NCBI RefSeq assembly: GCF_000426545.1
Contig: NZ_AUFO01000016.1
Span: 62,001 to 126,000 of the forward strand
Source of the DNA: Paenibacillus massiliensis subsp. panacisoli DSM 21345
Lineage (GTDB): Bacteria; Bacillota; Bacilli; Paenibacillales; Paenibacillaceae
DNA length: 64,000 nt
Reading direction: 5' to 3'
Shown: one piece after another, positions 1-64,000 of the stretch
How the letters are laid out: every line of letters starts with the position of its first letter
Position numbering within the stretch: position 1 is the stretch's first letter
Translations under genes and position numbers: made by a program
Notes under the pieces: model-generated
Databases searched by the model: none
Told to the model about the DNA's origin: nothing
What the model saw: the letters and a program-made list of their open reading frames with translations, nothing else

Positions 1-1
1 C

Positions 2-160
2 AGTGGCTGGACATCTACGGTCTCCAAGCTGATTCAGTTGGATGCTGCATCACGAGGCATTGCGGATACGTTCTTGATCTCATCGGTTCCGTTATTTTGC
101 GCAATACCGCTTATTCTACTGTTCATCGGTCAGCGTAAGCAGCGTGAGCAGGCTTTATAA
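2..160 (+). CDS. C-terminal end of an MFS transporter, probably DHA2 (EmrB/QacA) drug exporter; 5' truncated by window
   Basis: Only the last 52 codons are in the window, ending in TAA. The visible part has a short polar stretch (SKLIQLDAASRGIADTF), a hydrophobic helix of about 20 residues (LISSVPLFCAIPLILLFIG) and a short basic tail (QRKQREQAL). This is how the fourteenth helix and cytoplasmic tail of DHA2-type major facilitator exporters usually look. The next gene encodes an HlyD/EmrA-type adaptor lipoprotein, and such pairs form export systems, which supports the call. The family is inferred from this short tail and context only; another polytopic transporter is possible. Confidence 0.55.
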   Translation, partial: SGWTSTVSKLIQLDAASRGIADTFLISSVPLFCAIPLILLFIGQRKQREQAL

Positions 161-326
161 GCACTCATTATAATGATGGATTTAATTCCGGCTTTGTAAG
201 TACGGATGTTCATTACGGATTCTAAGCAACGCGTTACACAAAACGGCATTCAGATGAAGGGCTATGAAGTACTAGGTCTGTCTGTCGTACAACAGATTAT
301 GATCATCAGTAAAGAAGGGAATAGCT

Positions 327-1793
327 ATGATAAAAATGCAAATGCAGCGGGCACTACCTGTCCTAATAGTAACAACTGCCCTCCTGTCGGGCTGCGCAAC
401 AAGTACGCCAGCAGCAGGGGAAATGGTTGTGCCTGTGAAGGTGTACCAGTCGCAAGAGGGCATCCTTGGTCACGGAAGCCAATATACGGGCACGATTACA
501 CCTGCCGAAACGGTAAACATCGTACCGAAAATATCCGGTCGTGTGGCGGCTCTTCAAGTCGATGTAGGGTCCGAGGTCAAGAAGGGACAAGTGCTCTTCA
601 CGCTGGAGGATCAGGATCTACGCAATAATGTGGCTAAAGCTGAGGCAGCAGCTACCGCAGCAGCAGCGGGTGTAGAGACGGCGACCGTCTCGCATGAATC
701 CAGCATGGCCCAAGCACAGTCCGGGGTAGTACAGTCCAAGAGCGGTGTTATTCAATCCCGTAATGGGCTCAGCCAGGCCAGCAATGCCGTCACACAAGCC
801 GAGTCCGCCGTTAAGCAGAGTACCAATGGAGTGACCACGGCAAAAAATGCAGTTAAGCAGACTCAGCAGGCTTTGGAGGACTCGCAGCGGAATCTTAGTC
901 GAATCAAGGCCTTATTTGAAGAGGGTGCGGCCACAAAGTCCCAGTTGGAGCAGGCTCAGACAAGCTTGACTGCTGCCGAAACGGCACATAGCAATGCCGA
1001 AAATGCACTAGCGAATGCCGAGCAGCAGCACATCGCGGCCCAGAAGGCGCTGGAGACAGCCCGTCAAGCCTATGCGAATGCCAATAGCTCACTTAGCAAT
1101 GCCTCCAGCGGATACGGAAATGCTGAGCATCAGCTTGAGGTATCACGCAGTACGGCAGCTATTACTGCGAGCCAGGAATCGTTGAAGCAGGCGCAAATTA
1201 ACAAGGATATTGCACAAAATGCCCTGAAGGACAGCGTCATTACCTCGCCAATTAACGGTGTAGTAGGGGCCCGAAATATGGAAACGGGAGAGATGGTATC
1301 TCCTCAGGCAGCGGCATTAGTGGTGACGAATCTGAGCAAGGTCAATACCTTGATCTATGTGCCATCTGAGGACATCAATCAGATCAAGCCAGGCGACCGC
1401 GTTCAGGTACGAGCTACCGCTTTTGATTACGTAACCTCAGGGACGGTCAAGACGATCAGCCCGCTTAGCCAGAATGGAAAAGGCTACCCGGTGAAGATTG
1501 AAGTGGATAATGCTGATATGAGCTTCAAGGAAGGGATGCTGGCAGCCGTCAGCTTCGCAGATCATGATGCCGAGTCCGGGATTCTGGTTCCTAGCTCAGC
1601 TGTACAGCACGTAGATGAGCATGATTATGTGTATGTTGCCGAAGAAGGGGCAGCTGTACGTAAAGAGGTCAAGATCGGGCAAACAGCCGGTTCGCAGACA
1701 CTGTTAACTGGCGGAATTGGAAAGGGAGAGTCCGTTATTACCAATAAGCTGGCTTTGCTGGAGGACCATACTCCAATTCGTGTGTCCCAATAA
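327..1793 (+). CDS. HlyD/EmrA-type efflux adaptor lipoprotein
   Basis: A 488-residue membrane-fusion (periplasmic adaptor) type protein that would act outside the membrane with the preceding exporter. The N-terminus has a lysine/arginine region, a hydrophobic stretch and a lipobox (LLSGC, Cys near residue 23), so it should be a lipoprotein. A biotinyl-lipoyl-like barrel half follows (around ISGRVAALQVDVGSEVKKGQVL). Next comes a very long Ala/Gln/Ser-rich coiled-coil hairpin (about residues 100-300), then the second barrel half (SPINGVVGARNMETGEMVS) and a beta-barrel/proximal domain to the C-terminus. ATG 327 has an AAGAAGGG ribosome site. The coiled coil is longer than in typical Gram-positive HlyD proteins. 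The substrate cannot be read from the sequence. Confidence 0.85.
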   Translation: MIKMQMQRALPVLIVTTALLSGCATSTPAAGEMVVPVKVYQSQEGILGHGSQYTGTITPAETVNIVPKISGRVAALQVDVGSEVKKGQVLFTLEDQDLRNNVAKAEAAATAAAAGVETATVSHESSMAQAQSGVVQSKSGVIQSRNGLSQASNAVTQAESAVKQSTNGVTTAKNAVKQTQQALEDSQRNLSRIKALFEEGAATKSQLEQAQTSLTAAETAHSNAENALANAEQQHIAAQKALETARQAYANANSSLSNASSGYGNAEHQLEVSRSTAAITASQESLKQAQINKDIAQNALKDSVITSPINGVVGARNMETGEMVSPQAAALVVTNLSKVNTLIYVPSEDINQIKPGDRVQVRATAFDYVTSGTVKTISPLSQNGKGYPVKIEVDNADMSFKEGMLAAVSFADHDAESGILVPSSAVQHVDEHDYVYVAEEGAAVRKEVKIGQTAGSQTLLTGGIGKGESVITNKLALLEDHTPIRVSQ

Positions 1794-1834
1794 TCTGTAA
1801 TATGCAGTTGTTATAATAACTGTTGCTGTATATT

Positions 1835-1870
1835 AGCGGTGTTACCGATAGTCGGTAGCACCGCTTTTTT
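1835..1870 (+). terminator. Rho-independent terminator after the HlyD-type gene
   Basis: A 14-bp perfect stem (AGCGGTGTTACCGA paired with TCGGTAGCACCGCT) with a 3-nt loop, followed directly by a run of six T. It lies 42 bases after the stop codon of the adaptor gene and separates it from the downstream operon. Confidence 0.9.
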
Positions 1871-2015
1871 GTTCTGCAAATTTCAAGTACTAATTGCGGC
1901 AAGGTTGTAGAGCGAGCTAAATGAGCATGAAAGCGGCTGGAGGTCTCAAACGTTCATCATAGTTGCGCGGACCCGAGCTCTTAACATCTTCAGTTCAATC
2001 TATCTAGTATGAATT

Positions 2016-2053
2016 GTCAAATTTTGACGAGAAGCAGGTCGGTCATTTACACT
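2016..2053 (+). promoter_or_regulatory. Sigma-A promoter with overlapping palindromic operator candidate for the STM401x operon
   Basis: TTGACG (2024-2029) and TACACT (2048-2053) are separated by 18 bp, a plausible vegetative promoter about 40 bp before the first gene of the operon. A perfect 6-bp inverted repeat with one central base, GTCAAA-T-TTTGAC (2016-2028), overlaps the -35 element, a position where a repressor would act. No regulator gene sits in the operon, so the binding protein is unknown. The palindrome is seen; its role is inferred. Confidence 0.5.
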
Positions 2054-2093
2054 AAGAGAGGCCTTTTTCATATGATAAATGGAGGGATTCACG

Positions 2094-2933
2094 ATGGAAA
2101 TCAAGTTATCCTTGGATTATGAAGCCTATGAAGGTGGAGCAGTAATGGTGGACCTGGTTCGTGAACTGGCGGGGAAGCCGGAGAGCACAGAGGTGACCTC
2201 ACTGATCATCGGTGACTGGGGGGGAGCCTATGAGCAGGGCCCGGAGGATTTTGTGGAAGAGCTGATTGCACAAAAGGAACAGTTCTCGCAATTAAAGAAG
2301 CTGTTTATTGGAGACATGGGCTACGAGGAATGTGAGGTTTCCTGGATCAATCAATCGAATCTGGGGCCGCTGCTGCAGGCTTTTCCCCTACTGGAGTCGT
2401 TCACGGTTAAGGGAAGCACAGATCTGGAGCTTGACCCGCTGAATCATGAGCATTTACAGGAGCTCGTCATTATTTGTGGTGGACTTCCAAAAAGAGTCCT
2501 TCATCAAATCCATGCAGCCTCTCTACCGGAGCTGCGGAAGCTGGAGCTGTATCTTGGGGTTGAAGACTATGGCTTTGATGGACAAATGGAGGATATCGTA
2601 CCATTTCTGAACCAGAATCCATTTCCGAAGCTGACTTATCTTGGGCTCAAGGATAGTGAGCTACAGGACGACATTGCAATCGCTGCTGCACAGTCCCCGG
2701 TGCTGAGTCAATTGGAGGTGCTTGACCTCTCCATGGGCACGCTGTCGGATCAAGGAGCTGAGGCTCTGCTGGCAAGCGAGGGTGTGCGTAAGCTCAAGCA
2801 TCTGAATCTAAGCTACCATTACATGTCGGATGAGATGCTGCTCAAATGGAAACAAACTGGACTGTCTGTAGATATAAGTGAACAGCAAGAGTCTGATGAG
2901 GATGATTGGCGTTATCCGGCATTGACCGAATAG
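2094..2933 (+). CDS. STM4015 family leucine-rich repeat protein
   Basis: A 279-residue acidic protein with leucine-rich repeats. Recurrent segments with regular leucines occur through the second half (FPLLESFTVKG, LQELVIICGGLP, FPKLTYLGLKDSEL, LSQLEVLDLSMGTLS, VRKLKHLNLSYHYM). Length and position match the STM4015 family, first member of the STM4011-4015 cluster named after Salmonella loci. The longest frame starts at 2079, but that ATG lies on the Shine-Dalgarno sequence GGAGGG (2081-2086). ATG 2094, seven bases after it, is the better start. No signal peptide or membrane segment is visible, so it is cytosolic. The role is unknown; a scaffold or protein-binding function is only a guess from the fold. 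Confidence 0.85.
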   Translation: MEIKLSLDYEAYEGGAVMVDLVRELAGKPESTEVTSLIIGDWGGAYEQGPEDFVEELIAQKEQFSQLKKLFIGDMGYEECEVSWINQSNLGPLLQAFPLLESFTVKGSTDLELDPLNHEHLQELVIICGGLPKRVLHQIHAASLPELRKLELYLGVEDYGFDGQMEDIVPFLNQNPFPKLTYLGLKDSELQDDIAIAAAQSPVLSQLEVLDLSMGTLSDQGAEALLASEGVRKLKHLNLSYHYMSDEMLLKWKQTGLSVDISEQQESDEDDWRYPALTE

Positions 2934-2990
2934 GATGTGCGATAGACATTAGTGAATGTAGCTGATGAACGTAGCAAAGGTGGGATCATC

Positions 2991-4334
2991 ATGAATCGCG
3001 CGACATGTGGGCAGATAGACGAGGGGATGCTTAACATCTATGCAGACAGCTCTCATGCGGACAACATCGCCTGGATGAAGAATGTGCCTTACATTGTCAT
3101 CGGTAATTCAGGCAATAAGCGCATACTCGGTATTCAACAAGCCAGAGCCAGTCTCGGACTGCAACCACCCATAGTGCTGACCTACCTTGAACTGCTGGAA
3201 TGGAAGCGTAGGGGTCGACACCTGTCGGAGATGCCTGAGTTGATGGCGGTGCATGCTAATCATTCTGCCAGCACCAGAGGCCCAGTCCTGCGTCTTGATG
3301 CCCCAGGTGATCATTTTGGTGTAGAAATGGAGCTTATCGCTCTAGGCGCCGAAGAGAACATAGGCGACGATAGCCTGCTACCCATGAAGGGCATTCTGGC
3401 TACAGGAAGAATGCTCTCGGCAGAGCAGGCCAGATCATTGCAGCCGCATCCAGGGCGTATTTGGTATCCTGCGCAGTGGTTCAAAGGCTACTGCCGATTG
3501 CTGGCATGGCTTCGCTCGGAAATGCTGCTATTATGGCCTGAGCATCACTGGATCAATGATCCTGTGGACATTCCAGTCATGTTCGACAAGCGCTGCACCA
3601 GTGCCCGTCTGTCTTCAGCAGGGGTGAGAGTCCCTCAATCGCTGCATGGGCACTTACTAAGCTCTTCTGCGCAGACTTATCGTGCGGATGTTGTGATTCC
3701 AGGAAGCGGCGAGGAGCTGAGAGAGAGCTTGCAGAAAGCTGGTATGCATCGCGCATTCATCAAGCTGTTCTGTGGCTCTGCTGCTTCGGGTGTGATTGCC
3801 TATCAATTTCATCCGGTGACAGGGAAAGAAATAGCTCAGACGACGATCGGCATGGAGCAAAGCAGAGGTGAACTCGTATTCTACAACTCTGGCCGCCTAC
3901 ACAAGTATACCGACGCAGCAAGCATCGGGCGACTGTTGGACTGGCTATGTCACGAGGGTGTACATGTGGAGCGCTGGATTCCCAAAGCTTCCGTTCATGG
4001 GAAAGCCTTCGATGTCCGGCAGCTTGTACACCGGGGCAAGGCCTGCCATGCCGTGCTACGTGCAAGTCGAACGCCGATTACCAATCTTCACCTACGCAAC
4101 GAACGTCTTCGGCCTGAGGAGGCAGGGCTAGCCAATCCTATCCTGCAGAAGGTGGCGGCAACAGCCGAGCAAGCTCTTGCGGCGTTTCCACATTCCACGA
4201 CAGCGGGAGTCGATGTGCTGGTTCCTACGGACGGTAGCGCACCCTATGTGGTGGACATGAATCCTTATGGTGATCTGCTGTATCATGTTCGCTATGAAGG
4301 CATGGACACGTATACCTGGGAAATGGCGCATTAA
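2991..4334 (+). CDS. STM4014 family protein, ATP-grasp-type ligase/kinase candidate
   Basis: A 447-residue cytosolic protein, second in the operon. The C-terminal half looks like an ATP-grasp fold: a nucleotide-binding strand with lysine (AFIKLFCGSAASGV), a central acidic strand (VHVERWIPKASV, then FDVRQLVHRGK) and a terminal metal-binding segment (GVDVLV...YVVDMNPYGDLL, with the D/N pair typical of ATP-grasp enzymes). The N-terminal part is less conserved. An upstream GTG at 2952 is in frame, but AAAGGTGGG at 2976-2984 places the start at ATG 2991. ATP-grasp enzymes usually join a carboxylate to an amine or thiol, so peptide-like ligation is plausible here. The substrate is unknown. Confidence 0.82.
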   Translation: MNRATCGQIDEGMLNIYADSSHADNIAWMKNVPYIVIGNSGNKRILGIQQARASLGLQPPIVLTYLELLEWKRRGRHLSEMPELMAVHANHSASTRGPVLRLDAPGDHFGVEMELIALGAEENIGDDSLLPMKGILATGRMLSAEQARSLQPHPGRIWYPAQWFKGYCRLLAWLRSEMLLLWPEHHWINDPVDIPVMFDKRCTSARLSSAGVRVPQSLHGHLLSSSAQTYRADVVIPGSGEELRESLQKAGMHRAFIKLFCGSAASGVIAYQFHPVTGKEIAQTTIGMEQSRGELVFYNSGRLHKYTDAASIGRLLDWLCHEGVHVERWIPKASVHGKAFDVRQLVHRGKACHAVLRASRTPITNLHLRNERLRPEEAGLANPILQKVAATAEQALAAFPHSTTAGVDVLVPTDGSAPYVVDMNPYGDLLYHVRYEGMDTYTWEMAH

Positions 4335-4378
4335 ATATAGAGTAAGATAGACAAATGCAATGACAAGGAGGGTGCCGA

Positions 4379-5161
4379 ATGCCAGATATGAATGAGATTG
4401 TAGGTACCCATGACATCCTGATGATTACACTGGATACGCTGCGTTATGATGTAGCCAAGCTGGAGGAGGAACATTGTCCAAACCTGTGTGCGGATGGCCC
4501 CTGGGAGAAGCGACATACACCAGGAAGCTTTACCTATGCGGCTCACCATGCCTTCTTTGGTGGATTTCTACCGACGCCAGCGAACACCGACAAAACCTCA
4601 CATGTAAGGTTGTTTCATACGAAAAATACAGGACTGCCCACGCACCCCCATAGCTGGTTGTTTGATGCACCTGATCTGGTAACAGGACTACAGCAGGAAG
4701 GGTATCGGACCATTTGTATAGGTGGCGTCATCTTCTTCACCAAAAAGAACAAACTGGCCAAGGTACTGCCATCATACTTTATGGAAAGCTACTGGCGGAT
4801 GACCTTCGGTGTAACGAACCCGAGATCCACGGAGCATCAAGTAAATCATGCGCTGAAGCTTCTAGCTGATGCTGATCCTGCGCAGCGGCTATTTATGTTT
4901 TTAAATGTGTCGGCTCTGCATGGCCCCAATCATTATTTTGTACCGGGCGCGAAGAAGGATTCCATCGAGACCCAGAGAGCGGGGCTTCGATATGTGGATG
5001 AGCAATTGGGGCCTCTGTTCGAAGCGATGCGCAGACGCTCCAAGACCTTCTGCATGGTGTTCTCGGATCATGGAACGGCCTACGGAGAGGATGGCTATGA
5101 AGGTCATCGGCTAGCACACGAGGTCGTCTGGAATGTGCCATATCGCGAATTCTTCCTGTGA
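4379..5161 (+). CDS. STM4013/SEN3800 family hydrolase (alkaline phosphatase/sulfatase fold)
   Basis: A 260-residue protein of the alkaline phosphatase superfamily, close to the usual length of the STM4013 family. Metal-site motifs are visible. An N-terminal LDT (Asp19) follows a hydrophobic strand, a candidate nucleophile Thr52 lies in GSFTYAAHHAFFGG, and the C-terminal metal motif FSDHGTAYGEDGYEGHRLAH gives Asp230, His231 and His243/247. There is no signal peptide, unlike most secreted sulfatases and phosphatases, so a soluble intracellular phosphate or sulfate ester is the likely substrate type. The start ATG 4379 follows AAGGAGGG. A sulfatase role would fit with the APS kinase at the end of the operon, but this is inference. 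Confidence 0.85.
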   Translation: MPDMNEIVGTHDILMITLDTLRYDVAKLEEEHCPNLCADGPWEKRHTPGSFTYAAHHAFFGGFLPTPANTDKTSHVRLFHTKNTGLPTHPHSWLFDAPDLVTGLQQEGYRTICIGGVIFFTKKNKLAKVLPSYFMESYWRMTFGVTNPRSTEHQVNHALKLLADADPAQRLFMFLNVSALHGPNHYFVPGAKKDSIETQRAGLRYVDEQLGPLFEAMRRRSKTFCMVFSDHGTAYGEDGYEGHRLAHEVVWNVPYREFFL

Positions 5162-5249
5162 TGAGAAATATCGCGCAGCAGACAGCAGATTGAAGTATGA
5201 ACGGGGGCTTGATGTCCTGATGAAGCATACATGAAAGGAGGGAGCATTA

Positions 5250-6674
5250 ATGAGTACCGTGCCCGAGGAATCGGCTCTGTTCATGAATCGTGGCGGCTCT
5301 ACACATCTGAGTGAGAGGCCACAGCGAATGAACAGAGCAGATTGGCCGCAGCACTGGATCGAATGGGAGGCAGGACTACAGGAGGCCCCCTATCGTTCTT
5401 ATTTATACTCTTATCCACATAAGACGGCATATCATGAGATTAATCCACCAATTCCATTATCCACCCTATGGAGTAAGGAGAAGCTGGAGAGCTATTTTTT
5501 GTACATGCATATCCCGTTCTGCGGTGCGAGATGTGGCTTCTGCAATCTCTTCACGCTCCCGGATCGAAGAGCTGATGTCCATGTGGAGTACGTGGATGCG
5601 CTTGAGCGTCAGGCACGTGAATGGGCCCCCTTTGTGAAGGGAAGTCCGTTCTCACGCTTTGCGATTGGTGGTGGAACACCTACCTTGCTGTCAGCGGAGC
5701 TGCTGGAGCGGGTATTCCATATTGCCAAGCAAGAGATGGGGCTGGATACGGAGCAAGTCTCTATTTCGGTGGAGACCTCACCGGATACAGTTACTCCCGA
5801 TCGGCTGGAGGTGCTGAAGAAGCACCGTACCGATCGAATCAGCATGGGCATTCAGAGCTTTGTAGAAGAGGAGAGCACAGCCATTCATCGACCGCAAAAG
5901 CCCGCTCTGGTCCGACAGGCATTGGATATGCTACAAGAGTATCGTTTCCCGCTACTGAATGTAGACCTGATCTATGGACTACCTGGGCAGACGGTGGAGT
6001 CGTGGCTGTATTCGCTGGAACAGGCTCTGTCGTACAATCCCGGTGAAATCTTCATTTACCCACTATATGTTCGTGAGAATACCATTCTCAAGCCTGGACA
6101 GACTGGGCTAGAGAAGGATATTCGCCTTGAGCTATACAAGGCCGCGAGTCAACGGCTTCTGCAGGCTGGCTATAAGCAGTTCTCCATGCGACGCTTTGCA
6201 CGTGAGGGTGCAGGTACTACGAAGTCACTGCTTCCCTACAGCTGTCAGGAGGAAGGAATGGTAGGTCTGGGATGCGGCGCACGCTCGTATACTCAGGGCG
6301 TTCATTACGCTTCCAGATACGGTACGAGCATTGCAGCTACACGGCATATTCTTGCAGATTATGTGGCAGCCAAGCGACATGATGCCGTGGACTACGGCTT
6401 CATCTTGAATGAAGAGGAGCGGCAGCGTCGTTTCATCCTGAAGGCACTTCTCCATGCAGAGGGACTGGAGCTTGCAGCCTATAGTGAGCGCTTTGGCGCA
6501 GAGCCCTTCGTTCACGTACCAGAGCTGTCGATGCTGGTCGGTACAGGAGTTGCATATATTGAAGAGGACGTTCTTCGACTGACAGAGGAGGGCATTGGCT
6601 ACTCGGATGCCATTGGGGATTGGTTGATTTCATCCGATGTTCGTAACCGAATGGAAGGATATGTACACGCATGA
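5250..6674 (+). CDS. STM4012 family radical SAM protein (HemN/HemW-like)
   Basis: A 474-residue radical SAM enzyme. The cluster-binding motif CGARCGFC (Cys91, Cys95, Cys98) follows YMHIPF, which is the HemN/coproporphyrinogen-dehydrogenase type of arrangement. Further core elements are FAIGGGTPTLL (SAM-binding glycine strand), the ISVETSPDTV and ISMGIQSF strands and VDLIYGLPGQT. The C-terminal part resembles the HemN C-terminal domain. It is not the heme enzyme itself, judging from its place in the STM401x cluster and the lack of heme genes nearby. The start has a strong AAAGGAGGG site. The end overlaps the next gene by four bases (ATGA), so the two radical SAM enzymes are probably translationally coupled. 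Confidence 0.88.
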   Translation: MSTVPEESALFMNRGGSTHLSERPQRMNRADWPQHWIEWEAGLQEAPYRSYLYSYPHKTAYHEINPPIPLSTLWSKEKLESYFLYMHIPFCGARCGFCNLFTLPDRRADVHVEYVDALERQAREWAPFVKGSPFSRFAIGGGTPTLLSAELLERVFHIAKQEMGLDTEQVSISVETSPDTVTPDRLEVLKKHRTDRISMGIQSFVEEESTAIHRPQKPALVRQALDMLQEYRFPLLNVDLIYGLPGQTVESWLYSLEQALSYNPGEIFIYPLYVRENTILKPGQTGLEKDIRLELYKAASQRLLQAGYKQFSMRRFAREGAGTTKSLLPYSCQEEGMVGLGCGARSYTQGVHYASRYGTSIAATRHILADYVAAKRHDAVDYGFILNEEERQRRFILKALLHAEGLELAAYSERFGAEPFVHVPELSMLVGTGVAYIEEDVLRLTEEGIGYSDAIGDWLISSDVRNRMEGYVHA

Positions 6675-7561
6675 GGGCGACTTTATATTATCGAGGGACA
6701 CTATCCTCTTGTAATTATACTTGTCCATATTGTCCTTTCAGCAAGACGAAGGATTCGCGGGAGACACTAATGCTTGATCGCAGACAGCTGGCGGAATTTG
6801 TAGACTGGGTTGAAGCACAGCAGGAGCATGGGCATACGCTGTCGATCTTTTTTAATCCCTACGGCGAGGCGTTGATTCATTCCTGGTATCGCGAGGCTCT
6901 GGTACGTTTATCCCATATGCCCCATATCGAGAAGTTATCTATTCAGACGAATCTATCCGTGAAGCTGGACTGGACGGAGCAATTGCAGCCAGGGAAAATG
7001 TCATTCTGGGCGACTTATCATCCAGGACAGACACAGGAAGACCACTTTCTGTCTCAATGTCAAGCCATCTACAGCCGTGGGCTTGGACTTAGTGTTGGAA
7101 CGGTGGGGATTCGTCAGTCGTTTCCAGCCATTCGTTCGCTCCGGGCTCAGCTTCCGAAGGAGGTCTATATGTGGGTGAATGCCTTCAAAGACCGCCCACA
7201 TTATTACACGCCCGCGGAGATTGAGGAATTAACCACTCTTGATCCTCACTTTGGATGGAATGTACAGGATTATCCGAGTCAGGGCAAGGCTTGTGCAGCA
7301 GGAGAGACGGTCTTCTACGTGCAGGGGAATGGGAATGTCAAACGATGCTACAAGGATCGGCAAGTCATCGGTCATCTCTATCGGCAAGGACTTGAGGGAT
7401 TGGCTGCTGAGCGAAGCTGTCGCATGAAGATGTGTGGCTGTCACATCGGATATATCCATATGAAGGGGCATCCGATTGGTGAGCAATTCGGCGGAGGACT
7501 GCTGGAACGGATTCCAGGTCGACCGATACCGCAGGAGGACAGGGAGGTGCAGCAGGCATGA
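6671..7561 (+). CDS. STM4011 family radical SAM protein
   Basis: A 296-residue radical SAM enzyme with a canonical CX3CX2C motif very near the N-terminus (Cys14, Cys18, Cys21 in SSCNYTCPYC). The C-terminal region has another set of cysteines (GKACAAGE, VKRCYKDR, SCRMKMCGCHIG) suggestive of an auxiliary iron-sulfur cluster, as in SPASM-type enzymes that modify peptides. It overlaps the preceding radical SAM gene and the following kinase gene by four bases each. The reaction is unknown; auxiliary-cluster radical SAM enzymes often act on peptide or small-molecule substrates, which would fit with the ATP-grasp neighbour. Confidence 0.86.
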   Translation: MRATLYYRGTLSSCNYTCPYCPFSKTKDSRETLMLDRRQLAEFVDWVEAQQEHGHTLSIFFNPYGEALIHSWYREALVRLSHMPHIEKLSIQTNLSVKLDWTEQLQPGKMSFWATYHPGQTQEDHFLSQCQAIYSRGLGLSVGTVGIRQSFPAIRSLRAQLPKEVYMWVNAFKDRPHYYTPAEIEELTTLDPHFGWNVQDYPSQGKACAAGETVFYVQGNGNVKRCYKDRQVIGHLYRQGLEGLAAERSCRMKMCGCHIGYIHMKGHPIGEQFGGGLLERIPGRPIPQEDREVQQA

Positions 7562-8169
7562 TACAGGCTCGTACGCCGCTTCTGCGACGAGACAAGGAAC
7601 AGCTTAACGAGCATACAGCAGCCGTAATCTGGTTAACGGGTCTGCCCGGAGCAGGCAAATCCACGCTTGCTATAGAGCTTGAGCATATCCTGCATGAGCA
7701 GGGCATTCGAACGGCCCTCTTGGATGGGGATGTATTGCGCCAAGGCCTTAACTGTGATCTGGGGTTTACTGCCGAGGCAAGAGCAGAGAATATTCGAAGG
7801 ACAGCCGAAGCCGCACGTCTACTAGCGAATGCGGGAGTGGTTACCATCTGTGCATTGATTTCACCCTACGAAGCAGATCGTCAGCAGGCCAGAGAAATCA
7901 TCGGTCCCATTCCGTTCTGCGAGGTGTATGTGGATTGTGACCTTGATATTTGCGAAAGTCGTGATCCTAAGGGAATGTATCGGAAGGCACGAAGTGGAGA
8001 TATTCCGGATTTTACAGGAGTCAGTGCACCCTATGAGGTACCCGCTCACCCAGAGCTGCGAATTGCGACTGGGCACAAGGATGTGAAGCAATCGGTCGAT
8101 GAGCTGCTGTCCGGGCTGTCAGCACTGCAGTTGATTCGAAACGTGAGATTGGATAACGTTCATCACTAG
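7558..8169 (+). CDS. cysC: Adenylylsulfate (APS) kinase family protein
   Basis: A 203-residue P-loop kinase of the APS kinase family, which phosphorylates adenylylsulfate to PAPS. Visible motifs are Walker A GLPGAGKS (residues 28-35), LLDGDVLRQGLNCDLGF, the RRTAEAARLLANAG helix, ALISPYEADRQ, the VYVDCDLDICESRDPKGMYRKARSG substrate lid and FTGVSAPYE. Length is usual. It starts inside the stop of the STM4011 gene (ATGA overlap) and is the last gene of the operon. No ATP sulfurylase, PAPS reductase or sulfotransferase is in the window. It may therefore make PAPS for a sulfation step, or phosphorylate a pathway intermediate. The gene symbol reflects the family, not proven function. Confidence 0.85.
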   Translation: MIQARTPLLRRDKEQLNEHTAAVIWLTGLPGAGKSTLAIELEHILHEQGIRTALLDGDVLRQGLNCDLGFTAEARAENIRRTAEAARLLANAGVVTICALISPYEADRQQAREIIGPIPFCEVYVDCDLDICESRDPKGMYRKARSGDIPDFTGVSAPYEVPAHPELRIATGHKDVKQSVDELLSGLSALQLIRNVRLDNVHH

Positions 8170-8248
8170 AGCCATTTGAATTTTGGACATTAGAGACAAT
8201 CAAATTCAGCGATGCAGAAAAGATGGGTCTGATTTTAGCTTATGTGCA

Positions 8249-8293
8249 AAAAGGGGATTCCCCGGTTCATAGAACCAGCGGGAATCCCCTTTG
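8249..8293. terminator. Bidirectional terminator between the STM401x/APS kinase operon and yxcD
   Basis: A long stem pairs AAAGGGGATTCCC (from 8250) with GGGAATCCCCTTT (8280-8292). A smaller GGTTC/GAACC helix sits in the loop, with A-rich sequence on the left and T-rich on the right. It lies between convergent genes and can serve both strands. Confidence 0.85.
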
Positions 8294-8323
8294 CTATTAG
8301 CGTATATCTATTCGGTGTTCAGA

Positions 8324-8602
8324 CTACGTGCGAATATGAGCTGTGATCTCTTCATCCAGATGCAGCGTCAAATCCTCACGATAGGCCCGAATCTGATATT
8401 CGGTATGCACATATCTCAGGATAGCTTCAGTAATGTTGGACTCGACCAGATACTGACTTCTGCCATGAACCCATACTTCAGCAGTGTAGCCTGTGTCCTC
8501 ATCCCAGCTAAGCTCGACCGAAATATCGGTCGGGCTTACTTGCTTGCGTTCAGCCATATGAAGGCAGACCGCATTTATAATTTCATCCATGCTTATAACC
8601 AT
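8324..8602 (-). CDS. yxcD: YxcD family (DUF2653) protein
   Basis: A 92-residue acidic protein matching the YxcD/DUF2653 pattern known from Bacillus: an N-terminal helix MDEIINAVCLHMAERK, then VELSWDEDTGYTAEVWVHGR, and a C-terminal LTLHLDEEITAHI. It has no signal peptide or membrane helix. It lies six bases after the gene for a glycine-rich exported protein on the same strand and is probably cotranscribed with it. The family function is unknown to me. Confidence 0.8.
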   Translation of the reverse strand: MVISMDEIINAVCLHMAERKQVSPTDISVELSWDEDTGYTAEVWVHGRSQYLVESNITEAILRYVHTEYQIRAYREDLTLHLDEEITAHIRT

Positions 8603-8608
8603 AGCTTA

Positions 8609-9064
8609 TCAACGTCCTTGGTGAGAATCATTGACTTTGCGGCGATTTTTGAAGTTGCGATACAGTGCGAATGCAGCTACCACAATCAGATAAATAACGA
8701 GCAGGTTCACTGCAAGACCCAGGATCTCACCCAGTCCACCCATACCAGCGAACAGTCCGCCAAACAGCAAGCCTGCAATACCGCCGATCATCAGGCCCTT
8801 CATGAGTCCGCCACCACCGAACATGCCACCACCCGTAGTACGGTTTGCCGTGTTGGATGCAGCGCCATTCGTGTTGTTCGTGCCGCTGTCGCTCTTGTTG
8901 ACGTTACTGCTGTTGTTGGCTTTGTTAGGTGTCTGCTGGTAACTCTTGACTCCGGATTTGAAGCCGCCTCTTCTAGCATCTGCCGTGGAAGGCGCAGCCA
9001 AGGCAAAGATTAAGGTGAAGGCCATCATAATCATGGTGAATTTTTTAAGTGAGAATGCTTTCAT
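8609..9064 (-). CDS. Glycine-rich exported membrane protein, Tim44-like N-terminal pattern
   Basis: A 151-residue protein with an N-terminal signal or anchor segment (KKFTMIMMAFTLIFALAAPSTADA), then RRGGF, a low-complexity Asn/Ser/Gly linker (residues 40-75), a glycine-rich hydrophobic hairpin (GGGMFGGGGLMKGLMIGGIAGLLFGGLFAGMGGLG) and a C-terminal transmembrane helix (LAVNLLVIYLIVVAAFALY) with a basic tail. The ADARRGGF start resembles bacterial proteins annotated as Tim44-like, but the Tim44 lipid-binding domain itself is missing. A GGAGG site lies about 12 bases before the start. Function unknown; it probably sits in the cell membrane. Confidence 0.7.
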   Translation of the reverse strand: MKAFSLKKFTMIMMAFTLIFALAAPSTADARRGGFKSGVKSYQQTPNKANNSSNVNKSDSGTNNTNGAASNTANRTTGGGMFGGGGLMKGLMIGGIAGLLFGGLFAGMGGLGEILGLAVNLLVIYLIVVAAFALYRNFKNRRKVNDSHQGR

Positions 9065-9307
9065 TAATATCGAATACCTCCATTTAATTTAAATTAATCA
9101 TCTTACTCAGCCGCTTACACATGTTATACGAATCAGCTGGAGAAGGGTTTCAAAAATAATTATTAAAAAAATGATAAATTTATGCGTGTAATACGAACGA
9201 GTAATTCAATGCCTCTTTTGTTAACCGTAGAGTACTAATGTGCTCCGAAATAGTTCTGAATGACAGATCAGCTCGGGAGTGATCAGGTCCAAATTCCGAT
9301 CAAGTTA

Positions 9308-9877
9308 CTAGCTGTTGAGCGTCAAGAACGGATTGTTATCAGCTCTTACATCACCCGTAGCGAGCATGCGAAGCACCATCTGGCACCATTCCAGACCAGC
9401 CTTGGCATTCAAGAGACCCTTCTGCACCAGAATGAAATCGCCGAAGGAAGGGCTGCCGAAGTGCAAATTATCTGTCGGGATGTTCTCCAGAATCTTTTCG
9501 AAATATTGAATGCGTCCTGTAAAATGCCGTTTGCGTTCTTCCAGCATACGGACGGCGCTGCCCTGATCAGCAAGCCATAGACAGAATAGGCGAAGACTCA
9601 GCTCATCCCTCGTAACGGGTGGGGCTGCAGACTCTTGAGTCCATTGCTGCAAAGTATGAATACCTTTGTCTGTAATGGAATACATTTTCTTGTCGGGTTT
9701 GTCCGATTGCTGAATCCAACGGGAGGACAGAAGTCCGTTCTTCTCCATACGTGATAGCAACGGGTAGATCTGACTGTGCTTGGCTTGCCAAAAAGGCTGA
9801 ATCTCCAGCATCAGATCGTAGCCCGAGGATTCCCGTCTAGCGAGCAATCCTAATAAACCATAGGATAGCAAATTCAT
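9308..9877 (-). CDS. PadR family transcriptional regulator
   Basis: A 189-residue PadR-type repressor. It has an N-terminal winged helix (LLSYGLLGLLARRESSGYDLMLEIQPFW, SQIYPLLSRMEKNGLLSSRW, KKMYSITDKGIHTLQQW) and a C-terminal helical dimerisation region (residues 90-175), the layout of subfamily-1 PadR (phenolic acid or multidrug response) proteins. The start has a GGAGA site on the minus strand. No transporter or decarboxylase target is adjacent, so its regulon cannot be assigned from context. Autoregulation is possible (see the ATGT/ACAT palindrome upstream). Confidence 0.9.
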   Translation of the reverse strand: MNLLSYGLLGLLARRESSGYDLMLEIQPFWQAKHSQIYPLLSRMEKNGLLSSRWIQQSDKPDKKMYSITDKGIHTLQQWTQESAAPPVTRDELSLRLFCLWLADQGSAVRMLEERKRHFTGRIQYFEKILENIPTDNLHFGSPSFGDFILVQKGLLNAKAGLEWCQMVLRMLATGDVRADNNPFLTLNS

Positions 9878-9909
9878 ATTGAATAGTCTCCTTCATCCAA
9901 TTTGCGAAC

Positions 9910-9920
9910 ATGTTGTACAT
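9910..9920 (-). promoter_or_regulatory. Possible PadR operator (ATGT-N3-ACAT)
   Basis: ATGTTGTACAT lies 33 bp upstream of the padR-like start codon. PadR proteins commonly bind ATGT/ACAT half sites, usually with wider spacing (about eight bases), so this is weak. The remaining 280 bases up to the carbonic anhydrase gene are AT-rich and hold nothing else convincing except the 16-base repeat copy at 10064-10079 and the terminator at 10152. Confidence 0.25.
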
Positions 9921-10151
9921 TTGAATCGGCGGCTGAGCGGTCTGCTGCATACGAGCAGCCACTTATTTCAGCATTTTGCCCAACCCATTACAGCGCCATC
10001 AAGACAATATATATACGCAAAATATTGAAGTGCACTATAAATATTGTTCTTGAAAATCACGAATTGGATTTATGCAAAAGGCTTATATAAAAGTGTACAC
10101 TGAAACTGTATGGTTTGACAACTTGTGCTCTGAATTGCTTATGTAACAGAA

Positions 10152-10188
10152 AGAGACCGATTCCATATGTTTCCTGAAATCGGTCTCT
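10152..10188 (-). terminator. Rho-independent terminator of the carbonic anhydrase gene
   Basis: An 11-bp perfect stem (AGAGACCGATT with AATCGGTCTCT) around a 15-base loop, located 17 bases after the minus-strand stop codon. On the minus strand a short T-rich stretch follows the stem. Confidence 0.75.
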
Positions 10189-10204
10189 CAAGTGCAGAGG
10201 GAAC

Positions 10205-10783
10205 TTATGCTTTTTCCTGCTTATAACCGTCTACTACTAAGGTAAGCTCACCTGTCTCTGGGTGAATAATCATGCCATGCACGGGCACTTCCGCAGGTAG
10301 TAACGGATGGTTCTTGATGACTCCCACAGTGCTTGTCACGCCTTCTGTGACATTTTCGAAGCCGCGTAGCCATTTCTTAAGCTTGATACCTGAATTTTCT
10401 AGCGTACTTAGGACCTCTTGTGATATTCCGCGCTCCAGCATGTGTCCGATCATGACATCTGAGTTCAAAGCAGCCATGCCGCATTCGTGATGTCCGACAA
10501 CAACGACTTCATCGGCGCCCAGCTCATAGATGGCTACCAGCACGCTCCGCATGACACTTCCGAAGGGTTGAGAGATGATCGCTCCGGCATTCTTGATGAC
10601 TTTAACGTCTCCGTTACGAAAATTCATAGCACTATGCAGCAACTCTACCAAACGGGTGTCCATACAAGTGATTAACACCATTTTTTTGTTGGGGAATTTG
10701 CCAGTCTTGAAGCTCTCGTATTCTCTTTTTTCCACGAAGGCTTTGTTATGTTCTAGTATTTGCTGGATCTGATTCACGTTCAT
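10205..10783 (-). CDS. ytiB: Beta-carbonic anhydrase (YtiB type)
   Basis: A 192-residue beta-class carbonic anhydrase, which interconverts CO2 and bicarbonate. Zinc ligands Cys40 (in ITCMDTR), His98 and Cys101 (in VVGHHECGM) and the catalytic Asp42/Arg44 pair are all present. Length and the motif NFRNGDVKVIKNAGA match B. subtilis YtiB. No signal peptide is present, so it is cytosolic. It is monocistronic, with its own terminator and an upstream gap of 140 bases from the divergent carboxypeptidase gene. Confidence 0.93.
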   Translation of the reverse strand: MNVNQIQQILEHNKAFVEKREYESFKTGKFPNKKMVLITCMDTRLVELLHSAMNFRNGDVKVIKNAGAIISQPFGSVMRSVLVAIYELGADEVVVVGHHECGMAALNSDVMIGHMLERGISQEVLSTLENSGIKLKKWLRGFENVTEGVTSTVGVIKNHPLLPAEVPVHGMIIHPETGELTLVVDGYKQEKA

Positions 10784-10925
10784 TCCTCCTACGTTTGCAA
10801 GTGATCTTAAAGCGGTAAATTGCTTATTTCAAAATTTAGCTTTTGAAGCGGAATTGAATTTGATTATACGTAACTATAGAATTATCATCAAGTAGTAAGC
10901 AAAAAAATGAAATGAGGTGGATAAC

Positions 10926-12443
10926 ATGGCACAAGCACCAGCTGAGCGGCTCGAAGAGCTGAAGGAACTGGTTCGCAAGATTAAAAGCTATGTGGAGGCA
11001 ATCGGACTCATGCATTGGGATCTAAGAACGGGAGCTCCCCGCAAAGGAGTTGATATCCGCTCGCAGACGATCGGAATGCTCACTACAGAATGCTTCAAAC
11101 TGCAGGTATCGCCACAGATGGGCGAGCTGCTGAAGTATTTTGCAGATCCAGGAATCATGGCAGATCTTAGCGATACAGATCGACGACTGATTGAAGAATG
11201 CCGTACAGAATATGAGCGTAATCTTTCCGTTCCGGCGGACAAGATCAAGGAGTACAGCATTCTCGCTGCGCAATCCGAGAGCTATTGGGAAGAAGCGAAG
11301 GCTAATAACGATTTTGCTGGCTTTGAACCTTACCTTACGAAGATTGTAGCCTTCAAGCAGGAATTTATTGAATACTGGGGCGTGAAGGCTACTCGTTATG
11401 ATACGTTGCTGGATATGTACGAGCCTGAGCTGACGGTTGCGAAGTTGGACGATGTGTTCGGAAGGCTTAAGAAAAGACTGGTACCACTATTGGAGCGTAT
11501 TCAGGCATCTCCGCACCAGCCGACACACGATTTCTTACATAAGGACTATGATGTCAAGCAGCAAGAAGCATTCGGACTGTTCCTGCTCAAGGAAATGGGC
11601 TACGACTTCGAAGCGGGACGACTTGATGAGAGTGTGCATCCTTTTGCTACTGGACTGAATCCGGGGGATGTTCGCATCACGACTCACTACATGCCGAATG
11701 ATGTCCTCAGTGCGATCTTCAGTTCTCTCCATGAAGGAGGGCATGCGCTGTATGAGCAAAATATCTCGCAGGAGCTGGCAGGTACGCTGCTGGCTGAAGG
11801 AACCTCGATGGGGATTCACGAATCGCAGTCCCGTCTATGGGAAAACATGATTGGCCGAAGCAAACCATTCTGGCAGCGCTACTATAACGATCTGCAGAAG
11901 CATTTCCCAGAGCAATTGAAGGACGTGACGATGGAGCAGTTCTATCTGGCGGTAAATCGGGTGGAGAATTCCTTGATCCGGATTGAAGCCGATGAATTGA
12001 CCTATAACCTTCATATTATTATCCGTTATGAGATCGAGAAGATGCTGTTCAACGAAGGTCTTGAGGTCAGTAAGCTACCAGAAGTATGGAATGAGAAGTA
12101 TAAAGCGTATCTGGGGCTCACACCTCCAAGCAACAGCCAGGGAGTGCTACAGGATGTACATTGGTCTGGCGGTGACTTTGGATACTTCGCATCGTATTCG
12201 CTAGGAAATATGTATGCCGCACAAATTTTGGCGACGCTGCGTAAGGAAATGCCAGAATTCAATCAATATATCGCACGTGGTGAGCTGCTGCCCATCAAGG
12301 AGTGGCTGACGGATAAAATTTATGTGTACGGCAAGAGCCGCACGCCTTCCGAATTAATTGAAGCCATTACAGGTGAAGAATTGAATCCGGATTATCTGGC
12401 TGATTATCTGGAGCAGAAGTATACAGAGATTTATAAGCTCTAG
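10926..12443 (+). CDS. Carboxypeptidase Taq (M32 family metallocarboxypeptidase)
   Basis: A 505-residue M32 zinc carboxypeptidase. The HEXXH zinc motif appears as LHEGGHALYEQ around residue 275, followed by the family motif GTSMGIHESQSRLWEN with the third ligand Glu and by RIEADELTYNLHIIIRYEIEK. Length is typical. The frame is open from a GTG at 10917, but AATGAGGTGG (10911-10920) points to ATG 10926, five bases downstream. The enzyme is cytosolic and trims C-terminal residues from peptides. It stands alone and is followed by a terminator. Confidence 0.93.
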   Translation: MAQAPAERLEELKELVRKIKSYVEAIGLMHWDLRTGAPRKGVDIRSQTIGMLTTECFKLQVSPQMGELLKYFADPGIMADLSDTDRRLIEECRTEYERNLSVPADKIKEYSILAAQSESYWEEAKANNDFAGFEPYLTKIVAFKQEFIEYWGVKATRYDTLLDMYEPELTVAKLDDVFGRLKKRLVPLLERIQASPHQPTHDFLHKDYDVKQQEAFGLFLLKEMGYDFEAGRLDESVHPFATGLNPGDVRITTHYMPNDVLSAIFSSLHEGGHALYEQNISQELAGTLLAEGTSMGIHESQSRLWENMIGRSKPFWQRYYNDLQKHFPEQLKDVTMEQFYLAVNRVENSLIRIEADELTYNLHIIIRYEIEKMLFNEGLEVSKLPEVWNEKYKAYLGLTPPSNSQGVLQDVHWSGGDFGYFASYSLGNMYAAQILATLRKEMPEFNQYIARGELLPIKEWLTDKIYVYGKSRTPSELIEAITGEELNPDYLADYLEQKYTEIYKL

Positions 12444-12558
12444 TCGGAATTGATCAGACTTGTGATAGTTCCAAACGATAACGATAGCATGCTGCTATGC
12501 TTCCCTCAGTTAATCAGCAACACGGGATAACCCCGTTCATCATGGCTGCATGTAGCAG

Positions 12559-12581
12559 GCCCTCCCAAGGAGGGCTTTTTT
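12559..12581 (+). terminator. Rho-independent terminator after carboxypeptidase gene
   Basis: A compact 7-bp GC-rich stem (GCCCTCC / GGAGGGC) with a 3-base loop and a run of seven T, about 115 bases after the stop. The rest of the 367-base gap to the next gene (12444-12810) shows no riboswitch that I recognise. In particular no thiamine (TPP) box precedes the importer. Confidence 0.85.
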
Positions 12582-12810
12582 GTCGTTATCGCTGCGCGAA
12601 GCTTGCCCCAGTAGCAGGAGACATTGTTGCACAGTTTGCGACTTTAAGCACTCAGATAACCCCTATCGACACGAATGAATAGATAATGTAGTAAGTGTAG
12701 AGAAGCGGGTGTTAACTTCGTAAGGTCTGTTGTGCGATGTACGATTAACCATTCCAAAGGGGTCTGCATAGTTATATAGAAAGATTGAAGGTGAATTGGG
12801 AGGAATGGGG

Positions 12811-13812
12811 ATGAGAACAGCCGGCTGGATCAAGACGGGAATGGCAGCAGTGCTGTGCGGGCTATTGCTCGGTGGCTGCGTGCCAAAGCAGCAAGGGATC
12901 GAGATACAACTAGGCGAGGTTGCGCGGACAATATTCTATGCACCGCAATATGTGGCACTGAGTCAGGGCTTTTTTGAAGAAGAGGGGCTGAATGTAGAGC
13001 TTACGACGATTCCCGGAGGGGATAAATCCATGACAGCTCTATTATCCAATCAATCGGATATTGCGCTGATCGGAGCAGAGACCTCTATATATGTAGCGCA
13101 GCAGGGTACAGAGGACCCTGTCATGAACTTTGCACAGCTGACACAGACGGATGGGACCTTCCTGTTCGCGCGACATGCTGAAGGGCCCTTCGATTGGAAC
13201 TCCCTGGTAGGGTCCAAGTTTTTGGGTCAACGCAAAGGCGGCATGCCGCAAATGGCGGGAGAATTTACATTGCGTAAGCAGGGGATTGATCCCCATCAGG
13301 ATATGGAACTGATTCAGAACATAGATTTTGCCAATATCGCTTCGGCGTTCGCTTCAGGCACTGGCGATTATGTGCAGCTGTTCGAGCCGCAGGCTTCGAT
13401 CTTTGAGCAGGAGGGCCGAGGCAAGGTGGTTGCTTCCTTCGGGGAAGAGAGTGGACACTTACCGTATACGGTCTACATGGCTAAGCAGAGTTATATGAAG
13501 AAACATCCCGAGGCCATTCAGAAATTCACGAATGCAGTACACAAAGCCCAGCTGTGGGTAGACACCCATACAGCAGAGGAGATTGCCGAAGCGATCCTGC
13601 CATTCTTCAAGGATACTGACAAAGCAATTGTGGTCAGCAGTGTCAAACGGTACAAGGAGCAGGGGACATACGCCGTTAGCCCGGAAATTGACGAAGCAGA
13701 GTGGAATAATCTGCTGGATGTGCTGGACGGGGCTGGAGAGCTTCAGCGTCGGGTACCACTTACCGAGATTGTAGACAACAGTCATGCGCTACAAGCCGCT
13801 TCGACCGAATAA
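12811..13812 (+). CDS. ABC transporter substrate-binding lipoprotein, NitT/TauT (NMT1/THI5-like) family
   Basis: A 333-residue binding protein with a lipoprotein signal (lipobox LLGGC near residue 18). The NMT1-like core is visible: FYAPQYVALSQGFFEEEGLNVEL, GDKSMTALLSNQSDIALIGAE and MAKQSYMKKHPEAIQKFTNAVHKA. This family feeds nitrate, sulfonate, taurine, aliphatic amine or pyrimidine-precursor importers. The frame extends upstream through TTG 12796 and ATG 12805, but GGGAGGA at 12798-12804 fits ATG 12811. ATPase and permease genes follow directly, completing an importer. The substrate cannot be decided: no tau, ssu or thi catabolic genes are adjacent. Confidence 0.9.
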   Translation: MRTAGWIKTGMAAVLCGLLLGGCVPKQQGIEIQLGEVARTIFYAPQYVALSQGFFEEEGLNVELTTIPGGDKSMTALLSNQSDIALIGAETSIYVAQQGTEDPVMNFAQLTQTDGTFLFARHAEGPFDWNSLVGSKFLGQRKGGMPQMAGEFTLRKQGIDPHQDMELIQNIDFANIASAFASGTGDYVQLFEPQASIFEQEGRGKVVASFGEESGHLPYTVYMAKQSYMKKHPEAIQKFTNAVHKAQLWVDTHTAEEIAEAILPFFKDTDKAIVVSSVKRYKEQGTYAVSPEIDEAEWNNLLDVLDGAGELQRRVPLTEIVDNSHALQAASTE

Positions 13813-13839
13813 ATCATCGCTGAAAGGGGGCGACCTGCC

Positions 13840-14616
13840 TTGAACCGAATAGTAGAGCTCAGACATGTGACTCATGTATATGTGACGGATCGTGAGGCCT
13901 CTCTGGCGGTAGAGGACTTGAATCTATCGGTCGCTGCCGGCGAATTCATCAGTCTTGTAGGCCCCAGCGGATGTGGCAAGACGACTATACTATCCATGAT
14001 TGCGGGTCTGCTGCAGCCAACTACGGGGGAGGTCCTGCTCCGCGGAAAGGCGGTAGAGGGCCCTAGCAGCATGGTTGGGTATATGCTGCAGCAGGACTAT
14101 TTATTTCCCTGGCGAACGATTCTTGATAATGCGCTGCTGGGCTTCGAATTGAATGGCCGTGTGGACGAGGAAGCGAAGGAACGGGCACAGCTCCTGCTGC
14201 GTGGCATGGGACTGGGTGGTACAGAGCAGCTGTACCCATCGCAGCTGTCCGGTGGGATGAGGCAGCGTGTGGCACTGGTGCGAACACTTGCGACCAACCC
14301 CAGCCTTCTGCTCCTGGATGAGCCGTTCTCGGCTCTGGATTATCAGACGAAGCTGCAGCTGGAGGATTTGATTGCCGAGACGCTCCGCGAACGGGGCAAG
14401 ACAGCGATTCTGGTCACGCATGATCTGGCGGAGGCGATCGCAGTCAGTGATCGTGTCCTTGTATTGGGCCGAAATCCTGGTCATCTTCGACGCATGTTCC
14501 GGGTACCGGCGCAGATTCGCGACACACAACCGTTTTATGCCAGGGAGCAGCCGGGCTTTAACGAGCTGTTCCACGAAATCTGGGCCGAGCTGGAAGACTC
14601 GGGCGGAAGGGAGTGA
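13840..14616 (+). CDS. ABC transporter ATP-binding protein, NitT/TauT (SsuB/TauB) family
   Basis: A 258-residue ATPase with Walker A GPSGCGKTT, Q-loop QQDYLFPW, signature LSGGMRQRVALVRTL, Walker B LLLLDEPFSALD and switch histidine VTHDLAEAI. The LFPWRT sequence after the Q-loop and the PGH segment near the C-terminus are typical of SsuB/TauB relatives. The start is TTG 13840, supported by GAAAGGGGG nine bases before it. It lies 27 bases after the binding-protein gene and very near the permease gene, so the three form one operon. Confidence 0.92.
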   Translation: MNRIVELRHVTHVYVTDREASLAVEDLNLSVAAGEFISLVGPSGCGKTTILSMIAGLLQPTTGEVLLRGKAVEGPSSMVGYMLQQDYLFPWRTILDNALLGFELNGRVDEEAKERAQLLLRGMGLGGTEQLYPSQLSGGMRQRVALVRTLATNPSLLLLDEPFSALDYQTKLQLEDLIAETLRERGKTAILVTHDLAEAIAVSDRVLVLGRNPGHLRRMFRVPAQIRDTQPFYAREQPGFNELFHEIWAELEDSGGRE

Positions 14617-14621
14617 CAGAT

Positions 14622-15452
14622 ATGGAGAAATCCGTTGTGAAGCGGGATTCATCCTGGCTGAAGACTCTGCACCGGGAGCATCTGAGACGTAGTCGACAGT
14701 TAGCCCGACGTGTGCTGTCCGTGCAGCTCGTAATATTATTTGCATCCCTTGCCCTATGGGAGATCGCGGCTCGACTGCGCTGGATTGATGTACTGCTGTT
14801 CAGCTACCCTACCAAGGTGGTGCTTCAGATTGTCGGTGATGCACTCAGCGGCGAGCTCTGGGGTCATCTGGGCGTGACTGTCGGGGAGACCATCGCAGGC
14901 TTCTTGCTGGGAACACTACTCGGGACGCTGCTAGCAGTGCTCATTTGGTGGTCACCTTTCCTCTCCAGAGTGCTGGACCCGTACATGGTTGTATTTAACA
15001 GCATGCCCAAGGTGGCTCTTGGTCCGATATTTATAGTTATGTTTGGAGCAGGCTTCATGGCCATTCTGATGACGACATTGTCCATTACGGTCATCGTGAC
15101 AACGCTTGTCGTGTACAACAGCTTTCGGGAAGTCAATGATCATTACATTAAGGTGGTCAGGACACTTGGGGGAAGCAAGCGCGATATTTTTGCCAAGGTC
15201 ATCCTGCCCGCCTCTTTTCCTACCATTATCTCTTCACTCAAGGTGAATGTGGGTATGGCATGGGTTGGTGTCATCGTAGGTGAATTCCTGACAGCCAAGA
15301 GCGGGCTAGGATATTTGATTATTTATGGCTTTCAGGTGTTTAATTTCACGTTGGTGATGTCCAGTCTGCTGATTATTTCGGTGGTAGCTACGTTGATGTA
15401 TCAAGGGGTCGCCTTTCTGGAGCGCAAGCTGCTGGCGGGCAGGCCACAATGA
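14622..15452 (+). CDS. ABC transporter permease, NitT/TauT (SsuC/TauC) family
   Basis: A 276-residue inner-membrane permease with about six helices and a BPD-type EAA loop (EVNDHYIKVVRTLGGSKRDIFAKVILP) that contacts the ATPase. The N-terminus is unusually long and basic before the first helix (LSVQLVILFASLALWEIAA). The frame reaches a GTG at 14613 overlapping the ATPase gene, but GGAAGGGAG at 14605-14613 favours ATG 14622. It is the third gene of the importer operon and is followed by a terminator-like hairpin. Confidence 0.9.
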   Translation: MEKSVVKRDSSWLKTLHREHLRRSRQLARRVLSVQLVILFASLALWEIAARLRWIDVLLFSYPTKVVLQIVGDALSGELWGHLGVTVGETIAGFLLGTLLGTLLAVLIWWSPFLSRVLDPYMVVFNSMPKVALGPIFIVMFGAGFMAILMTTLSITVIVTTLVVYNSFREVNDHYIKVVRTLGGSKRDIFAKVILPASFPTIISSLKVNVGMAWVGVIVGEFLTAKSGLGYLIIYGFQVFNFTLVMSSLLIISVVATLMYQGVAFLERKLLAGRPQ

Positions 15453-15482
15453 TGAACCATAATCACGGGCATAGGTTGGTCA

Positions 15483-15528
15483 TAAGAGAGGGGTTCCAGG
15501 AGGCTATATCCTGAGAAGTCCTCTTTTT
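15483..15528 (+). terminator. Probable terminator after ABC importer operon
   Basis: An imperfect stem (AAGAGAGGGGTTC against GAAGTCCTCTT, with a bulge and G-T pairs) holds a perfect inner CAGGA/TCCTG helix and is followed by five T. It lies about 30 bases after the permease stop. Confidence 0.55.
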
Positions 15529-15666
15529 GTTAGCACCGGCTGAGTGATCGTTACGCATAGAACTAATGCTGATATGAGATTATAGTCATGAAAATAGCGA
15601 ATGTGTTATTTCTAAAAAAATGATGTATGATGAAAATGCATCAAAATGACTTTCAGAAGGGATTAT

Positions 15667-16653
15667 GTGAATGGCATGGGTTTTCGGGTGATTAAGACAG
15701 CGATTGCAGCGCTAATGGCTGTCCTCATCGCAGACGGTCTCGGAGTACATGGAGCGACTTCGGCCGGGTTGCTGGCGATATTGGGGGTGGACGTAACCCG
15801 TAAAAGGAGTATCCGCTCTATTTCGGCCCGATTTTTTGCATCGGTGGTAGGCCTTTTGTTTGCAAGCGTACTCTTTCTCTTGTTTGGTCTTCATTACTGG
15901 GTGCTGGCGCTATATATTTTGACTGCCTTCCCGATCATTGTAAGGGCTGGTTTCAAGGAAGGGATTGTAACAGGCTCGGTTGTCGTCTTCCGAGTGTTCA
16001 GCGAAGGGGTCGTGGACACGCATACACTGCTGACCCAGCTGTACCTTCTGCTCATTGGACTGGGCTCGGCAATGGTTGTGAATCTGATCTACATGCCCCG
16101 TACGGATAATACGATGCTGGAGATTCGGCATCATATTGACGAGACATTCTCCGTTATCTTCAGTAATATCTCTCGGACATTGCGCGAGCCTGGCTTCGTC
16201 TGGAATGGTCAGGAGATTATTGATGCTGAGATGGCGATTGCCAAGGGGATCACGGAGGCTGGACGTTCTCTGGAGAATCAGGTGATTAATCCGAAAGAGG
16301 ATTGGAAGATCTATTTCTATATGCGAAAGCAGCAGCTGGAATCCATTCAATATATGCTTCAGCTTGTCTCGCAGATGTACGAGCATATGCCACAGGGCGA
16401 CCTGATGGCTGAATTGTTCGAGCAGCTCAGTAAGGATGTCCTCACGGAGCACTATACCGGAAGAACAGAGAAGCTATCCGAACTGGTAGGGAACAAGTTC
16501 AAGGAAATGGAGTTGCCTAATTCACGTGAGGAGTTCGAGGTCCGCTCGGCTATTTTGCAGCTGAACCGCGAGCTGGAGCGTTTTTTGAAGATAGCCAAAA
16601 AGGATAAGGCTCCTGCTCCAACAGAGCATCGCGCTTCTCCTTTTCCTTCCTAA
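15667..16653 (+). CDS. Aromatic acid exporter family (ArAE/FUSC, DUF939) membrane protein
   Basis: A protein of about 328 residues. The N-terminal half has four to five transmembrane helices (IKTAIAALMAVLIADGLG, FFASVVGLLFASVLFLLFGLHYW, LYLLLIGLGSAMVVNLIYMP). The cytosolic C-terminal half is helical (residues 160-310). This is the layout of Bacillus DUF939/YqjA-type proteins, distant relatives of the aromatic acid efflux protein AaeB. Start choice is uncertain. The frame opens at ATG 15646 without a ribosome site; AGAAGGG at 15655-15661 fits GTG 15667 best; ATG 15676 is also possible and aligns with the usual family start. Function in Firmicutes is not established. Confidence 0.8.
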   Translation: MNGMGFRVIKTAIAALMAVLIADGLGVHGATSAGLLAILGVDVTRKRSIRSISARFFASVVGLLFASVLFLLFGLHYWVLALYILTAFPIIVRAGFKEGIVTGSVVVFRVFSEGVVDTHTLLTQLYLLLIGLGSAMVVNLIYMPRTDNTMLEIRHHIDETFSVIFSNISRTLREPGFVWNGQEIIDAEMAIAKGITEAGRSLENQVINPKEDWKIYFYMRKQQLESIQYMLQLVSQMYEHMPQGDLMAELFEQLSKDVLTEHYTGRTEKLSELVGNKFKEMELPNSREEFEVRSAILQLNRELERFLKIAKKDKAPAPTEHRASPFPS

Positions 16654-16699
16654 GAGTGCTTCCAGATAAATAATCTCATTTTCTCTATATCTATTTACT

Positions 16700-16727
16700 C
16701 AACATTCGCCCACATCCTGCATACATA
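16700..16727 (+). promoter_or_regulatory. Candidate sporulation (sigma-E type) promoter of cotE
   Basis: CATACATA at 16720-16727 resembles the sigma-E/sigma-K -10 consensus (CATACA-T). CAACATT at 16700-16706 is a partial -35 match with a 13-bp spacer. In B. subtilis cotE is transcribed from sigma-E and sigma-K promoters, which makes this reading reasonable. The element matches are imperfect. Confidence 0.45.
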
Positions 16728-16760
16728 TGTATGGAATGATTGTATGGAGGAGGTTCAAGA

Positions 16761-17315
16761 ATGTCATTGAGTCATAAACAACATCGTAGAGAAATTATTA
16801 CCAAAGCGATCTGCGGCAAAGGTCGCAAATTCTCTACCGTAACACATACCGTGACTCCGCCACATAATCCGACCAGCATTCTGGGGGCATGGATTATCAA
16901 CCACCAGTATGAAGCGGTCTCCGCCGGCGATGGAATTGAGGTTGTGGGAACCTATGATATTAACATCTGGTATTCCTACAACAAAAACTCTCAAACCGAT
17001 GTGGCGAAGGAAACGGTATCGTATGTAGAGCAGGTTGGTTTGTCTTATGTAGATCCGAAGCACCGGGCTTCTACAGTGGAGGTGTCTGCGGATGCAACGC
17101 AGGAGCCTAGCTGTGTGGAAGCGACGGTGTCCTCGGCAGGGAACAGTGTCGTGATTCGTGTAGAGCGTGAATTCGCAGTAGAGCTAATCGCTGAGACCAA
17201 GGTCGTGGTACGTGTGTATGACACTGCCGATGAGGAGGATAAGGATTACGAATTCCTCTCCGATGAAGGCGAGTTAGAGGATCTCGACTTCGAACTGCTG
17301 GATGATGAGCTGTAG
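16761..17315 (+). CDS. cotE: Outer spore coat morphogenetic protein CotE
   Basis: A 184-residue protein that organises the outer spore coat. Strong family motifs are REIITKAICGKGRKF at the N-terminus, PTSILGAWIINHQYEA, YDINIWYSY and VRVEREFAVELIAETKVVV-like strands. The very acidic C-terminal tail (DEEDKDYEF to LLDDEL) is characteristic of CotE. The in-frame TTG at 16740 is rejected because GGAGGAGG (16746-16753) sits eight bases before ATG 16761. As in B. subtilis, cotE lies just before mutS-mutL, here with one inserted gene. It acts in the mother cell during sporulation. Confidence 0.95.
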   Translation: MSLSHKQHRREIITKAICGKGRKFSTVTHTVTPPHNPTSILGAWIINHQYEAVSAGDGIEVVGTYDINIWYSYNKNSQTDVAKETVSYVEQVGLSYVDPKHRASTVEVSADATQEPSCVEATVSSAGNSVVIRVEREFAVELIAETKVVVRVYDTADEEDKDYEFLSDEGELEDLDFELLDDEL

Positions 17316-17430
17316 AGAGAGAAGAACATAGAGCGACTGGCGTAGATCAAAAGGGGTGATGGCACAGAGCCCTTGTATGATGCCCTTGCTTTGACTATGG
17401 GATAATATATGCGCCGACAGCGGCTAAGTA

Positions 17431-17457
17431 GAGGGCGGATGCCCTCCTTTTTATTTT
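17431..17457 (+). terminator. Rho-independent terminator after cotE
   Basis: GAGGGC (17431-17436) pairs with GCCCTC (17441-17446) around a GGAT tetraloop, followed by a T-rich tract. It separates cotE from the amidoligase gene. Confidence 0.8.
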
Positions 17458-17493
17458 TTAGAGGAATTAAGGGGGGCAAGACGAGGTTGTGAT

Positions 17494-18741
17494 GTGAGTG
17501 AGGGAGCTGAGCAAATGGTGAAGACCTTAGGAGAGCCTTCTCTATATGCAGGGCTAAGCGAACAGCAGAAGCTTGCACGTCTTTTGCGTAGTGGTATTCG
17601 AGCCAATTGGGAGCCATCCCGCACGAAGGGCTTCGCACTGGGCTACGCTGTGCAGATTCGTGAGCTGGAGCTGCTTGAGGTGAGCAGACGAGGAACAGCG
17701 GCACGCATGAGGATCATGGCCGTGGAAGGGCAGGATGAGTCGATAAGTGCTGTCTTGATGAAGAAGCTGGAGCGAGCGGCTGTCCGAACGTTGTACACGC
17801 TGGGATTGGACAGTGGTGAGGTAATACTGATGCCAGCCATGGACGCAGGGTACGAGGTGCGGTCCGTAAGGGAGGCGCCATGGACGGAAGATTCACGTCT
17901 GCAACGCATGTATCAGTCCAGGGAATCTGCTCATGCGCAGGCTGAACGTGATATTGCCGGGTACGGGAGAGCCCTTGTTGGGATGGACCCGGAGTTCATC
18001 CTGGTCCGACATGACCAAGGGAAGGTGGTTCCTGCCTCACGATTTCTGGAGCGGTGGGGAGAAGCTGGATGTGATGCGGTGACGAGAAGAGAGCGTACAC
18101 TTTTTCCGATTGCAGAACTCCGCCCTGCACCCAGCAGTGAGCCTGAGCGGTTACTGCGGCATTTACGAAAGGCACTTGCAGCGGCATCTTCACGAATCAC
18201 GGATCGTTCCTTACTATGGAGAGCTGGTGCCATGCCACAGCCAGGTCTTCCTCTAGGGGGGCATCTGCATTTTAGCCGTGTACGCCTGGAGGCAGAGCTA
18301 CTGCGTGCATTGGATAACTATCTGGCTTTACCTATCGCCATCCTGGAGGACCCAAAATCCACAGCAAGACGCCCAAGGTATGGTATCTTGGGGGATTTCA
18401 GACGGAAGGAGCATGGAGGCTTCGAGTATCGGACCTTACCCAGCTTCCTGATTTCACCCCTGCTGGCCAAAGGCGTCATTGGTGCAGCTTACCTGATTGC
18501 TGAGCATTATCAGGAGCTACACCTCAGGCCACTGGACCAGGAAGAGATCCACGCTGCATTTTATGCAGCTGATCGTGACTGCTTGTATACCTGCTTGGAA
18601 CCATTGCTGCAAGGGATGGAGAAGGTGGTAGATTATGAGCGTTATGAGCCCTTTACAGGACCGCTCTTTCGGGAGCTGCGTTCAGGCGGTCATTGGGATG
18701 AGATGAGAGACATTCGTCCTCTATGGCGGCTTCCTACGTAG
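17494..18741 (+). CDS. Putative amidoligase (COOH-NH2 ligase, glutamine-synthetase-like fold)
   Basis: A 415-residue protein of the putative amidoligase family (the PF14395-type COOH-NH2 ligases). Expected motifs occur in order: GMDPEFIL (about residue 163), VVPASRFLERWGEAGCDAV, AELRPAPSSEPERLL, WRAGAMPQPGLPLGGHLHFS (about 240-260), ALDNYLALPIAILED and RRPRYGILGDFRRKEHGGFEYRTLPSF. Such enzymes are predicted to form amide bonds, often on proteins or peptides. The N-terminal 150 residues are extra and unassigned. Start GTG 17494 has GAGGT six bases upstream. It lies between cotE and mutS, suggesting, but not proving, a spore-coat link. Conserved acidic and histidine metal ligands (Glu166, His256/258 region) are present. 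Confidence 0.78.
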   Translation: MSEGAEQMVKTLGEPSLYAGLSEQQKLARLLRSGIRANWEPSRTKGFALGYAVQIRELELLEVSRRGTAARMRIMAVEGQDESISAVLMKKLERAAVRTLYTLGLDSGEVILMPAMDAGYEVRSVREAPWTEDSRLQRMYQSRESAHAQAERDIAGYGRALVGMDPEFILVRHDQGKVVPASRFLERWGEAGCDAVTRRERTLFPIAELRPAPSSEPERLLRHLRKALAAASSRITDRSLLWRAGAMPQPGLPLGGHLHFSRVRLEAELLRALDNYLALPIAILEDPKSTARRPRYGILGDFRRKEHGGFEYRTLPSFLISPLLAKGVIGAAYLIAEHYQELHLRPLDQEEIHAAFYAADRDCLYTCLEPLLQGMEKVVDYERYEPFTGPLFRELRSGGHWDEMRDIRPLWRLPT

Positions 18742-18758
18742 GGAAGAGAACACAACGG

Positions 18759-18801
18759 AAGCCCGCTAGCAACAGTTGGCATGTTTTGAGCTGGCTTTTT
18801 T
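18759..18801 (+). terminator. Probable terminator after amidoligase gene
   Basis: AAGCCCGCT (18759-18767) pairs with AGCTGGCTT (18789-18797) with one mismatch, followed by TTTTTT. It lies 18 bases after the stop codon. Confidence 0.55.
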
Positions 18802-18846
18802 GATATAATGAACCTCTAGGATTGTTCGAATAGATGATATAGGGCA

Positions 18847-18953
18847 TTTTGCATAAATCCAAGAAACGACTTATATCCAGCAACTTATTGATCAAATTGA
18901 TTTTATTTGTCAATAATTTGTATCCGAAAGTGATTAAAATCGAATTATGCAAA
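18847..18953. repeat. AT-rich element with terminal inverted repeats upstream of mutS; part repeated at 10064-10079
   Basis: TTTGCATAA (18848-18856) and TTATGCAAA (18945-18953) form a 9-bp inverted repeat about 106 bases apart. Inside, TTATTGATCAAA and TTTGTCAATAA also pair with one bulge. The 16-base sequence TTTTGCATAAATCCAA at 18847-18862 occurs inverted at 10064-10079, and the similarity extends several bases further (ATATA..GC.TTTTGCATAAATCCAA). It may be a degenerate miniature element or dispersed repeat; it may also be chance in AT-rich DNA. Confidence 0.35.
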
Positions 18954-19011
18954 GTGCTGGAATAGCAATATTGGAGACAGTATACAGATTGATGTAATTT
19001 TGGAGGTTGTC

Positions 19012-21918
19012 ATGGCCAATTATACGCCAATGATTCAGCAATATTTACAGATTAAGGAACAGGCGCAGGATGCTTTTCTTTTCTTTCGGTTGGGTGATTT
19101 CTATGAGATGTTCTTTGATGATGCCGTTCTGGCTTCCAAGGAGCTGGAGATAACACTGACTGGACGTGAAGGAGGCGGCGACGCCAAAATTCCAATGTGC
19201 GGAGTGCCTTACCATTCTGCAGACAACTATATTCAGCGCTTGATTGAGAAGGGCTATAAGGTAGCGATCTGTGAGCAAATGGAAGACCCTTCTGTGACAA
19301 AAGGGATGGTCCGGCGCGAAATCGTACGGGTCATTACGCCAGGAACGGTGATGGATGGGAAGAACCTCGGTGATCGGGCCAACAATTACGTTGTATGTGT
19401 GACAGAGGCTTCAGGGATGTTGGCGCTAAGCGCGAGTGATCTGTCCACTGGCGAGTTGTACGTTACTTCGGTACCGTACGCCGAGGAATGGCTGATGGAT
19501 GAGATAAATATTTATGAGCCATCAGAGATTATCGGAGATGCTCGGCTGCTGGCACTTATATCCTCCAGAACGCTCCCTACCAGCAGGAAGATTGTCTATA
19601 CCGAGTGGGACAAATCCAAGGACGATCTCGTGCGAAGCCAATTCGGGGAGCCTGTGTGGGCCCGTATGCCTGAGGAGCGTCGTCAGTGCGTCTCACGCTT
19701 GCTGGCTTACTATCATGAGACGCAAAAGCGCTCCTTAGGTCAATTGACTCAGATCTCATCCTATGAACCGAACCATTTCATGATTCTGGACCCGTTCACC
19801 CGCCGGAATCTGGAATTGGTAGAGACTGTGCGTGAGCGCTCTAAGAAAGGCTCGCTTCTGTGGCTGCTTGATCGAACCGAGACCTCTATGGGGGCCCGGA
19901 TGCTGCGCCGCTGGATTGACAAGCCCCTAATCTCGAAGCAAGCGATAGAGGATCGTCTGGAGGCCGTGGACAAGCTATACAACCAGTTCATTCTCCGTGA
20001 GGATATCCGTGAGCAATTGAAGGAGATCTATGATCTGGAGCGACTGGTGGGACGTATTGCCTTTGGCAGTGCCAATGCCCGTGATCTGATCGCGCTGCGT
20101 GCTTCACTGGAGCGCATTCCTGAGCTTCAGCAACTGTGTGCTGCTTCACCATCCATCACATTGCAGCAAATTGCCAGCAATCTGGACCCATGTACAGATC
20201 TGTATCAGGAGATCGAACAAGCTATCATGGATGAACCTCCTGTATCGGTGCGGGAAGGTGGCATGATCAAGCAGGGCTATCACCAGCGGCTGGATGAGCT
20301 GAGGGAGGCAAGCACGAACGGCAAACGGTGGATTGCTGAGCTGGAGGCGAAGGAGCGTGAAGCGACAGGCATTCGTTCTCTCAAGATCGGCTATAACAAG
20401 GTGTTCGGCTATTATATAGAAGTAACCAAATCGAATCTAGCCTCTCTTCCAGCTGGACGTTATGAACGGAAGCAGACGCTGGCAAATGCAGAACGGTACA
20501 TAACACCAGAGCTGAAGGAGAAGGAGACTCTGATCCTGGAAGCTCAGGATCAGATGGTCGATCTGGAGTACAGTTTGTTTGCTGCCTTGCGTAGTAGACT
20601 GAATGAAGAGATTCCCCGCCTGCAGAGCTTGGCGGAGCGAATTGCGGAGATGGATGTCTATCAATCCATGGCGACGGTCAGCAGTGAGCGTGGATTCGTT
20701 AAGCCTGAGATCAACGATGGCTATGATCTAATTGTGGAGCAGGGGCGTCATCCAGTCGTGGAAGCGGTAATGAAGGATGTTGGCTTTATTGCTAATGCGA
20801 CCAGGCTGGAAGAGGAGAAGGCACGTATATTGCTGATTACCGGTCCAAATATGGCTGGCAAGAGCACCTACATGCGTCAGGTCGCACTGATCAGCATTAT
20901 GGCTCAGATTGGCTGTTTCGTTCCGGCAGAGCAGGCCAAGGTGCCTCTGCTGGATCGAATATTTACACGGATCGGTGCTGCTGATGATCTGATTGGTGGT
21001 CAGAGCACCTTTATGGTTGAGATGGCGGATATTCAGGTCATGACCGAAAAGGCCACCCCACGCAGCTTGATTATTATTGATGAGCTGGGACGTGGGACCT
21101 CGACTAGTGAAGGGATGGCTATTGCTCAGGCTGTCATTGAATATGTGCACGACCATATTGGATGTAAGGCACTGGTATCCACTCATTTTCACGAGCTGGC
21201 GCATCTGGAGGAGAGCCTTCATTCATTGCGCAACTATTCTATGGCGGTGCAGGAGAGTGGGGACAAGGTTCATTTTCTGCGCAAGCTGGTGGCGGGGGCT
21301 GCAAGCAGTAGCTATGGCATTTATTGTGCTCGCCTGGCCGGCCTTCCTGGATCCATTATAGAGCGTGCCAATGGTCTTCTGGATGGTTTTGAGGATGCTG
21401 CGTCACGGGTGACCGCTGGTGTGGAGCGTGATGCACAGGCTTATAAGCCTTCCGAAGGTGATAGTCACCTGAAGGAGACGGAGAAGGGGCTCGCGCTGCG
21501 CGAAGTCTCTGTGACGTCCGAGATGAAAGCGAGCGAGACCTGGAACAGCCCGGTTACACATCAACAAGCTCGGCAAGATGAATCACAGAATCAGCATGCT
21601 CATCAGCATATTAGCCGAGACAATAACACGTACAATAATCAATCTAATGTTCAGCATCCGGACCAGCAAAGTGATCGAGAAGAAAAGATAGCAGCAATAG
21701 CAAAGGAACATTCGCCGCAGTCAGATGGCAAGGGTGTATACCAGTTATCGCTCTTTGGCGAACAGGATATTACACCGGTCAAGACCGTGTCCCGTGAAGA
21801 TGTTGCTGTGGAGCAATTCATCCAGCAGGTCAAGCGTGCGGATGTTATGAATATGACGCCTCTGCAAGCGATGCAGCTACTAAATGAGCTGAAGCTGCGG
21901 GCTACGGAGCTGTCGTAA
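19012..21918 (+). CDS. mutS: DNA mismatch repair protein MutS
   Basis: A 968-residue mismatch sensor ATPase. The mismatch-contacting FYE (residues 30-32, in RLGDFYEMFF) is in domain I. Walker A ITGPNMAGKSTYMRQ lies near residues 606-620, with the LIIIDELGRGTSTSEGMA Walker B/signature following. Between the ATPase domain and the C-terminus lies a long Gln/His/Asn-rich linker (about 800-905). It ends in YQLSLFGE, a sliding-clamp (DnaN) binding motif of the QLSLF type. The protein is about 100 residues longer than B. subtilis MutS because of the linker. TTG 19000 is in frame, but GGAGG at 19002-19006 selects ATG 19012. It is paired with mutL 61 bases downstream. Confidence 0.97.
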   Translation: MANYTPMIQQYLQIKEQAQDAFLFFRLGDFYEMFFDDAVLASKELEITLTGREGGGDAKIPMCGVPYHSADNYIQRLIEKGYKVAICEQMEDPSVTKGMVRREIVRVITPGTVMDGKNLGDRANNYVVCVTEASGMLALSASDLSTGELYVTSVPYAEEWLMDEINIYEPSEIIGDARLLALISSRTLPTSRKIVYTEWDKSKDDLVRSQFGEPVWARMPEERRQCVSRLLAYYHETQKRSLGQLTQISSYEPNHFMILDPFTRRNLELVETVRERSKKGSLLWLLDRTETSMGARMLRRWIDKPLISKQAIEDRLEAVDKLYNQFILREDIREQLKEIYDLERLVGRIAFGSANARDLIALRASLERIPELQQLCAASPSITLQQIASNLDPCTDLYQEIEQAIMDEPPVSVREGGMIKQGYHQRLDELREASTNGKRWIAELEAKEREATGIRSLKIGYNKVFGYYIEVTKSNLASLPAGRYERKQTLANAERYITPELKEKETLILEAQDQMVDLEYSLFAALRSRLNEEIPRLQSLAERIAEMDVYQSMATVSSERGFVKPEINDGYDLIVEQGRHPVVEAVMKDVGFIANATRLEEEKARILLITGPNMAGKSTYMRQVALISIMAQIGCFVPAEQAKVPLLDRIFTRIGAADDLIGGQSTFMVEMADIQVMTEKATPRSLIIIDELGRGTSTSEGMAIAQAVIEYVHDHIGCKALVSTHFHELAHLEESLHSLRNYSMAVQESGDKVHFLRKLVAGAASSSYGIYCARLAGLPGSIIERANGLLDGFEDAASRVTAGVERDAQAYKPSEGDSHLKETEKGLALREVSVTSEMKASETWNSPVTHQQARQDESQNQHAHQHISRDNNTYNNQSNVQHPDQQSDREEKIAAIAKEHSPQSDGKGVYQLSLFGEQDITPVKTVSREDVAVEQFIQQVKRADVMNMTPLQAMQLLNELKLRATELS

Positions 21919-21979
21919 TCAAACATAATGCTGTGCTGCTGTTTGTATAAGTCTGCCTGAGCTGTAAGGAGGTAATGCT

Positions 21980-24340
21980 ATGGCTAGAATTAAAGTGCTT
22001 GATGAGCATATCGCGAACCAGATTGCTGCTGGCGAGGTCGTGGAACGCCCTGCATCCGTAGTCAAAGAGTTACTGGAGAATTCGATTGATGCGGGAAGTA
22101 CTCGAGTGGAGGTATCCGTGGAAGAAGGGGGCCTTCAGAGCATTCGTGTAACTGACAACGGCGGCGGTATCGACCCGGAGGATGTGGAGACAGCCTTCTA
22201 CCGACACGCGACAAGCAAGATCGTCCACGGACGGGATCTCTTCCAGATCACGAGCCTGGGCTTCCGTGGAGAGGCTTTGCCAAGTATAGCTGCCGTATCC
22301 AAGGTAGAGCTCCTGACAGCCTCTGGAGATGATGGCAAGGCTCGCAGAATCGTTATTGAAGGCGGTAAGCTGGTGACCCATGAGGAAGCGGCTGCACAGC
22401 AAGGAACGGATTTCATAGTGCGAGAGCTGTTTTATAATACTCCGGCCAGGTTGAAATATATGAAGACGATTCAGACGGAGCTAGGCCACATCTCGGACGT
22501 GCTATATCGTATGGCCTTATCGCACCCGGAGATTGCCTTTACACTGCGTCATAATGGCAATACACTGCTCAGGACTCTGGGAAATGGCGACTTGCTGCAG
22601 GTCATCGCCGCAGTCTATGGTACAGCCGCAGCGAAGGCTATGATTCCGCTAGAGGATGAAAATCTGGATTACCGACTCTATGGCTATGTCAGCCGCCCCG
22701 AGTGGACTCGCTCAAGTCGGAATGCCATCTCAACCGTAGTGAATGGTCGTTATATTCGCGGCTACGGTCTGAATCAAGCCTTGCTGAAGGCTTACCATAC
22801 GCTGCTGCCTATTAATCGTTATCCACTAACGGTGTTGTGTCTGGACATGCATCCATCATTGGTGGATGTGAATGTGCATCCCGCCAAGCTGGAGGTGCGA
22901 TTCAGTAAGGAGCCCGAGCTCTATCAATTCGTGGAGCAGGCTGTGCGGAGTGCTTTGCATCGGGAAGTGCTGATTCCGAAGGCTGTGAAGCGAGAGATTG
23001 GCAGTCCCACCAGCAGAGCCTTCATCCAAGAGCAGTTTCGCTTCGGGTCTGCAGAGCAGGGGGCGAGTACCTTGCCAGATTCGTCTTCGGCGTCACAGCA
23101 GACCTCCGAAGCTGTGAAGATGGAGCAGGCAGCAGCTAGTAGCCAGACACATCTGGTAGCTGAGGACGAGGAGCTCGATGCCCCAGCACCTGATGTGATC
23201 GCTGAAGCTACGAAACAGGAGGAAGCGTCCAATTCCATTCCTGAGCAGGCTTCCAAGACGTCAGGAGTGCATGCTGGAGCCAGCTCCGAATCGGCTCTCA
23301 GCAAGCAACTCAGTGGTGAGCCAAGTCAACAACTTAGCACAAGAACAGAGTTACAGTCCGAAGACACGGCGCATGGAGGCAAGTCATCGCCATCAATGAA
23401 TCAGCAGGATACAGGCCAATCTGACAAGGTCTATATGGCACCGGCATATTCAGACAAGTCTGACCTAACAGAGCAGATAGCTGCACAAAATGCTGTAAAG
23501 AAGCCGGAAAATAGGGAGTATGCTTCAGGTATAGCTGGAGTAAAAGATTCAACAACTTCCAAGATGGCCTCGAGTACAGTGGTTAAGAATGCAAGCGTGA
23601 TGCCGACAGCTTATAGTAATGGAAGCATCGTACGTGAGACGTCAAGCCGCGGAGCAGGGAGCTATCAGTCCGGGCGGGGGTCCAGTTCGAATCGTGCTTC
23701 CATGAGCTGGACACCAGAGCAGCTATCATCGGTAGCGGGATCTGTACCTGAAATTCCGGCTTTTCCTGAGCTCAGTGTCATTGGTCAGCATCATGGGACC
23801 TATCTGATTGCGCAAAATGATAGTGGCCTGTATCTGATTGATCAGCATGCGGCTCATGAGCGTATTAATTACGAGTACTATTACGAGAAATTTGGTAAGC
23901 CTGAGCAGGCCTCGCAGGAGCTGCTTTTGCCCATTACGCTGGAATTCACCCCATCGGAGTCTGACAAACTTAAGGACCGCTTGAGCTGGTTCGCTCAGGT
24001 CGGGGTACATTTGGAGCATTTCGGCGGTCAGACGTTCCGCGTAACCTCTTATCCCTATTGGTTGCCCAAGGGGGAGGAGCAGGATGTTATTGAAGAGATG
24101 GCAGAGTGGGTGCTTGACGAAAAATCCATCGACCTTGCCAAGCTGCGCGAGGCCAGCTCGATTATGTGCTCCTGCAAAGCCTCCATTAAGGCTAACCAGA
24201 AGCTTACGATACAGGAGGCGGATGTGCTGCTGAAGCGTCTTGCGGCCTGTAAGCAGCCGTATACATGTCCTCATGGTCGCCCCATCGTGATTTCCTTCTC
24301 GACGTATGATTTGGAGAAGATGTTCAAGCGAGTTATGTAG
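21980..24340 (+). CDS. mutL: DNA mismatch repair endonuclease MutL
   Basis: A 786-residue MutL with an N-terminal GHKL ATPase (IAAGEVVERPASVVKELLENSIDAG, DNGGGI, ATSKI, GFRGEAL). A very long Ser/Gln/Ala-rich unstructured linker follows (about residues 345-580), then a C-terminal endonuclease domain. The nuclease metal motif is intact as DQHAAHERINYEYY (near 621), with the accessory motifs SIMCSCKASIKA and CPHGRP. So this is a nicking-type MutL of a bacterium without MutH. It is more than 150 residues longer than B. subtilis MutL, all in the linker. Start ATG 21980 follows TAAGGAGG. Confidence 0.97.
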   Translation: MARIKVLDEHIANQIAAGEVVERPASVVKELLENSIDAGSTRVEVSVEEGGLQSIRVTDNGGGIDPEDVETAFYRHATSKIVHGRDLFQITSLGFRGEALPSIAAVSKVELLTASGDDGKARRIVIEGGKLVTHEEAAAQQGTDFIVRELFYNTPARLKYMKTIQTELGHISDVLYRMALSHPEIAFTLRHNGNTLLRTLGNGDLLQVIAAVYGTAAAKAMIPLEDENLDYRLYGYVSRPEWTRSSRNAISTVVNGRYIRGYGLNQALLKAYHTLLPINRYPLTVLCLDMHPSLVDVNVHPAKLEVRFSKEPELYQFVEQAVRSALHREVLIPKAVKREIGSPTSRAFIQEQFRFGSAEQGASTLPDSSSASQQTSEAVKMEQAAASSQTHLVAEDEELDAPAPDVIAEATKQEEASNSIPEQASKTSGVHAGASSESALSKQLSGEPSQQLSTRTELQSEDTAHGGKSSPSMNQQDTGQSDKVYMAPAYSDKSDLTEQIAAQNAVKKPENREYASGIAGVKDSTTSKMASSTVVKNASVMPTAYSNGSIVRETSSRGAGSYQSGRGSSSNRASMSWTPEQLSSVAGSVPEIPAFPELSVIGQHHGTYLIAQNDSGLYLIDQHAAHERINYEYYYEKFGKPEQASQELLLPITLEFTPSESDKLKDRLSWFAQVGVHLEHFGGQTFRVTSYPYWLPKGEEQDVIEEMAEWVLDEKSIDLAKLREASSIMCSCKASIKANQKLTIQEADVLLKRLAACKQPYTCPHGRPIVISFSTYDLEKMFKRVM

Positions 24341-24383
24341 TATGTGCCAGTATCAGCAGTTCAGCAAGATATAGCGAGGAAGT

Positions 24384-25202
24384 ATGCCAGTGAGCAGTTA
24401 TAATCCAATTCAAGATATGATCGTGACTACGGGGGACACCCCTTCCCCCGCGGTCATTGAGCGAGCAGAGGAGTTCGCGTATACGCATAAGCTCAAATAT
24501 GCACCAAGAGGGCGCTTGTCCATCGCCAGGCTGGCGGAGGTCCATGAAGCCGTGGACGTGCTTGTTATATTGCACGAAGCTGTACGGCTGATTCGACCGG
24601 GCCGAACACCCATGTCGTTCCATCCCAGCATGGGGCTCATTCGCGCCAAGCGCGTGCTGAAGCAGGAATCAGATCCGCTGCTGACCATTGCGAGAGTGTC
24701 TCCAGGCGATCAAATCCTGGATTGCACAGCGGGTATGGGCTCAGATGCGTTAGTTCTCTCGATGGGAGCTGGTCGCACCGGACAAGTCACTGCGCTGGAA
24801 AGCTCTTTCCCGGTGTATGCTCTTTTGCGTGAAGGGATGAGTGAGTATCAGTCGGGTGTACCCGAGATTGACGAGGCGCTACGGAGAATTGATGTGCGCT
24901 ATTCGGGGCATCTGGAATGGCTCAGCCAATTGGAGGATCGCAGCGTGGATGTGGTTTATTTTGATCCAATGTTCCGAGACCCCTTGCTGGACTCGGATTC
25001 CATTGGTCCGTTGCGTAGTTACGCCAATCCAGATCCGCTGAGCGAAGTCAGCATTGAGCAAGCCTGCCGGGTAGCGAGAAAGACGGTTATTCTAAAGGAG
25101 AAACGCAGCAGTGCTGAATTCAGACGTCTTGGCTTTGAGGCGGAGACACGCGGACAGAAGAAAACAGTGTACGGAGTGATTAACATTGACAGCGCTACAT
25201 AA
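24384..25202 (+). CDS. Class I SAM-dependent methyltransferase, RsmJ-like (PF04445 type)
   Basis: A protein of about 272 residues with a Rossmann methyltransferase core. The SAM-binding motif is ILDCTAGMGSDALVLS, followed by VTALESSFPVYALLREG, and the catalytic-type motif is VVYFDPMFRDP. The CTAGMGxDA and DPMF elements are those of RsmJ-like (16S rRNA m2G) enzymes. The N-terminal 100 residues carry an extra helical domain seen in Firmicute members. ATG 24384 is only two bases from GAGGAA (24376-24381), so GTG 24390 is an equally likely start. The 3' end overlaps the start of miaA by 17 bases. The substrate is not proven; an RNA base is likely. Confidence 0.78.
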   Translation: MPVSSYNPIQDMIVTTGDTPSPAVIERAEEFAYTHKLKYAPRGRLSIARLAEVHEAVDVLVILHEAVRLIRPGRTPMSFHPSMGLIRAKRVLKQESDPLLTIARVSPGDQILDCTAGMGSDALVLSMGAGRTGQVTALESSFPVYALLREGMSEYQSGVPEIDEALRRIDVRYSGHLEWLSQLEDRSVDVVYFDPMFRDPLLDSDSIGPLRSYANPDPLSEVSIEQACRVARKTVILKEKRSSAEFRRLGFEAETRGQKKTVYGVINIDSAT

Positions 25203-26166
25203 GCCACCACTCTTGGTGCTGGTCGGCCCAACAGCGGTCGGCAAGACCAAATCAAGCATCGACACGGCCAAGACCTTCGGCTGTGAGATTATATCCGGAG
25301 ATTCCATGCAGGTCTACAGACATATGGACATCGGTACTGCGAAAATATCCGAAGCGGAGATGGAGGGCATCCCCCACCATTTGATCGATATTCATGAGCC
25401 AGAGTACCCTTATTCTGTGGCGGAATTTCAGGCGGAATGCCGGGGGTTGATTCACGATATTCAAGGTCGCGCCAAGCTTCCATTCATCGTAGGTGGTACG
25501 GGACTCTATGTAGAATCGGTATGTTATGAATATCAGTTCTCCGAGGTGGGTGCTGATGAGGCTTTCCGGGAGGAGCAAATGGAATTTGCGCAGCAACATG
25601 GTGCTGATGCCCTTCATGCCAGACTGGCACAGATTGATCCCGAGAGCGCACAGCGACTGCACCCGAATGATCTTCGCCGAGTGGTCAGATCTCTTGAGGT
25701 GTACCATGTCAGCGGTCAGACGCACAGCTCCCTTCTGGCGGCACAAACTAAGGAATCTCCTTATCATCTGTGCATTGTGGGTTTGACAATGGATAGGGAA
25801 ATGCTATATAAACGTATTGAAGACCGCATCGACGGTATGCTGAGGCAAGGGCTTGTAGAAGAAGTGTCCGCGCTAATGGAGCGTGGTGTGCGTAGTGATG
25901 CAATATCCATGCAAGGACTGGGCTACAAGGAGATTTCAGCCTACCTGCGTGGTGAGATGACTCTGGATGCAGCAGTTACGTTGCTCAAAAGAGACACCCG
26001 CCATTTTGCAAAACGGCAGCTTTCCTGGTTCCGGCACATGAAGGACATTGAATGGATTGATGTCACGCACGCATCATCTGTTCAAGAGACATCTCGGAAA
26101 ATCCGAGACATTGTTGCAGGAAAGTACGGGACAGACCTTGAATATACTTCAGAACAACTCAAATGA
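25186..26166 (+). CDS. miaA: tRNA dimethylallyltransferase MiaA
   Basis: A 326-residue enzyme that adds a dimethylallyl group to adenosine 37 of tRNAs reading codons starting with U. The P-loop GPTAVGKTKSSI is at residues 13-24, followed by ISGDSMQVYRHMDIGTAK, PHHLIDIHEP, FIVGGTGLYVES and QGLGYKEISAYL, all standard for the family. The start is TTG 25186 with GGAGTGA seven bases before; it lies inside the end of the methyltransferase gene, so translation is coupled. It is followed by hfq at 19 bases, the usual miaA-hfq arrangement. Confidence 0.96.
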   Translation: MTALHKPPLLVLVGPTAVGKTKSSIDTAKTFGCEIISGDSMQVYRHMDIGTAKISEAEMEGIPHHLIDIHEPEYPYSVAEFQAECRGLIHDIQGRAKLPFIVGGTGLYVESVCYEYQFSEVGADEAFREEQMEFAQQHGADALHARLAQIDPESAQRLHPNDLRRVVRSLEVYHVSGQTHSSLLAAQTKESPYHLCIVGLTMDREMLYKRIEDRIDGMLRQGLVEEVSALMERGVRSDAISMQGLGYKEISAYLRGEMTLDAAVTLLKRDTRHFAKRQLSWFRHMKDIEWIDVTHASSVQETSRKIRDIVAGKYGTDLEYTSEQLK

Positions 26167-26185
26167 TAATTGGGGGTACGGCTAA

Positions 26186-26431
26186 ATGAACAAGTCCATC
26201 AACATCCAAGATACGTTCTTGAACCAACTGCGCAAAGAAACGATTCCTGTAACTGTGTATCTGGTGAACGGATTCCAAGTACGTGGAATTATTAAGGCCT
26301 TTGACAATTTCACAATTATTATCGACTCCGATGGACGTCAGCAAATGATCTACAAACACGCTATTTCGACCTTCACGCCACAGCGCAATGTCTCCTTGAT
26401 GCAGCAGCAGGATTCTAGCAACGAGGGATAA
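26186..26431 (+). CDS. hfq: RNA chaperone Hfq
   Basis: An 81-residue Sm-like protein that forms hexamers and binds small RNAs. Conserved motifs are [29 protein letters not shown] (Sm1) and YKHAIST (Sm2, the YKHAIS motif of bacterial Hfq). The short C-terminus is typical of Gram-positive Hfq. It follows miaA closely and ends before a terminator. Confidence 0.97.
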
Positions 26432-26490
26432 GTAGGTCATTTCTGAAACTTTCTAGCTTCACATTGCGTTTAAAAGAATAACAATGAATC

Positions 26491-26520
26491 CGGAGCAACC
26501 TGAAACAAGGTTGTTCTTTT
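26491..26520 (+). terminator. Rho-independent terminator after hfq
   Basis: GAGCAACCT (26493-26501) pairs with AGGTTGTTC (26508-26516) with one G-T pair and is followed by TTTT. It lies about 60 bases after the hfq stop. Confidence 0.75.
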
Positions 26521-26607
26521 CATTCGGAATTCATTGTCTTTGCTAATCGACATGGATTGGAGCAGCAGAGAGAGACATATTTTGTATAGCGAAAGGGAGT
26601 CAGGGTA

Positions 26608-29241
26608 ATGTCAAATGATTCATTGTCCAGATCCGGAAATCGCAACAGACCCAGAACACCTGCCAACCCGAAGCCGAAGGCTAAGAAAAAGAAGATTACA
26701 GGCAAACGTGTGATGTGGACGCTGTTTTTTACAACAGCCTTTGCGGTATTCTGTGCACTGGCCGGATATCTGTTTTTGACCGTAAATGGGGAGAAGCTAT
26801 ACCAGGCTAACCTGGACAAAGTAACGGTGAATCCACCTACGGAGATCTACGACCGAAACGGTAAGCTGATGACAGAGCTATCATACGAAAAAAGTGATCC
26901 CGTCGAGGGGGATGAGATACCGCAGCTATTGAAGGATGCGTTCGTAGCTACTGAAGATAAACGATTTTATGAGCATCAGGGCGTCGATATTTGGGCCATC
27001 GGCCGTGCGGCCGTGCGGGACGTTGTGGCAAGAGCCGCGGTAGAGGGTGGTAGTACGATCACGCAGCAGCTCGCCAAGAACCTGTTCCTGACCCGAGACA
27101 AAACCTTTTTCCGGAAAGCAACCGAGGTCTCCATTGCGATGGCACTAGAACGGGACATGGAGAAGGATCAAATTCTGACCCTGTACCTGAACCGGATCTT
27201 CTTTGGTCATCAACGGGTAGGTATCAAGGCAGCATCGGAGTACTATTTCGGTAAGAGCGACCTCAATCAGCTGGAGCTGTGGGAGATGGCGACACTGGCG
27301 GCAATGCCAAAAGGACCATCCAAATACAATCCATTGTCGAATCCGCAGGATTCCAAGGATCGCAGAGCTGTCGTGCTTACATTGATGCAGGAGCAAGGTT
27401 ATATCACCAAGGAGCAGATGGATGAGGCCAAGGCTGTAGATTATGCATACGAGCCTCCAGCAAGAGAGCAGAAATACCAACCTTTCATTGAGTATGCTCT
27501 GGACGAGGCAGAGGATGTGACGGGGCTTACCCGTGATGATCTGACTGTCGGTGGATACAAAATTTATACGACGATGGATGCCCAGGCGCAGACCGCACTG
27601 GAAAAGGCCTTCAAGGACGATGATTTGTTCGAGAAGAGCAGGGACGAGCAGCCTGTACAGGGCTCCATGGTCATTATGAATAATCAGAACGGTTCTCTGG
27701 CTGCTATTCTAGGGGGGCGTGACTATCAGCGTGGTAATCTGAATCGGGCTACAAGTGTGCGCAGACAGCCTGGTTCGGCACTGAAGCCGATCGTCTCCTA
27801 TGCACCTGCACTGGAGACAGGCAAGTTCAATTCCAACTCCCTGCTGAACAATGAGAAGCAGTGCTTCGGTAACTATTGTCCGAAGAACCTTCATGGATAC
27901 TCGCCAACTGTAGGTATGAAGGAAGCCATTACCAAATCAGAGAATATTCCAGCGGTATGGCTGTTGAATGAAATTGGTGTGAACACAGGCTATACGTTTG
28001 CCCAGAAGCTGGGGATTCAAATGGGCGAAAATGATAAGACCTTGGCCATCGCCTTGGGCGGTATGGAGAAAGGGACCAACACCCTCGAAATGGCGCAGGC
28101 GTACAGCGCATTTGCCAATAAGGGGAAATATCAGCCGGCTTATGCCATTAAGGAAATACGGGATAGCTCTGACTCTGTGCGCTATAAGCATGAATCGAGC
28201 CTGACCGAGGTCATGTCTCCAGCGACGGCTTACTACATGACTGAGATGATGCAGGATGTCGTGAATACAGGCACAGGTAGAAGAGCTAAGATCGATTGGC
28301 CAGTTGCAGGTAAGACGGGTACCACTCAAAGTGGCATTTCGGGCAATAGCGGCAACCGGGATGTATGGTTCGTCGGCTACACACCTGAATACACGGGAGC
28401 TGTGTGGATGGGGTATGATCAACCTGACCGTAACCATATGCTCAAGAACAGCAGTGGTCTGACGGCCCAGTTCTTCGGTCGTGTCATGAGCGAGGCGCTC
28501 AAAGGTCATCCAGTGACTTCCTTTGAGAAGCCGGATGGACTGGAGCCGCCGGAACCCGTGGTAGAAGAGCCGCTGGTGTCCCCGGTTAGCGGACTTGCGG
28601 CAGATTATCGCCCTGAGACACAAATTGTCAACCTGTCCTGGAATTCGTCAGAGACGGAGCAGGTACAATACCGTGTCTATCGGAAGGCTGAGACCGAATC
28701 GGATTTCCGGGGGATTATTGAGGGGTTGTCAGTAACCAATACAGAGGATATTGATGTACCTGAGGGTATGACCTTTGATTACTATGTCGTCGCTTACGAT
28801 GCGGAAGGCAATGAGTCTGATCCGTCCAATACGGTTCGCGTTCAGATTACAGCTGCCGAACCACCTGCACAGGAGCAGCCTGGTGATCTCGAACCGGACC
28901 CTGAGAACCCTGTTCCAGGTGATGGGACACAACCTGGTAACCCGGAGTGGCCGGGAGTACCAGAGGATCCGACTAACGGAGACGGAGCTGGTGTAGAGCA
29001 GCCAGGGGGTACGAATGGGACTGATCCTGTGACTCCTGGTTCCGATAGCGAGATGCCAAGTGATCAGCAAGAGGTTCCTCCAGTAGATCCGGGGAGCACG
29101 AATCCATCCAATGAGCCTGTTCAGGGGGCTCCGGATACAACGGTCAATCCCGGGCCAGAGAATAACGGCAATCACGGTAATGGGAATGGTAACGGAAGAA
29201 GTAACGGAAATGGGAATCAGGGGAATGGCTTCGGGGGCTAA
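26608..29241 (+). CDS. Class A penicillin-binding protein (PBP1A/PonA type)
   Basis: An 877-residue bifunctional peptidoglycan synthase. A basic cytosolic N-terminus leads to a membrane anchor (about 32-55). The glycosyltransferase domain follows, with catalytic Glu in ATEDKRFYEHQGVD (about 112-125) and GGSTITQQLAKN. The transpeptidase domain has serine in PGSALKP (about 390), SEN in TKSENIPAVW and KTG in VAGKTGTTQ (about 566). A fibronectin-III-like domain (about 655-745) precedes a Pro/Glu/Gly-rich tail that ends in NG repeats. It synthesises and cross-links the cell wall outside the membrane. It is monocistronic, between the hfq terminator and its own strong terminator. Confidence 0.94.
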   Translation: MSNDSLSRSGNRNRPRTPANPKPKAKKKKITGKRVMWTLFFTTAFAVFCALAGYLFLTVNGEKLYQANLDKVTVNPPTEIYDRNGKLMTELSYEKSDPVEGDEIPQLLKDAFVATEDKRFYEHQGVDIWAIGRAAVRDVVARAAVEGGSTITQQLAKNLFLTRDKTFFRKATEVSIAMALERDMEKDQILTLYLNRIFFGHQRVGIKAASEYYFGKSDLNQLELWEMATLAAMPKGPSKYNPLSNPQDSKDRRAVVLTLMQEQGYITKEQMDEAKAVDYAYEPPAREQKYQPFIEYALDEAEDVTGLTRDDLTVGGYKIYTTMDAQAQTALEKAFKDDDLFEKSRDEQPVQGSMVIMNNQNGSLAAILGGRDYQRGNLNRATSVRRQPGSALKPIVSYAPALETGKFNSNSLLNNEKQCFGNYCPKNLHGYSPTVGMKEAITKSENIPAVWLLNEIGVNTGYTFAQKLGIQMGENDKTLAIALGGMEKGTNTLEMAQAYSAFANKGKYQPAYAIKEIRDSSDSVRYKHESSLTEVMSPATAYYMTEMMQDVVNTGTGRRAKIDWPVAGKTGTTQSGISGNSGNRDVWFVGYTPEYTGAVWMGYDQPDRNHMLKNSSGLTAQFFGRVMSEALKGHPVTSFEKPDGLEPPEPVVEEPLVSPVSGLAADYRPETQIVNLSWNSSETEQVQYRVYRKAETESDFRGIIEGLSVTNTEDIDVPEGMTFDYYVVAYDAEGNESDPSNTVRVQITAAEPPAQEQPGDLEPDPENPVPGDGTQPGNPEWPGVPEDPTNGDGAGVEQPGGTNGTDPVTPGSDSEMPSDQQEVPPVDPGSTNPSNEPVQGAPDTTVNPGPENNGNHGNGNGNGRSNGNGNQGNGFGG

Positions 29242-29265
29242 GTTGAACTATGAAGTCGAAGATAG

Positions 29266-29306
29266 GAAGGCTACTAAGGTACTTATACCTAGTAGCCTTC
29301 TTTTTT
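29266..29306 (+). terminator. Strong rho-independent terminator after PBP1A gene
   Basis: A stem of about 15 bp (GAAGGCTACTAAGGTA against TACCTAGTAGCCTTC with one bulge) with a 4-base loop and six T. Confidence 0.9.
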
Positions 29307-29382
29307 GTGACAAGCGTCCGCTTTGAGTGTATTGTGCAAATATGGTAAGCTTGAGGTACCAATGTTGGAGAGGAACGTCTAT

Positions 29383-29940
29383 ATGAAGCGTAAATTTGGA
29401 GACCGAGCGAATTGGCGCCGCATTACGAATCGCAAATTCACCTGTCGGTATATTCAGAGTGAAGCGTTCACCGGGTACGTGACTCTATACACAATGCTGA
29501 ACTTGAAGGAGCCATTATGGAAGACGTATGGCAGTCATACGTTCTGTATTGCAGATAAAGGCTATTCTTGGCTGCAATATTATCCTAAAGATGAGCATTA
29601 TGTAGTAACGGCGATGTTCGATGATAAGCATCAGATTGTTGAATGGTATATTGATACCTGCCGCGGTCAAGGAGTCACGGACCAGGGGGTTCCCTGGTTT
29701 GATGATCTGTACCTGGATGTGGTTGTCCTGAGCAATGGCGAGATTTTTTTGGTAGACGAAGATGAACTGGAGGAGGCTCTTGAGAAGGGACATATTTCTG
29801 CAGAGGATGCTGCTCTTGCGGAGCGCACCGCTGCCGACCTGCTCAAGGCCATTGATGCACATGTCTTTCCTTATTTCAAGATGTCGCTTCAGCATCGTGC
29901 GGAGTGGTTTCACAATGGAGAGTTCAGGAGGAGGCAATGA
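29383..29940 (+). CDS. DUF402 domain protein (YgaC/FomD-like nucleotide phosphatase candidate)
   Basis: A 185-residue cytosolic protein of the DUF402 family. The core contains LWKTYGSHTFCIADKGYSWLQYYPKDEHY, followed by the family hallmark WYIDTCRGQGVTDQGVPWFDDLYLDVVV, DEDELEEAL and a C-terminal helix. Some DUF402 members (for example FomD, and Ntdp/YgaC-type proteins) hydrolyse nucleotide phosphates using two metal ions bound by conserved Asp/Glu; those acidic residues are present here. The frame starts further upstream at 29323, but GGAGAGG at 29367-29373 supports ATG 29383. It overlaps the next gene by four bases. Confidence 0.8.
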   Translation: MKRKFGDRANWRRITNRKFTCRYIQSEAFTGYVTLYTMLNLKEPLWKTYGSHTFCIADKGYSWLQYYPKDEHYVVTAMFDDKHQIVEWYIDTCRGQGVTDQGVPWFDDLYLDVVVLSNGEIFLVDEDELEEALEKGHISAEDAALAERTAADLLKAIDAHVFPYFKMSLQHRAEWFHNGEFRRRQ

Positions 29941-30599
29941 AGAATTTACTGCGCAAGCACAGCTCCTCCATAGTTAACGTGAGTGAACCATCCACTACCA
30001 GTCCGCGCACCAAGCGCTGGCGTGTTATTGCTGTGATTATTCTCGTTGGCGGTGTATTGTGGGCCAGCAGCTTCATCTGGAGAATGAACACAGCTGAGAG
30101 CACGGCAAATCTTGTGACTGCGGATGTTGGGATCGTGCTGGGAGCGTCAATGTGGGGAGATGCTCCCAGCCCTGGTCTGAAGGAACGGCTAGAAGAGGCC
30201 AGGCTACTATATGAGAGTGGACAGGTCCCGAGGCTGATTGTAAGTGGTGGTCTGGATGATCCATCATTTCGCTATACAGAAGCAGAAGGGATGCAACGAT
30301 ATTTGATCCAGCATGGCATTCCTGAGGAGCATATCCTACTTGAAAATGAAGCAACCAGTACGTATGAGAATTTACTGCTGAGTCAGCAGATTATGAAAGA
30401 CCATGGCTATAGGACGGCCATTATCGTGACACATACTTACCACGGTCCCAGAGCTATGGAGATCGCACGTGCCCTTGATTACAAGAATCCACAATTGTCT
30501 CTTACCGATACGAAGGTTCTTTCTCCGATCGTGCATCAGGGACGAGAGGTGCTGGCTTATGCCAAATGGACCCTTCAGCGCATGTTGCTTGCGGTCTGA
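29937..30599 (+). CDS. YdcF/SanA family (DUF218) membrane-anchored protein
   Basis: A 220-residue protein with a single N-terminal transmembrane helix (VIAVIILVGGVLWASSFIW) and an external DUF218 domain. Conserved elements are VGIVLGASMWGDAPSPGLKERLEEA, LIVSGG, TEAEGMQRYLIQHGIPEEHILLENEATSTYENL and IIVTHTYHGPRA. Family members such as SanA/ElyC influence envelope integrity in enteric bacteria; the function here is not known. Start ATG 29937 overlaps the DUF402 stop (ATGA) with GGAGGAGG just upstream, so the two are translationally coupled. Confidence 0.85.
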   Translation: MKNLLRKHSSSIVNVSEPSTTSPRTKRWRVIAVIILVGGVLWASSFIWRMNTAESTANLVTADVGIVLGASMWGDAPSPGLKERLEEARLLYESGQVPRLIVSGGLDDPSFRYTEAEGMQRYLIQHGIPEEHILLENEATSTYENLLLSQQIMKDHGYRTAIIVTHTYHGPRAMEIARALDYKNPQLSLTDTKVLSPIVHQGREVLAYAKWTLQRMLLAV

Positions 30600-30748
30600 A
30601 CTTATGTTTTCTTGGATCATAGGTGGTGCGAGCCTGAATTGGCTTCGCCCTGCCTCGTGCCATGAACAAAACTGCTAATATGGACATGCACCACTGAATA
30701 CATTGATTAAAGGGACGGTACCCGATCAAATGTCGAGGTGATGGATGC

Positions 30749-31717
30749 ATGAACGGACGGGGAATGGCAGCAGGTAAACAAGCTGCGGAACGGCCTTCCA
30801 GGCAGATCAATGTCGTAATACGCAGCCAGGAGCCTCAGAATTCTATAGAAGCTGCTGCTGTAGCGCTACCTGCCAAGGAATTGCCACAGCATGCTCTGTA
30901 TCAGGAGATCCGCAAAGAGCTGGATCAGCTCGTTGGTCTGGATAACATCAAAGAACTGGTGTTTGAAATTTATGCTTTCTTGCAAATTGCGCATATGCGT
31001 GCAGACGCAGGACTGCTGAGCGATGCACACGTCTATCATATGATATTCAAAGGTAACCCAGGCACGGGGAAGACGACGGTGGCCCGGATCGTTGCCAAGA
31101 TGATGCAGCGGCTTGGTGTATTATCCAAGGGGCATCTGATTGAAGCGGAGCGTGCGGACCTGGTTGGGGAATATATCGGGCATACAGCTCAGAAGACCCG
31201 CGATTTAGTAAAAAAAGCCATGGGCGGCATATTGTTTGTGGATGAAGCCTATAGCTTGGCGCGAGGCGGAGAAAAGGATTTTGGCAAGGAAGCCATTGAT
31301 ACCTTGGTAAAAGCGATGGAGGACCAGAAAAATCAGTTTATTCTGATCCTGGCAGGCTACTCCGGGGAGATGGATTTCTTTCTGCATACGAATCCTGGAT
31401 TACCTTCGCGTTTTCCCATTCAAATGGAATTCCCAGATTATACTGTGGACCAGTTGATTCAAATCTGTGAGCTGATGGCCAAGGATCGGGATTATATTTT
31501 GCTCCCCCAAAGCATACTAAAAATGAAGCAGCATTTAATGTCTGCAAAGCAGGAAAGTCTCCACGCGTTCAGTAATGCGCGCTATGTCCGCAATGTCATT
31601 GAACGTTCTATTCGTCATCAAGCGGTTCGATTATTGAATCAGTATGCTAGCGGTCAGCCCGGCAAGCTGGAATTGATGACGCTACGTCCGGAGGATTTGA
31701 AAATATCCAACGATTAG
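30749..31717 (+). CDS. spoVK: Stage V sporulation protein K, AAA+ ATPase
   Basis: A 322-residue AAA+ protein of the CbxX/CfqX type required for spore maturation in B. subtilis. Walker A FKGNPGTGKTTVAR is near residue 102. Walker B is GGILFVDEAYSLARGGEKDFGKEAI, with sensor and arginine-finger regions ILAGYSGEMDFFLHTNPGLPSRFP. The first 60 residues are variable. GAGGTG at 30735-30740 lies eight bases before ATG 30749. The order spoVK - hflX - ynbB - glnR - glnA is the same as in B. subtilis. Confidence 0.94.
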   Translation: MNGRGMAAGKQAAERPSRQINVVIRSQEPQNSIEAAAVALPAKELPQHALYQEIRKELDQLVGLDNIKELVFEIYAFLQIAHMRADAGLLSDAHVYHMIFKGNPGTGKTTVARIVAKMMQRLGVLSKGHLIEAERADLVGEYIGHTAQKTRDLVKKAMGGILFVDEAYSLARGGEKDFGKEAIDTLVKAMEDQKNQFILILAGYSGEMDFFLHTNPGLPSRFPIQMEFPDYTVDQLIQICELMAKDRDYILLPQSILKMKQHLMSAKQESLHAFSNARYVRNVIERSIRHQAVRLLNQYASGQPGKLELMTLRPEDLKISND

Positions 31718-31928
31718 GCGATAATGAGGGTTTAGGCACAAGTGTTCTATAAATACAGTAATGATCGGGCGTATGAGTAATAAGGAAGCAGTTAATAATC
31801 TCTTAGTAATAGCTTGCTGTAACTGTGTAGTATCATCAAACAGAGTAATATGACCGATGAATAGGATGTATGAGGGTCAGAAATGGGTCAAGCGTGCCCA
31901 AATAACAATCATATCTCTAAAGCCTGAG

Positions 31929-31950
31929 CCGACCTGGATAAGGTCGGTTT
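31929..31950 (+). terminator. Hairpin between spoVK and hflX, weak terminator
   Basis: CCGACCT (31929-31935) and AGGTCGG (31941-31947) form a perfect 7-bp stem with a 5-base loop and only three T after it. It could end spoVK transcription or attenuate hflX. The rest of the 291-base gap shows no clear promoter. Confidence 0.45.
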
Positions 31951-32008
31951 CTGCTCGGATATTGAAATTGAAACGAACATTGCAGCAAGAGGAGCTGAAC
32001 AAGCATAG

Positions 32009-33295
32009 ATGAGTAACCAAACTTTTGATACACAAACAGATATTAAGGATCGTGCAGTCCTGGTCAGCCTGATCACGGATGAAGTGAAGCGTACCGGCGT
32101 CGATCCCCAATATTCTCTGGATGAGCTGGTGAAGCTGGCAGAGACGGCGGGGGTAGAAGTATTAAGTGTAATGAGCCAAAACCGGGAGACAAGGGATACA
32201 AAATGGTTCATCGGTAAAGGGAAAGTGGAGGAGCTGCGGGCCATTGCGGATACACTTGGTGCGACTACGGCCATCTTTGATCAGGAGCTGTCCGGTGCCC
32301 AGGTGCGAAATCTGGAGGAAAGTCTGGACCTGAAGATCATTGATCGTACGCAGCTCATTTTGGATATATTCGCGCAGCGGGCCAACACGCGTGAAGGGAT
32401 CATACAGGTTGAGCTTGCCCAGCTCTCCTACCTGCTACCGCGTTTGTCGGGACAAGGTAAAAACCTCTCCAGACTTGGAGGGGGAATTGGAACACGGGGG
32501 CCTGGTGAAAGCAAGCTGGAGACAGACCGACGTCATATTCGTGACCGGATCGGAGAGCTAAAGCGTCAATTGGAAGAGGTTACACGGCATCGGCGACTGC
32601 ATCGAGAGAGAAGGCAAAAAAGCGGAGTCATTCAGGTGGCACTGGTGGGGTACACGAATGCGGGGAAATCAACATTACTCAAGCAGCTCACTGCAGCGGA
32701 TGTGTATATTGAGAATCAGCTTTTTGCTACGCTTGATCCTACCTCTCGGAATATGGAATTGCCAAGTGGAAAGGAAATTGTACTGACGGACACGGTTGGC
32801 TTCATTCAGAACCTTCCACATGATCTAGTGGCGGCATTTCGTGCGACACTAGAAGAGGTTAATGAGGCGAACCTGATTCTCCATGTGGTGGATGCTTCGT
32901 CTGACATGAGAGATGATCAGATGAAGGTGGTACAGAACATCCTGCAGGATCTGGGTGCAGCAGACAAACCGCAGCTGGTGTTGTTCAACAAGAAGGATGC
33001 CTGCTCACCTGAGCAGCTGGAAATGCTTCCGGCAGGTCCTGAATATGTGAAGCTCAGTGCTTTTGATGAAGCGGATTTGTTGAAGGTTCGGGAGATGATT
33101 CAGGAGCATCTTACTGGGGATACCGTAGTGTACAAAATTCCAGCGGAGCGAGGAGATCTGACGTCGGTCATCTATCGCGTCGGGGATGTCATTCGGACGG
33201 AATATGAAGAGAATGATGTGATATATGAGGTTCGATTGCAGAAAAGCGAGTATGAAAAATACGGCTATGCTTTGCGAGAATTTACAATGGCATAA
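32009..33295 (+). CDS. hflX: GTPase HflX, ribosome-associated
   Basis: A 428-residue GTPase that splits and rescues stalled ribosomes in other bacteria. The N-terminal HflX domain includes WFIGKGKVEELR, FDQELSGAQVRNLE, DRTQLILDIFAQRA and LGGGIGTRGPGESKLETDRR. The G domain has G1 GYTNAGKST (about 214), G3 DTVGFIQNLPHDLV, G4 NKKD and G5 SAF. The ribosome site is poor: GAGGAG lies about 14 bases before ATG 32009 and no better in-frame start is visible. The gene is ynbA of B. subtilis. Confidence 0.94.
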   Translation: MSNQTFDTQTDIKDRAVLVSLITDEVKRTGVDPQYSLDELVKLAETAGVEVLSVMSQNRETRDTKWFIGKGKVEELRAIADTLGATTAIFDQELSGAQVRNLEESLDLKIIDRTQLILDIFAQRANTREGIIQVELAQLSYLLPRLSGQGKNLSRLGGGIGTRGPGESKLETDRRHIRDRIGELKRQLEEVTRHRRLHRERRQKSGVIQVALVGYTNAGKSTLLKQLTAADVYIENQLFATLDPTSRNMELPSGKEIVLTDTVGFIQNLPHDLVAAFRATLEEVNEANLILHVVDASSDMRDDQMKVVQNILQDLGAADKPQLVLFNKKDACSPEQLEMLPAGPEYVKLSAFDEADLLKVREMIQEHLTGDTVVYKIPAERGDLTSVIYRVGDVIRTEYEENDVIYEVRLQKSEYEKYGYALREFTMA

Positions 33296-33396
33296 CATGA
33301 AATGAAAGTTATTTACATTATAGGCTGTCAAGAAAATGACATGACGAGGTATACTCTTCGTCAGCTTGAGGGGCAAAAAGGGGATTGAGGTTAAGG

Positions 33397-34650
33397 ATGG
33401 TTCTTTTTTCACCAGAGATTGAACAGGTCAAGAAACGGGTAGAGGAGAAGATTCAGGGGAGATTACGGGAGATTGACAGCATTGTGGACCTGAATCAGTG
33501 GAAGGTCATCGAGGCGTTCCAACGGCATCAGGTGAGTGATTTTCATTTTGCCAATTCGACGGGATATGCGTATAACGATCGTGGGCGAGAGGTGCTCGAC
33601 CTTGTGTATGCGGATGTATTCGGGGCAGAAGCTGCCCTGGTTAGACCGCATTTTGCATCTGGCACGCATACGATCGCAACAGCGTTGTTCGGTGTGCTAC
33701 GTCCTGGCGATGAGCTGCTGTACATCACTGGGCGTCCATATGACACTTTACACAAGGTTATTGGTCACGAGAATGATGGGACGGGCTCACTAGCAGACTT
33801 CGGAATTCGTTATCGTGAAGTGGCTCTTCAGGCAGGTGGAGAGATAGACTGGTCAGCCGTACAGCAGGCGATCAGCCCAGCAACAAAGGTCATCGGTATT
33901 CAACGTTCACGGGGCTATGACTGGCGAGCGTCCTTCACAGTTGCTCAGATTGCTGAGATGATTCAGCAGGTGAAGGAAATGAAACCGGACGTAGTAGTCT
34001 TCGTAGATAACTGCTACGGGGAATTTACGGAGAAGCAAGAGCCTACGGATGTTGGTGCCGATCTGATGGCGGGCTCGTTGATCAAAAATCCGGGGGGCGG
34101 AATAGCGGAGACCGGAGGCTACATATGTGGTAAAAAGGAATACGTGGAGCTGGCGGCTTATCGCTTGACTGCACCAGGGATTGGCTCAGAGGTTGGGGCT
34201 ATGCTGGGGACCACGAGACATATTTATCAGGGTTTGTTCTTGGCGCCTACCTTAGTCGGGCAAGCTGTAAAGGGAAGTATTTTCGCAGCAGCTGTGTTTG
34301 AGGAAGTGGGCTTCGAATCCAAACCAGGCTGGCAGGAGCAAAGGACTGATCTCATCCAAGCTGTTTCTTTCACTGGTGCTGAGCATCTCATTGCATTCGT
34401 ACAGGGAATACAACGTGCTGCAGCTGTGGATAGTCATGTGGTGCCGGAGCCTTGGGACATGCCTGGCTATGAGCATCCTGTCATTATGGCGGCAGGGACC
34501 TTTATTCAAGGAGGTAGCCTGGAATTATCCGCTGATGCGCCGATTAGAGCGCCTTATATCGGTTATATGCAAGGAGGACTTACCTATTCCCACGTCAAAT
34601 TTGGTGTTCTAATGGCACTGCAAACGATGAAGGATCGTAATTTACTGTGA
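33397..34650 (+). CDS. ynbB: YnbB: PLP-dependent methionine gamma-lyase family (aluminium resistance protein-like)
   Basis: A 417-residue fold-type I PLP enzyme. The cofactor-binding region includes VVFVDNCYGEFTEKQEP (the Asp that contacts the pyridine) and the Schiff-base lysine in GSLIKNPGGG. N-terminal FHFANSTGYAYNDRGRE and ALVRPHFASGTHTI are typical for the YnbB family. The true substrate is not known; methionine gamma-lyase is the family label. The frame opens at TTG 33385, but GATTGAGG at 33383-33390 fits ATG 33397. The stop codon lies within the GlnR operator of the next operon. Confidence 0.9.
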   Translation: MVLFSPEIEQVKKRVEEKIQGRLREIDSIVDLNQWKVIEAFQRHQVSDFHFANSTGYAYNDRGREVLDLVYADVFGAEAALVRPHFASGTHTIATALFGVLRPGDELLYITGRPYDTLHKVIGHENDGTGSLADFGIRYREVALQAGGEIDWSAVQQAISPATKVIGIQRSRGYDWRASFTVAQIAEMIQQVKEMKPDVVVFVDNCYGEFTEKQEPTDVGADLMAGSLIKNPGGGIAETGGYICGKKEYVELAAYRLTAPGIGSEVGAMLGTTRHIYQGLFLAPTLVGQAVKGSIFAAAVFEEVGFESKPGWQEQRTDLIQAVSFTGAEHLIAFVQGIQRAAAVDSHVVPEPWDMPGYEHPVIMAAGTFIQGGSLELSADAPIRAPYIGYMQGGLTYSHVKFGVLMALQTMKDRNLL

Positions 34651-34662
34651 GTTTACCTAACA
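34646..34662 (+). promoter_or_regulatory. GlnR/TnrA-type operator upstream of glnRA
   Basis: TGTGAGTTTACCTAACA matches the GlnR/TnrA consensus TGTNA-N7-TNACA at every defined position. It overlaps the end of ynbB and lies five bases before the -35 box of glnR, where the upstream operator lies in B. subtilis glnRA. A degenerate second half-match (CATCAGATAAATGTACA, 34679-34695) covers the spacer and -10. Confidence 0.85.
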
Positions 34663-34667
34663 TATCA

Positions 34668-34697
34668 TTGACATTTTGCATCAGATAAATGTACAAT
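34668..34697 (+). promoter_or_regulatory. Sigma-A promoter of glnRA
   Basis: TTGACA (34668-34673) and TACAAT (34692-34697) with an 18-bp spacer, 37 bases before the glnR start. It is flanked by the GlnR box, so glutamine-dependent repression is expected. Confidence 0.85.
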
Positions 34698-34733
34698 GAG
34701 GTGAAGAAAAGATCACTGGAAGGTTGATGAACG

Positions 34734-35144
34734 ATGGGTGACGAAATTCGCAGAAATATGGCCTTATTTCCAATCGGAATCGTTATGAAGCTGACAGATC
34801 TGTCAGCAAGGCAGATTCGTTATTATGAACAGCACAGTCTGATTGTTCCGGCACGTACGTCCGGTAATCAGCGCCTTTTCTCATTCAATGATGTAGAGCG
34901 TTTGCTTGAAATCAAAGCACTGATTGAGAAAGGGGTTAATATCGCAGGCATTAAGCAGGTAATGAACCCTGTCTCCAAAGAATCTGAGGAAGCAACGGTA
35001 ATTACGGCTGATACTGAGGTCAAGCGTCGGGAGCTGTCGGACACGCAGCTGCACCGCTTGCTGAAGCAGCAGCTCGTTGCAGGGAAGAGACCAGGTCAGG
35101 TCTCCATGATTCAGGGTGAGCTGTCCAGGTTTTTTAATAAATAA
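34734..35144 (+). CDS. glnR: Nitrogen regulator GlnR (MerR family)
   Basis: A 136-residue MerR-family repressor. The winged-helix DNA-binding domain runs from FPIGIVMKLTDLSARQIRYYEQHSLIVPARTSGNQRLFSFNDVERLLEI to about residue 80. The C-terminal tail (HRLLKQQLVAGKRPGQVSMIQGELSRFF) is the segment through which feedback-inhibited glutamine synthetase controls GlnR in Bacillus. It lies 49 bases before glnA behind a consensus GlnR operator, so the operon is autorepressed. Confidence 0.96.
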   Translation: MGDEIRRNMALFPIGIVMKLTDLSARQIRYYEQHSLIVPARTSGNQRLFSFNDVERLLEIKALIEKGVNIAGIKQVMNPVSKESEEATVITADTEVKRRELSDTQLHRLLKQQLVAGKRPGQVSMIQGELSRFFNK

Positions 35145-35193
35145 TTAGCTATTATACTCCATTACATGATAAGAGAGAAAAGGAGAGGTTACA

Positions 35194-36522
35194 TTGAGTT
35201 ACAGCAAAGAAGACATTCTCCGTATTGCCAAGGAAGAAAACGTTCGCTTTATTCGTCTGCAGTTCACAGATTTGCTTGGTACCATTAAGAATGTAGAGAT
35301 TCCTCTGAGTCAGCTTGAGAAGGCACTTGATAACAAAATGATGTTTGATGGTTCTTCGATTGAAGGCTATGTCCGTATCGAGGAATCTGATATGTATCTG
35401 TATCCAGATCTAGATACATGGGTGATTTTCCCTTGGGTTACGCAAAACCGCGTGGCGCGCCTAATCTGTGATATTTATATGCCAAATGGCGAGCCGTTCG
35501 CTGGAGATCCACGTGGGATCTTGAAGAAAGTGTTGAAGGAAGCCGAAGAAATGGGCTACTCTTCCATGAATGTTGGACCTGAGCCTGAGTTCTTCCTGTT
35601 CAAGACAGATGAGAAGGGCAATCCGACAGAAGAATTGAATGACCAGGGTGGATACTTCGATCTGGCTCCAACGGATCTGGGCGAGAATTGCCGTCGCGAG
35701 ATCGTTCTGACACTGGAAGAGATGGGCTTCGAGATTGAAGCTTCCCACCACGAAGTAGCACCAGGACAGCATGAAATCGATTTTAAATATGCAGACGCTA
35801 TCAAGGCTGCGGATCAGATCCAGACGTTCAAGCTGGTCGTGAAGACTATCGCGAGACAGCATGGCCTGCACGCTACATTTATGCCTAAGCCATTGTTTGG
35901 CATGAACGGCTCGGGAATGCACTGTCACCAATCCTTGTTCCAAGGCGACACTAATGTATTCTATGATGAAAGCGACACGCTTGGCTTGAGCCAGACAGCA
36001 CGCTATTATATGGCAGGAGTGCTGAAGCACGCTCGTGCGATGGCGGCAATTACGAACCCTACGGTGAACTCGTACAAGCGTCTTGTACCAGGTTATGAGG
36101 CTCCTTCCTATGTGGCATGGTCTGCTAGCAACCGTAGCCCGATGATTCGAATTCCGGCATCTCGCGGTTTGAGTACTCGGATCGAGGTTCGTAACCCAGA
36201 TCCGGCTGCTAACCCTTATCTGGCACTGGCTGTAATGCTGAGAGCAGGTCTGGATGGCATTAAGCGTCAATTGACATTGCCAGCTCCGATTGACCGTAAC
36301 ATTTACGTCATGACAGAGGAAGAGCTGGTGGAGGAAGGCATTGCAAGCCTGCCTGCAGATCTGAAGGAAGCGCTCGGCGAGCTACTGCGCAGTGAAGTAA
36401 TTGCAAGTGCGCTGGGAGATCATGCGCTCGCATACTTCTATGAGCTTAAGGAAATTGAATGGGACATGTATCGTACTCAAGTTCACCAATGGGAACGCGA
36501 TCAATATCTGTCCTTGTATTAA
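35194..36522 (+). CDS. glnA: Glutamine synthetase type I
   Basis: A 442-residue glutamine synthetase (GSI-alpha length) that joins ammonia to glutamate using ATP. Visible motifs are [31 protein letters not shown], the ATP-site region [25 protein letters not shown], the glutamate-binding [19 protein letters not shown] and RIPASRG. The adenylylation tyrosine loop of the GSI-beta class is absent, as in Bacillus, where regulation is by feedback and GlnR/TnrA. The start is TTG 35194 after AAAGGAGAGG. A terminator follows the stop. Confidence 0.97.
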
Positions 36523-36528
36523 GATGAT

Positions 36529-36563
36529 AACCCTTGGGGCCATAAGGCTCCAAGGTTTTTTTG
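36529..36563 (+). terminator. Rho-independent terminator of glnRA
   Basis: AACCCTTGGGGCC pairs with GGCTCCAAGGTT (one bulge, one mismatch) around ATAA, followed by seven T. The next 320 bases up to 36888 are AT-rich and show no gene, no known riboswitch and no clear promoter. Confidence 0.9.
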
Positions 36564-36888
36564 CTTTGTTGAAGGGGCGAAATACCCCTACTGTCGAAGT
36601 AGATCAAATACATAGAATTACTACTGCTAAGATATCTATTTCTAAGAAATACTTCCCCCTCACACTTGTTAAAAATTTGGTATGGTAATTTGATTCTAAT
36701 TCAAATTGAGTATGGTGAGCCCGAATCTATAAATGCTGAAGCTTTTGAGCAGGCGACGAGGTGCCGTTGCTATATCCAGCTGTGATCATAGAATAAAGGA
36801 AGAGAGTAATTAGTAAAGAGAGTAGTGAGGGAGATTACTAGCTATTCTAGATGACACGTCCGTATTCATGAAAAGGAGAGGGGCAAGC

Positions 36889-37617
36889 ATGATGACAAAT
36901 CCATTCGATGGTTACCGACTTACCAGCCCATTCGGATATCGGAATAGTCCTGTGGACCAGGTCAGAAGATTTCATCGCGGAGTGGACCTGGTCATTACCC
37001 CGCCTGATGGCGAAATAAAAGCATTTACTTCAGGGTTGGTCCTTCATGCCAAGCTAGGAGTTACCGGCTCTGGATTCGGTAATATGGGTATAGTGGTTGC
37101 TATACGTGATGTGCATGGATATCTACATGTATATGCGCATCTTTCTAGTGCGGGAGTAAGGGAGGGGCAGCAAGTTCAGCGAGGCCAGGTCATTGGTCGG
37201 CAGGGGAGTACGGGGAGTTCAACAGGACCACATTTACATTACGAAATTCGTAGGACATCATCACCCTCATATGGCTACACACCCACAGAAGCTGGAGTTG
37301 TAGAGCCTACTCAATACTTGATAAATTATTATAGGGCAACAGAGCCGGGGAAGGAGAACCCAGTGACACAGGAAAGAGATGTTCATGTCGTCAGCCCATG
37401 GGCCGAGAAGGATTGGAAGGAAGCCGAAGCTAACGGTTATTTTGACGGCAGTCGACCAGGAGCACCAATGACCAGGGAGGAAGCAGCGATTGTGATTAAT
37501 CGCTTGCGGCGAAATTTCTTGACTTTGATTGGGGAAGTCGGGGGAAATGTAAAAGAGCTAGACGAGCGCTTAAAGAGGATCGAAAGTGCCACTAATCAAA
37601 CACCTAATAATTCCTGA
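36889..37617 (+). CDS. M23 family metallopeptidase (LytM-type endolysin) without signal peptide
   Basis: A 242-residue protein. Residues 1-140 form an M23 zinc endopeptidase: SPFGYRNSP, metal ligands in RRFHRGVDL (HxxxD) and GPHLHYEIR (HxH), and the VYAHLSSAGVREGQQVQRGQVIGRQGSTG strand pair. A linker is followed by a short SLH-like helical motif (SPWAEKDWKEAEANGYFDGSRPGAPMTREEAAIVINRL) and a predicted coiled-coil tail. No signal peptide is visible, which is typical for phage endolysins that leave through a holin. The in-frame ATG 36868 is rejected because AAAAGGAGAGG lies just before ATG 36889. It sits alone between glnA and lexA, a region that differs between genomes, so it may be a phage-derived remnant or a domesticated lysin. 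Confidence 0.82.
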   Translation: MMTNPFDGYRLTSPFGYRNSPVDQVRRFHRGVDLVITPPDGEIKAFTSGLVLHAKLGVTGSGFGNMGIVVAIRDVHGYLHVYAHLSSAGVREGQQVQRGQVIGRQGSTGSSTGPHLHYEIRRTSSPSYGYTPTEAGVVEPTQYLINYYRATEPGKENPVTQERDVHVVSPWAEKDWKEAEANGYFDGSRPGAPMTREEAAIVINRLRRNFLTLIGEVGGNVKELDERLKRIESATNQTPNNS

Positions 37618-37801
37618 ATGAATGTATTGCCAGTTGCGCACGTATCCGTGTACTCGGATACTCACTAAATGATCCTATGGCCTGAATTGAAGCAGTATTA
37701 GAAGTATAATGCCAGAAAAATATGCCGGAAACATAGACTAGAATCGCACGTTATGCTTTACGAAAGTATGACACTTAGAGGTACCCTAATTATTACGCAA
37801 G

Positions 37802-37868
37802 AATACACCCTCATAATACTTAGAAGAAGCAAGCGCGCTTGTCCAATCATAGTAAATGAGGGTGTATT
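37802..37868. repeat. Large inverted repeat (13-bp arms) with internal palindrome
   Basis: AATACACCCTCAT (37802-37814) is repeated perfectly inverted as ATGAGGGTGTATT (37856-37868). The 41-base loop contains the 12-bp perfect palindrome CAAGCGCGCTTG (37830-37841). It lies between the M23 gene and the 3' end of lexA. There is no T run on either strand, so it does not look like a terminator. The role is unknown; a protein-binding site, a recombination or extrusion site, or the relic of a small mobile element are possibilities. Confidence 0.8.
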
Positions 37869-37896
37869 GGCTTATATCTTACATACTGAAAGAAGT

Positions 37897-38523
37897 CTAG
37901 TGGAAATCTCTGAAGAGTCCTACAACCTTGCCCAAAATTGTAACATGGGTTAAACGCAACGGTTCAAAAGCAGGGTTCTCTGGCTGCAGTCGGATGTGAT
38001 CCTTTTCCTTGTAGAAGGTCTTCACAGTTGCTTCGTCCTCTTCAGTCATGGCAACGACGATCTCTCCGTTATTCGCAGTCTGTTGTTGACGAACGATCAC
38101 GTAATCCCCGTTGGAAATGCCTGCCTCGATCATACTATCCCCTACAACAGATAGCATAAACATCTTGTCCTCGCCAACGAACTGCTGAGGAAGAGGAAAG
38201 TAGTCCTCAATGTTCTCAGTAGCTGTAATAGGTACACCAGCTGTAACTTTGCCGACGACAGGGACACGAGACACCGTATAGTTGAACATATGGGCATTAT
38301 CGGATTCTTCCTGACCCAGAAGCTCAATGGCGCGTGGTTTTGTAGGGTCACGACGAATCAAGCCCTTCTTCTCAAGACGATCCAGATGACCATGAACTGT
38401 CGAGCTGGACGCCAAGCCTACTGCTTCGCCAATCTCTCGGACTGAAGGAGGATATCCCTTCAAGCGTACTTCATTACGTATGAATTCAAGTATTGCCTGT
38501 TGTCTGCTGGAAATCTTGGACAT
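37897..38523 (-). CDS. lexA: SOS repressor LexA
   Basis: A 208-residue LexA. The N-terminal winged helix ([52 protein letters not shown]) binds DNA. The C-terminal autoprotease has the cleavage site Ala-Gly in GKVTAGVP, catalytic Ser in [11 protein letters not shown] and Lys in EATVKTFY. It represses the DNA-damage regulon until RecA triggers self-cleavage. It is divergent from yneA, as in B. subtilis. Its own promoter carries LexA boxes, so it is autoregulated. Confidence 0.97.
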
Positions 38524-38558
38524 ACCGTATCAACCCCAATATAGTAACGTTTGGGAAA

Positions 38559-38587
38559 ATTATAACATAGAACTTCCGTTCGCACAA
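38559..38587 (-). promoter_or_regulatory. lexA promoter (minus strand)
   Basis: Read on the minus strand, TTGTGC (38587-38582) and TATAAT (38564-38559) are separated by exactly 17 bp. A LexA box fills the spacer, so repressor and polymerase would exclude each other. Confidence 0.75.
38569..38582 (-). promoter_or_regulatory. LexA box 1 (lexA promoter)
   Basis: On the minus strand CGAACGGAAGTTCT matches the Gram-positive SOS box CGAAC-N4-GTTCG at nine of ten defined positions. It lies within the lexA promoter spacer. Confidence 0.85.
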
Positions 38588-38598
38588 ACATAAGTTCT
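38585..38598. promoter_or_regulatory. LexA box 2 (lexA promoter, weaker)
   Basis: CAAACATAAGTTCT matches CGAAC-N4-GTTCG at eight of ten defined positions and abuts the lexA -35 element. Confidence 0.55.
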
Positions 38599-38912
38599 AA
38601 ATAGCGCGTGATTAAATGAAGTTAGATCCGTTTCCAGGTAGCCATTGACTGGAGTACTGGCTATTGAGAAACGTAGGTCGTACGGCATGTAACCATCGCC
38701 TAAAGAGTGTACTTTTTTGCAGCATAAAGTGAATGTTTACAATAGATCTACAAATGGGATGCAATTAATGTAGTACATGAATAGTTATCTGACATATGGT
38801 TTTGGGTCTATTGAGCTGTTGCTCATACCAAAGACGTCAATTGCTTGAGATCAAGACGGGTGAATGAAAAGAAGCAGAAGTTGATGCTTCGGAACAAAGT
38901 CGAAAAAAAAGG

Positions 38913-38926
38913 AGAACTTTTGTTCG
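38913..38926 (+). promoter_or_regulatory. LexA box 3 (yneA upstream region)
   Basis: AGAACTTTTGTTCG matches the SOS box CGAAC-N4-GTTCG at nine of ten defined positions, ten bases upstream of the yneA -35 element. Confidence 0.8.
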
Positions 38927-38935
38927 GATAATGTA

Positions 38936-38964
38936 TTGAACAAAACATGTGTTCGTGTTATATT
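38936..38964 (+). promoter_or_regulatory. yneA promoter with nested LexA box
   Basis: TTGAAC (38936-38941) and TATATT (38959-38964) are 17 bp apart. The spacer holds a LexA box at 38942-38955 (AAAACATGTGTTCG, eight of ten defined positions), so LexA would block this promoter directly. Confidence 0.8.
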
Positions 38965-38978
38965 GATTTCAATATTAA

Positions 38979-38992
38979 CGAACACATGTTTG
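38979..38992 (+). promoter_or_regulatory. LexA box 5 (between yneA promoter and start)
   Basis: CGAACACATGTTTG matches CGAAC-N4-GTTCG at nine of ten defined positions and ends at the ribosome-binding site of yneA. It gives the gene three operators. Confidence 0.8.
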
Positions 38993-39005
38993 GAGGGCTC
39001 GGAAA

Positions 39006-39356
39006 ATGAGATATACAACTTACAATAGCATCTATGCTTCTACAAGTTCTGAAGCAATTTCACATACCCAAAGCTTACTGGTGCGACTTACAAAATCCGT
39101 TTTGTTCAGACTTGTTTCAATTATGTTTTTGTTGTGGTTGAGCGGAACAGGAATTATTACAGTACTTGCTGATGAGGGAAATACCCAGCCATTGGCCGAA
39201 AAGGTTGTTGTAGAACCTGGAGATACGTTGTGGGGGATTGCGGTGTCCCATAAGCCTGAGAGAATGGACCCGAGAGTCTATATTGAAGCGATCAAGCATG
39301 TAAATGGGTTGAAGGAGTCAGGAGTAAGAGCTGGACAGGTGCTGTACCTTCCCTAA
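39006..39356 (+). CDS. yneA: SOS cell division suppressor YneA-like protein
   Basis: A 116-residue membrane-anchored protein. It has a cytosolic N-terminus of about 35 residues, one transmembrane helix (LVSIMFLLWLSGTGIITVLA) and an external LysM domain (VVVEPGDTLWGIAVSHKP to GQVLYLP). This matches YneA, which blocks division during the SOS response in Bacillus. Its place, divergent from lexA behind three LexA boxes, supports the call more than sequence alone. The N-terminal extension is longer than in B. subtilis YneA. ATG 39006 has GGAGG nine bases upstream. A possible hairpin follows at 39381. Confidence 0.88.
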   Translation: MRYTTYNSIYASTSSEAISHTQSLLVRLTKSVLFRLVSIMFLLWLSGTGIITVLADEGNTQPLAEKVVVEPGDTLWGIAVSHKPERMDPRVYIEAIKHVNGLKESGVRAGQVLYLP

Positions 39357-39380
39357 GATGGATGTCATGCTTTAAATTTT

Positions 39381-39404
39381 GGATAGTAGATACTTTGACT
39401 ATCC
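39381..39404 (+). terminator. Weak hairpin after yneA
   Basis: GGATAGT and ACTATCC form a perfect 7-bp stem with a 10-base loop, 24 bases after yneA, without an immediate T run. The remaining 360 bases up to ynzC are AT-rich and contain no gene that I can support. Confidence 0.4.
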
Positions 39405-39767
39405 TCCCTGCTTTTAAGTTGAGTCCCTATGTTATTAATTTTGCACGATCTCCTATCCTTCATTAAATTAATGATCCATGAATCGGCATTTCAGATGAGA
39501 ATTAAGTATCTGATATATAAAGGTCTCAGATATTGCACTGTCGATTTTGCAGGATTATGAATACAGCTAATATGAATGAGCTATCCTATGATTCTTATGG
39601 AAAATCCAGCTCGATTGTTTATGTACAGTAATATTGTATCTTCTATTACATATCCGTTCCTAGTCTTGTCTGGAACTTCATTTGTAGCTTGTTGGGGCGT
39701 GCCTTGACAAGCTCTTTTCTACATGTCAAAGTGTATTATATCTTTGCTTATAATGGAGGGAAATAGA

Positions 39768-39980
39768 TTGGAGATTGAGGTATTAGTTGAGCGCATTAAC
39801 GTGCTCGCGCGTAAAGCCAAACAAGAGGGACTTACAGAAGAGGAGACCCTGGAGCGAGCTGAGCTCCGTGAAATATATCTCGGCAACATCCGCAAAAATT
39901 TCCGGCAGCAGCTGGAATCCATTGAATTCGTGGATGATGAGAGTTCAAAAGAAGATGGATCAGACAGCAAAAAGCAATAA
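39768..39980 (+). CDS. ynzC: DUF896 protein (YnzC family)
   Basis: A 70-residue helical protein of the DUF896/YnzC family. A helical hairpin (VLVERINVLARKAKQEGLTEEETLERAELREIYLGNIRKNFRQQLESI) is followed by a short acidic tail. The frame opens at 39723 with ATG and again at 39753, but the latter overlaps GGAGGG (39755-39760). The start is therefore TTG 39768, which also matches the family's usual N-terminus. In B. subtilis ynzC also lies in the lexA-yneA neighbourhood. The function is unknown. Confidence 0.88.
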   Translation: MEIEVLVERINVLARKAKQEGLTEEETLERAELREIYLGNIRKNFRQQLESIEFVDDESSKEDGSDSKKQ

Positions 39981-40049
39981 TGCTTCGAAAAATCGTAAGA
40001 CCGCTTCAACTATGCACTAGCGGATATTCCATGGGAAGGAACTGTGAAT

Positions 40050-40574
40050 ATGTCTCGATCATTTGAGCGAAAAGTACGTAAAAATATGCAACAGGTCAAT
40101 AAAAACCGTAAGAAAAACGGTCAACAAACTATACAAGGAGGCAGCGCTTCGACTGGCGACAAGTTCTATGGCCGCAATGTGAGTGTACCGGTCATGCTGG
40201 CGGGCCTGGCTATTCTGTATTTGTCCATGACGCTCTTTCTGACCAATCGGGGTATGGGCACCATGGACTGGGTCGTCTTTGTATTGTATATCTTACTAGC
40301 AGTTATCTTCTTCCTGCGTCGTCCTTACTTGAGAATAACCAAGGACACACTATACTCTTTCCGCAGCGGTCGTGAGAAGTTCATGGCAGTAAAGGATATC
40401 AAGAGTATTCAGGTGCAACGTGGCTATGTAACGGTTGAGAAGAATGGCAGATGGGGCAACTGGGTGTTTTCCAAGACACTCGCCAGATATGACACGGACG
40501 CTATTACCGAACGTCTGAAGGCATTTGCAGCACTTCACAACATTAAATTTACAGAAGAACATCCAAAAAGCTAA
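40050..40574 (+). CDS. Two-helix membrane protein with PH-like C-terminal domain, unknown function
   Basis: A 174-residue protein. The very basic Lys/Gln/Asn-rich N-terminus (1-40) is followed by two transmembrane helices (VMLAGLAILYLSMTLFLT and WVVFVLYILLAVIFFLRRPYL). A C-terminal beta-rich domain follows (LRITKDTLYSFRSGREKFMAVKDIKSIQVQRGYVTVEK) that looks like a bacterial PH-type fold. I do not recognise a named family. The in-frame GTG at 40044 is too close to GAAGGAA, so ATG 40050 was chosen. It lies 20 bases before the HAD phosphatase gene on the same strand and is probably cotranscribed. Confidence 0.72.
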   Translation: MSRSFERKVRKNMQQVNKNRKKNGQQTIQGGSASTGDKFYGRNVSVPVMLAGLAILYLSMTLFLTNRGMGTMDWVVFVLYILLAVIFFLRRPYLRITKDTLYSFRSGREKFMAVKDIKSIQVQRGYVTVEKNGRWGNWVFSKTLARYDTDAITERLKAFAALHNIKFTEEHPKS

Positions 40575-40594
40575 AGAAGAGTGGGGCGGTTAAG

Positions 40595-41389
40595 ATGACA
40601 ATCCAAGCGGTTATGTTTGATCTGGACGATACTTTGCTATGGGATGAACGCAGTGTAGAGGAATCTTTCGATGCTGTATGTGAGCAGGCTGCTTCTGAGA
40701 AGGGGATCGATCCGGCGAAATTAAAAGAAGCAGTACGTGCGGAGGCGCGTGCTCTTTATGAGTCCTATGAGACCTTTCCATTCACGAAATTGATAGGCAT
40801 TAATCCTTTTGAAGGCTTATGGGCTCATTTCAATGGAGGAGAGCAGACGGAGTTCCGAAATCTGGAGCAGCTTGCGCCCGTTTACCGTACAGAATCCTGG
40901 CGTAAAGGTCTTGAGCGATTAGGTGTACAGGATGCGGAGCTGGCGGCTAGGCTCGCAGATCAATTCATGTCTGAGCGGAGGTCACGTCCGTACGTATATG
41001 AGGAGACCTTCGCAGTTCTGAAAGAGCTGAAGGATCGCCAATTCAAGCTGCTTTTGTTGACGAACGGCTGTCCGTCCCTGCAGCAGGAGAAGCTGGATGG
41101 TGTTCCTGAGCTGGCGCCTTACTTTGATCACATTATCATCTCGGGAAGCTTCGGGAAAGGGAAACCAGACCCGACTATCTTTGAGCATGCTCTTTCCCAA
41201 CTAGGTGTTACTAGTGAGGAAGCAATTATGGTGGGTGACAAGCTGACAACGGACATTAAGGGAGCGGTAGCTGCCCATATTCGTGCGGTATGGGTGAATC
41301 GGAACGGCAAGACAAATACCGAATCGATTCAGCCAGACTACGAGATAAAGCATTTATCCGAGCTGCACGATATCATTCAATCGATCTAA
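40595..41389 (+). CDS. HAD superfamily hydrolase (subfamily IA)
   Basis: A 264-residue haloacid-dehalogenase-type phosphatase. Motif I is MFDLDDTLLW (catalytic Asp9 and Asp11), motif II LLLLTNG, motif III lysine in FGKGKPDP and motif IV IMVGDKLTTDIKGA. A helical cap of type C1 lies between motifs I and II (about 20-105). The layout is close to YjjG/YsaA-like nucleotidase or phosphatase proteins. The substrate is unknown. A strong terminator follows 120 bases downstream. Confidence 0.88.
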   Translation: MTIQAVMFDLDDTLLWDERSVEESFDAVCEQAASEKGIDPAKLKEAVRAEARALYESYETFPFTKLIGINPFEGLWAHFNGGEQTEFRNLEQLAPVYRTESWRKGLERLGVQDAELAARLADQFMSERRSRPYVYEETFAVLKELKDRQFKLLLLTNGCPSLQQEKLDGVPELAPYFDHIIISGSFGKGKPDPTIFEHALSQLGVTSEEAIMVGDKLTTDIKGAVAAHIRAVWVNRNGKTNTESIQPDYEIKHLSELHDIIQSI

Positions 41390-41508
41390 TCAGGCATCTT
41401 AACTGATCCTTGAAACCCTTTCGTTGTGGTAAGTTCACGTAATTAGACTTGGCTTATGGAAAAGTGAATTAAAATTTAGTGGTGATAAAAGACAGTATCA
41501 ATGCAGCG

Positions 41509-41552
41509 AAAACGGCATGACCTCATTTTTTGTGGGGTCAGTGCCGTTTTTT
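41509..41552 (+). terminator. Rho-independent terminator after HAD gene
   Basis: AAAACGGCATGACCTC pairs with the downstream GGGGTCAGTGCCGTTTT segment (one mismatch) and ends in a run of T. It can act on the plus strand, and with the leading A run partly on the other strand. Confidence 0.8.
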
Positions 41553-41560
41553 GCATGCGC

Positions 41561-41603
41561 AAAAAACAAGCTCCATAGTCCTTTTCAGAACATGGAGCTT
41601 GTT
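41561..41603 (-). terminator. Rho-independent terminator of mtnD (minus strand)
   Basis: AACAAGCTCCAT (41565-41576) and ATGGAGCTTGTT (41592-41603) form a perfect 12-bp stem. On the minus strand it is followed by TTTT. It lies about 115 bases beyond the mtnD stop. Confidence 0.85.
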
Positions 41604-41717
41604 CATAGTTAATATCGTACGAGATGCTGAAGCGCTGAGGGACTACGAACTGGGTAAGAATTGAGATTAAGCTGAGACCCATCACCTCAGCTTAAGTTGA
41701 ATTGTTGCAATTCGAAA

Positions 41718-42260
41718 TTACGCCTTGATAAAGGTAGGATCATCGTAGTGCTCAGCAATCCAGCCATTTTCCTCAATAAACAGTCGCACAGCAACGATTT
41801 TTTGATTTTCCATTAGTGTGAAGAAGTGAGGGGTGTTCTCCGGTACGGAAATGACATCGCCTGGAGAGAGCTCAACGTTGAAGTAACCAAGCTCTTCGCC
41901 GCCCTTAATGATAAAGATTCCTTTGCCGCCGACAATCGCGCGAATCTCATCCTCGGTATGTGTATGAATATCCTCGAATTTGGCAAGAAGCTCCTCCAGA
42001 TTCGGTGTGGCTTCAGAGAGAGTGATCACATCCCAAATTTTATAGCCTCTACGTGCCGCCAAGTCCCTAATTTCGCTATCGAATGTCTCTAGTACTTGTT
42101 TTTTCTGTTCATCTGTGAGTAAAAATTTCTCCTTCAGTTCGGAAGAAAGCTTGCTGACATCCCAATGCTCATACAGCACCTCTTGCTTCTCCAAAAATGC
42201 TCTCACAGCCTGATCTCCGGTAATACGCTCCCCAGTGTTGCGAATCACGATTTCAGCCAT
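41718..42260 (-). CDS. mtnD: Acireductone dioxygenase
   Basis: A 180-residue cupin enzyme of the methionine salvage pathway. The metal site is intact: HTHTEDEIR (two His and one Glu) and a third His in ENTPHFFTL. It oxidises acireductone to the keto-acid precursor of methionine (iron form) or an off-pathway product (nickel form). GAGGGAG lies six bases before the ATG at 42260 on the minus strand; the longer frame to 42281 has no better site. No other mtn genes are in the window, so it is a stand-alone salvage gene, divergent from metH. Confidence 0.93.
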   Translation of the reverse strand: MAEIVIRNTGERITGDQAVRAFLEKQEVLYEHWDVSKLSSELKEKFLLTDEQKKQVLETFDSEIRDLAARRGYKIWDVITLSEATPNLEELLAKFEDIHTHTEDEIRAIVGGKGIFIIKGGEELGYFNVELSPGDVISVPENTPHFFTLMENQKIVAVRLFIEENGWIAEHYDDPTFIKA

Positions 42261-42568
42261 TTCATTCTCCCTCTTTTCCACTTGGATTAATTATATTAAT
42301 ATTAATATAATATTATAACCAATGCTAGTTCATTTGTCGATGAAGATTATGAGAGGATATGCATAACTTATCCATAGCTAGAGAGAAATTATAGAGAGTG
42401 AATTTCCTGGTGCGCATTTACCATGACGGGGATTCGTATCTGTTGTCGATGCTTAGCTGTAATTTATGATTTTGATTATGTAAGGTTTATGTATGAAAAT
42501 GCGAGTTGAATGTATCATATTGACGGTCTTTCTGCTAAACTAAGATTTAACGTTTTACGGGGGGGAAC

Positions 42569-45500
42569 ATGCACGCGATGAAACCAAGCATTCAGGAATC
42601 TATTCTGAAACGAATTCTTATTCTGGATGGTGCCATGGGTACCATGATTCAACAGGAAACACTCTCTCCCGAAGACTTCGGCGGCGAAGAGCTGGAGGGC
42701 TGTAACGAGATGCTGGTCCTTACGCGACCGGATGTAATACAGCGTATTCATGAGCAGTATCTGGAGGCAGGGGCTGACCTGATTGAGACGAATACATTCG
42801 GAGCTACCTCTGTTGTATTGGAGGACTATGATATCCCTGAGAAGTCACGTGAAATCAATCTGGCTGCGGCTAAGCTTGCACGTGCGGCTGTGGATAAATA
42901 TACAACACCAGACAATCCCCGCTATGTAGTAGGGGCGATGGGGCCAACGACCAAGACACTATCGGTAACTGGCGGTGTCACCTTTGCTGAGCTGGTTGAG
43001 AGCTATGAGGAGCAGGCGCTCGCGTTAATCGAAGGCGGAGTGGACGTACTGCTACTGGAGACCTCGCAGGATACTTTGAATGTCAAGGCCGGGAGTATTG
43101 GCATTCGGCAAGCATTTGAGAAGAGCGGTGTGACGCTTCCGCTAATGATATCGGGAACGATTGAACCTATGGGTACGACCCTTGCTGGTCAAAATATTGA
43201 AGCTTTCTCCATCTCGCTAGAGCACTTGAATCCGATCTCCATTGGACTGAACTGTGCTACAGGGCCAGAGTTCATGAGGGATCATATTCGTTCGCTGTCA
43301 TCTATCTCGAGTGCAGCAATCAGCTGTTACCCTAATGCAGGCTTGCCTGATGAGAACGGGCAGTATCATGAGTCACCGGATTCGCTGGCCCGCAAGATGG
43401 CTGCTTTTGCTGAGAAGGGCTGGATTAATATTGCTGGAGGCTGCTGTGGAACGACTCCAGAGCATATCCGGGCTATGGCTGAAGCCATGTCTCAATATGA
43501 ACCAAGACCACTTGTAGGAGAGCATTCTCCTGCTTTATCGGGCATTGAGCCTGTATATATTGAACAGGATAATCGTCCGTATATGGTTGGTGAGCGCACC
43601 AACGTGCTTGGATCAAGGAAGTTCAAGCGCCTAATTGTAGAAGGGAAATATGAGGAAGCTTCGGAAATCGCTCGTGCGCAGGTCAAGAGCGGAGCACATG
43701 TCGTTGATATTTGTGTGCAGGACCCGGATCGGGATGAAGCTACAGACATGGAAGCCTTCTTGAAGCTGGTAGTTAATAAGGTTAAGGTTCCCTTGATGAT
43801 TGATACTACAGATGTCAAAGTTATTGATCAGGCACTGCAGTATTCACAGGGAAAAGCGATCATTAACTCCATTAACCTTGAGGATGGCGAGGAGAAGTTC
43901 GATGCCGTTGTACCACTGATTCATAAGTATGGTGCAGCCGTTGTAGTAGGTACGATTGATGAGCGTGGTCAGGCGATCACCCGTGAGGATAAGCTGGAGG
44001 TTGCCAAGCGCTCACATGATTTGCTGGTGAACCATCATGGTCTCAAGTCGGAAGATATCATCTTTGATACACTTGTATTTCCCGTAGGAACCGGAGATGA
44101 GCAGTATATCGGGTCGGCGGGGGAGACGATTGAAGCTATCCGGATCATTAAAGAGGCACTGCCAGGGGTGCATACCATTCTGGGAATCAGTAACGTATCG
44201 TTCGGCCTGCCAGAAGCTGGCCGTGAGGTGCTGAACTCGGTCTTCTTATATGAGTGCACCAAGGCAGGTCTGGATTATGCGATTGTAAATACAGAGAAGC
44301 TGGAGCGCTATGCGTCCATTCCCGAGTTCGAGCGGAAGCTGGCTGAAGAGCTGATATATAACACAAATGATGAGACATTGGCATCCTTTGTTGCTGCTTT
44401 CCGTAATAAGAAGGTAGAGAAGAAGGAGAAGGTCTCCAATCTGACGCTGGAAGAGAGATTGGCGTCATATGTAGTCGAGGGAAGTAAAGAAGGGCTTATT
44501 CCTGACCTGGAGGAAGCACTCAAGAAATATGCACCACTCGCGATCATTAACGGTCCACTGATGGCGGGTATGGAAGAGGTCGGACGACTTTTCAATAACA
44601 ATGAGCTTATTGTAGCTGAGGTACTCCAAAGTGCCGAGGTCATGAAGGCTTCTGTAGCTTTTCTGGAGTCCTTCATGGAAAAGAATGAATCCTCGGTGAA
44701 GGGGAAAATTATACTGGCAACCGTTAAAGGGGATGTACACGACATCGGTAAAAATCTGGTAGAGATCATCCTCTCCAACAATGGTTACCGAATCATTAAT
44801 CTGGGTATTAAAGTACCACCTGAGCGGATTATTGAAGCTTATCGTGAGGAAAAGGCCGATGCGATTGGATTGTCAGGTCTGCTGGTCAAATCAGCACAGC
44901 AAATGATCGTTACAGCGCAAGATTTGAAGACAGCCGGCATTGATGTGCCCATTCTCGTAGGTGGTGCTGCTCTGACACGTAAATTTACAAAAACAAGGAT
45001 TCGCCCTGAGTACGATGGAATGGTAGTATACGCAAAGGATGCTATGGATGGTCTGGATATCGCCAATAAGCTGATGAATCCGCAGACGCGCGAGGTCATG
45101 CTCCAAGAAATGAAAAATGAGCAGGCAGCTGAGGCAGCGACCGCGACAGTTCCTAAGACAATGCCAGCGCTTAGCCGGGCTGTGCGTTCCAATATCTCGA
45201 CAGACGTACCAGTCTATACAGCCCCGGATCTGGAGCGTCATGTTCTGCGTAACTATCCGATCGGCCATATTATTCCTTATGTAAATATGCAGATGCTGCT
45301 GGGGCATCATCTTGGGCTGAAGGGCAATGTAGAGCAGTTGCTCGCCGCGAGCGACCCCAAAGCGATCAGTTTAAAGGAAACGGTGGATGGAATTCTTCAG
45401 GAAGCGGTACAGAACTCAATTATTCAGGCGCATGGCATGTATCGTTTCTTCCCGGCACAGTCTGAAGGTAACGACATCCTGGTGTATGATCCGGCTGACA

Positions 45501-46015
45501 CATCGAAGGTGCTGCACAAGTTCACCTTCCCTCGGCAGCAAGTGGAGCCATACTTATGTCTGGCTGATTTCCTGAAGCCGGTTAGCTCTGGCATTATGGA
45601 TTATGTTGGCTTCATGGTCGTCACAGCGGGTCAAGGAATACAGCAGCTCTCGACAGCCTGGAAGGACCAAGGGGATTATTTGAGATCCCATGCCCTGCAA
45701 GCTGTGGCTTTAGAGGTAGCTGAGGGGCTTGCAGAGCGAGTACATCACATGATGCGCGATATCTGGGGCTTTCCGGACCCTGCAGACATGACAATGAAGC
45801 AGCGTCACGGAGCCAGATACCAGGGGATTCGGGTATCATTTGGCTATCCAGCTTGCCCGGATCTTGAGGACCAGGAGCCGCTATTCAATCTGTTAAAGCC
45901 AGAGGATATTGGTGTTGAGCTGACGGAAGGGTTCATGATGGAGCCAGAGGCTTCCGTATCTGCGATGGTGTTCAGTCATCCGCAGGCACAATATTTTAAC
46001 GTAGAAAAGGTATAA
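42569..46015 (+). CDS. metH: Cobalamin-dependent methionine synthase
   Basis: An 1148-residue, four-domain enzyme that methylates homocysteine from methyltetrahydrofolate. The homocysteine domain has zinc cysteines in GLNCATGPE and GGCCGTTPEH. The folate domain follows GERTNVLGSRKFKRL. The B12 cap and cobalamin domain have the DVHDIGKN motif (axial His, near residue 727). The C-terminal SAM-binding activation domain contains YQGIRVSFGYPACPD. All modules are full length. The start ATG 42569 follows a G-rich site; ATG 42578 is possible too. No cobalamin or SAM riboswitch could be recognised in the 290 bases upstream, which instead hold an AT-rich palindrome near 42290. Confidence 0.96.
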   Translation: MHAMKPSIQESILKRILILDGAMGTMIQQETLSPEDFGGEELEGCNEMLVLTRPDVIQRIHEQYLEAGADLIETNTFGATSVVLEDYDIPEKSREINLAAAKLARAAVDKYTTPDNPRYVVGAMGPTTKTLSVTGGVTFAELVESYEEQALALIEGGVDVLLLETSQDTLNVKAGSIGIRQAFEKSGVTLPLMISGTIEPMGTTLAGQNIEAFSISLEHLNPISIGLNCATGPEFMRDHIRSLSSISSAAISCYPNAGLPDENGQYHESPDSLARKMAAFAEKGWINIAGGCCGTTPEHIRAMAEAMSQYEPRPLVGEHSPALSGIEPVYIEQDNRPYMVGERTNVLGSRKFKRLIVEGKYEEASEIARAQVKSGAHVVDICVQDPDRDEATDMEAFLKLVVNKVKVPLMIDTTDVKVIDQALQYSQGKAIINSINLEDGEEKFDAVVPLIHKYGAAVVVGTIDERGQAITREDKLEVAKRSHDLLVNHHGLKSEDIIFDTLVFPVGTGDEQYIGSAGETIEAIRIIKEALPGVHTILGISNVSFGLPEAGREVLNSVFLYECTKAGLDYAIVNTEKLERYASIPEFERKLAEELIYNTNDETLASFVAAFRNKKVEKKEKVSNLTLEERLASYVVEGSKEGLIPDLEEALKKYAPLAIINGPLMAGMEEVGRLFNNNELIVAEVLQSAEVMKASVAFLESFMEKNESSVKGKIILATVKGDVHDIGKNLVEIILSNNGYRIINLGIKVPPERIIEAYREEKADAIGLSGLLVKSAQQMIVTAQDLKTAGIDVPILVGGAALTRKFTKTRIRPEYDGMVVYAKDAMDGLDIANKLMNPQTREVMLQEMKNEQAAEAATATVPKTMPALSRAVRSNISTDVPVYTAPDLERHVLRNYPIGHIIPYVNMQMLLGHHLGLKGNVEQLLAASDPKAISLKETVDGILQEAVQNSIIQAHGMYRFFPAQSEGNDILVYDPADTSKVLHKFTFPRQQVEPYLCLADFLKPVSSGIMDYVGFMVVTAGQGIQQLSTAWKDQGDYLRSHALQAVALEVAEGLAERVHHMMRDIWGFPDPADMTMKQRHGARYQGIRVSFGYPACPDLEDQEPLFNLLKPEDIGVELTEGFMMEPEASVSAMVFSHPQAQYFNVEKV

Positions 46016-46088
46016 CTCTTATTGCAGAATGTTTGGGTGGATGTCAGGCCTGGGGATTTTGTGTGATCAGAGGAAGAAGGTAGAGAGT

Positions 46089-47021
46089 ATGGAACTATAC
46101 TTTTTGGGGACAAATGCGGGTGTACCGACATTACAAAGGAATGTGACTTCCATAGGATTGCGCCTCCTGGAGGAGCGTCGAAGCATGTGGCTATTCGATT
46201 GTGGTGAAGGTACACAGCAGCAGATTCTGAAATCCCCGTTAAAGCTAAGCAAGCTGGAAAAGCTGTTCATCACGCACATGCATGGTGACCATATTTTCGG
46301 CTTGCCGGGGCTAATCTCCAGTCGGGCGTATCAGGGTGGTGTGAATGCATTAACCATATATGGCCCACCAGGGATCAAGAAATATATTGATACCTCGCTT
46401 GAGCTAAGCCAGTCGCGGATTAACTACCCGCTGGAGATTATAGAGCATCAGGGAGGCGTCATCTTCGAGGATGCGCAGTTTCGGGTAGAGGCCGCTCTCC
46501 TGGAGCACAGAATAGACAGCTATGGCTATCGCATCATCGAGAAGGATAAACCAGGCAGGCTGGAGCCAGCACTGCTACAGCAATATGGAATCAAGCCCGG
46601 TCCATTGTATGGTCAATTAAAAAACGGTAAGCCTATTCATCTGGAGGATGGACGTGTGGTGCGCCCTGAGGATGTACTTGGTGCTCCGAAGAAAGGCAAA
46701 ATTGTTACGATCTTAGGGGACACTCGTCCCTGTGAGGGTGTCGTTAAGCTCTCAGCCGAAGCGGACCTGGTCGTGCATGAAGCTACATTTGCCCATGGTT
46801 TGGCTGATACAGCACATGAGTACTATCATAGTACTGCTCGTCAGGCAGCTGAAGCGGCACAGCAAGCAGGGGTGGCCCAGCTTGTACTAACACATTTCAG
46901 CTCAAGATACAAAGACATGGAGGAGCTGGAGGAATTGCTGACTGAGGCCAAGTCGGTATTTCCTAATACGCTGCTGGCTGAGGAGCATATTATATTACCT
47001 ATAACAGGAGCCGGAGAATAA
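46089..47021 (+). CDS. rnz: Ribonuclease Z (tRNA 3' processing endonuclease)
   Basis: A 310-residue metallo-beta-lactamase fold nuclease that removes 3' trailers from tRNA precursors lacking CCA. Motifs are YFLGTNAGVPTLQRNVTSI, the zinc motif THMHGDHIFGLPG (HxHxDH), ILGDTRPCEG with Asp, and the distal LTHFSSRY histidine. Length is typical of the long-arm RNase Z. An upstream in-frame ATG (46029) is ignored because AGGAAGAAGG fits ATG 46089. It lies 73 bases after metH and ends before a terminator. Confidence 0.95.
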   Translation: MELYFLGTNAGVPTLQRNVTSIGLRLLEERRSMWLFDCGEGTQQQILKSPLKLSKLEKLFITHMHGDHIFGLPGLISSRAYQGGVNALTIYGPPGIKKYIDTSLELSQSRINYPLEIIEHQGGVIFEDAQFRVEAALLEHRIDSYGYRIIEKDKPGRLEPALLQQYGIKPGPLYGQLKNGKPIHLEDGRVVRPEDVLGAPKKGKIVTILGDTRPCEGVVKLSAEADLVVHEATFAHGLADTAHEYYHSTARQAAEAAQQAGVAQLVLTHFSSRYKDMEELEELLTEAKSVFPNTLLAEEHIILPITGAGE

Positions 47022-47055
47022 CGATCCAGACGCTCATTTCAGGCTCATTTTGCAG

Positions 47056-47087
47056 GTGCCGGAGGCTGACTCCGGCACTTATTTTTG
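47056..47087 (+). terminator. Rho-independent terminator after rnz
   Basis: GTGCCGGAG (47056-47064) and CTCCGGCAC (47070-47078) form a perfect 9-bp stem with a 5-base loop, followed by a T-rich tract. Confidence 0.9.
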
Positions 47088-47255
47088 TTCATGTAGAGGC
47101 AAAAGGTCGGTGTTCTACGGGATATTTCCGGTGATTATTTTCCGGGCAAGCGCAGGATACGACATTTGTTCTTGACGAAACTCTTAATATTTGATACATA
47201 AATTGCTCCCATTCGACCAGGATTTCTTTGGTGTCATGTATTCCTGCTATTGATT

Positions 47256-47284
47256 TTGACGTATTGCGACACATGGTTTACAAT
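47256..47284 (+). promoter_or_regulatory. Sigma-A promoter upstream of HAD-IIA phosphatase operon
   Basis: TTGACG (47256-47261) and TACAAT (47279-47284) with a 17-bp spacer, about 85 bases before the start codon. The 47090-47250 stretch between terminator and promoter has no supported gene. Confidence 0.75.
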
Positions 47285-47369
47285 CAGCGGGGAATGAACA
47301 GTTTTATTCAGCATTTCTATATTGCCCAAAGATTGCTACTACGGTGGGGAACCGCTTGGAGGTACAGCT

Positions 47370-48149
47370 ATGAAGCCTTTACTTATTGATTTGGACGGAA
47401 CATTATATCACGGTAGTCATATGATTCCAGAGGCAGATCGTTTCATATTAAGCCTGAGAAAGAAAGAATTCCCTTATTTATTTGTAACGAACAACTCATC
47501 AAGGACACCTGAGCAGGTCGCGTTACACTTGTCAGGAATGGGAATTCCCGCCGATTCACAGGACGTATGTACCTCAGCGATGGCTGCCGGCAGATATATT
47601 GCGGAAGAACATCCAGGAGCAAGGGTATACTGCATAGGAGAGGAAGGATTACAGCGGGCCATTGTGGACGCTGGTCTACAGCTTGTGGAAGAGAGTCCTG
47701 ATGTTGTCGTGCAAGGGATTGATCGGCATTTTACATATGATAAGCTGGCTGCTGCGATGCGCTGGATTATGGATGGGGCAAAGTTCGTCATGACGAACCC
47801 GGATTTGCAGCTCCCAGCATCTGGTGGACTTACACCTGGTGCAGGCACCTTGGGAGCAGCCATCGAAGCAGCGACTCAGGTGAAGCCATTAGTAATCGGC
47901 AAGCCGTCCGGCATTCTGATGAATTATGCATTGGAGCTTCTTGGAGCGAAGGCTGCCGATACGCTAGTCGTTGGGGATAACATACGTACGGATATCGCTG
48001 CAGGAGCGGCAGCTGGATGCAAGACAGCCCTGGTTCTGACAGGCGTATCCACACGGACCAATATGGAAGCACATATGAAGGTCGCAGCCGTAAGGCCGGA
48101 CTATGTATTCAATGATCTGCCAGAGCTCCTGACTTGGTTAGAGCGCTAA
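47370..48149 (+). CDS. HAD-IIA family hydrolase (NagD/AraL-like phosphatase)
   Basis: A 259-residue phosphatase of the NagD-like HAD-IIA group. Motif I is LLIDLDGTLYHG (catalytic Asp8 and Asp10), motif II FVTNNSSRTPEQV, and the cap domain lies at about 70-175 (VYCIGEEGLQRAIVDAG, VVVQGIDRHFTYDKLAAAMRWI, MTNPDLQLP). Motif III lysine is in IGKPSGILMNYAL and motif IV is LVVGDNIRTDIAAGAAAG. Such enzymes dephosphorylate sugar phosphates or nucleotides. ATG 47370 has GGAGG nine bases upstream; the frame continues to 47322 without a site. The DNA-repair genes follow closely on the same strand. Confidence 0.9.
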   Translation: MKPLLIDLDGTLYHGSHMIPEADRFILSLRKKEFPYLFVTNNSSRTPEQVALHLSGMGIPADSQDVCTSAMAAGRYIAEEHPGARVYCIGEEGLQRAIVDAGLQLVEESPDVVVQGIDRHFTYDKLAAAMRWIMDGAKFVMTNPDLQLPASGGLTPGAGTLGAAIEAATQVKPLVIGKPSGILMNYALELLGAKAADTLVVGDNIRTDIAAGAAAGCKTALVLTGVSTRTNMEAHMKVAAVRPDYVFNDLPELLTWLER

Positions 48150-48182
48150 CATTTTATTTTATGCGGAAGGATTGATGAACCA

Positions 48183-49004
48183 ATGCCTGAACTACCGGAA
48201 ATGGAGAATTATCGCACTTTACTGTCTGAACGCATTCTGGATCAACCCATTACGGGCGTCACCATAGAACGGGAAAAATCTCTGAACGTATCCACGGATG
48301 TATTTCGTAATGCCTTGCTTGGGAACAGTGTCGTGTATATTGAGCGGAAAGGTAAGCATCTGATCTTCCATCTAAATTCAGGACGCCGTCTACTGCTACA
48401 TCTGATGCTCGGGGGGATGATGTATTTGGGTAGTGAGGAGGACAAGCCTGATCGTACCACGCAAATTGAGCTGGACTTTAGTGGGCTGAAGCTATGGTTC
48501 ATTGGCTTGCGATTAGGATATCTTCACTTATTGACCTCGAAGGAGACAATGGAGGCACTCTCTGATCTGGGCCCTGATCCTCTAGACCGCCATATGACGC
48601 TGGAGAAATTCACTGGACTGCTAAAAGGTCGCCGTGGAACTCTCAAGAGCACACTCGTGAATCAGCATTGGATTGCCGGCATTGGCAACTGTTATGCAGA
48701 TGAAATTGCTTTTATCGCAGGAATAACGCCTTCCTCCAAAATTACAGGCATTGCTGCATCCGCTGAGCTTACAAGCAAGCTGTATCATGCTATGCAATCT
48801 GTACTGCGTGAAGCATATCAGGGCGGGGGTTATATGGAGATGCCGCTATTCAAGGAAGATACTCACACGGGTGGCTTCAATGATCAGTGCAGAGTATATG
48901 ATCGTGAGGGAGAGGCATGCACGCGCTGCTCCGGTAAGATTCGCCGAGTCGAGCTCGCGAGCCGTAAGGTATTTTACTGCCCAGATTGTCAGACTGAGGT
49001 ATAA
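48183..49004 (+). CDS. Fpg/Nei family DNA glycosylase (formamidopyrimidine-DNA glycosylase-like)
   Basis: A 273-residue base-excision glycosylase/lyase. The catalytic N-terminus MPELPEMENYR keeps Pro2 and Glu3 (after Met removal P1, E2). The conserved lysine is in ERKGKHLIFHL and the helix-two-turn-helix is STLVNQHWIAGIGNCYADEIAF. A four-cysteine zinc finger (CTRCSGKIRRVELASRKVFYCPDC) ends the protein. The sequence deviates from classical MutM (VEVVRR replaced by MENYRT), so it is likely a second, Nei-like paralogue. It is three bases upstream of the endonuclease IV gene. Confidence 0.88.
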   Translation: MPELPEMENYRTLLSERILDQPITGVTIEREKSLNVSTDVFRNALLGNSVVYIERKGKHLIFHLNSGRRLLLHLMLGGMMYLGSEEDKPDRTTQIELDFSGLKLWFIGLRLGYLHLLTSKETMEALSDLGPDPLDRHMTLEKFTGLLKGRRGTLKSTLVNQHWIAGIGNCYADEIAFIAGITPSSKITGIAASAELTSKLYHAMQSVLREAYQGGGYMEMPLFKEDTHTGGFNDQCRVYDREGEACTRCSGKIRRVELASRKVFYCPDCQTEV

Positions 49005-49007
49005 CTC

Positions 49008-49847
49008 ATGTATATCGGCGCCCACGTTAGCACCAGAGGAGGCTTTCTCAAGGCCGCAGAGAGAGCCCGAGCCGCAGGAGCGGGGGCCTTTCAGTATTTT
49101 TCGAAAAATCCGCGCAGCCTTCAGCTTAAGGCTCCCAATCTTAGAGATACTGAGGCTTGTCTTCGCTATTGTCGTACTCATGGGCTACAATCCATTGTAC
49201 ATACTGCCTATGTCGTGAATCCGGCGACAGGGATGACTCAAGGAAACGAGCTCTATGCTGCGACCGTCGCATCTCTTCGCAATGATCTGCTCATTGCAGA
49301 AGGGTGCGGCTCCTCGGGGATCGTTGTTCATTTTGGGCATCTCAAATCAGCAGATCCGCTCACGGGCTACAAGAACATTATTCAATGTTTGAATGATGTT
49401 CTGAAGGACTGGCATGGGCAGACGAAAATTCTGCTGGAGAATCAAGCGGGAGATCACGGGCCGATGGGAGTCACGATGGAGGAAATGGTGCAGATTCGCA
49501 ATCTGTGCCATGCCCCTGAGCGTATCGGCTTCTGTTTGGATACCTGTCATGCCTTTGCTTCGGGGATGTGGAGTGGGCAGCCGGATGATGAATGGTGGAA
49601 TAAAGGAGAGGCATTGGGCTATTGGGCAACACTCGGAGCAGTACATCTTAATGATTCACGCTATGGAGCCGGGTCCTTGAAAGATCGCCACGAGCGTGTG
49701 GGAAAGGGACGAATTGGGGAGCGAGGCTTGCGCTGGTTGTTGGAGCACGAGACGATCCGTTCAATCCCTGTTATACTGGAAAGTGCACCTGGTGAGGATG
49801 GTACTCATCAGGAGGATATACACATGCTCTATTCTTGGTTTGAATAG
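49008..49847 (+). CDS. nfo: Deoxyribonuclease IV (AP endonuclease, Nfo family)
   Basis: A 279-residue TIM-barrel AP endonuclease. Conserved signatures are MYIGAHVSTRGGF, IVVHFGHLKS, ILLENQAGDHG, IGFCLDTCHAFASG, AVHLNDSRYGAGSLKDRHERVGKG and ILESAPGEDG, covering the zinc ligands of the three-metal site. It cuts DNA at abasic sites left by glycosylases, such as the Fpg-like protein encoded three bases upstream. The pair is a base-excision repair unit. Start ATG 49008 has little ribosome site, so coupled translation is likely. Confidence 0.95.
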   Translation: MYIGAHVSTRGGFLKAAERARAAGAGAFQYFSKNPRSLQLKAPNLRDTEACLRYCRTHGLQSIVHTAYVVNPATGMTQGNELYAATVASLRNDLLIAEGCGSSGIVVHFGHLKSADPLTGYKNIIQCLNDVLKDWHGQTKILLENQAGDHGPMGVTMEEMVQIRNLCHAPERIGFCLDTCHAFASGMWSGQPDDEWWNKGEALGYWATLGAVHLNDSRYGAGSLKDRHERVGKGRIGERGLRWLLEHETIRSIPVILESAPGEDGTHQEDIHMLYSWFE

Positions 49848-49957
49848 CATGTACAGCCAGAAGAGTATGATAGCAGGAGTAGTATGAAAAGCTACCAAAA
49901 CGGTAGTACACCAACAGGTTGCAACAGGGGATGATAGGTGGATGGAGGAGCGATCGA

Positions 49958-50296
49958 ATGCACTTATATATGGATGATTACAGGCCTTGCCCACAAGGCT
50001 TCGCCCTCGCCAGAGATGCTGAGGAATGTATAGTGATGCTTAGAGAATGCCACGATCAAATAGATATTCTCTCCCTTGATTTTGATCTGGGACCGTGGGG
50101 AACGACAGGACTTGAGGTTGCTTCGGCCATTGTGCGAGAGAAGCTGTATCCTAGACGTATTTATCTCCATTCCTCCAGTGATTACGGCAGAAGAGCCATG
50201 TATGAGCTACTGTATGAGCATAAGCCAAATGATGTCCAGCTGTATAACCATGCTATGCCTCATGAGCTACTCATCCAGATTGCAGGGGAAGGATAG
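49958..50296 (+). CDS. Cyclic-phosphate processing receiver (cREC) domain protein
   Basis: A 112-residue stand-alone receiver-fold protein. MHLYMDDYRPCPQGF (N-terminal DD as in receivers), LSLDFDLGPWGTTGLEVASAI (predicted catalytic Asp) and RRIYLHSSSDYGRRAMYELL match the cREC family, predicted to process cyclic phosphate ends. There is no kinase or DNA-binding output domain, so it is unlikely to be a normal response regulator. The frame reaches 49919, but GGAGGAG at 49944-49950 supports ATG 49958. It lies six bases before a thioredoxin gene. Confidence 0.75.
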   Translation: MHLYMDDYRPCPQGFALARDAEECIVMLRECHDQIDILSLDFDLGPWGTTGLEVASAIVREKLYPRRIYLHSSSDYGRRAMYELLYEHKPNDVQLYNHAMPHELLIQIAGEG

Positions 50297-50302
50297 TCCG
50301 CT

Positions 50303-50617
50303 ATGAAGGAGCTTACACAGAAGGAACTGCAACGGAGCATTTGGGAAGGATACCACTTGGCTGTGTATGTGTACACTCCCATGTGCGGAACGTGTGCTGT
50401 CGCCCGTAAGATGCTGGATGTCGTAGAGCAGATGCTGGATACAGATATATTGGTACAAGCCAATATTAATGGCATTCCTCAGCTTGTACAGGAGTATCAG
50501 ATTGCCAGTGTGCCTGCGTTGCTTCTATTCGATGGAGGTAATGAGAGCCCTCGTGTTATTTATCGGATGGAGTCCGTACAGCATTTGCTTGAACAGGTGA
50601 GGAGTGTAGAAGCATGA
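50303..50617 (+). CDS. Thioredoxin family protein
   Basis: A 104-residue thioredoxin-fold protein with active site CGTC (in YTPMCGTCAVARKML) and the cis-proline segment IASVPALLLFDGG. It is cytosolic, without a signal peptide. It is close to B. subtilis YtpP-type proteins. It overlaps the next ABC ATPase gene by four bases (ATGA) and is probably translated together with it. Confidence 0.9.
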   Translation: MKELTQKELQRSIWEGYHLAVYVYTPMCGTCAVARKMLDVVEQMLDTDILVQANINGIPQLVQEYQIASVPALLLFDGGNESPRVIYRMESVQHLLEQVRSVEA

Positions 50618-51387
50618 TTTCGATGAAGGATATTGTTCTTAAACGCGGGAATGTCCGCATTCTGGATAATGTCAATCTACAGATCGGACAAGATGAGCAT
50701 TGGGCCATTTTAGGGCGAAACGGCTCAGGCAAAACGACCTTACTGGAAATGATGACAGGCTATCTGTTCCCAACAAGCGGCCAGGTTGAGGTGCTGGGCA
50801 ATGTATACGGTCAATGTGACGTCCGTGAGATTCGGAAGGATATTGGGTATATCAGTCAATCCTTGCTGGAGAAAATGTCCTTGAAGGACCCCGTGTGGGA
50901 AGCGGTAGCGACAGGTGCGTATGCGTTTCTTCGCTTTTATCAGGACATTCCTGATGAAGCTAAGGAAAAGGCTATTCAACTATTGCAGGAGATGAAGCTT
51001 GGGCGCACGCTAGAGCAACCACTCGGCACACTCTCTCAGGGGGAGCGCAAGAAAGTCATGCTGGCCCGTGCCTTGATGGCGGAACCGAAGCTGTTAATCA
51101 TGGACGAGCCGTGTTCAGGTCTTGATCTGTATGAGCGGGAGAACTTGCTGATCGAGATCGATCAGTTGCGGCAACGGAATATGTCGGTCATATATGTTAC
51201 TCATCACATTGAGGAAATTGTACCTCTATTCACGCATGTGGCGCTCATTAAAGATGGCAAGATAGCGGCTGCTGGGCCGAAAAAGGAAGTTCTGACAAAA
51301 GAAACGATTATGCACACCTATGATATCAACGTCGATCTGAATTGGGATGAAGATCGGCCTAGGATTCGGGTGCGCACTGGAGGTTAA
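50614..51387 (+). CDS. Orphan ABC ATPase, YlmA-like
   Basis: A 257-residue ATP-binding protein with Walker A GRNGSGKTTLLEM, signature LSQGERKKVMLARAL (LSQGE instead of LSGGQ), Walker B LLIMDEPCSGLD and switch VTHHIEEI. No permease gene is nearby, so it may act outside transport, as has been suggested for YlmA/ModF-like molybdate-type ATPases in B. subtilis. The thioredoxin and methyltransferase genes flank it in the same operon. Confidence 0.83.
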   Translation: MISMKDIVLKRGNVRILDNVNLQIGQDEHWAILGRNGSGKTTLLEMMTGYLFPTSGQVEVLGNVYGQCDVREIRKDIGYISQSLLEKMSLKDPVWEAVATGAYAFLRFYQDIPDEAKEKAIQLLQEMKLGRTLEQPLGTLSQGERKKVMLARALMAEPKLLIMDEPCSGLDLYERENLLIEIDQLRQRNMSVIYVTHHIEEIVPLFTHVALIKDGKIAAAGPKKEVLTKETIMHTYDINVDLNWDEDRPRIRVRTGG

Positions 51388-51392
51388 GGAAT

Positions 51393-52466
51393 TTGGAAGC
51401 AATGTTACCGGAATCAGGCCACGGTGAGGACACGGGCAGTCAAGCCCGTTTTATTTGCTCGGCTAATTTTAGTTTTGCACCCTATGCGCAGGAGGAGCTT
51501 CGGCGTCTATTTGGTTCGTTGAAGAGCACGATGCTTGTACCAGGAGAAATTTTTCTAGTTACCTTACCTGCTGAGTCTACAGATGTGGTCAAACGGCTGC
51601 AGGAACACCCTGTCATGTTCCTACGCCACTTGTTCCCTGTACAGTATCAGGAGCCTGTGGAGGATGCCGTGTCAGCACTGGAGCAGTTAACGAAATATGT
51701 ACTGGGCCAGCATAAGAAGCTGCAGGGAAGACGAATTTCCATTCAGGTGCGTAAAACAAAAGACTCGACCTACTGGGCGGAAAGTGCCGGGGCACTTAAG
51801 CAGGCTATTACAGATCGTCTGTCGGAGCTACAGGCCGAATTCACGGTGCGTGAGGCGGATTACATTCTATCAGTGCTGGCTGATGGTCCTGTATGGTATG
51901 CAGGTCTGTCGGAGCCTGCTGACAATCTGTCTGACTGGAATGGTGGAGCGATTCGCTTCCAGAAAGAAGAGGGGCAGGTCTCACGGGCCAAATTCAAGCT
52001 GCTGGAAGCGGCAGAGCAATTTGGTATTGATTTTACTGCCTATCGAAATGCACTGGATATTGGAGCAGCACCTGGTGGCTGGACGTCCTTCCTGCTTGAG
52101 CGTGGCGTGAAGGTGACAGCTGTTGATCCGGCTAAAATGGACCCGACTGTTATGAGTATGCCGAACCTGACTTACTTGCGAAAAAATGCAGGTGAAGTGC
52201 GCTTTCGGGAGCAGCAGTTCGACCTTCTGGTATGCGACATGAGCTGGAGCCCGAAGCAGATGGCTAAATTGGTTACGAATCTGCTATACAGCCTGGTTAG
52301 TGGCGGAACAGCAATTGTGACGGTAAAGCTGATGCATAAGAAGCCGCTTGCGCTCATACAGGATGTCATATCTGCCTTTGAGGAAGCCGGTATGCAGGTA
52401 CAGCGTGCCAAACAGCTTTTTCATAACCGGGACGAGATTACACTTTATATGATTAAGTATTTGTAG
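51393..52466 (+). CDS. THUMP/RrmJ-type SAM-dependent RNA methyltransferase (RlmM-like)
   Basis: A 357-residue protein. The N-terminal half (about 20-165) resembles a ferredoxin-like/THUMP RNA-binding unit. The C-terminal half is a Rossmann methyltransferase with ALDIGAAPGGWTSFLLERGVKVTAVDP, LVCDMSW (catalytic Asp) and TAIVTVKLMHKK (catalytic Lys). A further lysine in RAKFKLLEA completes the K-D-K-E pattern of RrmJ/FtsJ 2'-O-methyltransferases. This combination is that of RlmM, which methylates 23S rRNA in enteric bacteria; the target here is unproven. The start could be TTG 51393 or ATG 51402; ribosome-site evidence is weak for both. Confidence 0.82.
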   Translation: MEAMLPESGHGEDTGSQARFICSANFSFAPYAQEELRRLFGSLKSTMLVPGEIFLVTLPAESTDVVKRLQEHPVMFLRHLFPVQYQEPVEDAVSALEQLTKYVLGQHKKLQGRRISIQVRKTKDSTYWAESAGALKQAITDRLSELQAEFTVREADYILSVLADGPVWYAGLSEPADNLSDWNGGAIRFQKEEGQVSRAKFKLLEAAEQFGIDFTAYRNALDIGAAPGGWTSFLLERGVKVTAVDPAKMDPTVMSMPNLTYLRKNAGEVRFREQQFDLLVCDMSWSPKQMAKLVTNLLYSLVSGGTAIVTVKLMHKKPLALIQDVISAFEEAGMQVQRAKQLFHNRDEITLYMIKYL

Positions 52467-52548
52467 CTGTGTGTAATGCGCTATGTACTAGGTCTTATGG
52501 GTAAATGGTTGAATCCAAGGACTGGCTTCGAGAAATTTCAAAAACTAG

Positions 52549-52578
52549 TTTACAAATTCTGTACACATGCTATATAAT
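52549..52578 (+). promoter_or_regulatory. Sigma-A promoter of the Tad-like operon
   Basis: TTTACA (52549-52554) and TATAAT (52573-52578) with an 18-bp spacer. The TSS should lie near 52585, giving an untranslated leader of about 140 bases before the kinase gene. Confidence 0.8.
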
Positions 52579-52615
52579 TACTTCTAAATTGTATCGTAAC
52601 TGAATAACGCATACA

Positions 52616-52676
52616 GGGAAAGCATCCCGAATCACCTCGTAATAGAGGAGAATTCATGGATGACTTTCCCTTTTTT
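52616..52676 (+). terminator. Leader hairpin with T run (transcription attenuator candidate) before the kinase gene
   Basis: GGGAAAG-ATCC (52616-52627) pairs with GGAT-CTTTCCC (52658-52670) with a small internal loop, an inner CCTC/GAGG helix sits within, and six T follow (52671-52676). This is a complete intrinsic terminator between the promoter and the first gene. It means either regulated read-through or a separate short RNA of about 90 bases. No known riboswitch class was recognised in the leader. Confidence 0.75.
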
Positions 52677-52685
52677 GTGTTGTGA
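52656..52685 (+). CDS. Possible nine-residue leader peptide
   Basis: ATG at 52656, five bases after GAGGAG (52645-52650), opens a frame encoding MDDFPFFVL and then TGA. The frame spans the 3' arm and T run of the leader terminator, so a ribosome on it would cover the terminator stem. Three of nine codons are Phe. The reading frame and ribosome site are seen; any attenuation role is inference, and a chance ORF cannot be excluded. Confidence 0.4.
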   Translation: MDDFPFFVL

Positions 52686-52722
52686 ATTTTACATGAATAA
52701 GGCTATGGATAGGGGAGGGATC

Positions 52723-54213
52723 ATGTTGAGGGCAAAGGAGCGACTTGCTCAAGGGGAGGTGCTGGTCAGTAGATACCGGATCATTCGAACGATTGGTGCA
52801 GGAGGTATGAGCTGTGTGTATATGGCAGAGGATCTCAAGCTGAGCGGAAAAGTGTGGGCGATCAAGGAGACGGCCGTGCAGCATAGCCGCTTAATCGATC
52901 TGCGCAGGGAGGCTAGCTTGTTGATATCACTTACACATTCTCGCTTGCCACGTGTGACTGATTTTTTCGAAGATATGGAGAGCGGCTACGTCTATCTGGT
53001 GATGGACTATATCGAGGGGGTGACACTAGAGGAGCATCTGCGAAGCGCGGGTGCAGACCTACATCGGGATGATCATATCCGATCGTTCGCACTGCAGTTG
53101 CTGGATGTTCTGCAATATCTACACGGCCATCAGCCTGCTGTAATTTACCGGGATTTGAAGCCTTCCAATATCATGATTACGCCAGATTATGAGCTGAAAT
53201 GCATTGATTTTGGCATTGCGCGCAATTACAAGGTAGGTTATGAAGAGGACACTGTAAAGCTCGGGACGATTGGCTTTGCCGCACCGGAGCAGTATGGAGG
53301 AGGGCAGACGGATGAACGCTCGGACCTCTATAGTCTGGGGGCAATTCTCCTGTACATGGCCTCATCCGGCAAATATAGCGAATGGCGACCAGAGGTGGAT
53401 CGAGAGATTCAATCATGTGTACCTGGTGAGCTGCTGACAATCATTCGCAAATTGCTGCGTTATAATCCAGGTGAACGCTACCAGACAGCGCAAGAGGTAG
53501 TTGGCGATATTCAGTTCAGCCTATATGGAGGTGAATGGAAGGATAGTCACCGCACCAAAGGAATCGGGCACAGCGGTACGCGTGTTATTGCACTCATGGG
53601 CACTGCAGCTGGCTGTGGAGTGACCCACACGGCTATTGCCATTAGTCATTTTCTTGAAAGAAACGGCTATTCGGTTGCTTTGGCAGAAATGAATGAAGAG
53701 ACGCGGGCATTTGATCGAATACGAGGCCTTCTGCAGGGAGAAGCAGAGTCTATGGAGCAGAATCGGGCTAGTCGCTCTTTTGCCCTAGAGGGAGTGCATT
53801 ACTGGCGGCGAAGCTCCAGAGCGGACGTCATTGCTTTACTTGGCGGCAGTTACGAATGGATTGTCCTTGATATGGGTCATCTGAGTCATACGTACAGCCT
53901 GGAAGAATTTCAGCGTGCAGACTTCCCAATTATCGTTGCGCCAGGAGCTGAATGGCGAGTGGCTGATCTGATACATTTTGTCCAGACACTTCCCTGCGAG
54001 CCGCAAGCAAGATGGAGCTACTGCCTTCCACTCGCTTCGCAGGAAGTTGCTTCTAGGGTCGGTCGTGTTCTAAAGACAAAGCGAATGTTCGCTCTTCCGC
54101 TGCATCTGGACCCATTTGGTCCAAGCACGGATATGGAGCAAGAATTAAGTAAATTAATTCATGGCTCTATGCCAGTACGTAAAAAGTGGTTTCGTTTTTT
54201 GTTCAGAAGATAG
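52723..54213 (+). CDS. Ser/Thr protein kinase fused to a CpaE/MinD-like domain
   Basis: A 496-residue fusion. Residues 15-275 are a Hanks-type kinase: glycine loop IGAGGMSCVY, lysine in WAIKE, catalytic loop YRDLKPSNIM (Tyr in place of His of HRD), CIDFGIAR and APEQYGG. All residues needed for catalysis are present. Residues 290-485 resemble a ParA/MinD/CpaE fold: a strand and degenerate P-loop MGTAAGCGVTHTAIAISHFL without the lysine, then WIVLDMGH and FPIIVAPGAEW strands. No transmembrane or PASTA segment is visible, so it is cytosolic. The start ATG 52723 follows GGGGAGGGA. It is the first gene of the Tad-like operon, suggesting phosphorylation control of the apparatus. The fusion is unusual. 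Confidence 0.82.
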   Translation: MLRAKERLAQGEVLVSRYRIIRTIGAGGMSCVYMAEDLKLSGKVWAIKETAVQHSRLIDLRREASLLISLTHSRLPRVTDFFEDMESGYVYLVMDYIEGVTLEEHLRSAGADLHRDDHIRSFALQLLDVLQYLHGHQPAVIYRDLKPSNIMITPDYELKCIDFGIARNYKVGYEEDTVKLGTIGFAAPEQYGGGQTDERSDLYSLGAILLYMASSGKYSEWRPEVDREIQSCVPGELLTIIRKLLRYNPGERYQTAQEVVGDIQFSLYGGEWKDSHRTKGIGHSGTRVIALMGTAAGCGVTHTAIAISHFLERNGYSVALAEMNEETRAFDRIRGLLQGEAESMEQNRASRSFALEGVHYWRRSSRADVIALLGGSYEWIVLDMGHLSHTYSLEEFQRADFPIIVAPGAEWRVADLIHFVQTLPCEPQARWSYCLPLASQEVASRVGRVLKTKRMFALPLHLDPFGPSTDMEQELSKLIHGSMPVRKKWFRFLFRR

Positions 54214-54234
54214 AATGAGGGAGGATCAGCTGGA

Positions 54235-55401
54235 ATGTCCAGATTTAGACTTCGCCACAGGCAACTCGCACTCGCTGTGGGGACCGGCGCAGCGATTACA
54301 CTGTTAATCTGTACAGCAGTAGGTATATGGATCATGAAGAGTGTGCAAGGCGACTACAGTGAGCAGCGTTCTGCGCTGGAACTTCAGCTTGTTGAAGCAC
54401 AGGAGATATTAAACCAAGAATTTAAGGAGGTTCCACTGGTGTCCAGGGCACGCACAGCAGGGGATCAACTATCGGCAGAGGATATTGCAATGGTTCGCTT
54501 ACCAGTGACAGCTTTGCCTGAGAACATTTTGGCGTTGGAGGATGTGATCGGCAAGTACACCAAGATTTCTTTACCAAGAAATACACCGGTTACTGCATCT
54601 ATGCTGTTTACCAAGGGTGTAACTGCAGCAGATATACGGAATCAGGAGTTTCGGCTAATTCAGCTTCCACTGAAGCTAAAGCAAAGGGAGTTCGTTGATG
54701 TTCGCATTAAGTTTCCGACTGGAGAGGATTTTATTGTCCTATCCAAAAAAGAAATAAAAGATCTCTCTGGCGATCTCATTACCTACGAAATGAGTGAGGA
54801 GGAGATACTCATGATGTCAAGCGCCATTGTAGACGCCTATATTCATGACGCAACTATATATGCACTCAGCTATGTAGATCCTTATATGCAAAAGAATGCG
54901 GTGGTTACCTATCCGCCGAAGCAGGAGGTTCGCAAGCTCATTCAATCGGATCCCAATATCGTCGCAATTGCGACCAAGCAGCTTGAAATCCGCAAAAGAG
55001 AGACGCTTGAGGTGCATCTCATAAATATGTCGGAGGCAGACCGCCAGAACTTTAAGGCTGGAGCCGGCATTCAAAATCAAAGCAAAAATGGATTAAGTAC
55101 CAGCTACACCGAGAAAGGAAGCAATGATTATACATCAGAGCTCCCACCAGTAATGAGCTCTTATCCAACTAGCTCTACAGATTCAACTGTGAATGTGAGT
55201 TCCACAATTGAAGGTTCGAGGGGAAACCAGCAGCAAGATCAGGGCAGCAAGGAAGTATACAGTTCTTTAAACAATGATTTGTCAAGCGAAGAGTCAAAAG
55301 TTCAGTCCAATTCCGTCAATGTATCGGAAGCGGAAGATCCTGCAGCAACTGTTGAGGATGTCATCTATGGGCAACAGCCGGAGAAGCACGTAGAACCATA
55401 A
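54235..55401 (+). CDS. CpaB/RcpC-like SAF domain membrane protein
   Basis: A 388-residue protein. A basic N-terminus, a transmembrane helix (ALAVGTGAAITLLICTAVGIWIM) and a short coiled coil lead to a SAF domain (about 65-135: VSRARTAGDQLSAEDIAMVRLPVTALPENI...GKYTKISLPRNTPVTASMLF). This is the arrangement of CpaB/RcpC, the Tad pilus assembly protein. The last 110 residues are Ser/Gln/Asn-rich and unstructured. In a Gram-positive cell it would face the wall. It lies 21 bases after the kinase gene. Confidence 0.75.
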   Translation: MSRFRLRHRQLALAVGTGAAITLLICTAVGIWIMKSVQGDYSEQRSALELQLVEAQEILNQEFKEVPLVSRARTAGDQLSAEDIAMVRLPVTALPENILALEDVIGKYTKISLPRNTPVTASMLFTKGVTAADIRNQEFRLIQLPLKLKQREFVDVRIKFPTGEDFIVLSKKEIKDLSGDLITYEMSEEEILMMSSAIVDAYIHDATIYALSYVDPYMQKNAVVTYPPKQEVRKLIQSDPNIVAIATKQLEIRKRETLEVHLINMSEADRQNFKAGAGIQNQSKNGLSTSYTEKGSNDYTSELPPVMSSYPTSSTDSTVNVSSTIEGSRGNQQQDQGSKEVYSSLNNDLSSEESKVQSNSVNVSEAEDPAATVEDVIYGQQPEKHVEP

Positions 55402-55416
55402 AGAGGAGCATGCTTT

Positions 55417-56160
55417 GTGAAGAAAATACTGTTTATAGGGGCCTGTGATAAATCTGAGCTATTAATGTACTGTGCCAAAATAATGTCCAAGGCAGCTTGG
55501 CATGTGTTGATCGTTGATGCCACGATGCAGCAGAGATACAGCTATATGATTCCGGAATTTGAGGCGAAGCAGATCATTACTGAATGTAACGGCTTTGATG
55601 TCGCCACGAACTTTCTTCCTTCTTGTACAGCTGGGGAGACAATCTATGAAGCCTTGAATACAGAATTACAGCAGGAACAGAAGAACTTGGGTACGTACGA
55701 TTTTGTGTTAATTGATACCGACATCTCGTCATTTCTTAAGTCAGATTCGATTCGGAAGTGGGGAATGGTGGACCAGCATGTGCTTGTGTCAAATGCGGAT
55801 CGGTACACCATTAGCTGTAATATAGCCATGTTGGAGATATATCTGGGAAAGATGCAGACGGAGCTCATACCCTTTACAGAGATACACTATCCATTCGTGG
55901 AAACGATTGTCGATCCAGAGTATTTACGGTCTACCCTGTCTCATTTACCGATTACGTTTGAAGAGGAGCGCGAGTTTTTATTTTATCTGGATGAGCGGGA
56001 GGTGGCCCTGAAGAGTCAGATGCAATTCGAATCAGAGTTTCGATTAAAGTCCCTTTCTAGGGCAACCAAGCGCAATCTGCTCCATCTTCTGGGGATCTGG
56101 ACAGAGGTTCCACCGAAGCAACTACAGGGAGCACTGAAATTAGCTGAGAGGGGAAGATAG
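55417..56160 (+). CDS. Divergent MinD/CpaE-fold protein without P-loop, Tad-like operon
   Basis: A 247-residue cytosolic protein. The start resembles the first strand of P-loop NTPases (KKILFIGACDKSELLMYCAKIM) with HVLIVDATMQQ as the next strand and FVLIDTDIS as a Walker-B-like strand, but there is no GK[ST] motif. The rest has HVLVSNADRYTI and a basic C-terminal helix. It is read as a catalytically dead relative of the MinD/CpaE group because of fold order and operon context; sequence similarity is weak. Start GTG 55417 follows AGAGGAG. It is one base upstream of the next gene. Confidence 0.6.
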   Translation: MKKILFIGACDKSELLMYCAKIMSKAAWHVLIVDATMQQRYSYMIPEFEAKQIITECNGFDVATNFLPSCTAGETIYEALNTELQQEQKNLGTYDFVLIDTDISSFLKSDSIRKWGMVDQHVLVSNADRYTISCNIAMLEIYLGKMQTELIPFTEIHYPFVETIVDPEYLRSTLSHLPITFEEEREFLFYLDEREVALKSQMQFESEFRLKSLSRATKRNLLHLLGIWTEVPPKQLQGALKLAERGR

Positions 56161-56161
56161 G

Positions 56162-57016
56162 ATGGCAATTATTACATTTTGGAGTCCTGATCGTGGGAGA
56201 GGTAACTCAGCCAATGCTGCAGCAGTAGGCACGCTGCTTGGACTGGAGTATGACCTGCGAACGTTAATGGTGCAGACTCAGCAACGCGGGGGAGATTTAC
56301 AGGGAGCTTTCGCCAAATCCAAGGAGCTACAGCTCAAAAATTTTGTGAACACAGCTACTTTAGGCTTGGATGCCCTGGAGCGACTATTAAAAACGAAGCG
56401 ACTCACTCCGGAAAGCATCAGCAATCACTCTATTTCTCTGGAACCTGGGAGACTGGATTTGCTGCTAGGAACTAACAAACAGAGTCGAGCTTATCAGGAT
56501 CACTGTTATCGAGAAGAGCTTTCAAGAATGCTACCGTTGTTGTTTGAACAGGCGAATCGGTATTATCAGGCGATCATACTGGATGTGTGCAGTGGATTTG
56601 AGAATCCAGTGACTAATCGGCTGTTGGAGCAGTCTGATCTGATCGTGATTAGTCTGGGTCAAGAGACAGATGGGATTGAGAGATGTATGCATCCACAATT
56701 TTGGCGAGAATCACTTCAACATAAGCCTAAGCTTATTCTCCTGTCTCAATATGACAGTAGATCTAAATACAGCATGGTGAATCTAAAGCGTACGTATCGG
56801 ATTCAAGGGCCGATTCTAACGGTACCTTATCTTTCAGCTTATCGGGATGCTATAAATGACAAGGATGTGCTGTCCTGGTTCCGGCGCACACGCCATGTCG
56901 GTAGACGTCATGATAGTTACTCATTTATCAGTGATGTACAGCGAATCACAGAAGAGATTTTAACTCAGGTAGGAGTCAATACAAATGTTAAAAGGATAGA
57001 GAGGGGAATATCGTAG
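56162..57016 (+). CDS. CpaE/TadZ-like ParA-family protein with altered P-loop
   Basis: A 284-residue protein with the order of a ParA/MinD fold. The first strand and loop are TFWSPDRGRGNSANAAAVGTLLG, where the usual KGGVGKT becomes RGRGNS. Further strands are TLMVQTQQRGGDL, AIILDVCSGFEN (Walker-B-like Asp), LIVISLGQETDG and PKLILLSQYDSRS. TadZ/CpaE proteins typically have such altered P-loops and localise the Tad machine to a cell pole. The stop codon overlaps the start of the TadA gene by one base. Confidence 0.72.
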   Translation: MAIITFWSPDRGRGNSANAAAVGTLLGLEYDLRTLMVQTQQRGGDLQGAFAKSKELQLKNFVNTATLGLDALERLLKTKRLTPESISNHSISLEPGRLDLLLGTNKQSRAYQDHCYREELSRMLPLLFEQANRYYQAIILDVCSGFENPVTNRLLEQSDLIVISLGQETDGIERCMHPQFWRESLQHKPKLILLSQYDSRSKYSMVNLKRTYRIQGPILTVPYLSAYRDAINDKDVLSWFRRTRHVGRRHDSYSFISDVQRITEEILTQVGVNTNVKRIERGIS

Positions 57017-58890
57017 TGACGTTTCTCATAAATGGCATCATCATTTGTGTGATTCTACTTACTTTGATCGTATGGTGCGTCTACCAATTAAGAAGATTGA
57101 ATGCATACGAGGTTCCAGCCACGGCATTACCTCAGATGGAACGTGAAAAGTACAGCTTACAGGTGATGATTCAGTACATTAAAGATCAATTCAATGAATT
57201 GACTGGAGCCAACCTATACGATTTGGCACTAGATTTGGAGGATTTTAATCGTCATAAGCAAATGCGTACGGAATTGAAGGCAGCCTTGAAAGGCTGCAAT
57301 AGTGGTGATCTTTATGACAAGCTGTACATCAAGGAGCTTATCTTTGATTTGCTCATTCGCGATTACGGACTGAACGAGCATAATGTGGATCAGATCATTC
57401 CATTTGGAGAGCCAGCACAGCTTACGGTTCAAGATCAGTTTGATATTTTGCTGCAATTGTATAAACAAGAGCATCAGTACAAAGCCCTCTCCCGCATGAT
57501 TGACGAGTATCGGCTGGATGATCTCAAACAGGTGATTGAACATGGTGATACAGAATCCTACATCATTACAGCAGAGGAAATCAGGCACATATATCGGCAG
57601 AAGGTAAGGGGTGGCCTTAGCTTTGAGGACAAGCTACAGGTCATTACGCAAAGGATTTATCAGAGCTTCAAGGGATTTGGCGTTATTGATGAGATTCGCA
57701 ACATGGACATTGACGGTGTATCCGGGGGGGTGTCAGGTATTCCTTCGTCTATGAGGGATATTGAGGACGAAGAGGAGATATTGAGGACGATGCGAACTAA
57801 TTCAGCACAGGATGCCACTCATTCGATCTGGATTATGTATCGTGGCAAAACGATCCATCTGTCCTTCCTGTCTTTTGGCAGTGAATTAGAACTGAAGCGA
57901 ATATGTCAGACGATCTACAAATGGAACAATCCAGGCCAGCTCACAGAGCAGAATGGTTATATTGTTAATGACATGAAGGATCATTCCCGCATTGTAGTAA
58001 TGCGTCCTCCTTTCGCCGAGTCGTGGGTGTTTTTTAATCGAAAGTTCAATCTGTCATATACGAATCTGGAGCAGTTTCTACAACCTGAGGATGGAGAATC
58101 TGTCTGTAATGCAGACCTGCCTGCCGAATTGATTGCGCTCTTGATGAAGGGGGCGAGAGTTACAGCAGTTACTGGTGATCAGGGAACAGGGAAATCCACG
58201 CTAATGATGGCTATGACTCGGTACATTCATGGGTATCTGACACTGCGGGTACAGGAATTGGCTTTTGAGCTCCATCTGCGCAAGCTGTTTCCACAGCGTA
58301 ATATTGTTTCTATTCGCGAGACAGCGGATATTACAGGCCAGAAAGGGATGGATATCCAGAAGAAGACGGATGGAGCTGTCAATATTATCGGTGAGGCAGC
58401 TACAGCAGAGCAAGTAACCTGGTTCTTGCAGGCGGGGACCGTTGCCAGCTTGTTTACCATTTTATCACACCATGCCAAGACGTTTCGGGATTTGGTCTAC
58501 TCGCTTCGTAACTCGACTCTTCAGACAGGTCTGTTTCGTAATGAGTCCATTGCCGAGCAGCAGGTAGTGAATGTATTGGATTTCGATATCCACTTGTTCA
58601 AGGATGCACGGGGGCGAAGATACATTGAGCGAATAACGGAATGTGTACCTTTATTGGATCAGCAGTCTTACCCGAATGAGCCGGAACAGGCTGCCATGGA
58701 GTTTTACAGACGTATGACCGATCGCAAGACTTTCGAGGGACGGGATATTATCGTATTTGAGAATGGTGGGTATGTTGCCAAGCATCCCATTTCGGAACAC
58801 CAAACATCAGAAATGATGAAGCATATGAATGATGCGGATCGTGCCAAGCTGATTCATTTGATATCAGTCTATTGGGGGCAGTCTGCATGA
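57016..58890 (+). CDS. TadA/CpaF-like secretion ATPase
   Basis: A 624-residue protein, longer than typical TadA (about 400-450). Residues 1-24 form a hydrophobic segment (FLINGIIICVILLTLIVWCVYQL), unusual for a CpaF ATPase and probably a membrane anchor. The ATPase core starts near residue 330: Walker A VTGDQGTGKSTLM (about 384-396), a Walker-B-like VNIIGEAATAEQVTW and a His-box region SLFTILSHHAKTFRDLVYSLRN. The usual GEVRG is GEAAT here, so the arginine is lost. The start is GTG 57016. It should power assembly of the pilus-like structure made by the neighbouring genes. Confidence 0.8.
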   Translation: MTFLINGIIICVILLTLIVWCVYQLRRLNAYEVPATALPQMEREKYSLQVMIQYIKDQFNELTGANLYDLALDLEDFNRHKQMRTELKAALKGCNSGDLYDKLYIKELIFDLLIRDYGLNEHNVDQIIPFGEPAQLTVQDQFDILLQLYKQEHQYKALSRMIDEYRLDDLKQVIEHGDTESYIITAEEIRHIYRQKVRGGLSFEDKLQVITQRIYQSFKGFGVIDEIRNMDIDGVSGGVSGIPSSMRDIEDEEEILRTMRTNSAQDATHSIWIMYRGKTIHLSFLSFGSELELKRICQTIYKWNNPGQLTEQNGYIVNDMKDHSRIVVMRPPFAESWVFFNRKFNLSYTNLEQFLQPEDGESVCNADLPAELIALLMKGARVTAVTGDQGTGKSTLMMAMTRYIHGYLTLRVQELAFELHLRKLFPQRNIVSIRETADITGQKGMDIQKKTDGAVNIIGEAATAEQVTWFLQAGTVASLFTILSHHAKTFRDLVYSLRNSTLQTGLFRNESIAEQQVVNVLDFDIHLFKDARGRRYIERITECVPLLDQQSYPNEPEQAAMEFYRRMTDRKTFEGRDIIVFENGGYVAKHPISEHQTSEMMKHMNDADRAKLIHLISVYWGQSA

Positions 58891-60956
58891 AACTTTGGCT
58901 ATTATTCGGGATGGCCCTGGGGGGCTTCATTATATTCATGCTGTTGTTTATTCTTCTTACGATCGGTAACCAACGAACTAGACAGAGGAATATCTTGCAG
59001 CAGCAGTTTGGCAGACGTGCTAGACAGCATCGGCTTCATCTGTTCTACCAAAAATCGTATGTTCATTTTCAGAGAGTACCTCCTCTACGCAGGTACATAT
59101 GGAAAATTCGCAAACGCCTTGAAGTTCTAGATTCTTTTGACGAATACACGATTCGGCGTCAGACGATGAGAATAGCATTTACTACCTTGATCTCGACTAC
59201 TGTACTGGTAATACTGTTCTGTCTAATCAGTCGGGATTTCATTACGATGTGTTTCATTTTGTTTGGAGCTGTCGTGGTGAATGGAATTATGATTACGACG
59301 TTCGTGAACCGTGTAGAGGATCGTCTACTGCAGCAGTCTGTTATTTTATTTGAAAATACACGACATCAGTTCCAGCGTTCCAAGAATGTTGAGGAGGCCA
59401 TTTATGAAGCTAGTCAGAGTGCTCCTCATGAGACAGCTGGCCACGGAGAACGCATTTATGAGATTTTAACAGCAGATGATCAGCAAAGGGCACTGGATAT
59501 CTACTATGAAGTTGCGCCCAACAAATATTATAAAATGTTCACCGGCTTCTCTTATCTAGTCTCAGAGTATGGCGATCGAATCGTGAGGGACTCCTCTATG
59601 TACTTGAATGCAATTGCCAAGCTAATTCAGGACATTAACTATGACATTCTACGAAGAGATAGACTTAACTATCTTCTCAAGGGACTTTCCACGATCGCAG
59701 TGCTCTCGGTTCTGTTCATTCAACCTATTGAGGGCTGGGCGCGAAGGTATTTTCCAGTGATGAGTGACTTTTATACAAGTAAAATGGGCTTTTTTACAAA
59801 GGTGTTCTTCTTCCTCATAGTGCTACTATGCTACGCCATGATCAAGAAGCTGCTCGCTAACGATGAAGCCCGGTACATAGCCAAGTCTGAGCGTATGCTG
59901 TGGGAGAAGCTTCTTTATACCAAGATACTGCCACTACGATGGTTGGTGGATCGGATCATACCGCAGCGACATCAAAAAAAACACTTTAGACTTGTTCAAC
60001 TAATCAAGAACGCAAATTCTTATCTAACGTTGGAATGGCTTTATGTACAGCGCATGTTACTCTGTCTGATCGTACTTGTTATGTCGGTAACGATGTTCGT
60101 GTACATGCATTCATTAGCTACACACAATGTACTATATGATTCACTGAGGGGTACGGGAGTGTTTGGAAGGTTGGGCCCCAATGAACTAAAGACTGCTCAG
60201 CAGAATACAGATTTTGATCGTGCCATAATTCGGACGCTGGCCCAAGGAACAGAGGTAACACCCGAAAGGTTAAGGACCTTAATCAGCACATTCACACAGA
60301 CTAGTGAGCATGATACGAGAACAATTACAGCAGCTAATCGGATTTATCACAAATATATGGAGATCCAACAGGAATACTTCAAATGGTGGGAGCTACTTTT
60401 TACCCTGATCCTGGCAACAGCAGCTTATCACTGGCCCGTCTGGCTACTGCATTTTCAGAAAAAAGTACGTTACATGGAAATGCAGGATGAGGTGGATCAA
60501 TTTCATACTATTATATCGATTTTGGCTCACTTCGAACGAATGGATGTTGAGACCGTTATGGAATGGATGGAGCGTTACAGTGTGATTTTCAAGGACCCGC
60601 TAAAGAATACGCTTAATATCTTCAGTAGTGGCCCAGAGGAGGCTTTGGAGAATTTAAAAGAAATCGTATCCTTTGAGGCTTTTGGGAGAATTATCGAGAA
60701 GCTACAGCTGTCCGTTGAGAAAATTCCATTAAGGCAGGCATTTGATGATTTGGAGCTAACAAAGGAGTATTACTCGGAGAAACGAAAGGAGCATTTCAAC
60801 AGATTAATTGAGGTGAAAGCATTTTGGGGAAGAGCACTGGGTCTTACCCCATCATTTTATCTGATTTTCTTGTATCTCGTTGTACCGATGGTGTATCTAA
60901 GCATTATGCAGACGGCAGATTCGTTTCAGCAAATTACGAGAATATCAGGAAGGTAG
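58887..60956 (+). CDS. TadB-TadC-like double-length GspF-type membrane protein
   Basis: A 689-residue multi-pass protein. The first half (about 1-340) has an N-terminal helix, a helix pair (FTTLISTTVLVILFCLI, ITMCFILFGAVVVNGIMITTF), a cytosolic helical domain and a second helix pair near 270 and 310. The second half (about 370-685) repeats this plan with VQRMLLCLIVLVMSVTMFVYM, ELLFTLILATAAYHWPVW, a helical domain and a C-terminal helix FYLIFLYLVVPMVYLSIM. In other Tad systems TadB and TadC are separate proteins of about 300 residues with this plan, so this looks like a fusion. Its ATG overlaps the stop of the ATPase gene. Confidence 0.7.
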   Translation: MKLWLLFGMALGGFIIFMLLFILLTIGNQRTRQRNILQQQFGRRARQHRLHLFYQKSYVHFQRVPPLRRYIWKIRKRLEVLDSFDEYTIRRQTMRIAFTTLISTTVLVILFCLISRDFITMCFILFGAVVVNGIMITTFVNRVEDRLLQQSVILFENTRHQFQRSKNVEEAIYEASQSAPHETAGHGERIYEILTADDQQRALDIYYEVAPNKYYKMFTGFSYLVSEYGDRIVRDSSMYLNAIAKLIQDINYDILRRDRLNYLLKGLSTIAVLSVLFIQPIEGWARRYFPVMSDFYTSKMGFFTKVFFFLIVLLCYAMIKKLLANDEARYIAKSERMLWEKLLYTKILPLRWLVDRIIPQRHQKKHFRLVQLIKNANSYLTLEWLYVQRMLLCLIVLVMSVTMFVYMHSLATHNVLYDSLRGTGVFGRLGPNELKTAQQNTDFDRAIIRTLAQGTEVTPERLRTLISTFTQTSEHDTRTITAANRIYHKYMEIQQEYFKWWELLFTLILATAAYHWPVWLLHFQKKVRYMEMQDEVDQFHTIISILAHFERMDVETVMEWMERYSVIFKDPLKNTLNIFSSGPEEALENLKEIVSFEAFGRIIEKLQLSVEKIPLRQAFDDLELTKEYYSEKRKEHFNRLIEVKAFWGRALGLTPSFYLIFLYLVVPMVYLSIMQTADSFQQITRISGR

Positions 60957-60998
60957 AGGCAGTTTGAATTGTGAATCATATGAAAAGGAGATAAGGAC

Positions 60999-61415
60999 AT
61001 GAGTACAGCAGCAAAAGCTATTTTAGGAGCCGCGGGATTATTTCTAGCTATCGCTCTCATTACGCTAAGTGTAACGTTGTTTGGTACAGCGCAGGAGGGT
61101 GCGAAGCAAGCACAAACGGAGTTTTCCGCCATTCAGACAGAGCTATCGGGTCAGTCCTATGCTGGTTATGATAATACCATTTTGACAGGTAGTCAGGTGG
61201 TGAACACGATCCGCAAATATTCGAATAAAGAGGATTTTTCGGTGAAGGTAATTACTAATAAAAATTCGGGAGGTACGTCTTATACAAAAGGGAACATTGG
61301 TGGAACGACGAAGCCAACCTCCAATGAATATGTGAATCCATCTGGTCAATTTGAAGGTACGATTGAACGGGATGTCAACAATGTCGTGACAGGAATTGTA
61401 TTTAAGCAGAGATAG
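60999..61415 (+). CDS. Small pseudopilin-like protein of the Tad-like operon
   Basis: A 138-residue protein with an N-terminal hydrophobic helix (AILGAAGLFLAIALITLSVTLFG) followed by a predicted amphipathic helix (EGAKQAQTEFSAIQTEL) and a polar external domain rich in Ser/Thr/Gly. There is no classic G/E prepilin cleavage site. The C-terminus (NNVVTGIVFKQR) resembles that of the next protein (GKLERVVFRKR), as does the segment TGSQVVNTI (YGTTVLQSI), suggesting duplication. Good ribosome site AAAAGGAG. Confidence 0.65.
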   Translation: MSTAAKAILGAAGLFLAIALITLSVTLFGTAQEGAKQAQTEFSAIQTELSGQSYAGYDNTILTGSQVVNTIRKYSNKEDFSVKVITNKNSGGTSYTKGNIGGTTKPTSNEYVNPSGQFEGTIERDVNNVVTGIVFKQR

Positions 61416-61448
61416 TATTCAAGCTGGACTTAGGATGGGATCGGGAGC

Positions 61449-61832
61449 ATGAACGTAGTAGAAAGAATGGTATTCATGTCATTAAGCGTAGGGCTATTTA
61501 TTACGGCAATCACAGTGGCGATATCATTGTATAGTCAAAGTCAGGCTGCTTTGGCTACGGTGGACGAAGCCATAACCATAAGGGATAGAGACTTGATCAT
61601 GAGTCCTGCCTTAGTGGGAGACGAGGTTGTGTATGGCACCACAGTTCTCCAGTCTATATTTCAGATTGCTGAGATTGATGCGGATATTATTGTGGATGGG
61701 TATCTCTTTCAAAAAGATGCTGACATCCATGAGGCAAATGTCGGTATGATCTCGATGGAAGCGGACTATGGCATAGAGTATTTCAGGAATAATCAAGGAA
61801 AGCTCGAACGCGTTGTTTTCCGCAAAAGGTAG
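61449..61832 (+). CDS. Small pseudopilin-like protein, paralogue of the preceding one
   Basis: A 127-residue protein with an N-terminal transmembrane helix (VFMSLSVGLFITAITVAISLY) and an acidic external domain. The motif YGTTVLQSIFQI and the end LERVVFRKR resemble the previous gene product. No named family recognised. It lies 33 bases after its paralogue in the same operon. Confidence 0.62.
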   Translation: MNVVERMVFMSLSVGLFITAITVAISLYSQSQAALATVDEAITIRDRDLIMSPALVGDEVVYGTTVLQSIFQIAEIDADIIVDGYLFQKDADIHEANVGMISMEADYGIEYFRNNQGKLERVVFRKR

Positions 61833-61844
61833 GGATGGTTGAAG

Positions 61845-62396
61845 ATGGCCAAATACGTACTTTATCCTTTTGTATTTATGGTCGCTTGTGGTCTGCTGTA
61901 TATTTATCCGATGCAATCAGCCTTTGAGCAGCAGGATCAAATTGCTTATAACATGGCTTATCAGGCAACGACCAACTTTGTGGATGCAGTCCGCAATAAA
62001 GGATATATCTCTCCGGTCATGTATAACGATTTTGTCAGGGAACTGGGAACCTCGAATCTCTATGATATCCAGCTTGAACATAAGGCCAAGCAATATCATC
62101 CGATATACTCAGATCCGGAAGATCCAGACTCCTTCACAGGACAGACTGACGTATTCTATGACGGGAAATATACCAAGGAGGTAATGGCTACGTTATTTCC
62201 TGAAGGGGTGACCTCAGATAGAAGTGAAAGTCGCAAGTACTATATGAGAACTGGGGATTTCTTTTCCGTGACCGTAAGGAATACGAATACGACGAAGGCT
62301 GCGCTGATCCGAGATTTTCTGACGGGCAGTGAATCCATTGGTTATAACAGGATCTATATTCCGTATGGAGGCATGATCTTGAATGAAGATTTTTAG
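61845..62396 (+). CDS. TadE/pilin-like protein with N-terminal anchor
   Basis: A 183-residue protein. The N-terminus MAKYVLYPFVFMVACGLLYIYPM is a membrane anchor, followed by a helical segment (QIAYNMAYQATTNFVDAVRNKGYISPVMYNDFVREL) and a mixed external domain. This helix-MYNDFV pattern is like hypothetical proteins that I recall from Tad-like loci of other Firmicutes, but I cannot name a family. TTG 61839 is in frame; AGGGA at 61831-61835 fits ATG 61845 better. Its end overlaps the next gene by 14 bases. Confidence 0.62.
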   Translation: MAKYVLYPFVFMVACGLLYIYPMQSAFEQQDQIAYNMAYQATTNFVDAVRNKGYISPVMYNDFVRELGTSNLYDIQLEHKAKQYHPIYSDPEDPDSFTGQTDVFYDGKYTKEVMATLFPEGVTSDRSESRKYYMRTGDFFSVTVRNTNTTKAALIRDFLTGSESIGYNRIYIPYGGMILNEDF

Positions 62397-63357
62397 CTGG
62401 GCTGTGGTGTTTATCATGATCGTGTTCCCTCTGTTCTTTAAGAATGATCTAAGAGTTATGGAACAGGAGCGCACGCAGGAAACTATGGTCATGTATAACG
62501 GAGCTTTTCAGGCGGCTGTGCAGGATGCTGCTTTTGCACTGCAGATGAATGAGAATCAGAACCAGGAAAGTAATTACGACTCACTGAAGAAAATTCGAGC
62601 CAATAAGGAGTTGGCTGTAGAAGCTTTCTACGAAACTTTATTTCATAATACTGGCATTGCAGATGATGCCATAGCGCAAGGTGTCTTGAAAGCTTATATA
62701 CCTCTATTAGCTATTATTGACTACGACGGGATCTGGGTGTATACGAATGAATCGTTCCGCAATGAAAGAGGAGAGCTGGAGAACCGGCAGGTGTGGAAAT
62801 CGAAAAAAGCATACACATATCTGGATGAGCAAGGCAATAGCATTGCTTTCACGCTGGACGACTATATCTATGCCTATAATTCTCACAATCAACAGTGGGT
62901 TGAGGGAACGAGAGAGGAAGTCGCTGCTGAAGTGGATTACAATATCTCACTGGTAAATGACCCAGAAGCCTTCGAAGCTGTTCGTAGGCAAACGATAATA
63001 GATACATTACAGCGGAATGTGGAGCATACGATCAATTTGTACAACCAGCATGTCAGTCGCGTGGGGATTAGTTACAGGTTCATGTTGCCTGTTATTTCTC
63101 AGGAGGAATGGAATAACACCATCAATGATGTTGGCGTGCTCTCCTTCATACAAGGTGTTCCTGTAGGGATGAACTACTATAACAGCTATGCGCTAGGAGG
63201 AAGCAGACTGATCAAGTCACCGGTGATATACGGATACGAGCAGGATGGTCAGAAAGTATACTATCGGGAGTCGGATCATTTTGGTGGCGAAATTCTGGAG
63301 AAATTCAGTAGTGAGCGTGATGCGGCTCAAGCAGGCTATTATCCTGGGCGACGGTGA
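62383..63357 (+). CDS. Large exported protein with N-terminal anchor, last gene of Tad-like operon
   Basis: A 324-residue protein. The N-terminal hydrophobic segment (IFSWAVVFIMIVFPLFF) is followed by a helical region (residues 25-100) and a mixed external domain with aromatic-rich patches (IWVYTNESF, YIYAYNSHNQQW). No named domain recognised. It overlaps the previous gene by 14 bases, with GGAGG about ten bases before ATG 62383. It may be a minor pilin or a tip component; this is inference from position only. Confidence 0.62.
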   Translation: MKIFSWAVVFIMIVFPLFFKNDLRVMEQERTQETMVMYNGAFQAAVQDAAFALQMNENQNQESNYDSLKKIRANKELAVEAFYETLFHNTGIADDAIAQGVLKAYIPLLAIIDYDGIWVYTNESFRNERGELENRQVWKSKKAYTYLDEQGNSIAFTLDDYIYAYNSHNQQWVEGTREEVAAEVDYNISLVNDPEAFEAVRRQTIIDTLQRNVEHTINLYNQHVSRVGISYRFMLPVISQEEWNNTINDVGVLSFIQGVPVGMNYYNSYALGGSRLIKSPVIYGYEQDGQKVYYRESDHFGGEILEKFSSERDAAQAGYYPGRR

Positions 63358-63390
63358 TTGAAATAAACTTACAATAAATGTATAAAAATA

Positions 63391-63419
63391 TTGGTTGAAT
63401 AAGGAAAAAGGGTTAAACT
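63391..63419 (+). promoter_or_regulatory. Possible sigma-A promoter of the SLH-domain gene
   Basis: TTGGTT (63391-63396) and TAAACT (63414-63419) with a 17-bp spacer, about 44 bases before the start codon. The matches are moderate. No terminator was seen between the Tad-like operon and this gene. Confidence 0.4.
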
Positions 63420-63462
63420 AGATATAGTGATAAAAAAAGTGAGAAAAAGGGGATTTATACAA

Positions 63463-64000
63463 ATGAAAAAACTAGCTCTAGCCGTGTTTGCAGGTATTAC
63501 TTTTACCTCAGCAGTAGCTGCCTTAGTGGGTACACCCAACATTGCAGTAGCTGCTGCAGCCTTCAAGGATGTGTCAAGCACTCATTGGGCCAAAGCTTCA
63601 ATAGATGCTGCAGTTAACAAGGGATACTTGAAAGGGTACTCGGATGGAACTTTCCGTCCCAATGCCCCTGTGACACGTGCGGAGTTTGCCGCAATTTTGT
63701 CCCGTGTCTCCACAAATCAGATTGTAGATGGTAAGGGTAGCTTTGCGGATTTGAAAGGGAATTGGAGTGAGCAGGAAGTTACTAAAGCGTTAGGTATGGG
63801 CTTTATGTCACCTTCTGATTATCCTGGAGGCTTCAAACCTTCAACACAGCTGACTCGCCGTGAGATGGCGAAGTGGATGGCATCAGGCTTGGCTTCCGCG
63901 CAAGAGGATTTTCAGAAAGCATTAGAAGACACCAAGGATACGCTGGTGCCTGTTGCGGAGTATTACAAGGGTGGCTTGGACAAGGTGGATTACCCGTATG
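63463..64000 (+). CDS. S-layer homology (SLH) domain surface protein, 3' truncated by window
   Basis: The first 179 codons are present. A Sec signal peptide (KKLALAVFAGITFTSAVAALVGTPNIAVAA, cleavage after AVA or AAA) is followed by an SLH repeat (FKDVSSTHWAKASIDAAVNKGYLKGYSDGTFRPNAPVTRAEFAAIL). A second, more divergent one follows (FADLKGNWSEQEVTKALGMGFMSP...FKPSTQLTRREMAKWMASGL). SLH repeats bind pyruvylated secondary wall polymers, so the protein should be displayed on the cell surface. ATG 63463 has AAAAGGGG about ten bases upstream. What follows the SLH region is outside the window. Confidence 0.9.
   Translation, partial: MKKLALAVFAGITFTSAVAALVGTPNIAVAAAAFKDVSSTHWAKASIDAAVNKGYLKGYSDGTFRPNAPVTRAEFAAILSRVSTNQIVDGKGSFADLKGNWSEQEVTKALGMGFMSPSDYPGGFKPSTQLTRREMAKWMASGLASAQEDFQKALEDTKDTLVPVAEYYKGGLDKVDYPY

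Follow-up and report, generated by a model that had tools for sequence, protein, structure and literature searches.

The five genes of the STM4015–STM4011 set might constitute a protein-tethered biosynthetic (or tail-maturing) system centred on the leucine-rich-repeat (LRR) protein STM4015, which is likely a carrier or substrate because its C-terminal tail ends in an invariant Glu. We propose, with confidence that falls a little short of even, that this set represents a new class of carrier-protein biosynthesis. The free C-terminal Glu of an LRR protein would be loaded by a dedicated RimK-like ligase, and HemN-like and twitch-type radical SAM enzymes would build a metabolite or cofactor on it, in a system of patchy occurrence across seven or more bacterial phyla and with tandem carrier families in Actinomadura. 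The five families are named only by Salmonella loci, yet the set reaches seven phyla as well as E. coli. With a RimK-like ligase encoded next to a protein whose terminal Glu is conserved, an ‘unknown operon’ narrows to the question of whether or not the STM4015 tail is modified. If it is, the tail would define an LRR-type carrier protein and a new small-molecule route, and would offer a mass-spectrometric handle on the product.

Gene layout and distribution

The window (the whole 64,000-nucleotide stretch of Paenibacillus massiliensis subsp. panacisoli DNA analysed) carries six ORFs on the + strand between positions 2094 and 8169. These ORFs, two parts of the STM4015 gene and a downstream hairpin are as follows.

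2094..2933, + strand: STM4015, LRR protein of 279 aa, proposed carrier/scaffold (NF038076, 357.6 bits; cut-off 275)
2856..2906, + strand: STM4015 acidic linker, codons −25 to −9, differing among family members
2907..2930, + strand: STM4015 conserved C-terminal tail, WRYPALTE, its last residue being the invariant Glu
2991..4334, + strand: STM4014, RimK-like ATP-grasp ligase, proposed tail loader (NF038074, 400.1 bits; cut-off 175)
4379..5161, + strand: STM4013, alkaline-phosphatase-superfamily hydrolase (NF038075, 405.9 bits; cut-off 250; PF00884 match)
5250..6674, + strand: STM4012, HemN-like radical SAM enzyme (NF006067, 590.4 bits; cut-off 380)
6671..7561, + strand: STM4011, twitch/SPASM-like radical SAM enzyme (NF038073, 400.6 bits; cut-off 200)
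7558..8169, + strand: APS kinase (CysC-like), accessory (apsK TIGR00455, 226.7 bits; cut-off 138.7)
8246..8294, + strand: strong hairpin 3' of the set (MFE −30.7 kcal/mol, z −6.8), between the set and a convergent DUF2653 gene

All six same-strand genes described in a first-pass annotation of this DNA are present, each above its NCBIfam cut-off, and five of their products indeed belong to curated families named solely after Salmonella loci. The four-base overlaps that it ascribed to several genes occur at two of the five junctions (6671–6674 and 7558–7561), but not at the other three, where gaps of 57, 44 and 88 bases are found. It also predicted one terminator. A strong hairpin does lie 3' of the set, at 8246–8294, but it is absent from the terminators listed by a pattern scan, and its longer T-run sits on the minus-strand side. 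The same scan places a terminator-like site for the preceding gene at 1835–1865. The single promoter it predicted was not established, with 12 promoter-like matches in the region versus a shuffled mean of 8.0 (sd 2.6).

All five families occur together in 76 of the 80 STM4011 loci fetched from genomes. Furthermore, among 59 genomes (that of the window and those of 58 relatives), STM4015 and STM4011 are co-present in the same 31 and co-absent from the same 28. Because of this completeness and the matching presence and absence, the grouping cannot be attributed to chance. The set was met in Bacillota, Actinomycetota, Pseudomonadota, Deinococcota, Bacteroidota, Myxococcota and Planctomycetota, and is carried by 154 of 5,426 complete E. 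coli genomes. A Bacteroides plasmid locus (L020) keeps STM4015, STM4014 and STM4011, with STM4012 absent and only a fragment of STM4013.

The neighbourhood survey reveals strong co-occurrence of the core five, whereas the six-gene form with an APS kinase is a minority. In agreement with the first-pass view that the genes have no established function, a characterised pathway for these proteins was looked for and none was found, nor was any functional study of the set in the literature searched. Its reading of the locus as a biosynthetic pathway survives for an uncharacterised conserved set with ATP-grasp and radical SAM chemistry, but with the APS kinase outside the core. The set includes no peptidase or protease that could free a product. 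Compared with PADLOC models, the six proteins gave no whole anti-phage defence system and nothing beyond isolated partial matches: PDC-M51A for STM4012 (E 2.8e-13, over part of its radical SAM domain), pVip for STM4011 (8.9e-4) and PprDinG for the APS kinase (2.3e-4).

The C-terminal tail of STM4015

The new element relative to the known gene set is the carrier-like tail of STM4015, a protein homologous to the solved structure 2ra8 (E 1e-85) and one to which the first-pass annotation assigned no role. The C-terminus approximates [YW]R[YF]x-[AES]-V-[STG]-Glu (for example, WRYP.LTE or RYVAVSE) and is placed after a variable acidic linker. The terminal Glu is present in all 351 scored STM4015 proteins, including 139/139 of the non-redundant ones. 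When these 139 are anchored at the C-terminus, relative entropy is 0.23–1.80 bits in the linker and 1.67–4.29 bits over the last 8 positions, such that conservation drops across the linker and rises anew over the final 8 residues. The strongest tail columns are −1 (Glu, 139/139), −7 (Arg, 121/139) and −6 (Tyr in 117 and Phe in 17, giving Y/F in 134/139), and position −8 is Y/W in 92/139. The tail is not uniquely conserved within the protein: its last column ranks 30/310, with some stretches of the LRR body showing stronger conservation.

A regular expression for the tail was fixed on the first STM4015 set before a later test set was retrieved with a distant query. In this test set, 110/120 proteins match the expression and 120/120 end in Glu; the 120 include the query (P0121), the sole member identical to a protein of the loci. 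Among the loci themselves, 106/114 STM4015 ORFs match, compared with none of the 12,555 other ORFs, although 445 of these end in Glu. As an internal control, none of STM4011–STM4014 from the same 76 loci has a single fixed last residue; the closing residue of STM4012 is basic (Arg or Lys) in 19/20 non-Paenibacillaceae loci. In 56 Paenibacillaceae STM4015 genes the terminal Glu is encoded by GAA in 31 and by GAG in 25; several codons likewise serve the fixed Arg(−7) and Thr(−2). Since synonymous codons vary while the residues stay fixed, selection on the tail acts at the protein level. An overlap of start and stop codons was ruled out as the cause of the conserved tail, because 67/98 genes have no such overlap.

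A group of tails ending MNAMYTE or MNAMLTE (Salmonella locus L021; 6/120 of the test set) has lost the −6 aromatic and retains the terminal Glu, and in a Gemmata locus (L080) the LRR protein is another one, whose tail is atypical. STM4015 is also found in tandem, with six copies in one locus (L093), five in another (L081) and two in seven further loci, each locus having one enzyme set; this copy number is substrate-like. Paralogues within one locus are 48–77% identical. In the seven two-copy loci the tail is better kept than the body (identity 0.71–0.86 versus 0.48–0.64), whereas in two Actinomadura arrays it is no better kept (0.64 and 0.69 versus 0.65 and 0.66).

Enzymes encoded beside STM4015

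The ATP-grasp assignment made for STM4014 in the first pass holds at the family level, where other members match ATP-grasp families down to 1e-12, but the window protein alone has no Pfam match at 1e-3 (ATP-grasp_3 only, E 0.055). Among 46 members, the Pfam matches are ATPgrasp_ST (36), ATP-grasp_3 (33), YheC/D (18) and RimK (10). The best PDB profile matches are LysX (1uc8/1uc9, E 1.6e-5), 3vpd and RimK; those to 1uc8, 3vpd and 5zct lie between E 1.6e-5 and 2e-4, no individual stretch reaching significance. Alignment with hhalign gave 96.4% over 181 columns against 9 RimK-family proteins and 44.9% over 47 columns against 30 D-Ala-D-Ala ligases. As judged from these profiles, the kinship of STM4014 to RimK/LysX is remote, because other Pfam families match more often and the PDB matches are weak.

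STM4012 matches the PDB profiles of HemN (1olt, E 2.8e-57, 405 profile positions) and NocN (9p2u, E 3.4e-31, 273 positions). Assignment as HemN coproporphyrinogen dehydrogenase (TIGR00538, 145.8 bits; cut-off 324.95) or as HemW (162.2 bits; NCBIfam cut-off 205.4) was rejected, and by its profile scores the protein is a conserved, HemN-like family of its own. The extra C-terminal cysteines previously noticed in one radical SAM enzyme are those of STM4011, in which five Cys beyond CxxxCxxC (C208, C226, C250, C255 and C257) are invariant in 30/30 sequences. Its C-terminal cluster region resembles that of SkfB (E 6.3e-5 and 0.0018).

For STM4013, a phosphate/sulfate ester hydrolase had been suggested. 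The alkaline-phosphatase fold stands, and a phosphate (di)ester appears the likelier substrate, because an invariant Thr (T52, 12/12 in the alignment) falls on the place of the NPP phosphodiesterase nucleophile Thr in a weak alignment of SFTYAAHHAFF to SLTFPNH, and the formylglycine sulfatase motif, Cys/Ser-x-Pro/Ala-x-Arg, is absent from this region. The sulfate side of the suggestion is thus disfavoured.

The APS kinase, previously counted in the operon, lies outside the core. No APS kinase is near STM4015 in 30 other same-genus genomes with STM4015, and none is nearby in a syntenic plasmid copy (L014). Across the 80 loci surveyed it is found in 21/56 from Paenibacillaceae and 0/24 others. 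It is an accessory with a recurrent position in part of the Paenibacillaceae: the 21 kinases lie 3' of STM4011 (two, in L048 and L049, start after ~500 bases), and 12/21 share the window's four-base overlap between a start codon and the STM4011 stop. We tentatively entertain, while leaning slightly more than a little against it, that this enzyme is a working pathway part in this lineage that gives PAPS or phosphorylates an intermediate. Its recurrent position agrees with this, as does the sat-cysH pair of this genome, which has no adjoining cysC and whose CysH has CC..CxxC cysteines, those of enzymes able to reduce APS directly. In a tree, the window enzyme clusters with unlinked APS kinases and not with the 21 set-linked ones (AU p 0.041), which may mean that the slot was filled on two occasions. 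However, this two-recruitment tree is marginal, given a long window branch (1.23), a highest identity (51%) shared with the set-linked L059 kinase, and the placement of two unlinked enzymes (L122 and L123) among set-linked ones. Beyond its absence near STM4015 in the same-genus genomes, the enzyme may simply serve sulfate assimilation, because it is the sole PF01583 match in this genome. Moreover, PF13469, the one sulfotransferase family searched, has no match there.

Pathway models and known systems

We consider the chances evenly balanced that STM4015 is a protein carrier, like LysW or the pearlin carriers, that would be loaded by STM4014 and modified by the two radical SAM enzymes. The LRR body would act as a recognition platform, and the acidic linker would present the tail with its free Glu. 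STM4014 would activate a carboxylate of this Glu for coupling to an amine, probably an amino acid, in the way that LysX acts on LysW; STM4012 and STM4011 would then use radical chemistry to change either the tethered group or the tail. STM4013, joined in some lineages by a HAD phosphatase, may act within the pathway or at the release stage, its substrate being a phosphate (di)ester, and in some Paenibacillaceae the APS kinase could supply PAPS or phosphorylate an intermediate. The results show that the genes occur together, that the tail exists and is conserved, which families the enzymes belong to and that copy numbers are unequal; from these we infer the covalent modification of the tail, the enzyme responsible, the order of steps and the product. 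The fixed tail, the STM4014 profile matches, the substrate-like copy number and the LysW precedent favour the carrier reading. Counting against it are the remote RimK/LysX kinship, the missing LysX recognition motif, the lack of a peptidase, the stronger conservation of some of the LRR body, the Actinomadura arrays, the basic end of STM4012 and the L020 and L080 loci.

It is unlikely, in our estimation, that the tail is instead a peptide core matured in place in the manner of PqqA/PqqE, where the radical SAM enzymes would cross-link or oxidise tail residues (Tyr/Phe −6 and Glu −1), the ATP-grasp enzyme would close or cap the tail, and a small molecule would be cut out. In favour of this model, the −6 aromatic, Arg −7 and Glu −1 are the strongest tail columns, STM4011 is SkfB-like around its C-terminal cluster, and twitch/SPASM enzymes commonly act on peptides. 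However, the MNAMYTE/MNAMLTE group dispenses with the aromatic yet keeps its Glu, the set is without a protease, and the tail forms one polypeptide with a large folded LRR domain.

Conserved tails can also be mere docking motifs, which is a counterpoint to the carrier reading. In that case STM4015 would serve as a scaffold, assembling the enzymes or binding STM4014, with a free small molecule as the substrate. LRR proteins usually bind partners, a terminal-carboxylate motif might be recognised in the manner of a PDZ ligand, and paralogue arrays could be alternative adaptors, in keeping with the Actinomadura tails. We nonetheless think it improbable, since what never varies is precisely a Glu at the very end, STM4015 is paired with a RimK-like ligase, and up to six scaffold copies per enzyme set would be an odd stoichiometry. 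The known RimK protein substrate ends in Glu. So does LysW, as described in an excerpt of PMC10433800. Far less probable still in our view is a Pup-like conjugation, with the terminal Glu ligated to a target amine and the LRR body choosing the target. A C-terminal Glu beside an ATP-dependent ligase and the divergence of LRR paralogues in one locus would suit it, but two radical SAM enzymes and a phosphoesterase would be left unexplained, and no target is known.

The carrier reading draws on LysW/LysX (ArgW/ArgX), in which a RimK-type ATP-grasp ligase accompanies a protein whose acidic, aromatic tail terminates in Glu, much as the remotely RimK-like STM4014 accompanies STM4015, and LysX/ArgX load the C-terminal Glu54 of the EDWGE tail of LysW at its gamma-carboxyl (excerpt of PMC10433800). 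STM4015 has a tail of this type (C-terminal Glu, acidic, aromatic-containing). LysW itself was rejected as an identity for STM4015, an LRR protein with the distinct ending given above, whereas LysW is a small Zn-binding protein with Cys, and the carrier-recognition motif of LysX, GSWGR, is found in 0/46 STM4014 proteins (LysW and LysX as portrayed in the same excerpt). This absence would be expected because the carrier tail differs. In place of LysZ/Y/J/K, the set has radical SAM enzymes and an alkaline-phosphatase-fold hydrolase.

PEARL enzymes are lantibiotic-dehydratase-like, and no PEARL-type family is among the matches of the six window proteins. In pearlin pathways, the C-terminus of a ribosomally made carrier is where a small molecule is assembled, and one of them includes a radical SAM step (excerpt of PMC9303977). 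The proposed build-up on STM4015 would share this site and radical SAM chemistry, but with an ATP-grasp ligase instead, a large LRR protein as carrier and a set without a protease. PqqA is a conserved Glu/aromatic peptide, and its pairing with PqqE, a radical SAM enzyme with auxiliary-cluster cysteines, is echoed here. Unlike in the PQQ system, STM4012 is HemN-like, the tail is joined to an LRR domain in one protein, and no Pqq family is among the matches of the six proteins. STM4012, through 1olt and 9p2u, resembles both HemN and class C radical SAM methyltransferases such as NocN, while scores below both NCBIfam cut-offs set it apart from HemN and HemW.

A unit of five core genes

The window, placed in Paenibacillus by the names of homologues, carries the gene set as follows.

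2094-8169, + strand: STM4015, STM4014, STM4013, STM4012 and STM4011, then APS kinase

As the first-pass annotation had proposed, all six genes lie on the + strand and belong to the families claimed, with each product (STM4015, 4014, 4013, 4012 and 4011 as the first five, APS kinase as the sixth) passing its NCBIfam cut-off. The four-base overlaps described between genes occur at two of the five junctions and are lacking at the other three. A strong hairpin is present 3' of the six genes. The single promoter proposed for the set could not be upheld, because promoter-like matches in the region are about as frequent as expected from shuffled sequence. A known defence system is ruled out, as none of the six window proteins makes up a whole system under the PADLOC models.

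A genome scan with an STM4011 alignment detected at least 536 relatives in reference genomes, of which the best 80 were retained as loci, 56 of them from Paenibacillaceae. All five STM families are present in 76 of these best 80 loci, and 73 of the 76 complete loci carry all five on a single strand. Not among the complete loci are two that lie near contig ends (L086, L098), one with only STM4012 and STM4011, whose genome holds two STM4015 genes on another contig (L083), and a Gemmata MAG locus (L080, 10797-13442) that encodes a different, distant LRR protein in the place of STM4015, beside a distant STM4014. This protein has an atypical tail that nevertheless ends in Glu, and the locus possibly represents a swap of the scaffold protein. 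STM4015 and STM4011 occur together in 31 of 59 genomes (that of the window and 58 relatives) and are both missing from the other 28; in one of the 31 STM4015 carriers, STM4011 is broken by stops (G011:C1:5635058-5635890). The first five genes make up the unit. Clustering of neighbourhoods on all ORFs was dominated by antisense ORFs and gave no result.

The same five genes are found on annotated plasmid records from Streptomyces, Methylobacterium, Deinococcus and Salmonella, and also in Flammeovirga (L092), Myxococcus (L097, L103) and a Gemmataceae MAG (L091), with phyla assigned from the organism names. With a Bacteroides plasmid counted, the set occurs in seven phyla. Its distribution is sporadic. 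In two phylum samples of 296 and 398 genomes, STM4015 matches at E <= 0.001 occur in four genomes each, and in each sample the one genome exceeding the STM4015 cut-off is the named centre of that sample. When the centres are set aside, a single one of the 295 remaining Flammeovirga-phylum genomes has a near-full-length match (273.6 bits, just below the cut-off), and none of the 397 in the second sample does. In E. coli, 154 complete genomes out of 5,426 match the enteric set.

Several loci differ in content or surroundings. A Bacteroides finegoldii plasmid (L020, 4876-8893) carries a reduced set in which STM4015 bears a WGR domain, STM4014 is kept, STM4011 is fused to a HAD protein, STM4013 is a short fragment and STM4012 is missing. 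In Salmonella and E. coli, a HAD phosphatase is instead encoded 3' of STM4011. There (L021, L218) the set lies between the yihQ/yihP/yihO/ompL side, which comprises sulfoquinovose genes per E. coli annotation, and typA-glnA, with the HAD gene, of Cof type, immediately after STM4011; one copy has STM4015 annotated as frameshifted. Outside Paenibacillus, a DUF6745 protein is often encoded nearby (L015, L016, L017, L082, L087, L090, L091, L094, L095 and others); its C-terminus is also conserved (about Y-x-P-x-x-[EQ]-[TA]), and one member has a weak LRR-protein match. A Streptomyces albidoflavus plasmid (L018, 4860-8309) encodes an STM4013-like hydrolase within another kind of cluster, together with a MoaA-like radical SAM protein, a dTMP-kinase-like protein and a NUDIX hydrolase. 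A record titled Comamonas sp. KCTC 72670 (L101, 9.0-Mb genome) has a split, Myxococcus-like arrangement, and its name may be wrong.

The first-pass annotation claimed no established function for the set. Consistent with this, searches of the open-access literature (subscription journals being mostly outside it) by gene and family names and by combinations of parts found no functional study or characterised pathway; two papers mention these genes in passing, as single table rows.

The APS kinase as an accessory

The same annotation counted the APS kinase as a member of a six-gene operon unit, which is ruled out. In 30 of 30 other STM4015 carriers of the same genus, compared by eye, no APS kinase lies near STM4015, the kinase gene being on a different contig or no closer than 190 kb. 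A survey of cysC inclusion had been suggested as a check. Among the best 80 of at least 536 STM4011 loci, an APS kinase gene recurs 3' of STM4011 in 21 of 56 Paenibacillaceae loci but in 0 of 24 others; in 12 of those 21, a start codon of the kinase and the STM4011 stop overlap, as they do in the window. The kinase is absent from the syntenic copy on the 100-kb plasmid pHD02 of Paenibacillus sp. IHB B 3084 (L014), where an upstream adaptor gene and a downstream DUF2653 gene accompany the set. The APS kinase is an accessory.

In a kinase tree, the 21 set-linked APS kinases stand apart from the enzyme of the window. This pattern suggests, without proving, that the same slot was filled twice: forcing set-linked and window kinases together is rejected only marginally (AU p 0.041), the window branch is long, two unlinked kinases branch within the set-linked group, and the top identity of the window enzyme (51%) is to a set-linked kinase. 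This APS kinase is the sole one in its genome. The sat-cysH pair there is located away from it and has no cysC alongside, and its CysH has the cysteines typical of APS-reducing enzymes. The kinase may act in this pathway, in sulfate assimilation or in both.

An invariant glutamate at the end of STM4015

Across phyla, the LRR protein STM4015 has a variable acidic linker followed by a short conserved C-terminal tail.

C-terminal tails of STM4015
Window: WRYPALTE
Streptomyces: RYVAVAE
Methylobacterium: RSIAVSE
Deinococcus: RFVALGE
Bacteroides: YYPMITE
Salmonella: MNAMYTE

Glu is the last residue in 351 of 351 STM4015 proteins scoring above 150 bits. These comprise 240 from homologue lists (the best 120 of 1,967 plus the best 120 of 417) and the remainder from loci, and include near-identical proteins (139 are non-redundant). 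Two ORFs below 150 bits were left out, namely the L080 protein and an Arg-ended 45-bit frame in an Actinomadura locus (L081). In the 139 non-redundant proteins, relative entropy at positions -8 to -1 is 2.50, 3.90, 4.29, 2.35, 1.67, 2.59, 2.05 and 3.45 bits, compared with 0.23 to 1.80 bits in the linker (-25 to -9). Other parts of STM4015 are more conserved than the tail, whose last column ranks 30 of 310 (mean of all columns 1.99 bits).

The tail reads approximately [YW]R[YF]x-[AES]-V-[STG]-Glu. A regular expression for it matches 106 of the 114 STM4015 ORFs in the loci but none of the 12,555 other ORFs, 445 of which end in Glu. It was composed from the first tails already in view, and thus only a later set, the best 120 of 417 homologues of a distant query, counts as a test. 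All 120 end in Glu and 110 match; the ten misses comprise six of an MNAMLTE form akin to that of Salmonella and four with a difference at a single place. This set includes the query itself, its one member identical to a locus protein. The STM4011-4014 proteins of the same 76 complete loci have no single fixed last residue, although STM4012 ends in Arg or Lys in 19 of 20 such loci outside Paenibacillaceae.

The terminal Glu is not a by-product of start/stop overlap with the next gene. Among 98 STM4015 genes, 67 lack an ATGA-type overlap, and both GAG (50) and GAA (48) are used, which indicates that the constraint acts on the protein. The codon N/S ratio (tail 0.46, LRR body 0.54) gives the tail a slight edge that we do not take as proof. 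Alignment to the solved Bacteroides fragilis homologue 2ra8 reaches the profile end (YSYPMITE), and the eight chain residues that remain are probably a tag.

STM4015 as a candidate carrier

Enzymes are single-copy at all loci with multiple STM4015 genes, which number six in tandem in Actinomadura rifamycini (L093), five in tandem in Actinomadura atramentaria (L081) and two each in L084, L095, L096, L102, L097, L101 and L103, and every one of these copies keeps the terminal Glu. Such multiplicity beside single enzymes is the behaviour of substrates or carriers. However, tails in the two Actinomadura arrays are no better conserved between paralogues (identity 0.64 and 0.69) than the body (0.65 and 0.66), which counts against this reading.

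The neighbouring ATP-grasp protein, STM4014, has LysX (1uc8, 1uc9), 3vpd and RimK as its best solved relatives, with weak E-values. Profile-profile comparison gives 96.4% (E 1.2e-9, 181 columns) against nine RimK-family proteins, versus 44.9% (47 columns) against thirty D-Ala-D-Ala ligases. Pfam matches in 46 members (ATPgrasp_ST 36, ATP-grasp_3 33, YheC/D 18, RimK 10) tell against a simple RimK assignment. STM4012 is HemN-like, with the methyltransferase NocN as the next relative by profile match. The additional C-terminal cysteines noticed earlier in one radical SAM enzyme are confirmed in STM4011, where five invariant Cys accompany a CxxxCxxC motif and the C-terminal part matches SkfB. STM4013 belongs to the alkaline-phosphatase superfamily, and its invariant Thr falls at the NPP nucleophile position in a weak alignment.

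We propose that STM4015 may act as a carrier in the manner of LysW, while standing outside the LysW family. The tail might instead be a PqqA-like core matured in place within STM4015, which we consider unlikely, and it is doubtful that the tail serves for docking only. Protein conjugation via STM4015 is very improbable. Under the carrier proposal, the covalent step on the tail, its substrate, the order of events and the product are putative at most.

In the LysW/LysX system, the ligase joins the amino group of its substrate to the terminal Glu of an EDWGE tail (PMC10433800). An invariant free C-terminal Glu adjoining a RimK-like ligase is likewise the arrangement of STM4015 and STM4014. Unlike LysW, STM4015 has another fold and another motif, and the GSWGR motif of LysX is found in 0 of 46 STM4014 proteins. 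STM4015 is therefore proposed to be carrier-like, but is ruled out as a LysW. The pearlins (PMC9303977) bear a looser likeness to the STM4015 system.
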